From: Rhododendron vialii
Taxonomy: Eukaryota; Streptophyta; Magnoliopsida; Ericales; Ericaceae
NCBI RefSeq assembly: GCF_030253575.1
Contig: NC_080568.1
Coordinates: forward strand, 2,497,501 to 2,561,500
DNA: 64,000 nt
Direction of reading: 5' to 3'
In this document: positions 1 to 64,000 of the stretch, piece after piece
Layout of the letters: each line of letters opens with the position of its first letter
Position numbering within the stretch: position 1 is the first letter of the stretch
The notes under the pieces: generated by a model
The model's database searches: none
What the model was told of the DNA's origin: nothing
Seen by the model: the letters and a program-made list of their open reading frames with translations, nothing else
Translations under genes and position numbers: made by a program

Positions 1-221
1 CCTTCGACCACATCCTTGAAAACCGCTTTCTTGCAACAAACCTTCGGTACTGCTCCACTCCTCCTGTACAATCGGGGAGGCGCCGCCGCCGATCCCGAGA
101 ATTTGAGCCGATTGGATGCGACTGAGAGAGACGGCGCGTGGCGTGAGGAATTCGAAATTTGAAGCGGATCGTTGGGCGGAGTCGAAGTTGTTAAGCCGGG
201 GAATTGGAGGGAAGCTGGCAT
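1..221 (-). CDS. 5' end of unrecognised gene, probable plastid-targeted protein (partial)
   Basis: An ATG at 219-221 opens a minus-strand frame that stays open for 73 codons to the left edge. The first about 55 residues are rich in Ser, Pro, Ala, Asn and Arg with almost no acidic residues (start MPASLQFPGLTTSTPPND; later RLYRRSGAVPKVCCKKAVF). This is the usual composition of a chloroplast transit peptide. The GC content is clearly higher than in the flanking repeats, as expected for a first exon. The product is not recognised, because the conserved part lies outside the window. The start was chosen because it is the first in-frame ATG and the T-rich DNA upstream looks non-coding. A SINE-like insertion lies about 270 bp upstream. 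The reading frame and start are seen directly; plastid targeting is inferred. Confidence 0.6.
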   Translation of the reverse strand, partial: MPASLQFPGLTTSTPPNDPLQISNSSRHAPSLSVASNRLKFSGSAAAPPRLYRRSGAVPKVCCKKAVFKDVVE

Positions 222-487
222 TTTATTTTATTTTTTTTTGGCGCTGGAAATGGAAGCGAACTCCTTTGATTACAGAAAAGGTGGCATAGAAGAAGTTGAA
301 TTGGGGATTGGCCTGATTCTACGGGTTACGTTTAGAAATCTGTCAAACCGGAAAGGGAGATACTACATATACTGTATATATTTTTTTCTTTTGGCCACGG
401 CCATATACATAAGCCGGAGTTAGCAAGGGCGTTAAAATTAGCACGGAAAATCAGAAGCTTTTCATAGCCCTGGTCCGCTAAAGGATC

Positions 488-556
488 TGTCATTTGTGGG
501 ACTCGAACCCAAGACCTTTTACAAAGGGGAGGCAATGACTGACCAACTGCACTAAG
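488..556 (-). mobile_element. tRNA-derived SINE fragment
   Basis: On the minus strand a box A-like TAGTGCAGTTGG (541-554) is followed about 30 bp later by a box B-like GGGTTCGAGTCC (500-511), the internal RNA polymerase III promoter of plant SINEs. The surrounding sequence does not fold as a tRNA. The element's ends are not clear. Confidence 0.5.
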
Positions 557-907
557 CAGTAGTTGTCACACTACATAGTTACATTACATATTACATTATA
601 TTTTATGTGGAGTCTATTTCGAGTCTCACAAAAATTCAAAAAAATATCCATAAATTTAAAATATTGTTTTATGGGATCCTGTAAAAAATCAGCTCCAATA
701 GATATTGGTTAGTATTACTTCTTGATTCGTAGGAATGTGAATTGTTCATCTGAGCAGTTTCTTCACTACAAATCTAGAAATAATACTTACCGATATCCGT
801 TAGAGCTGATTTTTTACAGGATTCCATAAAACAATATTTTAAAATTTATCAGTATTTTTGGGATTTTTCTGAGATCCGAAATAGGCTCCACATAAGATGT
901 AGTGTAA

Positions 908-1646
908 GGGGTTGTTTGATATCACATATTCAGCACTTAAAATTGAAACAATTAAGTAATAAGTGATTAAGTAGGTTTGATAACCACATTTTACATTTCT
1001 TAATAGATTAAGTGCCACTTAAAATATATTGTAAAAAGTTGATAAAAATTAAGTAGCTTTGAGCTACTTAATTCTGGCTGAATTCTTATATGCTTGCATT
1101 CATTCACCACTACCGTCGTCACTCAACCACCATTACACCACCACCACCACCACTCTACCACCACCACCACCACCACCACCATCACTACTCCACTACCACG
1201 CTACCACCACCATCACTTCCCCACCACCACCACTTCCTCACCACCACCACCATAACCATTACCACCCACCACTAGTCCACTCCACCACCACCGCCACCAT
1301 TACTTCGCCACCACTACTACTACCACACCACCCCTACCACGCCGCCGCCGCCGCCACCACCACCACAATGCCACCACTGCACCACCATCATTCCACCATC
1401 ACTATCACAGCATCATCTCTCCACCGCCACCATCCCACCACCACCCTCACCACTACCATTCCATCACCACCACCACCACAATCACCAAAATTAAAAGGAA
1501 TTAGAACTAAAATTAATTCATGAATTTTAATTTAGTGCTTAATATGTTTATCAAACAGTTCTTCAGCTTAAAAAATTTAGCATTCAGCTTTCAATACTTA
1601 ACTTTTCAGCTTTCAGTTTCAGTTTTCAGTTTTATCAAACAGCCCC
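908..1646. mobile_element. PIF/Harbinger-like MITE with TAA target duplication
   Basis: The ends are GGGGTTGTTTGATA and TATCAAACAGCCCC, near-perfect inverted repeats of the Tourist/Harbinger type. They are flanked by TAA at 905-907 and 1647-1649. There is no transposase. The interior holds a large (ACC)n tract. Confidence 0.75.
1104..1488 (+). repeat. (ACC)n-type microsatellite, about 380 bp
   Basis: A long imperfect array of ACC/CAC triplets with ATC, TCC and GCC variants. Its translation is Thr/Pro/His homopolymer-like in all frames and should not be read as a gene. Confidence 0.85.
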
Positions 1647-1659
1647 TAACTATGTAGTA

Positions 1660-1800
1660 TAAAAAGGTAAGAAAACATATTTACCATATCCGGTAGACCT
1701 GATTTTTTTATTGGGTTCATAAGAAATTATTTTAGAATTTATAACTATTTTTTTATATTTTGTGGAATTCAGAGCAGATTCCATGAGTATGAGGTGGACA
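1660..1800 (+). repeat. Diverged half copy of the 570-1658 MITE
   Basis: It shares the order TACC-ATATCCG-TAGA-CCTGATTTTTTA...TTTAGAATTTAT...GATTCCATGAGTA with the right arm at 790-895. Only one arm is present. Confidence 0.45.
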
Positions 1801-1844
1801 TGTGTGGTAAGCCTAGACTTTTTATCAATAAAATACATTAAATA

Positions 1845-2150
1845 TATCTATCAAAAGCTAAATTTTCACTATACGGTCTGATAGTGATAGTGTCACGTTA
1901 AATTGTTCATAATCCATTTTATAAGTCAAAATTTAAATTTTGATATAACGTTCGCTATATGATCAAACTTATTTTTTGTATGAATATACTATTTTGCGGG
2001 CCTTTCAAGATGAACGATTTGGATAACTAATAAATGCACGGTGGAACTCATAATGGTGGTGGTGGAAAATCCATCATTTTCCACGGCCAGTGGAAGTAAT
2101 TTAATTTAATTTAATCTCAATCAAAAAAACAATAGTTGAACCCAAGCGAG
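1845..2150. other. Repeat-derived spacer
   Basis: No gene seen. GGTGGTGGTGGAAAATCC near 2053-2070 resembles the end of the MITE at 57797-58200, so this is probably a worn copy of that family. Confidence 0.3.
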
Positions 2151-2184
2151 AGAGATCGCAAATTAAACCGAATCAACTCTAGAG

Positions 2185-2262
2185 CTAATTGGGGCTAGTT
2201 CAATTGTCAAAACTCTTGCATCTCATTAGGAGGTCAGGAATTCAAGTCTTCTCACCTGCATA
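2185..2262 (+). mobile_element. tRNA-like SINE fragment
   Basis: A weak box A (GGGGCTAGTTCAATTGTC) is followed by AGGAGGTCAGGAATTCAAGTC, a decayed box B. The spacing fits a tRNA-derived SINE head. No target duplication was found. Confidence 0.3.
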
Positions 2263-2282
2263 TGATTGTTCTTCCTCTTGTA

Positions 2283-2497
2283 CTCCCTCCGTTCTATAAT
2301 ATTTGTCCGGTCCGCGAAACAAGAACTACAAAATAATGCATTTCTTTCGAGAAAAAATTTAAATTTTTTTCATAAGTTAAAAGAACTGGTTGAGATCTAG
2401 TAAATTGTTGAATTTTTTTTCAACTTTTCTTACAAAAATAGTATTATTTTTACGTCTCCGTTTTGCGGACCGGACAAATATTATGGGACGGAGGGAG
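2283..2497. mobile_element. Stowaway-like MITE (Tc1/mariner)
   Basis: The termini CTCCCTCCGTTCTATAATAT and ATATTATGGGACGGAGGGAG are inverted repeats with the classic Stowaway end. They are flanked by TA on each side (2281-2282 and 2498-2499). The element is 215 bp with no coding capacity. Confidence 0.9.
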
Positions 2498-2758
2498 TAT
2501 TTGTTAGGATTATTTCTTTCATTAATGAAACTTGTAGTTGAGTTGGGCTTAGTGATTGTGGTCCCTTTGATAAGTTTATTTATCGTGCTGGTTGAGTTGT
2601 TAGCTTCGGTTTATCTCGTGGACTCGCATACAATTGATATAGTGTTTCGCAGTTTGTATTTTGTATTTCATACATGATGTAATTATCTTCTTCATCGATT
2701 TAAAAAATAAATAAAATCTCTGACTAGATTTGATTCGAGGGGATTGGAAGAGATATTA

Positions 2759-3416
2759 GGCTCCGTTCCGGAAACTTTCTTAAAAAGTAAATACTTATTT
2801 TGCCACTTCTTATTCAAAAATAAGAAGGGTCATTTCACAAAATTCAAATAAAAAGTTTTTTTCAAATTTTCAAACTCAAAAATAATGTGAATGAAAAAAA
2901 AAATTCATTTTTTTGCACTATATTAAAGATCTCAATGAGATCTATCAAACAAGATACATAGTGATAGGAAAATTATTTGCGTAAACACATGATTTTTGAG
3001 TTTGAAGTTGTCTTATACAAAAAATAAGACTGTTGCTATGATAATGGGGCGCCGGTGGAGGGAAATCGTACCGACGGCCACGCCAGGCCGTCTCCGGCCA
3101 CCGGACGGCCAATCCGAACCGTCCAAAAATTCTATAAAAAAAAATCGAGGGGCCTATCGCGAGAATCAACAGCATCCGAGGTGTGTAGGGTACTTGATCC
3201 GAGCACCTATTTTATATGTATATATGATGAGGCTCGGATCAGCCGTCCGGTGGTCGGAGACGGCCCGGCGCGGCCGTCGGTACGATTTCCCTCCACTGCG
3301 CCTATTGGTACCTATATAAATTCTTCAAAAATAAGCACCTCCTTCTTATCTTTGTGGAATAAGCCTTTTTATTGAACAAAAAATAAGAATTCTTATTCCA
3401 TTTCTGGAACGGAGCC
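2759..3416. mobile_element. MITE with GGCTCCGTTCC ends, carrying a nested element
   Basis: The left end GGCTCCGTTCCGGAA and right end TTCTGGAACGGAGCC are inverted. The flanks are TTA at 2756-2758 and 3417-3419. A second element (3048-3302) sits inside. Ends of the same kind recur at 37573-37944, and a possible half copy lies near 54890-54966. Confidence 0.7.
3048..3302. mobile_element. GC-rich nested MITE with about 60-bp inverted arms
   Basis: The left arm contains GTGGAGGGAAATCGTACCGA and the right arm its complement TCGGTACGATTTCCCTCCAC. The arms also match through the GGCCGTCTCCGG-CCACCGGACGG part. High GC in AT-rich surroundings marks it as foreign to its host element. Confidence 0.7.
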
Positions 3417-3419
3417 TTA

Positions 3420-5321
3420 GTAAAGTGGGAGAGGAACAGGGGGAGTTTCGTTTTCAACGGACGGCAGAATCCGTCGAGGGCATTAAGGTCCTTTAACCAA
3501 TTGGGCTAGCCCGTTAGTTAGCCCATGCATCTTCAGAGTTCAACTCTAGACATTTGGACTATTGTACGTCAGTTTGGGCTAAGTTCCCCTAAAATTTTTG
3601 GGGTTTTTTTTCTTGTTTTGTTCTTATTTTAAAAACAAATCATGTTTGGTAGTTTTGTGTGCAATTTTTGTGGATTATTGATTTGTCTCGAAGAGAGTTG
3701 GCTGTTGGGATATTTTCTTGGATATTTCAGAAAATATTTGGGCAAAAGTCATAATTTTTTACTTTTCCGATTTATCGAATCTATAATCTACAAAAGTTAG
3801 GCGTAAAACTAACAAAATGCGAATAAAATTTGAATAAGGATAAAACAAAAAAAAGCCCCAAAAACCTTAGCGGAACTTGTACTTCTAAGCAAAGTAGAGT
3901 ACTTCTGAGTTGGAAACTCGGGATCCCATTTCAACTAATGATCAACTGCTAAGGGTAACGTTTTTTTGAAAGCAAGTTCTTCTGTTTAAATAATCAGGAG
4001 AATCAAGAACGAAGAAAACAGCATGATGAAAGTTGTAAGCTGTATCCAAAGAGAGTTACGGGCTATCGTTGGTCTGCATTGTAGAATTAGTCAGGGCTCA
4101 GGGACCTGAGAGTCGGGTGGATGTTCGATATGAATTAACTTGAAATTTAGGTAGGTGGGCAAGTTTTCACAAGTTCAAAGAAATGATTACTACTACCACC
4201 ACTACTTTTTTCATGGAGAGAGAGACCATGAAATGCTTGAATTACATATTTTACCAGTTGTAATGTGTAACATATTCATTAGAACCACTTGCTTTTGGAT
4301 GCCCTAGGACTCGATTTGCTTGATCAGGTGATAATGAGTTCATATGATGGTGATTTCACCAGGCTAACAATGAGAGAATAGATATAATTACACCTCCAAA
4401 GTAATGTATATCCGCGTTTTGGAGGATTGCTTGTCTAAAGAGTATGTAACAGTGCAACAGATCTAGGACTCCGCCTTTAAGGGAGGCGATATGATATTTC
4501 AAGTTCAACCTTGGTTTACGAGCTCCTCTACTTTAGTGGAATTTAGGAGGGATGACCCTAAAAATTTCACCATCGTAGTAATTGTTGCATTCAAACGTCC
4601 AAAAATACAGCCTTGTAAGTTTGTTATCGAATATTAAATCTGATCTGAAATGAGAGGACCGCAATAAAATTCAATTTGAGCTTTAGCCACATTGTGTGGA
4701 TCTGGAAAGGCACTTTGGCGTCTCAACACTTGTTCAAAACAAAAACATGACTTGCAACAATGAATTATTCTATCAGATGAATTGGCAGCTACGTCTTGCA
4801 CACATTTCTCTCCAAAGAGTACCGAAAGAATGGGAGATGATCTGGTTTCTGTGTCGCCGACTTGCAGTTAGTGTCAGTGATATAGTTTCTGATACTGGAA
4901 AGATGGTTAGCTTGATAGCTTCGTTGCACCTTGCTTGTTCTTAGACTGGAATTCTAAGAGCCAGAATGAGTTCTGCAGTTTAATTAGTTGAAACGATTTC
5001 ATGGTCTTTACCCGTGGATGTTTTGCTTCTTTCTAATGTTTTTGCCGGTCAATTATACACTTCCTTATTAGACTTTCCTAGTTACAGGGATTACAATTAA
5101 GTAGATCAAAACGGAGAGCAAGCAGACAACATATTCTTTCATTTTCTTGAAACCTTTACAAAATGCTTCTATTTCAAGAGTTCCATTGCTTGGACAAACC
5201 CGAAAAACAAACAAAAGAATGCACTTCTCATTCTCAAAGATCAACCAACTACTGCCTTCACTTATCAAACTTTAATTACAATCTCAAAACCAGATTCATT
5301 ATCTGCAAGCTGATCAGTAGA
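3420..5321. other. Intergenic region; weak possible terminal exon
   Basis: No gene can be supported. A worn copy of the AT-rich foldback family lies at about 3590-3870. On the plus strand, an acceptor-like TTATTCTATCAG before 4777 opens 30 codons to a TAG at 4869-4871 (ending GDDLVSVSPTCS). This has a plausible C-terminal composition, but no upstream exon or homologue is recognised. The last 300 bp is probably the 3' flank of the carboxypeptidase gene. Confidence 0.3.
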
Positions 5322-9363
<4,042 letters not shown>

Positions 9364-9832
9364 GTTTTGTAGCGAACTCGAGCCGAACTCAACAAAAATT
9401 ATGACGAGCCGAACCTGAACCGAGCTTGTCTAGGTTTGGGTCGAACTCGAACTTGTTCACGAGCCTTAATGACCCAATAAAATCATATATTTATGTTCTC
9501 ATATAGGTCTAAAGCTGCAAATAAAATTTTTAGTATGTACATAAATACGTTCATATACATATAAAATGATAAAAATATATACATAAGTAAATTTGTTTTA
9601 AAATTTTCACTATGTAATTATATAAAATCCCCATGCTATACATATGCTCCAGGTTCGAGAACCTAATCGAGCCGAATACTGTTATGTTCATGTTCGGCTT
9701 ATTTATGAAATGAGCCTAAATTTGAGGTTTAGATTCGGTTCATTTAGTAGACGAATCGAACTCAAACGATCCTTTTCCGAGTCGAGCCTCGAACAATTCA
9801 CAAATGGCTCAGTTCATTTACAGCCCTATGTG
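9364..9832. repeat. CGAGCCGA-rich repeat, copy 1
   Basis: Dispersed short motifs such as CGAGCCGAAC and CGAACTCGAGC, in both orientations. The right end TTTACAGCCCTA is the inverse of TAGGGCTGTAAA, the kind of end seen in copy 2 (TAGCGCTGTAAACG). Probably a non-autonomous hAT-like element with a low-complexity interior. Confidence 0.5.
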
Positions 9833-9996
9833 AAATTACCAAATTATTTTTTATTTTGTTTTGGGGTTCATCCATTTTTTTTTAATCAACAAAGAAGGAT
9901 ATTGCTTTAAATTTGCACTTTCATCCACTCCCAAACACATAGAAGGGTATTATTGTAATTTCAAATAAGAAAAAGACTAAAAATGGAGTGTCTATG

Positions 9997-10428
9997 CAGG
10001 GTTGGCCCAAAGTATTTGGATGCCCTAGGCCAAGTGATGGAATAATGCCCTATATAAATTTCTTAATTTAAAAATAATAAACATAAATACTTATTTATAG
10101 TATCATTTTCGTTCATACTATTCAACATGGTAAAAATTTCGGCTTTAATAGCTTGTGCGGTTGCAATAATATTTAATGGACTTAGGTTTGAATCACAGCA
10201 GCCCCAATTTGTGTGACTAAAGTAATTTTTTTTGGCAAAAAGACACTTCAAAAAATACCCTACCATTTGAACTTAGGCATCTTATGTGGAAGAAAAAACA
10301 CTTTACCACTAAACTACCAAAGAAGTTTGTATTATAGATGTGCACAGAAAATATATATAATTATTTAGGAATGGATTTTCCATTTTTGGCCCAAGGCCCT
10401 CTTGGACCTTGTCTTTGGGCCGGTCCTA
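9997..10428. mobile_element. hAT-like non-autonomous element with 8-bp target duplication
   Basis: The ends CAGGGTTGGCCCAAAG and CTTTGGGCCGGTCCTA are inverted repeats. The flanks TGTCTATG (9989-9996) and TGTATATG (10429-10436) form an 8-bp target duplication with one mismatch, as expected for hAT. It is 432 bp with no transposase reading frame. Confidence 0.75.
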
Positions 10429-10680
10429 TGTATATGACTAAAAGTGAAGTGCTAAAATTAATTTTTTTTAAAAAAAGAAAAGTAAAATGCAATAAATATC
10501 TCCTCAATATAAACGGCTTCTATTCACCATCATCACACGCACAATCGCAAGAAGAATAATTAAGCAAAACACGTACAACAACTTGACACAAAAATTTACG
10601 GACATGGTCATCTAGTTGTGTACATCCGCAGCTAACGTCGAATTTTCAATACGTAACGAATGAAGAAGATTAACTTATGA

Positions 10681-11340
10681 GAAAGACTACAATACACATT
10701 CTTTATTTGGATGTGTATCATATGCACCTTCAAAATATTACTATGAATTATAGAGAAATTGGTTACGAATCGTATTGCTAAAAAGTTACGAATCGTATAA
10801 AGGTTACGAGATACACTAAAATGTTATAACCATAATAAAAATGTTACGAATCGTACTGCTGAAAGGTTATGAATTCTAGAACAAAAGTTACGAAACGCAC
10901 TGAAATGTTATGAATGAACTATATATAAAATAGGTGCATATGGTATACCTTTTTAAGGGGTGTCTGCCATTGCGTTTAACAGAAAAGGGAAAGGCTACAA
11001 TACCCACTCTTATTTGGGTGTGTATCATATGCGTCCCAATAACAGTTACGAGACACACCAGAATGTTATGATCCTAGTAAAAATCTTACGAATCCTAAAC
11101 GGTATGAGTTCTATTGCTGAAAAGGTATGATTTTTGTAGTATAAAAGTTATAAGATGCACCAAAATCTAATGAATCATAGTAAAAATATTACGAATCCTG
11201 TTGTTAAACAGTTACGAGTTTTTAGAACAAAGTTACGACAGACACCAAAATATTATGAAGTGGCACAACAATATGAACAATACATCAAAATCATATCATA
11301 CACACTTTTAAGGAGCGCCGTAGACTTTTCCCGAGTTCGC
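10681..11340. repeat. Two tandem units of TTACGA-rich repeat
   Basis: Units starting at about 10681 and 10985 share CTACAATAC-CA-T-TTATTTGG and GTGTATCATATGC. Each is filled with sub-repeats built on GTTACGAATCGTA or AAAATGTTA(T/C)GA. No reading frame is conserved across units. Confidence 0.6.
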
Positions 11341-12843
11341 AGTTAATTTTTGTGTAGAATTTCATGTTATGAAAATTCGTGTATATATTTTTGTCCAAGT
11401 AAAAATTTAGAGCGTCTGGGGGCAAAACATTGCTCTGTAACGGCTCTGTTTCTCTCCTGACTTGGCCCTATCCAGCTGGTGCCACTGGTCCTCTCAAGAG
11501 TGAAATGAAAAGAGAATGGACAATTAGCTGGTATTGCAAAAAGTGTAAATTTACAGTCCCTACTGCTTTTGGTCTGTGTGTGGAGTCGGATTCGGTCAAG
11601 TTTGGTCGGACTGGAACACGCCGAACAAATGTAGGTCGTCTAAAATACTTTTGAATGGTTCGGATGGAAAAAATGAACCAAACTTGACAGGATCCGACTC
11701 CGTCTGTGTGTGTGTGTGTGTTTTTTTTTTGGGCCACCGTGCAGTTGGCCGTTTTTAGGCCTCTGCCGGACTTAATTCAATAATACGGCTCTGTTCATAT
11801 TATAGATATCGTCGAAATACTTAAGTGTGGTTTTAAAATCATGTAAATTTGAATATCCAATAATACAGTGGTGGAGGCAGTGCATGCCATGACCAGTGGG
11901 GACTGCAATTTCTAGTAATTTCAATTTTACCCCTAAATTATAGAAGTAATGACAAATTGTATCAAAAAGATCATACACATTTTTTTTTTATATCACTTAC
12001 ATCCCTTAGTATCTTTGTCAAGTTTCTACAAAGGTTCTCTTAAATTAATGCTTTTACATAAAGACCCTTCATCGATACATATATTCTAGCAAATTTTATG
12101 TTTTAAGTTCACTTCTTTTTATTATTTGTTATTTAGTATAAGTAAAAGATAGAAAATTCTAAAACCATGTTTAACAGTGCCTATACCGAACAAGATTTCT
12201 GGCTATGCCTACCACTGCAATAATATGCAATCGAAACACAAAGAGAAATCAAATTTGGGTTCTCACACACTAGAATGAAAACCACCAACATCCGGTTATG
12301 AGTTGTTTTTGGTTTAAATGACATATTATTTGGTACGTAACACACATTCCAACAGATTTACAATATGAACGAAATCGATTACTAAATCAAGTTTGGCAAG
12401 GGGCTGGAAAATGGCCCAACTGCACGGTGTGCAATTTTGTTCTGAGCCTCATCTTTTGGGTCTATGTTCAAAAATCACAATAATGCCTATGCCAAAACTC
12501 ACCCTGCAAGGCAAGACTCTGTTCCGCAGAAAGGAGCTTTACAGGATATATAACTTCCCCTTTTTCTTCATAAAACTGGTGAATATGACATGTTGACAAC
12601 CAATGTACTAGTAATTATTTCATCCAAGAAAGGAAAATTTTTCATTTTGGAATCTTGTGAAAAATCCAAAAAGGATGGCAGCAGCCCATACTTCTCTTTT
12701 TGCCCATAATAATAAAAAAATGGAACAAACCCACATCTTTGGTTTTCTTTCCTTCTAAATTTCCAAGATTATTTGAACTAGAAATATTTTTGAAGGGTAT
12801 TACAATGGCCACACATGGATAATCCGTGATGATGCCCCCATGG
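11341..12843. other. Gene-free spacer with one stem structure
   Basis: No gene seen. GAGTCGGATTCGGTCAAGTTT (11584-11604, one base over from its partner) pairs with AAACTTGACAGGATCCGACTC (11680-11700), giving a probable small MITE around 11560-11720, next to a (TG)n run at 11704-11721. Confidence 0.35.
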
Positions 12844-13090
12844 TAGCGCTGTAAACGAGTCGAGCCGAGCTTTGTTAAGAGCTAGAGTAAACGAGCCAAA
12901 AACTTGAGTTTGAGCTCGGCTTGAGCCTTAACAAACCGAGCCCTTAACGAGCCGAGCCTCCCTTAACAGATCGAGCTTTTGTCAAACGAGCCGAATTCCA
13001 CTTGGCTCGTTTACTAAACGAGCCGAAAACTCGAGCATGAGAGCCGACGGAGTGTTAACGAGCCGAGCTGAACTCGCGAGCCTAGGGCAA
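12844..13090. repeat. CGAGCCGA-rich repeat, copy 2
   Basis: Starts TAGCGCTGTAAACGAG and ends CTCGCGAGCCTAGGGC. The interior is dense in GAGCCGAGC and its complement. Same family as 9364-9832, 17521-17862 and 56740-56980. Confidence 0.55.
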
Positions 13091-14380
13091 ACCCATATCT
13101 TTTACTTTAAGGATTTTTTGATAACTTAGGCGTCCAGGTCAACTTACGCGCACCTCGATTTCGTAAGAAGTTGAATGCCCTTTGGTCTTGCATTTGGACT
13201 CGACCTGACCGTCCAAATCTCGATCATTTATCCAAACAATCGAGGATTTGAATTCGTTTATAATCTCTTAAGAAATAAGACTAATCTCTTACGGGTAGGA
13301 AGTTATTCGAAATTCTTGACCTTTAATTGTCGAGATGAGTGGCCGACAATCCACAATAACGATAACCGGAGACAATCCGATCACAGTAATTTCCCTCAGG
13401 ACATTCTCTTTCCCTCTCTCGATAACCAAATAGTAAACTCTGTACAATAGAAACAGCCACATTGATGAGTCCATTTCAGAAATGTAAATGTGGTCCAGAG
13501 TTTTCCTACTGGAATCCTCTCCTCCATTACAGTTTTCTGTCTGCCGTACGGCTACACAGGATCATACTTCAAGTCTTCAACACAGCTAAGGATATGTCTC
13601 TATCTTCATCTGGACCTCACCCATCATGTTATCGTTCGGTCATATTTCAACGATCGGAACAATTCATCTCTTAGATCGTTATATTTTAACTAACCCTTGC
13701 AAAAAAATAAACGCAATCGGATAATGGTAATTGCTTGTTCGAATCACACAACTTTCAGTTCAGATTCCCGTCAAACTTCTAAACTGAAAAATCGGGTAAT
13801 TTTAGGAAGAGTTAAAAATACCATGTTCTAAGAGATGATCATCTAAACAGGATCGGGAACACCGGGAACATACTGGGTAATTTTCACCTACTTTTAAAGA
13901 TAAGTCGACAAAATTGAACTCATATTGAAACCCATCAATCCGCTTGACGCTTGTGGAGAAACCATCATCTGCATCAAGCTAAGTCTATTCCCGTTGCAAT
14001 CGCCACCGCAAGATGCTACCTAGCAAGCCCGATCGAAAATCCGTCGCCATGATTTCACTAAGTTATTACTCAGGCCATTGTATGTGATCCTAATGTATTC
14101 TCTCGGATACGGAGTAGCTAAGCTAGGTTTTATATACAGGTATGAGAATGAAGAGTGGTCACTTTATTTCACTTGTTAATAATTTGATTTTTTCAATTTA
14201 ATAAGGGGATGAATTCAAAGGGGACCAATAGAGATCAATTTGTGAAATTGGGAACTGGGCTTTAAAAAATGGTAGTACTACAGTGAAGCTCAACCATGCC
14301 TTTTGGAGTCTTGAAATGCAATTAAAGCTCCACTTTTCAATTCTTCCTTCCTTCAACTTTTCTTTTTTGCTTTCTCCCCC
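13091..14380. other. Spacer with SINE-tail remnant
   Basis: GATAACTTAGGCGTCCAGGT followed by ACTTACGCGCACCTCGA (about 13117-13160) resembles the conserved 3' part of plant SINEs and matches the layout at 26130-26160. The rest is unrecognised and has no supported gene. Confidence 0.3.
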
Positions 14381-14384
14381 ATCT

Positions 14385-14388
<4 letters not shown>

Positions 14389-14425
<37 letters not shown>
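14389..14425 (+). repeat. (CT)n microsatellite
   Basis: About 18 uninterrupted CT units. Confidence 0.9.
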
Positions 14426-14427
<2 letters not shown>

Positions 14428-15398
14428 CTCACTCACCTTCCTGTTCTCTCTCTCTATTCAATAGAGAATACTTTTGTTTTCTAAGATAAGAAAGAGGGAA
14501 AACGCTAGAAGACTTTTTATTTCATGGTTTTCTGTTGACTAAAGTTGTGTATCGCTAAATTAAATGAACTAAAACTCATTTTATAGATTTTTGGACAGGT
14601 CATTTTTCTTACATACATCAATTAAAATATCAATTAACAGAAAAATTGGACTATTGTCATTGGTCTGTAGTCCATTTAATTTAACAAAAATGCCTACTCA
14701 TACAATTTTTCCATTTTTCAGTACATAAAAAGGAAAACAAGTAGTACCTCATAGTTTTTTCTTCATGAAAAATCTACACAACCACCTTGTTTGCACTCAT
14801 TGTCAATTAAAAACTCTATTAAAAAAATATTCCGCACAACGTGCAATATGCTCATGTAGCACGGTTTAATTGGTGATTAAATGAGATGCTATTTTTATGA
14901 AAAAAAAATAACGAGGCATGAAGCAGTACCCCGTGACCGCATCATCCTACTGTGGAAAAATATTGCGTTCACATGCATGACCTCTCAAGCTGGTGAGCGA
15001 AGACGCCTTCGATAAGTTAACGAAAACTCTGTAGCACTTAGAAGTAGTATCCCAAATAGCATTTATATATGGACTATGGTGCACACCACTAGTCCTAGTT
15101 AGAATTTTTGTTACACTTAAAGTTGAGTTATGGCGTAATGTATTCGAGTTTTGACACATTAATGTACGTTGATGATCTACACGTTGTGATGTAACCTGAT
15201 TCATACCATATCATAACTTCCGTCAGGGATTATTGTCCTGTCACAACACAATTTTATACACAGTAAAAATGTTTTGGGGTGGAATATTGTGAACGGAGGA
15301 AAGTGAAAAAGGAACGTAATATAATACTCCAAGCTAGGACTGAACTGAAAGGTGAAAAACTCTTTGAAGAAAAGTGGATTGGAACTTGGAACTGCCAG

Positions 15399-15399
<1 letters not shown>
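14426..15399. other. AT-rich spacer
   Basis: I see no gene and no recognisable element here. Confidence 0.3.

Positions 15400-15462
<63 letters not shown>
15400..15462 (+). repeat. Compound (CA)n(CT)n microsatellite
   Basis: About 15 CA units pass directly into about 16 CT units. Confidence 0.9.
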
Positions 15463-15463
<1 letters not shown>

Positions 15464-16401
15464 GGAGTACTACTACATGGAGATGGTGGTCATGATGGTG
15501 TCAAGGTGAGAATGATAGCCACTTGAAGATGTTGGAGAAAACATCTCCTCCACGCCAGGAACAGGGGAATTTGCATAGTATATTATTAGTAGCACTTGTT
15601 TTTAACCGGCTTGGGCCAACCATTGGTAGAGACAAAAGGGAAAAACTCAAAAAATGCCACTGTTCCACGTTGCCTTTTTTCTTGTGGAGGGGTCCAAAAT
15701 ATATAATACACTCTATCTCCCATCCCCACCACTTCTTCCACATTTCAATCCGCCAGAGAAGATTTCATCCCTAAAGTTTCCAATTTATGTTTTTTTTTAT
15801 TTTTATTTTGTGGGGTATAGTATTTCACTGAATGTGAGTGTAATTATTCACAGCATGAGTACTTCGTATGTTTTTTCAAAGCAAAAAGATCGTCTCAGTC
15901 ATGAGGAGAGAGCATTAATGTTATGAGACTCTGGTACAGATTTGACCACCAATATCTAGAATTGTCCGAAATACACGAATCCCCATATGCTATGTATAGA
16001 GCCAATACATGCACATCGAACGACTAAAGATATATCTGTGCCCAAAGCATGTTTCGACTACCAAAGTGTGTTACTTCTATAATTTGGCAACCTTGCTTCG
16101 TAGATGAAGATGTTTTTTCCCCTCACAAAAATGCTTAATAACCATTCCATTTGTGAAACCCGGCCCATTATGAGAGGTTGACGAATTCGGCCCTTTTATC
16201 CTTTTAGTAAGTCCTTTAAGCTAAAGCCATTAATTGGAGAGGAGTTCTGTAGTGAAGCTGCCATAGTTTGAGAAATACTAGCAAGCATTCATTCCAGGTT
16301 TTTGGGAAATCCAAGTAGAAAGTGGGTGGTTTAGTTTAAGGCCATTAATAGGGTCAAAACTGGCCTTTAAGATTACTTTAAAAACTCACTCGCTCTAATC
16401 T

Positions 16402-16407
<6 letters not shown>
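15463..16407. other. Spacer without recognised gene
   Basis: Short overlapping reading frames on both strands show no family features. No transposon ends found. Confidence 0.3.

Positions 16408-16449
<42 letters not shown>
16408..16449 (+). repeat. (TC)n microsatellite
   Basis: About 20 TC units. Confidence 0.9.
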
Positions 16450-16450
<1 letters not shown>

Positions 16451-16995
16451 GCGCAACCTTTTCACCATATAAGAATGCACCAACTTTTGCTGGTTGAGTC
16501 CACCGATCGAGGAGGAGGGCCACGGGCACGCCCACCACATGCGCTTTGCCCATATTCTAACTCCTCTCCTTTTCCAGACCAGAAACAAACACCACCACCC
16601 TATAATACTTATTTCATTAATTCAAAACCTCATTTTGTAGCTTCTATTTAATTATGTATATTTTACATAATTCAAACCTCATTTTTATGTTTATGTGTAT
16701 ATATATATTATACATAAAGCCTGCTGCGCATGGGAATGATACACCCACGGCGTGATGAGGGGGAAAAAAATTAAAAAGCCCAACTCTAATCTACTACTAC
16801 AAAATTCTAGGCTACGCAAAAGGGCCATTTTGCAAGCTTCCACCACAAAAGATGACAAATAATGTGCTTTTTCCCTTTCTCCTATACATCTTCTTCCTCT
16901 TATAGGGGCATCTTTCTTTCTTTTATAACTCAAGTGTTGTTCACATGTAAATCGACTAATCTTGGAAGGTGATCAACCCGAAGTCCGTTTAGGGA

Positions 16996-17198
16996 TGGTG
17001 CTGTGCAGTGATGTGCGCAACACTATGCTGCGCACTTTCGAGCCGTTGGATCGTGTATCCAACGGCTCGAATCTCATCTTGGCAATGAACGGCTCTCGAT
17101 CGTTGGTTGCCGAGATGAGATCCGAGCCGTCGGATGCACGATCCGACGGCTCGAAGGTGCGTAGCACGGTGCTGTGCATACCACTGCACAACACCAAC
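16996..17198. mobile_element. MITE-like near-complete inverted repeat
   Basis: The left end GGTGCTGTGCAGTG is mirrored by CACTGCACAACACC at the right. The two halves mirror each other through the centre, and each half has a stem of its own: CGAGCCGTTGGAT with ATCCAACGGCTCG, and CGAGCCGTCGGAT-like with ATCCGACGGCTCG. Related sequence occurs at 38130-38390. Confidence 0.65.
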
Positions 17199-17259
17199 CC
17201 AAAGTCCGCTCACTTACAAGTGGTTCCAATTAGAGCCAGATCCACTGATTTCTAAGAAA

Positions 17260-17345
17260 TTGATATCAGATTTTGAACCTGAAACTTTAAGATTGAACAA
17301 ATTTCTATATCTCAGGCCTTACCTATTAGACCAAGCCTGGAGGAT
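17260..17345 (-). mobile_element. SINE-like tRNA-derived head
   Basis: On the minus strand CTTGGTCTAATAGGTAAGG (box A-like) is followed by TTTCAGGTTCAAAATC (box B-like) about 40 bp later. The ends are not defined. Confidence 0.35.
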
Positions 17346-17520
17346 TGAGCATCTTTCTTTTAGCTTAATTAACCATTGTGCTTGTCCTTATTTAACTACG
17401 AGCTTTCACCCATTAAAGTTGCGTAAGAGATAGATGAGAAAAATATCATTGGAATGACAATTTTTTAATCGGTTATGGCATGCACCCAACCAGTTAAAGT
17501 AATTATTCAACACTCTTGGA

Positions 17521-17862
17521 GTGTAAACGAGTCGAGTCGAGTCGAGTTTTGTAGTATTTGAGTTCTGTTCGTTTACTAAACGAGCTTAAAATTCAAGTTC
17601 AAGCTCGGCTCGTTTGTGATTGAGCCGAGCCCTTAACAAGTAGAGCCCGGTTCATTTATTAAACGAGCCGAGCCTATACAAATGAGCCAAGTTTTTTCGA
17701 GCCAAGCTGTAGAGTGTTGAGCTTGGTTCATTTATGAAGCAAGCCTAAAACCCGAGCTTTGGCTCAGCTTGACAATTAAACGACCTGAGCCAAGTCGAGC
17801 CTTAACTATCTGAGCCTCGAGTAGAACGAGAGCAATTCAGGCGGTTCGTTAGCAACCCTACT
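17521..17862. repeat. CGAGCCGA-rich repeat, copy 3
   Basis: Begins GTGTAAACGAGTCGAGTCGA and ends GGTTCGTTAGCAACCCTA. Same motif content as copies 1, 2 and 4. Confidence 0.5.
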
Positions 17863-18685
17863 CCTCCTGGAGTACCATTGACATTTTCACGTGGTACTCA
17901 TGACAAATCACATAGCGATAAATTTTGCGGGTGATACTACTTTTGTTAGGATTTTGGAAGACAATTAGTGAGGTGTTGTGGTAACTCATTTGCTGAAAAT
18001 ATCACGGAAGCAATGGCGACATGGTACCCAAAGAGGAGGCAGGATCCTTTGTGCCGAAGGGTTTTCTAGCCGTTTGATTTAAAACATATAAAAAAAAAAT
18101 AATGCAACAGCCAAAAAATCTCTTGACACAGAAGCATAAGAGTACCGAATAATTTATACGACCGGATTCCCCAAATCAAGCCCAACGGCTTCCACTAACT
18201 CAACTACAAAAAGAATAAGACGCCCAGATAATCCACCTTCAAAAAGGCTAATCATTTTCAAATCACCACTAATCTAATTGCATACAAAATCTCTAAATAT
18301 TCTGCCACTGCCTATTTCCATATGGTCCACCAGTTTTGAATAAGATTAATTAAGAAAAATTGTCCAAAGCATTTCCTAATTTACTCTCGACAGACCCTAG
18401 AATTGTGGATTGGGACCATTTGGTTTGGCCAACAAATAAGTGAGATAATTAATTAATCTCGACGTATTAGGGTTGTAAGAGTTCCTAGATGGAAATGGCT
18501 TGTCTGTCATTGGGAGTGAAACTGCATCGGGTTGCAGTTCACCCCTTTTAGTCCCTATATCGGCCTTAATTTTATGAACCAAAACTTTCATATTTCAGAC
18601 CCGTACCGAAATTTACTTTAAACTGACATCGATCAGTACACAATTGGAACGAATTTAGATGCAAAAACAGAGTATTGGTGGGTAA
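17863..18685. other. Spacer without recognised gene
   Basis: No conserved reading frame and no clear element ends. Confidence 0.3.
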
Positions 18686-19074
18686 GAGCATCTCCTACCC
18701 ATACTCTATATCTCTATTTGAGAGTATCAAAGCATTCCAACCCATCCTCTCAACCCTACTCCATTTGAGAGTATTGGATTTTGATTCTCTATATTTAGAG
18801 GGTAAGAGAAAATATAAAGGATCATCTCCATAACAATGTTCACATTTTTTAAAAGATGTTTTTGTCCTTGTAAGCTTTTCTTACTAAATTTTTATACCAA
18901 CCATATTCTTATGAGAGTATGAAAAAAGGTTTTTTTTTCGTAAAGTGATTTTAGAGGGAAAAATAGAGTGTTTGTGGTTGGAGTAAATAGGAATAGTGAT
19001 TTCCTCTAAAATCACTTTATGAATAAAATAGAGTATTTTGAACTCTCAAATAGAGTATTGGATTGGAGATGCTC
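18686..19074. mobile_element. PIF/Harbinger-like MITE with TAA duplication
   Basis: The ends GAGCATCTCCTACCC and ATTGGAGATGCTC are inverted, with TAA at 18683-18685 and 19075-19077. The sub-terminal motif CTCTATTTGAGAGTA occurs in both orientations. Confidence 0.7.
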
Positions 19075-19179
19075 TAATTAAGTTAGATATAGAGACTCCC
19101 AATGGCAGTGAAGCCATATCCTTCTTTAGACCGTTTCACAAACTAAAATAAGTAATAATTTTTTGAAGGGAAAAAAATT

Positions 19180-20575
19180 GTAATAGTCCTTGTACTTAAG
19201 TGTTCGTATCAATTTGGTCCCTGTAGTTATAATTAGCTCGATTTACACTCTGTACTTTTCATTTTGTTTCAATTCGGTCTAATTACTAACTTCCGTTAGT
19301 CCTTTAAATAGCAAAATCATATGGCCCCATTTTTTGGGGTTAAAACAAACCCATTCGGCTAAATAAGCCAACTTCCTTATTTTTTGTCTTTATTCAATTT
19401 TTTTTTTGTATTTGTTAGTTTTTCGTCAATTTTTTTGAGGGTTATTGCATCGTCATGACGAGAAGAATCTAAAAAGTAAAAAATTATTATCGAAATTCAA
19501 TTTTTTTTTGAATAAAGACGAAAAAATTGGCTTAGGTTTATTTTTCAACATTCCTAGTTAGGAATCAATGCATGAGCCAAATGTAAGAAAATGAATGGAA
19601 TGACAGTGCACTTTTTTTGTAACCACTTGGGCTGTTAAGTTAGGTTTATTATAACCTAGTTGAGTGGTTTGTTATGTCTATTTATTAGGTTATGACATGG
19701 TAAATTTGATACTGAGTTTATATAATATTCTGACTTTTGGACATGGTTATTTATCATGTTATGACTTTTGGATCTATATCATGTTATGACTTTTGAACAT
19801 GGTTCTATATGCAGGCATCTCAGTATTTGTCCACAAGTTGAATATGTAGACAATATCAGTGGTTATGATGCCTCAAGCTGATCATGAAAATGCTGAATTC
19901 GATGACAACTTTTTGTAGAAAATTATAACTAAATTTCTTCCCAAGTGCCTCATTATCAATGGAGAATGGAAGAATGAGCTGTGTTTTGGTTCAGAGGTAT
20001 ATTAGGGCAATAGGGGAACGAGTAATCCTATTCAGCTAAATAAGCCAACTGGCTTATTTTTTTGTCCTTATTCAAATTTTTTTTCGTATTTGTTAGTTTT
20101 TCGTCATTTTTTTTGGAAATTATTGCATCGTTATAACAAGAGGAATCTAAAAAGTAAAAAATTACGATCGAAACTTAATTTTTTTGAATAAAGACAAAAA
20201 TAAGCCAATAAGCAAATTTTTTCGTCTTTATTCAAAAAAAATTGGATTTCTATCATAATTTTTTACTTTTTAAATTCCTCTCGTCATGACGATGCAATAA
20301 CCCCAAAAAAATTGACGAAAAACTAACAAATACGAAAAAAAATTCAATAAGGATAAAAAAAATAAGCCAGTTGTCTTATTTAGCCAAACGAGTCTATTTT
20401 AACCCCAAAAAAGGGGGCCATATGATTTTGTTGTTTAAAGGACTAACGGCGGACTAACGGAAGTTAGTAATTGGACCAAATTGAAACAAAATGAAAAGTA
20501 CAGAGTGTAAATCGAGCCAATTACAACTACAAGGACCAAATTGACATAAATACTTAACTATAGGGACTATTTCAG
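19180..20575. mobile_element. 1.4-kb element with long inverted arms
   Basis: The left arm (from TGTAATAGTCC) and right arm (ending GGGACTATTTCA) are inverted over about 200 bp or more. Both contain TAACTTCCGTTAGTC-type sequence, ATGAAAAGTACAGAGTGTAA (or its complement) and CCATATGATTTTG. Smaller AT-rich foldback units (19345-19555; 20028-20390) extend the arms. The interior at 19560-20025 has no clear coding sequence. Class uncertain; Mutator-like is one possibility. Confidence 0.6.
20028..20390. repeat. AT-rich foldback unit (dispersed family)
   Basis: Almost fully self-complementary. GGCTTATTTTTTTGTCCTTA at one end pairs with TAAGGATAAAAAAAATAAGC at the other. The core GAGGAATCTAAAAAGTA pairs with TACTTTTTAAATTCCTC. 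Confidence 0.65.
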
Positions 20576-20764
20576 TTTTTTTTCCTTTTTTGAATTAAAG
20601 GTGATATATTATGAAAGAATCACCTATCTCGTAAAATAAAAAATAAATACTTAAACAATAAGAATGAACCTTAGCAGAACGGGAATTGACCTCTTCATAT
20701 CCACTAGCTAACACTAATGCTGAGGAAACCGATAACAATCAACAGCTAAATTTGCAAAAGGGAA

Positions 20765-21517
20765 AAACTTGCTAGTAGTCAACAAACCACGAAATGATCA
20801 ACGGGCACACCTAATACAAAAGTTGCATAGCAGTTGACATAGTTGAAGAAATGCGGCATCTCATAAAAATTTAACTCATAGTTTTCGTGTCCACTGTCCT
20901 TAACTCAATAAAGGTCATTCGCGTGATGGAAACAAGAGATTCGAGTTACAATAAGTACGACGATACAAACACCAGAGGCAGTAACTACGAAGTGGGAAAT
21001 TTCAACCGTGTGGCATGTTTCCGTGCAGCAGAAGTAGAAGAGTCCTGTTCAGTTTCTTTGTGAGAGGCTTCCCAGAGTCTATGGAGTATGGCTCTATGCT
21101 CAATAGCCAGTTTCCTCGGCTCCATCAAACCTTGCTCATTTAGAGGATCATACACTCAACATAAGAATTATGAAGTTGTAGATTAAGCTGAAAGGAAATA
21201 TAATGCCATGACAATTCAAAGACACTCAAACTCAACATGAAGGCTGCAGCCATCATGGTGTGTCATATTTCTCCTAGGTAAAATCACTGGCATTTTTGTT
21301 TATTTAACTTCCCGAATAGCATGTGCGATTGCCCTAGAAATTTCAGCTTCGTGCACTTAAGTTGCAGTTTTAATCATCTCAAGAGGAGCCATACTAAGAT
21401 TGTTGGAGACAAACCCGACATGATATCAGATGGGAAGCTCATGTTCAAGGGAGAGAGACTACAGAAAAGCAGAGGTTGTGTTTTCTGATATCATATACTT
21501 GTTCAAGGTCATTGGAG
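20765..21517 (-). pseudogene. Decayed second copy of the SCD2 3' end
   Basis: This matches 25416-26640: the last intron's end, the last exon and the 3' flank of the SCD2-like gene. On the minus strand it still reads EQGLMEPRKLAIEH and then RLWEAS, with [14 protein letters not shown] following. However the splice acceptor is lost (CTAA instead of CTAG before the exon), there is a 15-bp in-frame insertion after IEH, and the stop codon has mutated. It lacks the hAT MITE and the SINE found in the intact copy. It sits on the far side of the PPR gene, as a tandem duplication of about 5.1 kb would leave it. It is not expected to make a protein. Confidence 0.85.
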
Positions 21518-21884
21518 TGAGATTGAATGCCTAAGATGATCGTCCAACAGCTAGTCTGGTTCTTAAAGGTCTCATTTGGATACCAATCTTGCAACGCAGA
21601 AATGAACCGCCAAGTGCTGACTTCAAGAGATCGAAGCTTATTAGAAGTTTGTCACCATTGATTGGAACCAGAGAGTGGCTAATATCAACATACAAACAGA
21701 ACCATAGCTTTAGCAGGAAGCGGCCCTCGTAGTCGGTGCTTATTGGTAGATAGTTTGGTCCCTTTTTCTTTTATCTCAAATAAAGCAAGTTCCACACCAG
21801 CCCCAATAAACAACCTTGTGCAACTTCAAATTTCTTGAAAGATGGATAATTCTATCCCCCACCATGACGCATCGTTAAAGTGTA

Positions 21885-24380
21885 TCACCAGTAATCATTA
21901 CAAGAGCAAGTTCCATGTCGGAAGTGATGAAACCGATTAACGTCTCTGATAACAATCTCTCGCTGCACAACTGTTGATATGCACTTAATTGCAGCATGGC
22001 AGTCCTGACATATTCGGAGATTTTTCATGATACGAATAGGACTTCCAAATGGTGTCCTAATAAGCCCAAAGGCTAGAGCTAATCTTTCACTGTGCGCCCA
22101 CAAGAGGCGTGCCTTTTCATCATCCCCCACATCTTGTAATAGTACCTCATAATTGGGAACATAGCCTGCCATCTTGGTTTTCATGTTGAGCCACTCCAGC
22201 ATCCCGCGTATTAATCTAATGTCAGGGTGTGAAGCATCCCCTACTACGAAATGATGAACAGTTCCTTGATTCTCAATCCAACTGAGGCCTGGTTCTTTCC
22301 TTACTCCTTTCTTCTTCATGTTATTCCTAATAGAAGCTACATTATCCCACCTTTGTGCGGCAGCATACATATTTGAGAGTAACACATAGGTTGCATCATC
22401 ACTGGGTTCCAATTCAAGCACATGAAGCGCAGCTATTTTTCCAAGGTCAATATTATTGTGAACAATGCATGCCATGAGCAAAGCACGCCAAATCACAACA
22501 GAAGGCTCAAATGGCATTTCCTCAATCAGCTTAACAGCCCTGTCAAGATGGCCTAATCGCCCTAAAAGTCCTACCATGCAAGTATAATGCTCAATACAAG
22601 GATTGATATGATAGTCATTCACCATGGAAGCGAAATAAGCTTGACCTTTGTCTAATACGCCCGTGTTGCTACAAGCTGAAAGAACGCCAACAAACGTCAC
22701 TTTGTCAGCTTTAGTTTTTGTTTTCTGCATATACTCAAAGATCCTCAGAGCCTCACTACTGAGACCATGCATGGAATACCCTGAGATCATTGCATTCCAT
22801 GATACTACATCTCGGTTGCTCATCATTTCAAACACTTCACGAGCATCCTTAATGCTCCCACACTTGGCATACATGTCTATTAAGGCATTTCCAACTGTTA
22901 TAACTTTGTCATAAATGGTTTTAATAGTCAAGGAATGAATTTTGGTTCCAGGCTCTAAGGCTGCTAAGCTAGCACAAGCACAAAGGACACTAGTGTATGT
23001 CACCTCGGTTCCCTGCACGTTGTCTTCACGCATTTGTAGAAACAAGTTCAATGCTTTCTTTGCATCTCCTAATTGCACATAGCCAACAATCAAAGTGTTC
23101 CAAGTCACCTCATTTCTGTTTGTCGACTCCACAAATAGGTCCACTGAGTTATCCATCTTTCCACATTTGGAATAAACATCAATAAGGGCATTTGATACAA
23201 ATACATTCGAGTCAAAACCAACCTTCAATACATTGCAATGGATTTGCTTTCCCAACTCTAAATCTGCCGTATTTCCACAAGCTTGAAGCACGCTAGCAAA
23301 AGTAAATTGATTCGGAAGGACTAAACTTCGCCTCATTTGAAAAAATAGTTCAACAGCCTCTTTGCTCCTCTCGCTCTGAGCGTATCGCGCAATCATGAAA
23401 CTCCAAGGAATGACATCACATTTCGGAATTTCTTCAAATACAAGCTTAGCATCCTCAAGATCTCCAAATTTAGTATACAAGTCAAGAAGAGCAGCACCAA
23501 CATAAGGATCCATCTCATAACGCATTTTCAAAACACAAGCATGAACACTCCTCCCTAAATCAATGGCCTCTAGTCCAAGAGACGCCTTAAACACACTCCC
23601 AAGCGTAAAATTATTCGGCCTTAACCCCACCATCCTCATATGAGAAAACAGTTCTAACGACTCTTTGAAAAAACCATTCTCTACATAGCATGTCACCATC
23701 CCAGTCCAAGAAACCATGTCCTTGCAAATAATATCACCAAATGCTTCTCTAGCATCATCAACAAGGCCACAAGCAGAATACGCGTCGATCAGAGAAGTGC
23801 CCACAAATGCATTGGACCCGTGACCTAGCTTATACAAGCACGCGTGGACACTCCCACCCAACTCTGCCGATTCCACACTCACAAGCAACTTCAAAATCGA
23901 AGTAAAAACAAATGGGTTAAGTTCAAGACCTTCCCTTTGTAATCTAACAAACAAATCAATGGCCTCAAGATAGCTAAGAGACTCTGCACACCCCTGAATC
24001 AAGGTAACATAAGAAACGGTGTTTCTTTCGGGCATTTCATCAAACAACTTGCGTGCATCAGACAATAAGTCTGTTTTTACATACACGTTCAATAGTACAT
24101 TCCATGCAAACAAGTCCAAACCACTACCTCTCTTTAGAATATCACAGTGGAGGGCTTTTCCTGAGGTGGGTTCGCCATTTTTCACGCAATTCTGGAGCTT
24201 AATTGCGTATGCATGAGAATTGAACTCTGATGCTGTGTTATGGCTTGTGAAAACAGTGGGTTTGTGTTGTTCGGTGATTTGGAGAGCTTGGTTTGAGAAC
24301 CCATACTGTGAACAGTGAATAAAAGTGGTGGATGTGAATTGGGTTGACAACGTTTTACAACAACGGGAGTATCTAATCAT
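21885..24380 (-). CDS. Pentatricopeptide repeat protein, PLS class with E/E+ and DYW domains
   Basis: An intronless gene of 831 aa, a structure typical of this family. The N-terminus (MIRYSRCCKTLSTQF) is basic and Ser/Thr-rich, suiting mitochondrial import. About residues 50-640 are PPR repeats with characteristic segments such as FAWNVLLNVYVK, NALIDVYSKCGKMD and VSWNAMISGYSMHG. The C-terminus has the PG-box region (RKEPGLSWIENQGTVHHF) and a DYW cytidine-deaminase-like domain: HSE at 763-765, CxxCH at 791-795 and the final DYW. Such proteins bind organelle RNA and specify C-to-U editing; the target here is unknown. It closely resembles what I recall of Arabidopsis At5g13230. The reading frame is intact from the first ATG to TGA at 21885-21887, with no sign of decay. 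It lies between the intact and decayed copies of the SCD2 3' end. Confidence 0.95.
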   Translation of the reverse strand: MIRYSRCCKTLSTQFTSTTFIHCSQYGFSNQALQITEQHKPTVFTSHNTASEFNSHAYAIKLQNCVKNGEPTSGKALHCDILKRGSGLDLFAWNVLLNVYVKTDLLSDARKLFDEMPERNTVSYVTLIQGCAESLSYLEAIDLFVRLQREGLELNPFVFTSILKLLVSVESAELGGSVHACLYKLGHGSNAFVGTSLIDAYSACGLVDDAREAFGDIICKDMVSWTGMVTCYVENGFFKESLELFSHMRMVGLRPNNFTLGSVFKASLGLEAIDLGRSVHACVLKMRYEMDPYVGAALLDLYTKFGDLEDAKLVFEEIPKCDVIPWSFMIARYAQSERSKEAVELFFQMRRSLVLPNQFTFASVLQACGNTADLELGKQIHCNVLKVGFDSNVFVSNALIDVYSKCGKMDNSVDLFVESTNRNEVTWNTLIVGYVQLGDAKKALNLFLQMREDNVQGTEVTYTSVLCACASLAALEPGTKIHSLTIKTIYDKVITVGNALIDMYAKCGSIKDAREVFEMMSNRDVVSWNAMISGYSMHGLSSEALRIFEYMQKTKTKADKVTFVGVLSACSNTGVLDKGQAYFASMVNDYHINPCIEHYTCMVGLLGRLGHLDRAVKLIEEMPFEPSVVIWRALLMACIVHNNIDLGKIAALHVLELEPSDDATYVLLSNMYAAAQRWDNVASIRNNMKKKGVRKEPGLSWIENQGTVHHFVVGDASHPDIRLIRGMLEWLNMKTKMAGYVPNYEVLLQDVGDDEKARLLWAHSERLALAFGLIRTPFGSPIRIMKNLRICQDCHAAIKCISTVVQREIVIRDVNRFHHFRHGTCSCNDYW

Positions 24381-25180
24381 GCCCTTGTTTTAATTCTCTT
24401 GTCAACTTCAAGAGACGATTCATGCTCTTGTATAATTAATCAGGATTTTGATTCTTGACTCAATTAACGAGAATTCGATTCTTGAGTCAAGCCTATTCAT
24501 GATTGGCTATAGTTGTAAACTTGTACTAAATAACCCAAATTTTGGAGTAATTACTTAGTGCATGATTCACCATGTGGTTCATACACTTTTTTTTAAAACC
24601 TCACAGTAATGTATGGTATAATGTGGGAAGGAAAAGGACCTTGGGACACCACGTTTTTGGTTATTGGAATGGGTTAACTTGTTCATTGTGAAAGCATATA
24701 TAATTTGCAGTGGGAACGAATCAAGTTGGTGAGACAGATTCATCCAAGAGAGTTTGCTTTGTGTCCGCACCTGAACACTCTATGCTTTGCCACTCTAACC
24801 CCCTTTCATGAGTGTGATCGACAAGTTCCACTCTTGGCTTTTCTTTTTTTGTTGTATTTTTTTTCATTATTTTTTATATTTTCAGACCGGTAGTGTCCGT
24901 TTTTATTGTATTGTATTTTTCTTATATATTATATGGGATGATCTTGTATGTCAAAAAACAAAAAAACAAAAAAAACAAAAAGAAGCCCGTGCTTAGTTCG
25001 TTTGGTTGGTAAGCTCCTCGTATAATTGACCAGGATTCAACTCAATTGACCATAATTCAATTCTTGAGTTAGGCCACGAAAAAATAATTTCTCATGAATT
25101 TTTTAGTTCCGGCGTTTATGGTCTGCCTTTGACAGGACCGTAGACGATCAAGCCCAGACACCCCTGACTATGTAACAAAA
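24381..25180. other. PPR upstream flank and SCD2 downstream spacer
   Basis: Presumed promoter region of the PPR gene (to its right) and distal 3' flank of SCD2. T-rich sequence near 24840-24985 has no coding signs. No clear TATA element. Confidence 0.3.
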
Positions 25181-25305
25181 AGGGCCGGATTATTTGCAAC
25201 CACAAATTTTCTGAACGTAGCCTATTTTCATGTACAAATAAAATGTGTACCATAGTATAAACAGGCTACGTTCAGAAAATTTGTGATTGCAAATAGTTGG
25301 CCCCA
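25181..25305. repeat. 125-bp foldback hairpin
   Basis: The arms 25181-25222 and 25263-25305 pair over about 42 bp with few mismatches. Their inner part CACAAATTTTCTGAACGTAG is perfectly matched. The loop is about 40 bp. This is probably a very short MITE; a transcript would form a long stem. Confidence 0.65.
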
Positions 25306-25518
25306 AAAAAAAAAAAAAGTATTTCTAGACTTCGGTAAAGGAAAAAGTAGCGTCCAACTTGGGTTATAATCTGGATTGTATTAAGGAATGATTTCCAGAC
25401 TTCTGTAAGCAATCGGTATGGCTAAACCTGCAAGTTGTCGACTAACCACACGAAATGATCAATGGGCACACCTCAGTTTGCTAATACACAAGTTGTATAA
25501 TAACAATTGACATAATTG

Positions 25519-25712
25519 CAGTGTTCTAAAACAAGGAATTAATCGACGATTAATCACCGATTAATAGCTAGAGGAACCTATCCGATTAGGTCTGATTAAC
25601 AATTAATCGCTGATTACTAATTAATATATACCGATTAATTGCCGATTAATCTGATTAATTGCTCAAAGGTAGCCGACCGCCCGACTAGCGCCGAGCAACT
25701 TTTAGAACATTG
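25519..25712. mobile_element. hAT-like MITE, family member 1
   Basis: The ends CAGTGTTCTAAAAC and TTTTAGAACATTG are inverted. An exact 8-bp duplication CATAATTG flanks it (25511-25518; 25713-25720). The interior has repeated CCGATTAAT/ATTAATCG words. The decayed copy near 20838-20855 reads GACATAGTTGAAGAAATG with no element, giving the empty site. It lies about 250 bp past the SCD2 stop codon. Confidence 0.9.
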
Positions 25713-25959
25713 CATAATTGAAGAAATGCTGCATCTCATAAACATTTAACATATAGTTTCGTATACACATTCCTTCTCAATAAAGATGAGGATTTGAAGG
25801 GTAAAAAAATAATGTACATTCAGGTACATACAAGTATACATAACTTACTTCTCAAAAGTGTGTTTTCGTGTGATGGTAACAAAAGACTGAGTTTCAGTAA
25901 ATATGACAATACAAACATCTGAGGCAGTAGCTACAAAGAGGGAATTTTCATTTGCTTGG

Positions 25960-28900
25960 CTATTTTCGTGCAGCAGAAGTAGAAGAGTCCTGTTCGGTTT
26001 CTTTGCGAGACGCTTCCCAGAGTCGATGCTCAATAGCCAGTTTCCTCAGCTCCATCAAACCTTGCTCAACTAGAAGATCATACACTCGGCATAAGAATAT
26101 AAAGTCGAAAAGAAAGCTGAAAGAAAATGTTTTTTGATAACTCTTGCACGCCCCTCGACTACTCCTAGGGGACCAATCCTACCGCCCACTTGCTGGGTCC
26201 CAATTAAAGCTAGAGCGAAGCTCTATATGGACTAGCCCCGAAGGAGTTGGTAACATGTTAGAGATTTCAAACTTGAGACCTTGGAGGGAGCAAGCCCCTA
26301 AGCCCAGGCCAAGCTGAAAGGAAATATAATGTTAGTTCAAAGATGCTCAAATTCAAAATGAAGGCTGCAGCCATCATGGTGTGTCACATTTCTATTATTT
26401 ATAAACACCAGCATTCTTATTTATATAATTCCCGCAATAGCATGTGTAATTTGCCCTAGAAATTCCAGCTTCGTGCACTTAAGTTGCAGTTTTGATCATC
26501 TCAAGAGCAGCCATACTAAGATTGTTGGAGACCAACTTGACATAGTCGGATGGGAAAGCTCATATTCAAGGGAGAGAGACTACCCAAAAGAGCGCAGAGG
26601 TTATGTTTTCTCATATCATTTACTAGTTCAAGGTCATTGGTGTAATTGTTTCCCGAATATACTCCTTGTGAACCATCCAACTACACCCTTTGTTTATTTT
26701 CTTGGAAACCTGCTAAAGACAGGAATGATGGTCCGCAAACATGTTTTGTATCTTGTAAGAATTTTTAGAGCACCTCTAAATCCACGAATGTTTACTTGTT
26801 ATTCCTTCTGCTGATGCGTACATACATTTCTAGAAGCACCAACACGACACGTGGGCACCTACACACTTCTAAAAGCGTGTGCAAGAATTCTTCACCGTGT
26901 GTCAATTAACGTTCAAAATTGATACTATCTACTCTTTAGCAAAACTTCGGTGACACCTCTTGAACCCTCTGAAGATCTCCTATGTGATGAACCTCTTCGC
27001 ATTAGAAATCTTCTGCATTCTTTGAACATGTGTTAAAAAGATTTATAACATGAATAAATCATGCCCGCAGTTTTGCCTTGTTTCCCTTTTTCAATTTTTG
27101 CAAAGACACTGTTGAAACCGCCAATCGATAACTGCATGTAAAGATGGGGATTGTAATCAAGTAACATACCATCAACAGAGTCATGTGTAGATGGTGAGTG
27201 CCCACTGCGGCTAATCCAAAATTGGAGTCGCTCTTTGGCAATCTCCTCTTCAATACCATGGACTTTGGCTCTTCTCCAAAAGTAAGTAAGCCAAGCCTGA
27301 GCAAGTTAGAAGGGATACAAACAAGAATCCAGTCGTCAGAATTATTAGAAAAGTTTGATCTCAAAATCAATCGCGAAGAAATAGAATATGAAAAAGTAAA
27401 ATAATGCACAACCACTATATTGAGGTCATTGTTCAATGAAGAATTGTTAAAATTTAGAGTAATCTCTACGAAAATTGATGAGGTTTAGGGATGTAGATTG
27501 AGGTGTAAATAAAAGAAATCTCCACACGTAGCGCATCTCTTCGTGAATATCAACGTTGTCAAGAAGGCTGGAGCCAGAATGAACACTGTTGAATGAACTA
27601 TTTGAGCTTAAAATTTTAGCTACTCAGATAAATGAAGTGGCTTCTACCTAGTAACAACATTGGTAAAATAGAAATAACATACCATGTATTGACGAAGCAC
27701 CATACTATGTTTATAACCACATGAAACATGCACTTTGTTAAGAGCGTGACATATATAAAATTAGCATGATTGTACTAACAATGCTAAGTAAGAGAGAAAT
27801 CTCAGACCTCCTTGAAAAGAACATCTTCGGACTCTTCTGGACTCAGTTCTGCAGCGAAACAAAGACCTCAAAGTTAAACTCAGGTTCATTATGAAATTGG
27901 ATGATTCATACTGCTGTGTGCAGAAAAGTTTTGACATGGACTTAAATGATCCATACTGCTATGCACAGAAGTTTTAACAAAGTCTCATCTTTGAGTTTTC
28001 AATGTCGGTCCAAAGTAGTTTGGGCAGTACTTGATTATTGGGAACAACTGAATAAGGACATAAACAGCAACCAACTCCCATTCTGAAAGAAACAAATTCA
28101 AGTGCCGAGGAAGGAACAAAAGCAAAAGCAAAAACTATTTCTGTATGATATCGTCGAAGAGTTAAACAAAATCATGACAAGGGACAAGTTTGCCCTAGTG
28201 ACATTTTTCCAGGAAGGTTGCATCTTTGCTGAGGTGTGGATACTGCTAGTGTTTTGTAAGTTTTGACAGCGAGAATTCATCAATTGAGTGTTGGATCATT
28301 GCCTTCCCACTAAATGGCAGGCTGGCAGCCATACACTCTGCAATATCAATGCATCGTAGCTTCTATAGCAAAATGCCGTAGTAAGTTACACTTAACAAAA
28401 TCTAAAGTATACAAAATGAACAACATACCAACTGCATCCGTATACTTTGGGTCACCAGGTGACTTGATATCTGCACATGAAATAATTAAACCAGTAAGTG
28501 AAAAGAGGAAACAAGTATTTCAGTGCATAATTGAACATGAGAGATTGTCATTTTCCTTCCTGTACCAATAGACTTCCTCAAAGCAACAAACAAATTTCAC
28601 TGTCAAAGAACTCCATTCCTAGTTAACTACTACCCCAAAACATAATCTAGAAGACATCAACATCCTTGAGATTGGCTAACATGCTCAAATTGTTAAAAAA
28701 ACAGGAAAATGAGACGGAGAAGGGAAACAAGAAATTAGAATCTATGCCGGCTTTTATTCCACAGGTGAGCTTCAAAAAGTTTGAATGTGTCCAACTCTTT
28801 ATGGAACAGGGAAAAGGGTGACCCAACTGCCGTGGAAATTTTGTGGGAATTAGAGGAAACAGCCTTTCGGGGAAAAAGAAAACATACTTGGAGTTGGAGG

Positions 28901-31900
28901 GTAGTTTTGCCAGTTCACCAATATTTCCCCTCAGTAATTGGGCCAACCTATTCAAAGACAGCTGATTTTGGACAAGGGTTTTGATAAAAGGGCAACCTCA
29001 TTTAAGAAGTAAAATCATCAATAATCCATTGTTACACACAAGTCTACATGGGACAATGAAGACTTTTCAGTGCCTCACTGAAAAGAGAGGATCAGAGGAC
29101 ACATTCATAAACAGTGCTACCATTTTCAACGAGAAACCACATATTGTGAGGAAGCTTATCTATTTAAGCAGGTATCAGCCATCAAGCATATCAGGAACAT
29201 GCATATTACAAACCTGAATTGGATAGTCGAGTTGCATTTGCACGTCGCTGCTGTGCCAGTGCAAGCACGATGGCATCCTCAACCTGGTAAAAAGCAACCC
29301 TAGATCATGTAAGTAGGTACTTCGATGGAAGAAAATACTACACTAAACACAACTGCAGTTGAAGAACATGGGGAAATGAAGAAAAAGAGAAAAACAGAGC
29401 AAGCAGCCTGGTCTGAAGAATAAAAACTACTGACGAGCAGTGAAGCGTACAAGATAAAAGCAAAACAAAAAAATCTTATACTTCAGAAGGAAACCTTCAA
29501 TGACACAAGTTCCTTCAAGCCCATTTCAACTGAAAGCATACTTTCTATATTCCCTTCTCCAGTCAGATCAAAGTCCTCGAAAAGTTTGCTCCTTCTCTCG
29601 GGATTCTCATCACCTGCTCAACAGTGTAGATAAAAAGGCATCAACGACTAAGGAAAAGGTGATATCCCAAAGAAAATTTGTTATCTCTATAAGACGAAAA
29701 TCAATGAAGATATAAGTGCTAACCTTTCTCCCAGCCTTCCTCTTTCGCTTTTTGCCCTGCAGAAATAACAACTTCAAAAGGAAGAGGTGCCAAAGATGAC
29801 CAGTACTCGTACTTTGACACTGCAATATCTGCACAAATGCCTGAAGGACAAAGGAATATTGCGATAGAATAAATCTGATTAGAGAGAATAGGTTATGACA
29901 GAAATCCCAATCCAGTAAAACACTTGTAGACCAAGCAGGAATTAACATGATCACATTCTATTCAGACAGCTCAAAAAATGCAGAGCTAATTGACAAGAGA
30001 TATGCACACACTCTAAGTAGATGGAACACCCAAGTCTGAGTACTTTTGAAACCCCAATGATACAAGTTCAAGGCTGTTACATCATGGGAAATTTCAAAGA
30101 AAAAGAAGGTACTTTTGTAAGCACCCAGTTTAAAATTTTGAAGCTTTTGAGGTCTTGTTTTTGAGAGAGATAAGATTGAATGACGCAGAAAAGGTCAATC
30201 CATGTTTGAATGAACATACAAAAGAAGTCACAACCTGGGGTACAGGAAATAAATTGCACGAGAACTTTAGTCTTAACTATATAGGTTGGGTAAAGTGAAT
30301 AACTAAAGGTACACATGAACTTTTTTCCCCCTGTTTTTGTGTTGGGAGAAAACGAAATTTCTTTTTTAAATTAAGTAAAACATAATTGTAACATGTAGAT
30401 TACCATGTCGTGCAGCTAAACCCCAATAACGTGCGAGCCAACACCGCTTAAGAACAACTTCTTCCTGCATGGTGATTTGCTGGTAAATTCAATTTTGGAA
30501 AAATTGATAGTAGTACGTATCAAGCAACAAAGAAAGAACCTACCATTTCACTTTGTGTTAAAACCATCCTCTGTGTCATTGAGCGAAGACCTTTAACTTC
30601 AGATTCAGTTCCCTGAAGCTGATCTACAGCAGCTGCAGCCTCAGTTTTCACTTTCTGATTCAAGCAAAATATATCATACAAACATGGTGATGGAAGATCC
30701 ATTAAATTTGCATAGGAACTATATGTGCTATAATGAATAATCACAGTGGAAGCATTATTACCTTAAGTTCAGCCCGAAGGGATACAATTTCCACGTCTAC
30801 CCCATCATTTGTTTGCTTTGCTTCTTTAAGCGCAGCCTATAATTTTATGTAGATTTTTCATTATACTTGAAGGACACAAGGCAAATGAACTAGTAATAAG
30901 AAGTCAAAAATAATGGCCTGAAATGCTCTGTAAAATCCTATTTTACAAAATTTTAATGTATAAAATTATCTTTTCCAGAACACCAAACCACTCATAAGTA
31001 AATATAAAATTCTATTTTCCACTTGCATGATGACCTAGGCAAAAACTGAGAGGTTCATCAATAAACCTTTATTCAAAATGAAGAAACAACTCAACCACCA
31101 CCCACCTCTCTTTGACGCAGCGCAGCTTCCTTCCTGCGAGTGATTCACGTGAGAAGTTTTGATCAGTATCACAAAGAAAGAGCTACAAGAAGAACATATG
31201 ATCCAAAGATAGGTGATGTAGGAGGCATTCATTTACCAGCATACCTGCTCAATAATTTTGCTTCTAAAGAGACTCCTTCTCCAAGAGCAGCTACCTGAGG
31301 AATCAGAATTGAACAGCAAAAAGTCAGTATCAAAATTAGACTGGTCAAAGAGGACAGTCCAATCAAGTCTGTAGAACAGTCTCACGCTTGCATGTCCTTA
31401 CTTAATGAGGTAAGGAGATAACGTCATTGGCAGGAATATAAAAGTCAGTATCCTATACTTGCTAATTCTTTTTCTGGATGTACTTCTTCAAAATGTTAAA
31501 TGGTTTTTGATGTCATCATGTAAGCTATTTGCTCTGCATTGTGGGAAAATTCGGAATAAAGTTTGATTTCTTTGGAGGAAAACAAATGGTTTTTGACGTC
31601 ATCATGTAAGCCATTTGCTCTGCATTGTGGGAAAATTCGGACTAAAGTTTGATTTCTTTGGAGGAAAACAAACAAAACCTCAAAAGTAACTTGAGCAAGT
31701 CATAAGTGTGACTAATTGTTGAGAGAATTGGTAGGAAATACATATGAAGCCAGTCCAAAAGTGAAACAGAGGACAATCAAATCACAGGTTAGGGATTATC
31801 TATCACCAGAGTCATGGAAGTGAAATAAGTGTTCAGAAATGTACAAACTCTCGCATAACATCCACTTGGGAGGCAAATATCTAGAAGCATGCCTGCTACA

Positions 31901-33381
31901 AAATAGCTAAATATGAGAATATTATTCATAGGACGACTTCTAGTTAGAAGGCGCCACACTATTACATTTCCAGATGTGCAACAGGCCAACAGCTACAATA
32001 TATACATAACCTGTTTCTCAAGCTCCTTAACTCTAGCCTCTGCTTCCTTGCAACCCTCTTCTGCAAGACTAAGCTGTAAGTAAACATAGTCCAAACTTAT
32101 TGTTATTCAACATGGACAGCATGTTTGAAAGGCTATATGATCGATGGAAATATTGTATTACTTCTATTTGTTATTCTTTTTTGAGAGAGAAGGAAAGATA
32201 GATAAACAAAAATTGCACCTTTTGAAGAATATTCTCATTCTCTTCTTGTAGCATATCAAGCTGCAGAATGAGTAGAAATTAGATTTGTAAGAGAATATTC
32301 AAGCATACAAAACAAACCATCCTCCTCTTACGTCACTAAATAACAAACTTATGATGCATATTCAGAAGTCAAGCTCACGCTGACATGGCAAGAATTTTTT
32401 TGGAGATTACTTGACATGGAAAGGTATGCTAACATACTTCATCATGAAGGGCAGAAGCATCCCGTCGTTCTCCTGTATCTTTCAAGTTCATCTGCCCCAT
32501 ATCTGAAGCAAATCTGCAGTAAGTTTCAGTATTATATAAGTACGATATGTTCTCCAGAATGGGCCAACCAAGAGAGCATACAATGATCACATGAGTACGT
32601 GCAAGGGGATTTATGCACGCACGTATGGAAGTATTTCTTCGGCTGAGCAATGAAGCATAGATTCTATTACGCAAAGTTTGCTCTTTGTTGTCCGGGACTA
32701 TGGTTATACAAACATGGAGACTTATCTTTGAGTCACAATGATAGTAAAAGACAATAAGGAGGAACTTTAGTTTTCTGACCTTTTCTCTCTCTGCGTAGTA
32801 GAGGGAGGATCAATTGGTGGTATAGGAATTGGAGTCTTCAGCGATGTTCTACTAGGTGGTACTGATGGAATTGTGCGAATAGACATCGTAGGCGTTGCAG
32901 CTGACGTTGAGCGAACTGAAGGAGCTTCCTCTACAATGTTCCGAGCTAACTAAGAATGACAAAAGAACATCCAATTAGCCGCCTTCTTGAAATTACAACT
33001 ATCACATCAAACCCAAGCCCCAACTAATTACACATACACATGTTGATGAATTGCAAAGATGATGCAAACTAATGTGTACTTCAAAAGATGGAAACTTTCA
33101 CAGGGCAGCTTAATTCATTAGTTATTTACCATTGAGATCCAAGAAATTTAACGAAACTCAAAGCAATAGTTATTTTAATGGTGTTTAATTGTATTTGAAC
33201 TTGAGGAAGGACAATCCAACCTATGAAGAACCTGCATTACTCTCTCTCTCTCTCTCTCATCACACACACACACAAACAGAGTTGTATTCAAATAATTAGG
33301 TCATTTTTCTCATATGTAACAGTAACTGTATTTGATCTTGAACTTGAGGAAGCACAATCCAAGCTATGAAGAAGCTGCATT

Positions 33382-33444
<63 letters not shown>

Positions 33445-33798
33445 ATTCGTAGATCTAACAGAAAGGCAGGTGCATTGGACCACAATGAACACTAAGATCT
33501 ATAATCCAAACTCAGTGTTTGGTTTCCCATAATTTACTTCAGAAAACAATTAAAGACACAATTTTCAACCATCACAACTTCTGAAAACACAGCGATCGCA
33601 AAATCGACCCCGCAAAGGCACCAGATCAAAATGCAATGATTTCGCCAACTAATGCATACTTCCAAAGCTCGAAACTTTTGCAGAGCAGCTTAATTCATTA
33701 GTCATTTAAAACTTGGGATAACACAATCCGAGCAATTTAACGTTGTTAACCTGTATTTGATCTTGAGGAAGCATAATCCAAGCTAAGAAGAACCTGCA

Positions 33799-33848
<50 letters not shown>

Positions 33849-33904
33849 ATATTCAAATGATTAGTTTCTCTAACAGCATTTAACTGTATTTAACTTGAAG
33901 AAGC

Positions 33905-33940
<36 letters not shown>

Positions 33941-34606
33941 GTATTCAAATAATTAGTTTTTGTTAAGCATATTTAACTGTAATTAAATTTGGGCAAGCAC
34001 AATCCAAGCGATGAAGAAGCTGCATCTTTGACACACACACACAATTGTATTCATATGATTAGGGTTTTTTTTTTAAATAGTATTTACTGAATTTGAACTT
34101 GAGGAAGCACAATCCAAGCTAAGAACAAGCTGCATTACTCTCCCTCTCTCTATGTAGATCTAACAGAAAGGGAGGTGCATTGAACCAGAATAATTACTAA
34201 GATCAAAATGCAGTAAAAATCACAGACTGGAGCGTACTGAAATTACCGCATTAGAAGCAGATCTAGTCGACGGAACCACATGCTTGATACTATTACTGCT
34301 GACGTTGTTCGGCCTCGTCGTCACACCGAACCGAAAATCGTCGACGACGTCGTTTTCCTCGTCGTCGTCGTCGCCGTTATCAGCGGCCTGAGAAGCCATG
34401 ACCTGAGCGAGTCTCTGAGCGGCGGCTTTGGCGGCGAAGTTCTGGTTTCGCTTGATGTTGGAAATGCCGGTGGCGGAGGAGGACCGGGCATGGTGGTGGT
34501 GGTGGCGCGACGGCGACATTGTCGGAGAGGAGGCGGCGGCGGTTGAGATCGGCTCGGTGCTCCATCGGTGGAGGGAGACTGGACTGTCGGTTTGTCTGAG
34601 GGCCAT
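25960..34606 (-). CDS. SCD2: SCD2-like coiled-coil protein (17 exons)
   Basis: Probable homologue of STOMATAL CYTOKINESIS DEFECTIVE 2, which in Arabidopsis acts with SCD1 in clathrin-linked post-Golgi and endocytic traffic and in cytokinesis. Exons: 34247-34606, 32780-32949, 32438-32513, 32219-32260, 32011-32073, 31245-31294, 31106-31133, 30762-30836, 30544-30654, 30404-30464, 29724-29840, 29495-29613, 29214-29283, 28429-28470, 27808-27848, 27170-27296, 25960-26069. Total 1662 nt, 553 aa; phases agree throughout. The N-terminal 120 residues are low-complexity (Ser, His, an acidic DDDDEEND run, and [16 protein letters not shown]). Residues about 195-325 form a coiled coil ([39 protein letters not shown]). 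The C-terminus has the conserved [14 protein letters not shown] (from 326) and [18 protein letters not shown] (from 476). Intron 1 and the leader are loaded with CT/GA tracts. The match to Arabidopsis At3g48860 is from memory. Confidence 0.92.
26130..26310 (-). mobile_element. SINE in the last SCD2 intron
   Basis: On the minus strand the element begins with a tRNA-like head (GGTCTCAAGTTTGAAATC as decayed box B) and ends in TTATCAAAAAAC, an A-rich tail. The flanks AAGCTGAAAGAAAATG (26114-26129) and AAGCTGAAAGGAAATATAAT (from 26311) are a target duplication. The decayed copy near 21186-21206 has the same sequence once, without the SINE. Confidence 0.8.
31498..31671. repeat. 86-bp tandem duplication in SCD2 intron 5
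   Basis: Two adjacent near-identical units begin AAATGGTTTTTGA-GTCATCA and end TTTCTTTGGAGGAAAACAA. Only a few substitutions separate them, so the duplication is recent. Confidence 0.85.
33195..34180 (-). repeat. Composite minisatellite and CT tracts in SCD2 intron 1
   Basis: A unit CTTGAGGAAGCACAATCCAA plus AGCTATGAAGAAGCTGCAT and a CT run recurs at about 33199, 33341, 33760, 33893 (shortened), 33985 and 34097. CT runs are at 33240-33259, 33386-33441, 33800-33844 and 33909-33937. One unit has a CA run in place of CT. Confidence 0.85.
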
Positions 34607-34632
34607 TTATAGGTGTGTTGGGAGTAGTGGTT

Positions 34633-34763
34633 TGAGAGAGAGAGAGAGAGAGAGAGTCCAGTTTCTTCGTTTGCTCGTGGAGTGGATCTTCGTGTGGTGG
34701 AGAGAGAGAGAGAGAGAGAGTCCAGTTTCTTCGTTTGCTCCTGGAGTGGATCTTCGTGTGGTG
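34633..34763 (-). repeat. Duplicated GA-rich unit just upstream of the SCD2 start
   Basis: Two 64-bp units, each a (GA)n run followed by TCCAGTTTCTTCGTTTGCTC and GGAGTGGATCTTCGTGTGG. They lie 27-157 bp upstream of the ATG, so probably in the leader or core promoter. Read on the coding strand these are CT-rich, a common feature of plant leaders. Confidence 0.8.
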
Positions 34764-34806
34764 GAGTGAGATGCAATTCAGCACAATGTCTGGGACGAGA
34801 GAGAGA

Positions 34807-35811
34807 AAGAGAGAGAGACTGTTTACTAGCTAGTATCAGTACCTATCGGTAAACCAAAGTTTGACCCTTTGGATTAGGGAAAAGGAAAGGGGAGAAACTC
34901 TTTGTCACCAAAATAGTAGAGTAGTAGATTTGTGTGAGAAATGATTTGGTTAGATTTGTGTTAGATAAAAGGAGACAAACTAATGGAAACAAAATTATTC
35001 TTTTTAATGTTTTGTTTGGTTATTTGGGGTAACGAGTACAAATTAGAGGGGTATTTTGGCTAAATAATTGATGCATTGTTCTTTTACAATTCAAAAAGAA
35101 TTTTTCAAAAAATTCCCTCTAAATTTTCCCAAGATTTTACATATTTTCAACATTTTTCTCTCTACCTCTCTCTACTTATTACCCCTACTATTTTTCAAAA
35201 AAAATTTCAAACTCCAATCCAAACAAAGCATGAGTCAGATTATTTTTTATTCTTATTCAAAAGCATTTATTAATTTTGCGTCAATCTTTTTGTGAATTAT
35301 TGATTCATATCGGCGAGAGGAATTTAAAAAGTAACTTTTTTTGAACCAAACTGAATTGTTTTGGATTTTTTTTGTCTTTTGTGATGAATCGGTAATCCAC
35401 AAAAATTTAACGCAAAACTAACAAATTCAAAAAAAAACTGAATAAGGACGGAAAAATAATCTGACTATCTTTTTTTTTAAAATCTTTTTTACAAAAACAA
35501 AATGGTCTACTTTTTTACAAAAACAAAATGGTCTATTAGTGAAAAAATTATTATCCTTGGACATCCATGATGCATGGCTATGTCGGCCGTGACACTTTAG
35601 AAGCCCAAATCAATAGTATATCATGGATAATAGTATATATAAACACAAAGTTCACAAAATATAAAGCGTATAGTTTGTGGAACACCTCACAATCATGACC
35701 CACAATTTCTGGATAATAAAAATCGTGGTTAAATTAAGTAAAAGCTAATATCAGTAATTATGAAAGAAATTCTAATAAATACTCCATAGATGCAAAAACT
35801 TCACAATGGGA
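34807..35811. other. SCD2 upstream spacer
   Basis: No gene seen. Copies of the AT-rich foldback family occupy about 35045-35480 (GAGAGGAATTTAAAAAGTAA at 35313-35332). Confidence 0.4.
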
Positions 35812-36022
35812 GGAGCTGTAGTGCATCTGTCGCACTATATTGTGTAGTGCGGTTGATCCGGCCGTTCATCTCAGCATGAACAGTTTGAATTTAATCCGAG
35901 CTTCTACAAATTCTAGCCGTCAATTGTTCGGATGAAAATCCGAGCCGTCCATTGTTGAGATGGACAGCCAGATTGAGCGCACTACACGTGTAGTGTGTAG
36001 TGCGGGGGTGCACTACAGCACC
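35812..36022. mobile_element. MITE with GTAGTGCA ends
   Basis: The left end GGAGCTGTAGTGCA is mirrored by TGCACTACAGCACC. Sub-terminal CGCACTA-type words repeat on both sides. Confidence 0.6.
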
Positions 36023-36186
36023 CTCGGGTCCAAAAGTTCGTAGTAGCAAACCATACCTTTGTCCAAATTTTGCCATTTCTTACAAAGGTTGTGATCTAAT
36101 AACTCTTGGGAGCAATTCAATACCCGTGACTTGCAGGTGTGATCCAACGACTGCAAGTAGTAGCGACCAAATAATGACTTTAGCAC

Positions 36187-36432
36187 CGGAAAAGCTACGT
36201 GCAGCAGCTGTGCATAGTGCCCATTTTCAGCCTAAATTTTGAAGTGACTTTGGGTGTTTTGTTAACTCCTCTAACGATATCGAACGAAACTCATTTTTTA
36301 TAGGGACGTTAAACGACATATTTTGAACAAAATGAGCGGCTCCGATCATCTTTGTACGACCCGAGGCGGGAGAAAATGGGCTCTATGCACAACTGCTATG
36401 CACAGCTTGCTGTGCACGTAGCACAGCTCCTT
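36187..36432. mobile_element. MITE with AGCTACGTGCA ends
   Basis: AGCTACGTGCAGCAGCTGTG at the left pairs with GCTGTGCACGTAGCACAGCT at the right in inverted orientation. It lies about 250 bp past the stop of the NET3-like gene. Confidence 0.6.
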
Positions 36433-36678
36433 TAGCACTATTGAAGCACCCTTGCCAAAATTTGACCACATAACACTTGTAGCAAGCCAAAAAATATCTT
36501 TCTTTGGTTCTTAAATAATGGCCACAACAACGATGCTCTAACGGTCACACCCAAGAAGGCGAAAGCAAGGAATCAAAGACGCCAACCTTTATTATGTTAT
36601 GCTTGCGTTCAATATTAGTAGGCTTATTCTTAGTTCAAATCCACAAAACAAAATGATTTTCGCGCAGATAAAACAAGC

Positions 36679-39617
36679 CTATCGCAACGATCTCCCGAGA
36701 ATTAATCCTTTCATCTTCGACATGGGAGATTGGTTTTGCTTCATAACATCCGCGTACCGCGCCACACGATCTTTTAAAGCCGTGTTCTCCTCCGTTAGCC
36801 TACTGATATGGATCCGTAGAGCTGTGATTTTTTCCCTCTTCTCGTCACTTCTCCTTATCAATTCAGCCTGCTGCCTCGAAACATCCTCCATCAGTTCCGA
36901 CACGCTCAGCCGCAACTCATCCCACGTTTGCTCCCTCTCCCAAATGCCGGAATCAATCCTCCTCCCATCGCGATCGGATTCAATGCCATCTATCTTCGCG
37001 TCCCTGCCTCCTATTCTGTTTTGCTCGTTAGTTTCTCGTTCGAGGGAATTTGTTGGCGCGACTTTGGTGATTTTGAAGGATCTTGTGCCGGTAATGTGAG
37101 GATGTTGGACTTGCTTGAAGGAACTTGACAATGGCGTTGATGAATGATCAGCTGATAATTCAGTGGAATCGGATCGCAGCTGGTCGTACTTTTCGGCTAA
37201 AGAACGGTATGATTTGTGGAGGTCTTCTACCATTTTTTTCAGTTCTGGTCTCTTTTCGTAGTACATTTCAGCTCTCTTGGCAAATGAATCACCATCTTCT
37301 TCTATGAGGTTCAACATCATCCTTGTTTTCCTATCCAAATCTGCATATTTGTCACAAGGTTTTGACATACATGAAAAGGAGGAGCTAATATATGGAGCTA
37401 ATCACCATCCCAAGGAGGCAGAACATTTCAAAATTTAGGGCCGACGGAGGGTTTGTCCGATAGTTAATTTCAGGGCTTTAGAATAAGTCGAGATAAGATG
37501 GCTGAGACCTACCGCCGTTAAAAACAATACGAGGTTCAAGCACATGATAGGAGCACAGTCATATATATTACGGCTCCGTTCTCCTAAACTTTTTGACTAA
37601 AACATTTTCCGGTATTTTTTCAACTTTTTGTTCATCTTTTCATTATAATTTTTAGAGTTATTTTATCGTCCCGACAAGAGGAATCAAAAAAGTGTAAAAA
37701 TGTGGACAGTATGTTGAAAAGAATTCTTATAAGACGACACTTTAGATAAAAAAAGACAACGGTTTGGTATTTTTTTGTTTTTTGTGAACATTTTGTTTGC
37801 TTTTGGTCATAATTTTGTACCTTTTAGACTCTTCTCATCGAGATGGATAATTAATCCAAAAAATATGACGCAAATCAAATAAAAATTCAGAAAAAAAAAA
37901 CGAACAAAACGAAATAGATAAATTTTTTAAGAGGAACGGAGCCGTATGGTCTGGCAGTAACATTTGATGCTTTCTGCATTAAATGGCCATCACAAAATAT
38001 GGAAATACTCATCATTTACATTCAATATATAGTTTCCTAATCAGTGGGGGAGCTAGCATATGTCCAGAGGCACGTGCTTCACTTTTGGAGTTTTGACCCT
38101 CCTAGGGAAAAATTTTCGGACTTTGAATTGGTGTTGCGCAGTGAGGTGTACAATACTCTACTGCACACCTCTGAGCCTAATCAGTGGGGGAGCTAGCATA
38201 TGTCCAGAGGCACGTGCTCCACTTTTGGAGTTTTGACCCTCGTAGGGAAATTTTTTCGGACTTTGGATTGGTGTTGCGCAGTGAGGTGCACAATATTGTG
38301 CTGCGCACCTCCGAGCCGTCGGATCGTGCATCCGACGGCTTGGATCTCATCTTGAAAACCAATGATCAAGAGCTGTTCATTTAATGTTTTAGTAAATTTT
38401 TTAAATTTTTATCCAAGTATTTTGAGAAATAACCATTTTTTAGCAAAAAAATGTACTAGAAAAGTAAAATGATATTTTTTTGCTAAAAAATGGTTATTTC
38501 TTAAAATACTTGGGTAAAAGTTAAAAAAATTTAATACTTTTCTGTTTTCGCTCGTCAAGACGAATCAATAACTTATAAAAGTTTAACGCAAAACTAACCG
38601 ATACAAAAAAAATTCAATTAAGGTCAAAAGAATGCAGCCCATATTCTTGTACTTTTGCTTTGACCCTCGTTGGGAAACTTTGCCCTAATTTAAGTCAAAG
38701 CAAAAGTAAGAAGTAAAACTTCCCCTAAAACCTTATGATCAACAAAGTCAAAGCCCATCGCGGGCCTGTTTGTCTTTTTGTTTTATTTGCTGTCGGTGGT
38801 ACGATTTGTCCTAGTCGAGCAATATTAACTAATTTGCTTTAAATTATGGTGAAAAGAGGGCCTAGCATATAAAATTTCAAGAGAAAGTGACCGATGTGTT
38901 TAATTGTAAATTGGACATCTATCCATATCTATCTATAATATATATATAAAGTGGGTACTCTCAGCCATCAAGCTAGATAGCCTCCCTGTTAGTCAATTTT
39001 GTTTCATCTAATCAAAATTTTAAATAGCAGTAGCTACATAGGAGTTACGTAGCTTATCGGTTGCTACACATCTTATTTCTTGATCTTCCGAAATCGTTGC
39101 ACCCCAATATATATTGGTGAGATTGGAGAAATAAATGTGCAAGCGACCGTGTGTCATCATGTACCAAAATTCAAGTGTTTTCGTCAAAAATAACTTTCTA
39201 AAAAATCCAAGACTACTAGTGAAAGTATTAGGTATAATTATGCGTGTTCTGTTTATTATGTAATGGACTTTAGTGCAAAAGTCTAGGTTGGAATAGTAGC
39301 ATGCAGTACAAAGACAGGTGAAACAATAATATGTACCATGTACTGAATAGTAATAACCAATTATGTATAGGTACTGTTTGTATAATGCAGCGGATGATGT
39401 AAGCAGTCTCCTTACGCCTATAAAAAGAGGACTTCCCCGTAATGTAATCCAGGTCAGTTTAGGTGAATGCAATTCAGTGTTTTCTAGTAACATATCCCGT
39501 GTCTCTCTTTGATCCTAACCTACTTTGTGTTTGTACCCATTTCGTGTATGTAAACTCACTTGATTCCAATTATCTATTGTTCTATATCGTCAACACAATT
39601 ATGTACATCTCACACTC

Positions 39618-39652
<35 letters not shown>

Positions 39653-39792
39653 GATAAAGTATAGTGGAGCCATTCAGACTGATGATGGTTATTGTGGCTG
39701 TCCCACCACCATGAATAGGAAGAAGCATGCAGCTCACTGCACTCCTCCATGCCCATGGGATAAATATTGATTGAAACTAGGTTTTGAGCCAT
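36679..39792 (-). CDS. NET3/KIP1-like NAB-domain actin-binding protein; exon 1 splice donor disrupted
   Basis: NET proteins bind actin through an N-terminal NAB domain and link it to membranes. Exon 1 (39651-39792) encodes [10 protein letters not shown] and SEWLHYTLS; exon 2 (36679-37340) continues [20 protein letters not shown] and [13 protein letters not shown]. Joined in phase they make one NAB domain (about residues 25-102) in a 267-aa protein, with a coiled coil at about 170-245. The acceptor is good (ATATGCAG), but after the expected last exon base the DNA reads CTCTCT instead of GT, because a (GA/CT)n microsatellite starts exactly there. Either the site is broken, a later GTGTGAG or GTGAGA past the repeat is used (neither keeps frame at the present repeat length), or exon 2 is translated alone from 37368 (229 aa, NAB domain incomplete). 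ATG choice in exon 1 (39792, or the later in-frame ATGs encoding MGMEE) is open. Confidence 0.75.
37573..37944. mobile_element. MITE with GGCTCCGTTC ends in the NET3 intron
   Basis: CGGCTCCGTTCTCCTAAA and AAGAGGAACGGAGCCG are inverted ends. The interior carries the AT-rich foldback core twice in opposite orientation. Confidence 0.6.
38036..38315. repeat. 140-bp tandem duplication
   Basis: Units at 38036-38175 and 38176-38315 share CCTAATCAGTGGGGGAGCTA and CACTTTTGGAGTTTTGACCC and the GTTGCGCAGTGAGGTG part of the 16996-17198 MITE family. Confidence 0.8.
38390..38640. repeat. AT-rich foldback copy
   Basis: TTTTTTAGCAAAAAAATG-type sequence pairs with its complement (38430-38500), followed by CGCTCGTCAAGACGAATCAA, the family core. 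It lies within the NET3 intron. Confidence 0.45.
39620..39650 (+). repeat. (GA)n microsatellite at the NET3 splice donor
   Basis: About 15 GA units end at 39650, directly next to the last exon 1 base (39651). Confidence 0.9.
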
Positions 39793-40064
39793 GCTTAAGG
39801 ACCCTCTCTTTAGGAAAGGTTGTCAATCATCTGCTGATTTTAGGGGTTTCCAATTAACACTTGAATTTAATTACTACTAAAAAGGAGAGATGACAATTGT
39901 ATTTTAAACTGAACGAGGCTACAATCCAGGCTTTAAAATTGGAACTGAAAATCCACTCTGATTCAAGTTAGCATTATAATCTTGTTTATTTCCGTATTAA
40001 CTAGATACTTATATTTATTCAATATGTTTGTTTGTCTCTATATCTATGAAGTATAAGGCATAGT
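39793..40064. other. NET3 upstream flank
   Basis: Short space between the start codon and the CACTA element, which therefore begins only about 270 bp upstream of the gene. No TATA box stands out. Confidence 0.3.
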
Positions 40065-41870
40065 CACTACTGCAATAAACCATAAAGATCACAGCTATTG
40101 CCCATGATTGTAAGTTTTTTATCACGCTCCTGCTACCGTGATGGATCTGGGTGTGATTGTAAGTCACTCTCTTTTATCACGGTTATAAACCGTGATTGAA
40201 GGAGAGAAACAATCTGGGTGTGATTGTAAGTCACTCTCTTTTATCACGGTTATAAACCGTGATTGAAGGAGAGAAACAATCACGGCCAAAAGGCGTGATC
40301 GTTTCTCTTTTATCATGATTATAAGTTGTGATTGTTTCTCTTAGGCGTGATTGTTTCTCTTTTTTGAAAGTGATTGTATGTCACTTTAGATTACGGTTTG
40401 TAACCGTGATTGAAAGTTCAAAATAATCACACCATAAACTGAGATGAAAAATTATTGTGCGTGATCTTTTCTTTGAATCTATTAGACCATCTTTTCTTGT
40501 CATTGCCAAGTTTCAAACCCACGTACTCTTGGTTGATTTCTCAAGTCCTTACCACGAAGCTAGCCAAGAACTTTTATTACATTAGGAAAACAAAAATATT
40601 TATATTTACTTCCTAAAGTGAAAACACTTTTTTTCTTTAAAATTTTTTGAATTTTTTGAAATGCAATTAACATGATATTAAAATATATATAAAAATACAT
40701 ACGCTGAAACTTCCCATTTGGTCTAATCCAGAGGTTTACGTACGCCATCAATATAGTCATGTGCTTAGCACTGAATTGATTTTCAATTAGAGAAAGTGAG
40801 TGATTTGGAAATGCCTCTAACATAACATTGCATGCCTATCTATTACGTACACATAAGGACGGAACCAGGATTTTACCCTAGCAGTGGCGAAATGTATACT
40901 AAAAAAATAAAAAAAAAATACATTACAATATTAATAGTCATCGGCTCCGGAAAAAATTAAAGTAACATAACAAAAACTAAACTAAATGATGTTTGTCATT
41001 TACACATGGAGTACAAACGAAGACTAATTTTAATTTTGGGCATCGATAATGGCATAATAATTAAATTCCCTTAATTTTTTTAGGTTAAGTTGTTTTAGTG
41101 TTAGAGTGTGGAATATTTTTTTTCTTAATTACACATCATCATTTATATTATTTCACTTTGGCCCATTAAATTTAGTTTTGGAATACTTTTTTGGGTCTTC
41201 TTTCATGAAAAAAAATAGAAGATTTATGACTAGTATATAATAAAAAATAAGGAAAAAAACCTAGCAGTAATGAGACTATATAAGTTTGGGATAAAAAAAA
41301 ATTGTCACATATAATAATTGCATTTTCTAAAATTCTTGTCGTGGCAGTCGCCGCCATTAAACCCCCTTTGTTCCATCCTTGGTTAGCATGTCAGCTGGCG
41401 TAAGTCATTATAGGTCATACATTATAATGATGCAATATTATAATGTGGATCCAATGCTCATTCATTTTGCAATATTATATTGTATGACCATTTATTATAA
41501 ATTCTCTCACAAAAAGTGCAATCAGAAACTCTTAACCAAAACTCTCACTTAAATCAAGTCTCGCAAAATAATAATTTCCACAACAACAAACAAATAACAT
41601 TTACTGGCTTCTCCAATCCAAATGGACGAATCTTCAATCAAACAAATAAACAAACAAACAAATTAATGAAGTGCGGAGTCTTCCAATATTGGATTTGAGC
41701 AAAAAAATTCCACACACAATCCTTCTCAAATACAAGAATGATCGTGTGTGGGGATAAGCTCATTCAATGTGCAATTGAGACATTTCGTTTGTTTATTTTA
41801 GCAAACTTTCAGTGAAGACTTTCGCAGTCAGCTTCAATAACAACGTATGAGGCTCTTGTTTGCCACCAGC

Positions 41871-42240
41871 TGATAAAGTTGGGACCTATTAATTCAATGG
41901 GAAATGAATTTCATTTAGGCCTTTTGATTCCCTCGTTCAACAATAAGTTGATAATATTCTTTCATTAGACACAAAATCATCATTCTCAATTAAATGAAAC
42001 AAAAAAGAGAGACCAAGACTATTTGAATAGTCCACATACGTACTTGTCAGCAATAAGTTGATAAGGTGGGGACCTATTAATTCAATGGGAAATGAATTTC
42101 ATTCGGTCCTTTTGATTCCCTCGTTCAACAATAAGTTGATAATATTCTCTCATTAGACATCAAACCATCATTCTCAATTAAATGAAACCAAAAGAGAGAC
42201 CAAGACTATTTGAATAGTACACATACGTACTTGTCAACAG
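41871..42240 (+). repeat. 188-bp tandem duplication inside the CACTA element
   Basis: Units start at 41871 and 42059. Both contain GGGACCTATTAATTCAATGG and GAGACCAAGACTATTTGAAT, with very few differences. Confidence 0.85.
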
Positions 42241-42608
42241 GATAATTCCCAGGTCAAGAAATCCTCCCATAGTAACTTCTGATCGGGTTCTTAATTCTCG
42301 ATCTCGTGAATGTTATAGTTGGAATAATTTCGAAAGACAATTTAAGGAATCTATCTCCAACTAATTAATTAAAAGTGGCACGAGACACAGAGATATAAGT
42401 GATTATAAAAAGTAAAGAATGCAACTGTCTCCAAATAATGTTTTCTAATGAACCTGGCTATATTTGAATCAGATTGGTCACTCTTAATCTTGGTTAGCTC
42501 ATTAGTTTTGGTTGCATAGTCATAGTTGTAGATTTGATTGGGTTCAAGCAAAAGTAAAATAAATTAAGAATACAAGAATATCCACATGGTTGTGTTCCCA
42601 AAGCACTG

Positions 42609-42609
<1 letters not shown>

Positions 42610-42646
<37 letters not shown>
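42610..42646 (+). repeat. (AT)n microsatellite
   Basis: About 18 AT units. Confidence 0.9.
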
Positions 42647-42648
<2 letters not shown>

Positions 42649-44493
42649 TCGTACTCATTAATTTCCTTATACTGGCTTGAAGACTCAATGGGGTATCTTT
42701 CTGCATGACTCGATATCCAACCTAATAGAACAACTAATTTGGAGATAGATCTCATTCACCGCTAATTAGCGGGGATTCAATTAAAGTCAAGATAAAGTTC
42801 GTAAAGACTGATCCTCAATACAAAAATGCATTACAATATTAATAGTCATCGGCTCCAGAAAAAATTAAAATAACATAACAAAAACTAAACTAAATGATGT
42901 TTGTCATTTACACATGGAGTATGAAAAATGACTAATTTTAATTTTGGGCATCGATAATGGCATAATAATTAAATTCCCTTAATTTTTTTAGGTTAAGTTG
43001 TTTTAGGGTTAGAGTGTGGAATTCTTTTTCTTAATTACACATCATCATTTATATTATTTCACTTTGGCCCATTAAATTTAGTTTTGAAATACTTTTTTGG
43101 GTCTTCTTTCTTTTAAAAAAAAATAGAAGATTTATGACTAGAATATAATAAAAAAATAAGAAAAAAACCTAGCAGTGGCGAGACTATATAAGTTGGAGAT
43201 AAAAAAAATTGTCACATATAATAATTGCATTTTTTAAAATTCTTGACGTGGCGGCCGTCCCACTAAACCCTCTGGTTTCATCCTTGCATACACAGTAACA
43301 CAGATTGCGGAATTACTTGGCAAATAGTTTCAACTTAACCAATTCATCATTGCTTAATTGAGAGGCAAGAATCCAAGAATACTTCTTTCTCTCTCTGCTA
43401 ATTAATCCTCTTGTGATCAGTAATGAAACAGAGTAAGATCGGTGGCACATCAAAATAGGCTCCAAAAAAAACTAAACACAAAACCAAGATTACTTTTTAT
43501 CCAAATCCAACCGAAAACAGGGCCAACGATCTCTTTAGTTGAAAAATAAGACAACCTCAGAAACTCATTGATGACGACGATCTCGAGCCAAATAGGCCCC
43601 TCAAGAAACTTCGGACCCCAAAATCTCAAAACCCAACTCCATTCTCGACTCACCGTCGTCGAAGAAACAACTGGCACTGGTGAAACCCATTCGTGGAATT
43701 TGCCTTCTCTCTCTATATATCTTTTTGGGCGTGAAGATGAAAATGAAACGTAAAGATTTTTTGGGATGAGTGTAATTAGGGCTTATTTTCTTACCTTTAA
43801 AAAAAAAAACTTTTCAAAGTCCTTAAACGACATCGTTTTCCTCACATAACTTTTCAAAGCCCGCCTAAATGAGTATCAGTCTGCCCACGTGAAAATTCAA
43901 ACCGCCCTCCTAAATGGGTAGGCTTTTTATCTAGCCGCAAGAGTGAGATTATTTATCTCACTTTTTTCCGCGCTAAGTTTTTTATCACGCTACAAGGGTG
44001 AGATTTTTTTTTTTTAATCTCACCACAAGAGCAAGATCTTTTATCTCATTCTGTTCCGACCTAAAATCTTTTATCACGCAATAAGGGTGAGATCTTTTCT
44101 CTTTTTTATCACGCCACAAGGGTGAGGTCTTTTGTCTTTTATCTCGCTACAAGAGCGAGATCTTTTATTTCATTCTTTTTTGCCCTAAAATCTTTTATCA
44201 CGCCACAAGGGTGAGGTTTTTTTTCTTTTATCTCGCCACAAGAGTGAGATCTTTTATCTCATTTTTTCGCCCTAAAATCTTTTATCACGCCGCAAAGGTG
44301 AGGTTGTTTTTCTTTTATCTCGCCTCAAGAGCAAGGTCTTTTATTCCGTGTTAAAACCCACTTTTTATCTCAGTTTTGGAGTTAAATTGCGATATAAAAA
44401 CTTAAGCATCACTTTTTATCACACTTTCACTGAAAACCGTGATCTTTGTGAATTTCTTTAGTGTGATATATATCTATTATTGTAGTAGTGAGT

Positions 44494-45502
44494 TTAGCTT
44501 CCCTTATTTTTTTTTTGCCTTTATTGAATTTTTTCACCTTTGTCATCAACTTTTGTGTAGATTATTGTTTTGTCTTAACGAGAAAAATCGAAAAAATAAA
44601 AAATTATGTTCACCTCTTAATTTTTTTTGAAAAGAAAAACAGAAAATTTTTAACTTATTTTTGTCATTATTTAAAAGATTTTCAGTTTTTATCACAATTT
44701 TTTACTTTTATGGTATATCTTGTTGAGGCAAACTAATACTACTATTCATAAAATTTAATGCAATACCATCCAAGGCAAAAAAAGAAGACGACGTGGCTTA
44801 TTAAGCCAAACTAGGCCTAAATATACAAGGTCTCTCCACATTCGTGTGTGAGAGAATTCAATCAATTATTAACTGAATCTTTTCGACAGAGGTAACAATG
44901 TAAATTAATAAGCCTAACGATAGGTTGAGTGAGAACATGACAACAAAGTCTTATTCCAAGTGCACATAAATTGACTTAGACACCCAATTATATAAATAAA
45001 TAAATAAAAAAAATAAAACCAAATATAAAACAACAATGTTTACACTGGCATAAATCAATTGGCTTCATTTCCCACTATTTAATTTATTTTCAAAAAATCA
45101 AGTGCAGTCATATCAGCGTTTACACTGGCATCCTTCAGCTGGTTAATCCATCACCAATAAATCTAAAATCTTCTTCGACTTCAACTTTTGAATTTTCTCG
45201 TCTCCCGGCCATCAAGTCCATCTATAACTTCCTCGCAATCGAAACTAGATCTGTATTCTTCCGTAGGATCTATTGCTGCATGCAGGAAAGAATTTATCCA
45301 AACATCAATCGGTCTTGTATCCAAATTGATTCGTTTATGTCAATAAGCTTCAACTGCTTCTTTCCTCAACTCTATCTAGTGATAAAACCTGACTGCCATT
45401 TCGCCATTCTCTTGGATCCTATGCAGCAGATTTCATTTCATTACCACTCTCAGCGTCAGACACATTTGTATCCAATGTTGGAAGACTCCATGGTGATTCC
45501 TT
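44494..45502. other. Spacer between the CACTA element and the PAP-like gene
   Basis: An AT-rich foldback copy (about 44490-44815, right part GGCTTATTAAGCCAAAC) is followed by sequence with no gene. The last few hundred bases probably hold the 3' UTR of the gene to the right. Confidence 0.35.
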
Positions 45503-48500
45503 TCACTGAGTAGTTTCTTTGTTCAGCTGCAGAGGGTAAACGGTGTCGAAAACAATCCTTGCAAACACATGTCGGACTTCACTAAGTCTTCCCAATGCTA
45601 AAGACTCGAAATTGATCTTACTCCCTCCTTTAGGAACAAATCCCTTTTCCTTGCCTTTTCTGACACAATGAAATATCATGCCTGCCTTTTCGTGTAGTGC
45701 CCACGATATAAAAACCTGAAAATCGAGACAGAGAATCAAAAATTTGCATATCATCACATTCGAAGAAGCTCAGAGGCTAAAAAAAGAAAGAAAAGAAGTT
45801 AAACTGATGATTGGCAAATAATAAAGTGAGACAAATGGCTGGGGTCAAAGAGTTTGAGAATTGAGGCAAATAGGATTCTAAGGGTTTTCGAAATTTCATG
45901 CGTAGCTTCTGGAATTTAATGATTAATATGAAGTTCATTTTCAGCACCCGTGAATCTTGCTCTTTGGAGGCTTGGAGCATTTATAAAAACTTTCGAGGTT
46001 CGGTTACTTTGTCCTCTTACAAACAAAAACAAATTATTCCAGCCGAAAAGGTCAACTAGAGGAAAGGCATGATTAACGAATTTCAATTTAGGAGGGTTCA
46101 AGCGGGAGGCCAAAAGTGACATCAACAATCACAATGCCATAGTGCAAGGCTGACACAAGTGAATGCACATGTTGATTACCAGAACCGCCACTCAAAAAAA
46201 AAAAAAAAAAAAAAAAACCAGAACAGATATAAAAAGCCATTTCCAATAACTTTTATTTCTCAATAAAATTAGTTAGCTTAAAGGACGTTAACTAACGAGT
46301 TGGATGCTTACCAAATCTGAGTAGGGTGCCTGCGGGTATGCCCTCATGGCTTGGGAAACAGAATGCTCATCTGTCATCTTGTCTAATGCATCTTTTGCTG
46401 ATGCCGCAAGATCAATGACCTCACCAATCAACGTAGCATCTGAGTCTATACTTCCAGGTTCTAATAACTCATTAAAGCTCGCGTCATGTGGTTCGGAAAT
46501 CCTTCTTGCAATGTTTACAGCTTCTGATAAGGACCCTCCACAATGTACAGCAATGCTAAATGCAGCAACCACCAAAGGATCTCGTGGATGATCTGCTAGA
46601 GCTTTATGAAATGCTAGGAGACAAACCCTGCCAATACAAACTTGTACTTAGTTCGAAGTTCAGGTAATTCAGAATGTTACAGTTGAGGTGTAGAGAATTA
46701 CTTAAATATACTACTAGCATCAACACTAAAAATGCGAGGTTCTACTATCTGGACTCAAGACTTCTTTCGCTCTTTGGGAGGATTTGAATTTGCAAAAATC
46801 CCCAGCCTGATGGAATGAGTTCTATAGTAGTTATGATGGCCCCTTTAGCCTGAGACCTCGAACATGCATTTCGTGGTGCGATAGCACATCCAAGTAGACA
46901 TATCTTAAAATGCTGAGAATTGAAAAATTGCCGGACAATTAACAATTTTAACCATTTGACAAGGAATTTAAAATCACCTCCCATTGTTCAAATACTCAAA
47001 CCCTTTTAATGTCACCAACTTTGTTTTCAAACTTAGGGGGCAGGTTGGGAGATTCCTTAGAGACTTCTACCTGTATATTTATTTTATATTTAATATCTAC
47101 GAACTCTCTCCATACATGCTGAGGCAGAAGAAACATTCTATAATGTGCAGGGCACCCTATAGAATTTTTAAGGTATCCACCTAACAACAACCAATATGTT
47201 ACCACATTCAACCAATAAAGGTTTGAGAATTACTAGATATGCTGATTGTTGGCCTATAGACTATGTGGCAAAAGATTTTCCTATTTGATCTCTCCATGAC
47301 GTCCTTCCCCAAGACACGTTTATATCTCTCGCTCACCAATTGATATCTACTCGCCACTAGTAGAAGCTAGCCCCATTGGGGTAGGAGGGCATTTCCATCA
47401 CGAAAAAGCCTAACAAAGTTTAACCAAAATGGAGTGTGAGCGTGCATGTACAAGCTACCAAAATGCATGATAATACTCCATATGTTTGCTTATAGGTAAC
47501 GAGAAGTTTTATAAGATAATGCGCCAGGGGTGACCTGGCGCATTCTCTAAGCCATCCATACAAATATACCAACCATGAGAAATGCGCTCTCTTACACACT
47601 GAGATAATTTGAAATAGTTCTTAAAATTTTCCTTTTGGGTAAGCAAAATGAGGAGATTACAAACAACCAAGAAATTACATACCACAAGCTAGAATGGCAT
47701 GGCCGGTCAGGTGCCAACAGTCTGTCCAAGCTAGAAAACAATGACTGCAGAAAAACAAACCAAGAACAACCGAAACATGATGTAACGAAATGAAAGCAAA
47801 AGCACCAAATCAAAGATAATTCTAAATTAACATCTGCATGACCATTGAATCAATGAAATTAACAACGATCATGATGGAAGTGGAAGAACACCAATGCCAG
47901 GGATAAACACAACAATGTTAGAAAAATATCGTACATGATTCAGGTAACACAGTTCGACACTTAAAATTACTATGGAGAAGAAAAAAGCAGGTGGCGACTA
48001 ACTGATAGCAACAAAATGTATAGCCAATTAACATGCAGTGATCTTACCACAAGCATGTTAGATCTTGTGTCCTGCCTCCGAAAACCTTGAGAAACAAAAT
48101 ATGCTGCCTGTAAATGCATGCAACAGCCTATATCGTCATCGTGATACACAGGAGAAAGTGTTTTTTTTTTTCTTTTTGGATAATGCAGTTATCAACAGCG
48201 GGAGGAAAAAAAGCATACTTGTAGGGGTAGAAGTATCTCCAGAAGTCCAAACTTCCATAATAACCGCAAAGAGGCTTCTGCAGATCCATATGCCAGCATA
48301 TAATTCAATTCCATGAGAATCCTTCCCTGCAACATTTGGAGTTTGCAAGTAAATTACATACCAAAAAGGCTAAAAATGTCAAATTACACGACTTGGACGG
48401 TTGGACCAGAACTTTGATACCCTGTCAAGTCTCAACAATAAAGAAGATAATTCTTTCATAGAACGAGCTGTTTCTCTGGAAAAATGGAATCCTAAACGAG

Positions 48501-51500
48501 CAGCAATTCTCATCCCACGTAAAATGCGAGCTGTAGAAATACTAATTAGAAGTTAGATGCCTTCTAAATGTGGTTGAAAGGCAAACATCAAGAAGGTAAG
48601 GGGGAAGAGGGGGGGGGGGGGGGGGGCGGGGGGGAAGAGTAATCACCACAATCATCCTCAAAAGAAGTACTTGCAGGTATTACAGTCCGTACCTGTGGAT
48701 AAACAGGTGATAAATACGGGCTGTGTAAATTACAAACGTAGTAACTCCTGAAACTGAAGCAACAAGAATTACATACATACTTTAGCTTTCTTCATATCTT
48801 CTAATCCTCCCAAATAGTCATAAACAACCTTTGTGAAGGGGTCAAACATTAACCTGCAAAAGCCAAAAGAGCGCGAAAATGTAAATTCAAGTAATATTAT
48901 CATGAAAGTCATTGACTCACTTGTAATATACAATGGCACTGATTCAAAAGCAAATGCATTTAAGTAACTCCTCAAGGGTCAGGTAGATTACCCATTAATC
49001 GTAAAATCCCTTTGTAAACAATTTCTCCATCGAATAAAATCGTCCTCATTGCAACCATGAGGCTTTCTGAAACCAAAATTCGAATTCCTTACATACTTCC
49101 TCCCACAGGTGCTAAAACTTGAAACCTGCTCAATAAGAAACGATGTGAAAGAGGGTAAGACAAAGAACAGAGTCGAATCATATTGCACACAATGACACAA
49201 ACCAGCTCTTGACTTAAATTCCAAAATGCATCATGAAAAGATGATTAACTGCTTGGTACATAGAAGTAAGCAAACGCACATCTATATTACCCAGAAACAG
49301 ACCTCAATAATTTTATCATCTACATGCACGTGGCAAATGGGAAACCGCCTGCCAACAACTTCACACCGCGAAAATGTTCTTAATACCTGCAAAATGTGGA
49401 CCAGATTAAACTGTTTATGCCGCAACCTATTAATTTGAGACGAAGAAAGCAAAAGCTGGCAAATAATAAACTGAATTTGCAACAATAGAGAGAGTTTTTA
49501 TCCTTCATAAACCAAAGGAAACTGATAATTCTTTTGCCACTATCCCTACTTTCTGTAACCAAACCAAACCGAGCCTTATGTCCCAATCACTTGGGGTCGA
49601 CTACATGAACCCTACTTTCTTTGACTTACATTTTTACCTTTGCCCCCTAAAAAGGTACATAAATGCTATAGTTGTAAGTAAGATAAATTAACAGTGTGGC
49701 TGTGGGGAGGAAATTGGAAGCCAAATTCTAGATTCTAGATATGACCAGCATTTTACAAATGATTAAACTTCCAGATATACCAGGCACTTTAGGTGTTAAA
49801 TAGTAAAGACTCTGTCACTAGTAAACCATCTGAGTTAATTACTATGATAATGGTCCAAGCTGAAGCTTACTACGAGATTTCACCAAAAAAGCACAAGTAC
49901 ACAAAAGGATATACCTCCTTAAGTTCAGCTGATGTAATAATGTCAAAGTCTTTAGGAATTCTCTTCAAGATAAGATCCCGGACACATCCTCCAACAAGGT
50001 AGACTTCATATCCTTCAAATGGAAGTATCACTTTTTAGAACATTGGGGAAAAATGAAAATACAGATAACACAAAGAATCCAAGAGGAAATACATGATTGA
50101 CCTTTCTATGTGGATGCTCATGATAGTCACAGGATTGCAGGGCAAAATCAAAGTATTCGTAAATTTGAAATAACAATACGAGGAAAAAAGTTCCCAAATT
50201 CATTTTTTAATATAAAAATAAGCAAAACAAGAACTGGCAGAGATAAGTCAAGCATCGACGTTTTGTTTTTCTTTTGGGTGAGTTCAAACAGCACCATAAA
50301 ATTCACATAGAGTATCAACGATTCAACAAAGTACAAATCAAGCAAAGTCGGATTGAGCATTCCAAGTGAATGACTGTACCATTCCTTCTCAAACTCATTC
50401 CCAGGAATCAAACTGCCTAAACTCTTAAACGCAAAAGGCCAGTGTTCTAAAACAAGAAATTAATCGCCGATTAATCATTGACGGGGTCTATCCGATTTGG
50501 TTTGACTAACGATTAATCGCCAATTACTAATTAATATGCACCGATTAATCGCTCGAAGGTGGCCGACCGCCTGACTATCGCCTAGCGACTTTTAGGACAT
50601 TGCAAAAGGCAAACTTTGGACCCAGGGCTCTAGCCCAAGCAGTCATGGAGGGGGGCCTTAGTGCTTGTGGGAGAGGTCTCAGGTTCGAGTTGATGGAGCA
50701 AAATTGGCCAGCTGTTGTAACACTAACCACTAACCCTATCACTGTGGTGAAAAATAAGAGAGGCAAACTTTGGTACCTTTTTTCCTCAGCCCATTCAGAA
50801 CCATTCGTGTTGGTTTCCCAATCATAGACGTCTTGATTCCGAGATCTTTTGAACTCAATTTCTTCCATTCAGGTGCCTTGCTATCACCATTACCTATTTC
50901 ACAAAACCAAAACAATTCAAAAACTTCTACATTGGCAATAGCAATACGCCACTTTCCAAAATCTATTCAACATTGAAGTTAAACAAATCTAATCTTTACC
51001 GCAAACGAATTAAACAGAATGAAACTATTTCACACCAAAACAACTAAAAAGCTTCCACAATTGCAATGGGAAAACACAACTTTGGAAGCTTCCACATTCA
51101 AAAGCTTCCAAAATCAATTCAAAAGCTAAAAAAAATCCAATCCTTAGCACAAATTACCCAATTCACATCAAAACAATGAGGAAAGATTCAACATTAGAAC
51201 AAAAGAAACCCAATTTCCAAAAAATAATTCAACATTGAAGCCGAAAAAATCCAATCTTTAGCACAAATGAATCAAAAAACTTGACTCACTCTTTACGCTT
51301 GACGTTTTCGAATGTTTGATTTCTTGCTTGGAAATACTAAGAGATTCAACAGGTGACACCACTGCTGCAACGGAGCTGCTACGCCGAACCTGCACTAGAA
51401 GTAAAAGCTCAGAAGAATTCAGGAGTCTCAAGGTCTCAGGTTAGAAACTTCTTAATTGGCCCGCTAGTGGACGGTGAGATTGGTCCCAGTATTAATCGAG

Positions 51501-51645
51501 AATCACGTAAGCTGGCCCGGAGTTGTAAAAAGAAAACAAACAAGAAAGTTTGAAAACGGAAACAAACCTTGTGAGCGCAGCTGACGAGAGGGAGACGGAA
51601 AGTGACGTGGGTTCTGTACGCGAAGCCTTGAACGGATATCGCCAT
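45503..51645 (-). CDS. Poly(A) polymerase / tRNA nucleotidyltransferase family protein (14 exons)
   Basis: A class II nucleotidyltransferase of the bacterial PcnB/CCA-adding type, which adds A (or CCA) to RNA 3' ends. Exons: 51568-51645, 51290-51389, 50777-50893, 49915-50012, 49303-49386, 48992-49125, 48781-48853, 48647-48692, 48421-48530, 48219-48326, 48048-48107, 47683-47744, 46312-46627, 45503-45715. Total 1599 nt, 532 aa; all phases agree. Head domain: [19 protein letters not shown] (104-122), with the metal-binding Asp pair at 120 and 122. Then [15 protein letters not shown] (195-209) and [15 protein letters not shown] (244-258), the family's nucleotide- and RNA-contact motifs. Residues 1-98 are basic and Ser-rich and may be an organelle-targeting region (not proven). 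The long C-terminal part is shared with the plant relatives I recall (At1g28090, At5g23690, At3g48830). No catalytic residue is missing. Whether it makes poly(A) or CCA cannot be told from sequence. Confidence 0.92.
46194..46217 (+). repeat. Poly(A) run
   Basis: About 24 A residues just downstream of exon 13, within the last intron of the polymerase gene. Possibly the tail of an old retroposed piece. Confidence 0.7.
48609..48634 (+). repeat. Poly(G) tract in intron 8 of the polymerase gene
   Basis: An almost pure G run, broken once by C, ending 12 bp before the splice donor of exon 8 (coding strand: a C run soon after the donor). Confidence 0.85.
49557..49612. repeat. Short dispersed plant repeat
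   Basis: The segment GCCTTATGTCCCAATCACTT followed by GGGGTCGACTACATGAA is a sequence type I recall seeing scattered widely in plant genomes, probably retroposon-derived. It lies in an intron of the polymerase gene. Confidence 0.35.
50440..50602. mobile_element. hAT-like MITE, family member 2
   Basis: Same family as 25519-25712: ends CAGTGTTCTAAAAC and TTTTAGGACATTG, interior ATTAATCGCCGATTAATC. An exact 8-bp duplication CAAAAGGC lies at 50432-50439 and 50603-50610. It sits in intron 3 of the polymerase gene. Confidence 0.9.
50607..50773 (+). mobile_element. SINE with 13-bp target duplication at an exon edge
   Basis: AGGCAAACTTTGG occurs exactly at 50607-50619 and 50761-50773. Between them are box A-like TAGCCCAAGCAG and box B-like AGGTTCGAGTTG. 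The right duplication runs into the splice donor of exon 3 (exon edge 50777), so integration was 4-5 bp inside the intron. The left duplication overlaps the MITE's CAAAAGGC. Confidence 0.75.
50940..51280. repeat. Short imperfect tandem repeats in intron 2 of the polymerase gene
   Basis: The words TTCAACATTGAAG, AAATCCAATCTTTAGCACAA and variants recur at about 50965, 51130 and 51230. Confidence 0.5.
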
Positions 51646-52390
51646 AAATCCACAGAGACTAGTACTTAACCAGCATTTCCTATCATACGAAATGCTGGTA
51701 AAGATAAAAGGATAATTTCGGAATTTTTTTAGGGTTTTTATTTATCAGAGGATGAAGAAGACGAAGATCGAATGGAACACGATGAAGAAGACGAAGAAAT
51801 ATCGTATCAGTTGGGCCGGATATTTTGTGAGTTGTGACCCGTGAATTGGAAGAAGGCCTGATGGCCCAATTTAACTGGGCCCATGAGGTCAGAGTGGAAC
51901 CCATATATTTTGGACCCAAAAGGTTGGCCTCATACCTACTAATATATTTCGAACCGCCAACCGAACAGAACCGATCCGCATCGGCCAGCATTGTTATATT
52001 AGGATCCGTATCCGTCCGTAAACTACCTCGGTTTGGTTCATTGACGGTTTGGTTTGGCGGATCGGTCCTTCCGGTTAGCAGCCCTATGAACAAACAACTA
52101 GTGTTATTTTGTTCACCCGCACAAAATGTAGGTGAACATTAGTCATTTTATGCCCGGAGACCGAATCGACAACGAGTTAAACTTCGATAGCCAGAGATGA
52201 ACGTTTGTAGGGTGGGTCTCATTTTTCTAAAAGCTGATGCAAAAAATCGGCTAAGTCCTTTTTTTTTGGCTGAGTAAAAAAAAAATATTAATCTTTATAA
52301 ATGATTACAAAGATTAAAGGAATATGTTTGTTTTTTCAAATCGACCGTAGGCATTCCCTCAATGACTTCCCGTACATTTGATATTTCTTG
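51646..52390. other. Upstream flank of the polymerase gene
   Basis: Presumed promoter region. A GAAGAAGACGAAGA-rich stretch (51750-51800) and CCGAACCG-type words near 51950-52075, of the kind seen in retroelement debris. No gene supported. Confidence 0.3.
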
Positions 52391-52406
52391 GCGAAATTAA
52401 GGGGAA

Positions 52407-52526
52407 ATGACGGCTAAGGATGTGTTTTGATAATTAATACCCACTAATGACATTTTCAGTATTAACAAATGTTCTTAGCTTGTCCTTGACGGGTATTAAT
52501 TATTAAAACACGTCCTGGGCCGTCAT
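52407..52526. repeat. Foldback MITE
   Basis: GATGTGTTTTGATAATTAAT pairs with ATTAATTATTAAAACACGTC, and the outer GACGGC with GCCGTC. About 35-bp arms around a 45-bp loop. Confidence 0.6.
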
Positions 52527-53172
52527 TTTCTAGTGGGCCTAATGGACCATTACATCTTGTTTTCAACTGGGAGAACAGTTTGAAATGCTATGGGCCACCA
52601 GTGGGCCTAAAGGGCCCGTCTGAGTACAGGCACTCTTCCCGTCTCTAGTGCTTTTCTAAACACTTTGTTCGGTTTTGAGAAAAAAATTTGATCTCACGAA
52701 TGGTAATGAGAGGAGAGAGATAGATAAAGAAATTTATTGAGAACCGTGCAGAGAGTAAATTTTTTTTTCTCAAAACTTGTAAAAGAATAGAAGACAATAA
52801 TTAAAAAAACGGCAAGACGTACAAAAAAAAAAAAAATTAGTGAACTTTTGTGTTACAAAGAGGTCAACTTGAACAGAATGATATAAATACCAAACCGTTA
52901 TGGTTTGGTTAGTACATCTTAGGCTATGTTATGAAACCCCAAAACCAATTATATATTATTTTGGGGTACATATATACCTCTACAATTAGAGATATATATT
53001 TATATTTATATATAAAGCAGAAAAACAAAATAAACAATAATATAAATAAATTACAAAATAACTAGAGAAGAGCGCAAAATAACGAAAGTAAAAAAGGAAA
53101 AAAGAAGAAGATGATGGGATAATTTAACAAATGGTACATGCGAGGGGGATGAATATGTAAACAATAATTAAT

Positions 53173-53286
53173 TTAAGGATTCCTGGCATAATGAAGGATC
53201 ATGACGTGATCTGAAGTGGAGGAGTCTGGAAGTAAAGTGATTGTCGTTGCGTCTGTTGAACTTCTCCATATGTGATCCCTCACGTG
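53173..53286 (-). CDS. Possible terminal exon of an unrecognised gene
   Basis: After an acceptor-like GACGTTGCAG on the minus strand, 37 codons run to TAA at 53173-53175. The peptide starts HVRDHIWRSSTDATT and ends DHVMILHYARNP. Its even composition and C-terminal look are unlike the surrounding repeat DNA. I do not recognise it and found no convincing partner exon to the right. It could be a true last exon, a captured fragment or chance. Confidence 0.25.
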   Translation of the reverse strand, partial: HVRDHIWRSSTDATTITLLPDSSTSDHVMILHYARNP

Positions 53287-56200
53287 CTGCAACGTCAAGA
53301 AAGGTAGAAGCTGTTGCCCTCTACATCTTATCTCTATCTGCGTTAGTCACACCGATTATTATCAAATTAATAGTGATGATAACAAAAGTTTTCATCAAAT
53401 AGGCCATAGAGATAAAAAAAAAAAAGAAAAAAGAAAAAAGGGGTTTGAAAATCTAAAATATTGTCACAATGATAGCAATCACCATCATTGTATATGCTGC
53501 TATATGACCTGGAAACCCTAGCTAGATAATTGTGCTGGATCACTTTAAAATGATTTTTAGTCACTAAGATCTATTTTGTATGTATGATTCGTATCCAATT
53601 TGGCAATAAAAAATTACCACATTATTATCATAGTTACAACAATTTATGTAGTTTCAGAGCTTAAATGTGAATATTTTTCTTGCTCCGGCGTAGAATTACC
53701 CTCCTTTTGCCTTGCAATCTCAGAATATTGGAAGGGTTCTTCTATAACCCGAAATATCAGGTTCAGCGGAATCACGTACTAATCGGAGGGACCAATCTCA
53801 CGATCTATGAGCTAGCTAGCTAGGTGTCCAACTAAAGCTAATTGACATTTGAGAATGATGATATTGAAAGCTCTAGTCGTATTGTCAGAATAATTTGGTT
53901 CTACATTCAATAACTAATTAGTAAGATCATTTTTGAAAGGATTTCCTAGTAAATTACTAGAAGAATATCATCATCATCATCATCATCATCATCTAATCTA
54001 ACATTGTTGTAGCCGTGGCATTGACTGCCAATTGAGCTGCCCATAAATAACCCAGAAATCCATACCTTAATTATTACGGAGCAAACCTATCCTGACCACT
54101 ATTGTAAGTAATTAAAAGTCAAATGTGTCCTAATCACTTTTAGGATATCCTTAATTAAATTCATTCATCATCTTTTTAAGCTGAACAATTCTTCATGTGA
54201 TCATCTGAAAAATCCTGAATTTAATATCACCCTCCTTCACGATCGAGTGCATTTGATGGATCTGATCGACCTCGGTGTTGATTTCTTGCGGCTGTTCTTT
54301 GTTTTGTTTTGTTATATTTTCTTTGGTTATTATAATTGTATTTTTTTTAATACCATAAATAGGATAATCTTGTTCGTTAAGAAAAAACCAAAAACCAAAA
54401 TTGTCTTTTGTAATGTAGTACATAAGCTACCAATACCATCTTAATTTGTAATACTATATAAGCTTCTTCCATTATCCTTATTAACTTGTATTATCTTTTT
54501 AAGTTAATAAAATTTCTTTTTCTTATAAAAATAAATCTAAGCCACAAATTTTTCTTGAACTTAACTAGTTGTCACAGTCATCTTGAAGTCATGCTTTGTC
54601 ACAAGCTTACGTTACCCCCATTCTTCCTTTTGTGTTCCTTAAAAAAAAAAAAAAAAAAACTAGTTTCCGTATGTCTCTCCGAAGTCAGAGTAATTTTTGC
54701 TTATAAACCACCGCCATGTGACGCGTCTCGTGTTCGCTCCACTACGTATTGTGACCGCCTCACACTTGATAGTGAAATCTACGTCAATGTATCGTGGAGA
54801 AGGCCGGTGGAGTTCCACGTGATCAACAATTACTCCTAAATTTTCACTACTTAAGTTTAGTACTTATTTTTTGAATTAAAAATAATGTATTTTATGATAA
54901 TGATCTGTTTCGTAAAAATAAAAAATAAGTACTTAAACAATAAAAACCTTAACAGAATGGAGCCGTAATCCATCTGATCTCTCTCTCCCACTTTTTCCTT
55001 CACTCCCAAGAGATTCGAGGGAGAGGCTATACTCCAAATAGGGCCGACTGATTGGGTCTGCCCGACCATCCCACGATAGGAAAAAACTGCCCTAATTTAA
55101 TCATCACGGGACCCACCTTCCCTTTGCTCGTAAGCCTAATATCATCATAACCTAAGACTTTCTTTGGATTATACACTCTATAGAAACATAGCATATATAC
55201 GTACAGACGTATATGAAAAATTATACTCTTATACTCCATTTTAATTATTATAATTCCATACGAAAAAGTCGTACTAGTATTATTTTTTCGATAAAATACA
55301 AACTATACATGTAAACAAAATTTCTACTTTTTCACACAATTTTAACAATTAATTGAGATAGAAGAAGTAATTAATGAGCAGTATGACAGATGGTACGTAC
55401 ATAAATATATATTTTTTATCACACGAATAGTTAAACATTGATAGAGATGTATGGAAGCAATAAGGAGTAGTATGACGGATATAACGAATAAGACTATCCG
55501 AACACCGGCAAATATCATGATAACGTGAACTTACTCTTTCCGAAAAAGTCGAACCAATTTTTTGAGTGGAAAAATAAAACACGTAGATGTATGAATTTTA
55601 CCAAGTTTTTTCGCACAAATTAATTTGAACTTTAATATAGACGGAGGGAGTAACGAATAGAAATGTGAATTTTTTTTTGCCCGAACACAGATCCAACAAA
55701 ATCCACACACACTGCGACGACTCCAAACAAGTTGTTTTTGGATCTGTGTCGAAGTCCAGCCAGAGTAACATAATTCTTGAGTAGGCCAGGGTCATCTGTT
55801 CTCGTTCTCAATCATCACTCTCGCAAATTCTAGTAGTTTTTTGAAAAATGCTTTTACGCGTGTGATCCCACTTTTGCTAGAGCGTTGTGTGAGTAAGGTC
55901 CAAAAATCGTTGTCGCAATCATAATCTCCTTGTATAATATAGTAGTAGCTATCACTACTAATAGTAGGAATGGAAATAAAAAAAGGTGACGGATCCAAAA
56001 AGCACGGCGTGGTATCAGCACTATTTAACTCTTTTCATGCACGTCTCACTCACGTTGCTTTCCCTCTCAATCAAACCCTAATTTGAAAAGGTCAATATTA
56101 GGGTTTTCTTTTAATTTTTTTTTTCTGACTGATTATAATGTAACCTGGCCAAAGCATCTTTAATTCCAATATTGGGGCTAGTTTTTATATTGTTTAGTAT

Positions 56201-56433
56201 ATTATGCATGCATTCCATTCCCCCATTAAAAAGAATATTTTTAAACAATTATCGATCTGCCGTCGTGCTTTTTTGATTTATTCGCTTCTTTTCAACGACT
56301 TGAAATGATTCTGCTGTAGATTTCTCCCTCATGCAATGCTTTCCTCTGACGTTAAAAAAAAAAAAAATAACTTTTTACTATTTCTACAATAAAACTTTTT
56401 ATTCCTATTGGTTGGTTGTGGAATATGATGATT
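53287..56433. other. Gene-free AT-rich region
   Basis: Contains (ATC)n at about 53967-53993. T-rich sequence ending TTAATAAAATTTC near 54500-54520 looks like a non-LTR retroposon tail. ACTTAAACAATAAAAACC-TT and GAATGGAGCC at about 54929-54966 look like a half copy of the GGCTCCGTTC-end MITE. I saw no gene with recognisable features. Confidence 0.35.
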
Positions 56434-56455
56434 GGGGGGGGGGGGGGGGGGGGGG
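56434..56455 (+). repeat. Poly(G) tract
   Basis: About 22 G residues in a row, after GAT. Confidence 0.85.
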
Positions 56456-56739
56456 TCTATCTAATTCCCTCAAAGTGCACCACCACTTAGGGTTTTTGAT
56501 GGACCTTTTAAACCAGAATTTATGGGAAAAGAAAGTGAGCAAAAGGGCCTACAATAATAGCTGCCGTCAAACATGCGAAAGCATGACGAAATAAGAAGAA
56601 AAAGGGTAATTAATGCATGGAAACATACTACTATCGCGAGGTGTAGAGAACGACACCGTCCACGTGGAGTAATTATTTCAATAGTCCGGGAGCGCCGTCA
56701 CGCGGTACTCCAGAACCACACATTTCGATAGTGTCCAAT

Positions 56740-56980
56740 TTAGGGTCGCAAAAGATCCGAACAACTCGCGAGCTCGGCTCGGCTCGGCTCATTCGAAAAA
56801 AGCTAAGCTCGATTAAAGAAGCTTGTTTGGTAAATGACTAAACTCGGCTCATTAAAAGCTCGATTCATTAAGGCTTGAGCCGAGCTCAAGCTCAAGTTTT
56901 TTGCTCGTTTAGTAAACGAGCTGAGCTTGAGCTCGATAAAACTCAGCTCGGCTCGGCTCAACTCGTTTGTTGCCCTAGGG
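56740..56980. repeat. CGAGCCGA-rich repeat, copy 4
   Basis: TAGGGTCGCAAAAGATCCG at the left faces CGTTTGTTGCCCTA at the right in inverted orientation. The interior is GCTCGGCTCGGCTCGGCTC-type sequence. Confidence 0.6.
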
Positions 56981-57796
56981 TCCATACAAATATTAGTCGT
57001 GAGTCCTACAAGAATATGTGTGGTGTTAGTAAAATCTAGACCACCACGTGACCGTGCTCTGGCTCGGATTATTGAATAATCAGACCTCCTTTTGTGATAT
57101 TCATGCGCCTGTGATAATGATATCTGCGTGTTGATAGGAAACTATTTTCCATATGCTAATGAGTGCAAACGAGGCCAATTTATTGAAGATTATGTTCACA
57201 TCGAATTAAAGTCAATGCACTCCATAGGACATATAAAAAGCAGGAAACTTTTATCTCAGACGTTAATCTGCACATAGGTTCATGTATATACGTGGATTCA
57301 TGTATGGGCACACTCTCCTTAATAAGTAGGCTAATTAAATACGTGTGTCGTGGATCAAAAGAGAAAATTAAATGCGTGTCTATTTTAATTATATGGTGAT
57401 GAGAAATTACAGTTAACTATCACCTCAAATAAGCGGGCTAAATACGTGCGTTTATTTTAATTATTTGCGAGGAGGTTTGAAGACAAATTTTATCGTATAT
57501 ATGCTCTAATACTATATTATATGGTTAACTATCAACTCATATAAAAGTTAAAATGGTTAATGCGTTCCCTACTGTGTGTAATCAAACTCTCAACGCTGAG
57601 TGGACAAACACGTATTATTTGGATATTATCGGGGTGTGAGATTCAACGACCAAATCTAGTGGATCATATTTTAGGGTAAACTATCAACTCATCTAAAATC
57701 TGAAGTCATTAACATGTCTTTTATGTGTAATTTGACTTTTCTTAGTAAATAGGCTTAACACGTTCATGCACATTAATTAGAGATTAAATTTTTTTC

Positions 57797-58200
57797 GCCG
57801 GTTGTGAAAAAAGTGGGTTTTCCACCACTGCCTTTTGGGGTTCTACTATGTGTTTATTTTTTATTTGAACCATTTATTTTGTAGGTTCCACAGAGCAATA
57901 TATCCACGTAAAAAATAAACTTGAGCAGGTATTGATAGGTATATCAAAAGTTGAAGTTTGTTTTGTAAGATAGACAGTTTATCTTTATCTTTATCAATAG
58001 AATCAAAACACCCATGCTATAAATCAAATTTCAAAATTTGATATACCTATCGATATTGATGTTCGATCAAGTTAATTTTTTGCATGGAATTTTTACTTTT
58101 TGGGTCATACAATATGAATGGTTTAGATTACAACCATAAACGCTCGGTAGAGTCCACAATAGGTGGTGGCGGAAAAGTCGAGTTTTCCACAAGCGGTGTG
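57797..58200. mobile_element. MITE with CCGGTTGTG / CACAAGCGG ends
   Basis: GGTTTTCCACCACTGCC at the left mirrors GGTGGTGGCGGAAAAGTC at the right. The inner part TTTGATATACCTATCGATA has a partner in TTGATAGGTATATCAAAAG. Confidence 0.55.
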
Positions 58201-58877
58201 GATAGAATTTATTCTCCTTTTCTTATTTTTATGAGGTTCGAAGACACGATCTTTACAATGAGATTCGAAGACATAATCTATCGCTTGCTCTTATACTCTG
58301 TAATATATTAGATAGTTAACTACAACCTCATCTAAACCTTAATAACGAGCTGAATAGATTTATTATTTGTATTCTCAACAACTCCGAAGACGTCTTTTTG
58401 GGGTTAAATTCCGGCCCTAACAAGTGTTATTGCCGTCCTAACATAAAATAAAATAAAATGAGAAACATTCTAGGGCACCAATCATACATGCAGAGAAAGA
58501 GTCCAGAAATAACGCTACTAAAGATCAATTATTAATTACTTATTTAAATCTTGTTTCATTGAATTATTTTTTTAGTGATCGTTTTCATTAATTAACTTAT
58601 ATACAAAGCTAATCATTGGCTACTTGGTTGCATGCTCTAACCCGAAAGTGACAGCTGTCAACATGTCATCGCGTGATTGGTTCGGGATTTGAGTAAGTCT
58701 ATTTATTTATATATTTTCTAAGTATGTGCCAATGGTTGACCTAATTAATCTAATCCTCGTGTAATCCTATTTTACCAAAGAATTATTAAGGAGAATGTTG
58801 TCTGTCACGTAGCATTCTAAATAGGAATAATATCCTCTGAAGCATATCTGTGTAAGCATATTTCAAGGGTGTGTGAG

Positions 58878-58921
<44 letters not shown>

Positions 58922-59419
58922 AGTATTATCTTAAACTCAATATTACCTTACTTCACGGCATGAAGTGAAAGGAAACAACGATATGCATCCAAATAATGGC
59001 ATTAAGGGTTGACCTAAACACTAATTATGTGAGATTTAAATAAAATAAAATTAAAGAAACAACTTGGAGTGTTGTGTGTGGCATATATACATCCTAGATA
59101 TATTATTACGATATAAGGAGTATAATTATCTTATGACACTTATAATAAGTCATGGTGTTTATAATAATATCTACAACTACAACGTATGATTGTGATATAA
59201 TCGTATGAATTGACTAGAATGAAATTTTATTGGTTTAACTAAAAAGTTCAACTTATGAATTGGCTACGTTTGAGTGCAGCGCATAACATCCTATAGCTAG
59301 ATAGGATATTTTACGAATACCTGGAACTATAACGTGTGATTGTAATTATAATTTTAACTTTTATATTTCTTTAGATAGTTCAACTCATGATGCGTCACGG
59401 TTGTCGAACGGGGCTGCTA
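58201..59419. other. AT-rich spacer with (GA)n at 58881-58919
   Basis: No gene seen. The GA tract has about 19 units. Confidence 0.4.
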
Positions 59420-59494
59420 GCATATATATGCTAATTCAATCCTCTAGTTGGGTTATTATCACCTAACAAGAGGATTGAATTAGCATATATATGC
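59420..59494. repeat. Perfect 26-bp inverted repeat with 23-bp loop
   Basis: The arm GCATATATATGCTAATTC-AATCCTCT at 59420-59445 has its exact complement at 59469-59494. No mismatch in 26 bp. Confidence 0.9.
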
Positions 59495-61260
59495 TTCACG
59501 TTTTATAGTAATTTAGAGTAAGTATTATAATTACAATTTTAATTACAACTACAACGTATGATTGTGATATAATCGTATTATTCCATTTATCCTTCACTTC
59601 TATATTGTAGGTTAAAACGTACATTAGCTTTTATCCCCTCGGAAGAGAATTGAATTAGCGTTCTCTTCTCATTCTACAAATTAGACTACGTATTAAGCAG
59701 ATTATAAATCATTAAGCTATTAGTAAGTAGATTATAAATCATTAAGCTATGAGAAAGAAGCGTAACTTTAGTATTTCTTTTTCTTAGGCATCCCTCGTAT
59801 GTCGTCAGACCCTCCTCCATAAGCCGGCAAAACACGTACGTACAATATTTTAAATTATCAGGTAGGCAGTAAAGTTCGACTAGAAGATCTAGTGCTTGAT
59901 TTGATACAATATCATATCGATAATTACCAAGCCATTTAAAAGCTTAAGTAATTTAGTGAGAGAGAGAGAGAGGGGGGAACTTTGTTCACACTCTCTTTTA
60001 CACCATGTTATATAAATATATGTCATATCGTGATTGTTTTCTCATTTTCAAGAACCAAATTCATGATGTTCATGCATGAAGTCTGTGAATTGGTTAAACT
60101 AGGTGGTTATATGGACTATATAAGGGAAAATATGGTGTTTTGGATTTTCTTCTCTTTTTTTTCGAGCAAAAAAAGTATGGTGTTAAGAAACATACATCTA
60201 CTACCAAAGAATCTCTATCCGTCTTTCTTTTCTCGTACCTCTCCCCTAATCTACTAATAAAGCCGTCCAAGGTACTCCGAGTTGATCTCATTTTCTTTCC
60301 CCTATCCGTCTTCCTTTTCTCGTAACTCTCCCCTAGCTAATCTCGCAGTAAGGCCTTTCGAGGTACCCGAGTTCTCGTTTTCTCTCGCGCGTCCTTCTGG
60401 CCTTGGATTACTACTAAGGGAGACTCGGGCTCTGTGAGATTTGAAGAGATGTTTGGAAGGGATTCATAGGCAAAATTCGTAATTTGTTTAGATGCTCTTT
60501 TCTCGATGTACCCTTTCGAATTATATAAAAAGTTTCGTTTGCTGAGCAAAAAAAAAAAACGTAATCTGTTGCTCCTCTTTTCTGTTTACTGTTTTTCTGT
60601 TTTCGGCTGTAATTCCAACTTTTGGTTGGATGTTTTCGTCTTTTGTTTTGCGCATGATTGGCTTGAGTGTAAGTGCCAACCTAGTTTACATATACTTAAG
60701 TTGCGATGCGATGCAATATCATCGATGTACCCTCAACTAGTTTCTAATTATAAAATCTCTTCCTTGCCGATTAAAAAAAAAAAAACCACTCTGAAGACAT
60801 GCAAACTAGCGAAGGATTAAGTCTTTGGTTCACTATTTTATTTGTTAATGACAGAACTGATCGGAATTTTTTATTTTTATTTTCATAGAATGATTGCACT
60901 TCGAAAATTCTCGAACTATACATCATCAAATACTATATATTAATTTGTTCTGCCGCCGCTAGGACTTGGTAGTATATTCTAAGACAAATAAAATAGTTTT
61001 TTTTTTTTTTAGAGGCAACAAATAAAATAGTTGCATCATGCAGCATGCATTCCAGCAAAATTTGTAAAGATATAAATTTTCCAACAGCTCTTTAAAAAAG
61101 GACATACTATCAAAAAACAGGAGACAAAAGAACATTCTATCTCCCAAATAAAATTTCAATGTTACGTAAAATTCAGCAAAATTTTACACTAGCATACTTC
61201 TCTACGGGTTCAGTACGTAACGTCAAAGGTTATTTGTTCTCATATATTCGCGTCTCTTTC
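59495..61260. other. Spacer without supported gene
   Basis: A short duplication AGATTATAAATCATTAAGCT lies at 59699-59718 and 59728-59747. Otherwise low-complexity sequence with short frames of no recognisable family. Confidence 0.3.
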
Positions 61261-61545
61261 TATTAGATTGTTAACCACAAACTCATCTAAAAGTTTAAGC
61301 TTTAGAGAGAGGGACATCTTTATTATTTATATTCTCAACACGTTCCTTCACGTGTAGCCAGACTCTCCTCCATAAGCGGGCTAAACACATGTAAATTTTA
61401 ATCATTATGTAGGCGGTGAGTGTCGAACCAAAGATCTATTGCCTGCTCTGATACCATATTAGATTGTTAACTACCAACTAATCTAAAAGCTTAAGTTTTA
61501 GAGAAATGAGCAACTTTATTATTTATATTCTCAACACTTTCAAAC
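61261..61545. repeat. Two direct copies of a dispersed repeat
   Basis: TATTAGATTGTTAAC-AC-AACT and ATCTAAAAG-TTAAG-TTTAGAGA occur from 61261 and again about 187 bp later. Between them is TGCTCTGATACCATATTAGA, a segment I recall as common in plant repeat elements. Confidence 0.5.
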
Positions 61546-61570
61546 GAGTCATGATCGTGTGATTGTCAAT

Positions 61571-61860
61571 GCATAGGAACAGAGATGACGAAAGGGTCAA
61601 GGTTAAAGCTACTCAACAAGATGATTGATTCTTAGGCGTTTTTTTGGTTCGGTTGAAGTTTGGGGTGTTTCCTTTTGGGTTTTTTCTTTTGGTTGGATTC
61701 TTGCCAGCCTCGGGTTGCTAGCAGCATGTGATTGCCAGAATGAGGTCATGCCTTCTTGTGGTTTGTCCTTCCTCTGGTTTGATGTCTTATATTTGGATTC
61801 CTTTAATCTTTGTAATTCGTTTTCAAAGATTAATAAAATCTTTTTTTGCCGTTAAAAAAA
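61571..61860 (+). mobile_element. Probable LINE 3' end
   Basis: T/G-rich sequence ends with TTTGTAATTCG, AAAGATTAATAAAATC and a short A run (61854-61860), the usual layout of truncated plant LINE tails. No reverse transcriptase motif is present. Confidence 0.35.
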
Positions 61861-64000
61861 GAGAGAATAAAGATGAAGATAATAGGGGATGAAGGATCCC
61901 ATGCCTCCTTTCAGGTTAGGACAACGAGCGGCCGCATACTATTTGATTATGGAGCCCTAAAGAATTTCCATAGGTTGAAAAACAAAATAAGGCAGATCAA
62001 CTCAAGCAAATATGGGTGATGAACTTTTTCTCTCCTCTCATTATAATGTCTTTAGTTTCTTTTCTTCAGAAAATAATCCCTACCTAGCTGCATTCATGGA
62101 GACGACGGCACGACGCGAATAGATACGCGATCCTTAAGGAAGTATAACTCGAGATTAATCCTAGGTTAAACGCGTTATTGTTTTCTGTCATCCGAAATTC
62201 CCCAGTAATTTATCAAACCGTTATTTTTTTAATCGGCAAAGGAAAATAGTCTAAAATACTTTAAATTCCACATTGTAAACCAAGTTACACCAGGCAATAT
62301 TATTTTCCTGTCCAAATCATACAAAGTAGAACTATTTTCTAAGATGAGAAGATTTGGTGTATTATGTCTAAATCCACAATCTTTCTTCCCGCTGTTGATT
62401 GCTGGATTGAGACCCTAACACACCCACCGGATTCCGACGAATTAAACGAAATGCTTATTTTTACTGCTGTCCAACCTCTAGATTTGCCTAGCCAGCCCCC
62501 CAAAAAAAAAAAAACTCAAGATTTACCAGATACAGTATTTATTCACTGTTGATGAAAGGTCTCCATTAATGGTATCCATAGCTTTATAAGTTACTGTTAC
62601 ATTACATATCTGATGATCCATTTCTATAGTGAGAGAACTTTTACTCTTAGTAAAACTGTACCCTTTACAGATATGTGGAGTATATTGCTTACCTAATTGA
62701 GACCCAAAATATAGAGGTTACTTGAGACCCAAACTACAGCTCAGTTATGATCAGTAGGATACTTTTTGGGAATCCTTTTTTCTAATGGATAACGATGTAT
62801 TCGCGCGGCTAGCTTGCGTGCACCTTCGACTAATCCCAGAGAACCAAATGTTACTCGGGAAATCTTGGACTACAAATGTCCCCGTAGGCTCAATTTTTCG
62901 GTTATTTATTATTATGTCTACGACCTTAAAATATTGATGAAAAATTAAACCTTCCACAGAAGCATTCTCCGATCCGTGTTTGCTTTTTAACTGTTCTAGT
63001 CAACTTACACGCTCTTCCACCAATTCTGGTTCGGTACCCTGACACTAACGATCGAGCAAACAAACTTCCGGTGACTCCAAAATACAGGTTACTTCACAAA
63101 TTAATCTTGTAAACAAGGTTGCTTGTTTGCCTTTTAAATTCTAGTTTTCCAAATATTTTGCTTCTGATAATATATATATCTATATGTATAAATATATTTA
63201 TATATTTAATTTAAATATAACATTGTTTTTCAAGGATCATAGACAAATGTTACTTTCATGGATATATTTGAATGGAAGCAAACAGTAAACCCACATCAAC
63301 AACAACGAAAGCCCACTACGTTTTCCATTTTTTTTTTTTTTTGGGTCTCGAGGGGAATAGGGTGGTACGTAGTTTTCTCAATTACCTCAAATCTAATTAC
63401 CTAATTAACTTTTTTTAATTGAATTAACCTCAAAATTAACACTAAGAAGATTATAATAACGAACTTAACGTGCAACTTAGCTGCTCATTAACTTCCTTAA
63501 TTAGACTAAACACACCCGGTTTCTATCCTAATCCCATGAAACGATGGATCCTAGCTTTATAAGGTACTAAAACGCTAATAATACAAAAATAGAAAAATTG
63601 CTACCTAGCTAGAAATATACTTCCCACCTAAAACATGATGGAATCAGAAATGATAAAAATTTTACTACGACACCCCATTTTAGTTCCAGTGTTTCTGTCA
63701 TGCTCCTCTTACCAACCACGTCCATGTTCTTCCGCTTAAATTTAAACTGTTTTCCGATCGATATCCGATCACGGCGATTTTTAAAACGCAGTCGGCGTAC
63801 GTCCCGACGAGTTTTTAAAAACCAAACGTATTAAAAATCATCGAAAGGGGATGATTGTGTAACCCCATTTTTAAATATAAGCCCTTATGTACTAGCCGAT
63901 ATATACTGCCTGATATTAGCCGATATTTGGCCGCACTCTCGAACACCCCTTTGTATCATACCATTGGCTGATATTTGGCTGCATCTCCAACACAACCCCT
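61861..64000. other. Right-edge spacer
   Basis: No gene supported. GCTAGCTTGCGTGCACCTTC-GACTA (62809-62833) resembles a SINE 3' part. GCCGATAT words near 63890-63985 are repeated. Confidence 0.3.

Follow-up and report, generated by a model that had tools for sequence, protein, structure and literature searches.

In the stretch of Rhododendron vialii DNA analysed here (64,000 nucleotides, C12:2497501-2561500, referred to as the window), a decayed copy of the 3' end of an SCD2-like gene lies on the far side of the neighbouring PPR gene. This left copy (20761..21514, minus strand) comprises the last exon, part of the last intron and the 3' flank, and its counterpart, the right copy (25415..26639, minus strand), is located inside the SCD2-like gene and is larger by two insertions. 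The left copy is found ~370 bp past the stop codon of the PPR gene, and 3.9 kb containing this intact gene separate the two copies. Taking into account that both have the same orientation, lie close to each other and end inside the gene, the left copy is a direct local duplicate of a gene fragment. About 0.75 kb of the SCD2-like 3' end was duplicated locally, and the right copy then gained two transposon-like insertions.

When the window was compared with itself by blastn, three collinear pieces on the same strand were found to join both copies: 21185-21518/26311-26643 (84.5%, E 5e-99), 20918-21199/25865-26128 (79.8%, E 2e-66) and 20838-20913/25713-25785 (84.2%, E 3e-14). The matches obtained with a local aligner are dense across 20761-21514/25415-26639; the cheap gaps of this aligner lead to a loose extension beyond both ends, which was left uncounted. 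The pair scores 502, versus 30 or less among 300 random segments of the window. Blastn and alignment therefore agree on the duplication, in one orientation and on both sides of the PPR gene, that a first-pass annotation had described, and the alignment of the two SCD2 3' ends that it suggested gives a similarity far above chance. The outer edges of homology that it had placed at 21517 and 26640 are right to within a few bases. Over 20765-21524 aligned with 25424-26649, with both insertions of the right copy removed, 631 of 725 columns are identical, corresponding to a K2P of 0.143 +/- 0.015. Identity varies along the copy (chi-square 11.4, p 0.0099), the K2P values being 0.191 in the 3' flank, 0.077 in the exon, 0.18 in the intron up to 26440 and 0.088 in the intron from 26441, where the copies are 91.7% identical.

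A search of the whole genome (532.6 Mb, 13 contigs) found the segment at these two places only, with both of the two candidates scored. Three paralogs of SCD2 exist in this genome, at C8:30.65 Mb, C12:30.99 Mb and C7:31.55 Mb. The origin of the left copy in the neighbouring SCD2-like gene is supported by sequence comparison, since its only match at the DNA level is the right copy and the paralogs are 59-71% identical in protein, whereas the exon of the left copy reaches 92%. The possibility that it could be a piece of an older separate SCD2 gene, raised in the first-pass annotation as an outcome that would overturn its reading, was rejected on the same grounds: the genome-wide match is to the right copy alone, and the paralogs are far more diverged.

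The SCD2-like gene (25960..34606, minus strand), whose name is provisional and follows the first-pass annotation, has exons recognised as translated pieces; the three pieces tried gave nothing above the Pfam cut-offs. Its last coding exon (25960..26069, minus strand) follows the splice donor GATG|GTATGT and the acceptor TCTTCTAG|TTGAG at 26070/26069, and its stop codon occupies 25960-25962. This last-exon boundary recurs in the C8 paralog. On the minus strand, the SCD2-like gene (34606 to 25960) is followed by the PPR gene (24380-21885), an intact single-exon gene of 831 codons (21885..24380, minus strand). It belongs to the DYW class, with PPR repeats, an E motif and a DYW domain in Pfam (DYW_deaminase, E 3.2e-42). 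In the literature searched on the SCD2-PPR gene pair, nothing was found about their order, and none of the papers found contained At5g13230. Upstream of the SCD2-like gene there is an open frame (36682-37368) with a KIP1 domain (Pfam), which is presumably of the NET type (NET3).

Pieces of a serine carboxypeptidase (SCPL) gene, labelled as a carboxypeptidase from Pfam, are present at 6294..9250 on the minus strand. SCPL lies beside SCD2 on both contigs, in the window and at C8:30664139-30666613, and of the three 30-kb regions surrounding the SCD2 paralogs only that of C8 has SCPL downstream, in the order and orientation observed in the window. This conserved arrangement suggests that SCD2 and SCPL have long been neighbours, and the two SCD2-SCPL stretches are likely a pair of duplicated segments. 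The PPR protein has no match at E <= 0.001 in any of the three 30-kb paralog regions; in the SCD2-SCPL interval of C8 (10,177 bp) its best E value is 1.3, and no PPR gene was detected there. It was also observed that the upstream flank of the PPR gene (24907-25181) matches C8:30662772-30663031, inside that interval, with 59.9% identity over 284 columns (E 1.3e-8 in one search, 7e-10 in another). This match was not accepted as a sign of a former PPR flank at that place, because its direction is opposite to that of the collinear SCD2-SCPL pair and because, at its start, it overlaps sequence that has many matches across the genome.

The two insertions in the right copy have the features of transposed elements. 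One of them (25519..25712), which we assign by assumption to the hAT superfamily, is a non-autonomous element with short inverted ends, a perfect 8-bp target repeat, CATAATTG, on both sides, and more than one copy; a relative is located at 50440-50607, where the 8-bp target repeat was read by eye. The other (26129..26310, minus strand), which is SINE-like, is inserted in the last intron of the SCD2-like gene between 15-bp target repeats with one mismatch. A 27-base probe revealed no further copy of it inside the window, and a relative of 26137-26286 is present just left of the window, at C12:2496718-2496859 (68%, E 1.4e-12). Since the left copy has an empty site for each of them, both insertions came after the duplication.

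The left copy has lost its splice acceptor and its stop codon, as had been pointed out earlier. It has AA where the acceptor of the right copy has AG, no stop codon is found at the corresponding position, and the frame remains open for ten further codons; a 15-bp in-frame insertion relative to the right copy is also present. The 36 codons of the exon compared between the copies hold three nonsynonymous and four synonymous differences (dN 0.037, dS 0.18 over 24.5 sites), numbers too small to decide about constraint. From these features, the left copy is most likely a dead, non-functional fragment of the SCD2-like gene without present function, and gene conversion, or a past use of the copy, may lie behind the few changes in the exon and the uneven identity. 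Truncated gene duplicates, or partial pseudogenes, contain part of an exon-intron gene, cut in an intron and decayed, and the left copy resembles them with no notable difference. It is highly improbable that the PPR gene retains it as a borrowed gene end, using it for its 3' untranslated region or to end its transcription; if it were true, the copy would have brought the end signals of SCD2, in sense orientation, to its place behind the PPR stop codon. In the last intron, a peptide-like stretch (26398-26559, minus strand) has a counterpart in the left copy, with one stop codon common to both; neither the Protein Data Bank nor Pfam nor the SCD2 paralog regions gave a match to it.

A long-arm element lies beside the truncated end of the left copy, as had been reported, with 175 bp between its end and the start of the homology, and its limits, formerly given as 19180-20575, are actually 19168-20585. 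It is MULE-like, having long terminal inverted repeats and, around it, a 9-bp target repeat, TTTTTTGAA, that is perfect. Its joined flanks match 54842-54960 across the junction (75.6%, E 8e-18). Given the perfect target repeat and this related empty site, the element inserted cleanly into an unbroken older repeat. The idea that it marks a deletion is contradicted by both features and by the 175-bp gap, and was rejected. The older repeat, split by the element into 19134-19167 and 20586-20682, has another copy at 54842-54960.

To look for a second PPR copy on the left side, window positions 1-20764 were searched with 21515-26640 under sensitive settings; this gave a single blastn hit (E 0.50) and no PPR remnant, and in the next 20 kb leftward the same DNA search produced, apart from the SINE-like relative, just two hits (E 0.30). 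Using the PPR protein, nothing better than E 4.7 was obtained in the window outside the gene itself, and the 40.8 kb to the left of the decayed copy yielded no match at E 0.01; when 184 kb including these 40.8 kb were searched, only the gene and a relic to its right appeared. In a positive control carried out on the window part at E 0.01, with planted relics of 15-25% divergence, 358 of 360 relics of 80-400 bp were recovered (88 of 90 at 80 bp), as well as 82 of 90 at 60 bp. It is possible that a left PPR copy disappeared entirely, leaving no evidence.

The PPR relic consists of two pieces, C12:2617796-2618511 and C12:2642865-2643492, in the orientation of the gene and ~24 kb apart, at ~96-122 kb to the right of it (40 of 298 candidates were scored in the search that found it). 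An open reading frame for a reverse transcriptase (Pfam) is found ~2 kb to its left. Between gene and relic, dS is 0.305 +/- 0.047 and dN 0.161, as estimated from six pieces picked from blast hits (925 aligned bases in all). Compared with the noncoding K of 0.154 +/- 0.017 between the left and right copies (z = 3.0, synonymous sites being set against noncoding ones), the relic looks older than the split of these copies by about three standard errors. The 184 kb that were searched contain no SCD2 copy next to the relic, and the similarity between its upstream flank and that of the PPR gene does not exceed chance (29 of 200 random segments scored as high), with several weak pieces nonetheless in order (best E 0.041). 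This relic does not appear to be the half that is missing from the duplication unit proposed earlier.

As regards the origin of the left copy, the explanation preferred, tentatively and at slightly under an even chance, is that a double-strand break arose ~370 bp past the PPR stop codon and that its repair, using the right copy as template, put the left copy there as a patch. The left copy would thus have been produced in a single step, and a second PPR copy would never have been present on the left. This reading is preferred because it needs one event, which accounts for all four ends of homology; the presence of only two copies of the segment in the genome, and the lack of any remnant of 21515-25423 left of the decayed copy, also speak for it. 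There are precedents in plants for filler DNA and small duplications arising through break repair, in the relevant passages of PMC2686159, PMC3445842, PMC3706897 and PMC7407515. In the filler and templated insertions treated in those of PMC2686159, PMC3706897 and PMC3445842, another sequence, often a nearby one, is copied to a new place, and gene fragments can be the outcome; the left copy resembles them in this. However, its 754 bp are long relative to the 1-131 bp of copied filler in the maize cases, as quoted from PMC2686159, and here we infer the mechanism. In rice, inaccurate break repair is said to give insertions of 10-1000 bp (quoted in PMC7407515), and the left copy falls within this range, as given there for tandem and partly tandem duplications (Vaughn and Bennetzen 2014, cited in PMC7407515). 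Unlike those duplications, its two copies have 3.9 kb with an intact gene between them.

A tandem duplication of 5.1 kb, including PPR and the SCD2 3' end (21515-26640) and followed by the disappearance of the left PPR copy in its entirety, had been proposed for this locus. Its geometry fits, and the left copy abuts the 3' flank of the PPR gene where the junction of such units would be expected; however, it requires two events, 3.9 kb of the left unit show no trace in 40.8 kb, with a control that was sensitive in the window part, and the long-arm element is not the scar of a deletion, all of which makes this history doubtful. Of that proposal, the local direct duplication and the decay of the left copy are retained, but not the 5.1-kb unit with PPR, as no left PPR trace was found in the 40.8 kb searched and the one relic found lies on the other side and looks older. 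A variant in which a larger block extending from SCD2 to PPR was duplicated in tandem, with most of the left SCD2 deleted later, would generate the left copy, the PPR gene, the right copy and the PPR relic in the order seen on the contig. This is very unlikely: besides the apparent age of the relic, its chance-level flank and the absence of a second SCD2 beside it, ~86 kb, including the KIP1-domain frame, lie between the 5' end of the SCD2-like gene and the relic.

Conversely, it could be the PPR segment (~21515-25423) that entered the 3' end of SCD2, the target being duplicated as left and right copies by a staggered-break type of repair. Every boundary would again be accounted for by one event, the right-hand relic on the same contig could be the source, and in the paralogous C8 segment SCD2 and SCPL follow in order, no PPR having been detected in the interval. 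Yet C8 may just as well have lost PPR, the relic appears to have diverged before the two copies did, and the ends of the segment have no terminal repeats beyond chance (for inverted repeats, a best score of 14 versus a shuffle mean of 15.2), so we regard this insertion as unlikely. The templated copy remains the explanation tentatively preferred.

Partial local duplicates are common in plants, and the biological weight of the left copy is accordingly small; the duplication behind it was most likely an ordinary kind of local DNA event. It has to be noted that in annotation the left copy could be taken for an exon. The locus also offers a lesson, as target-site repeats together with a related empty site tell a clean transposon insertion from a deletion scar at the edge of a duplication. 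Finally, between the PPR gene and the right copy, a hairpin-like element with inverted arms (25182-25308) was observed, which matches many places in the genome.
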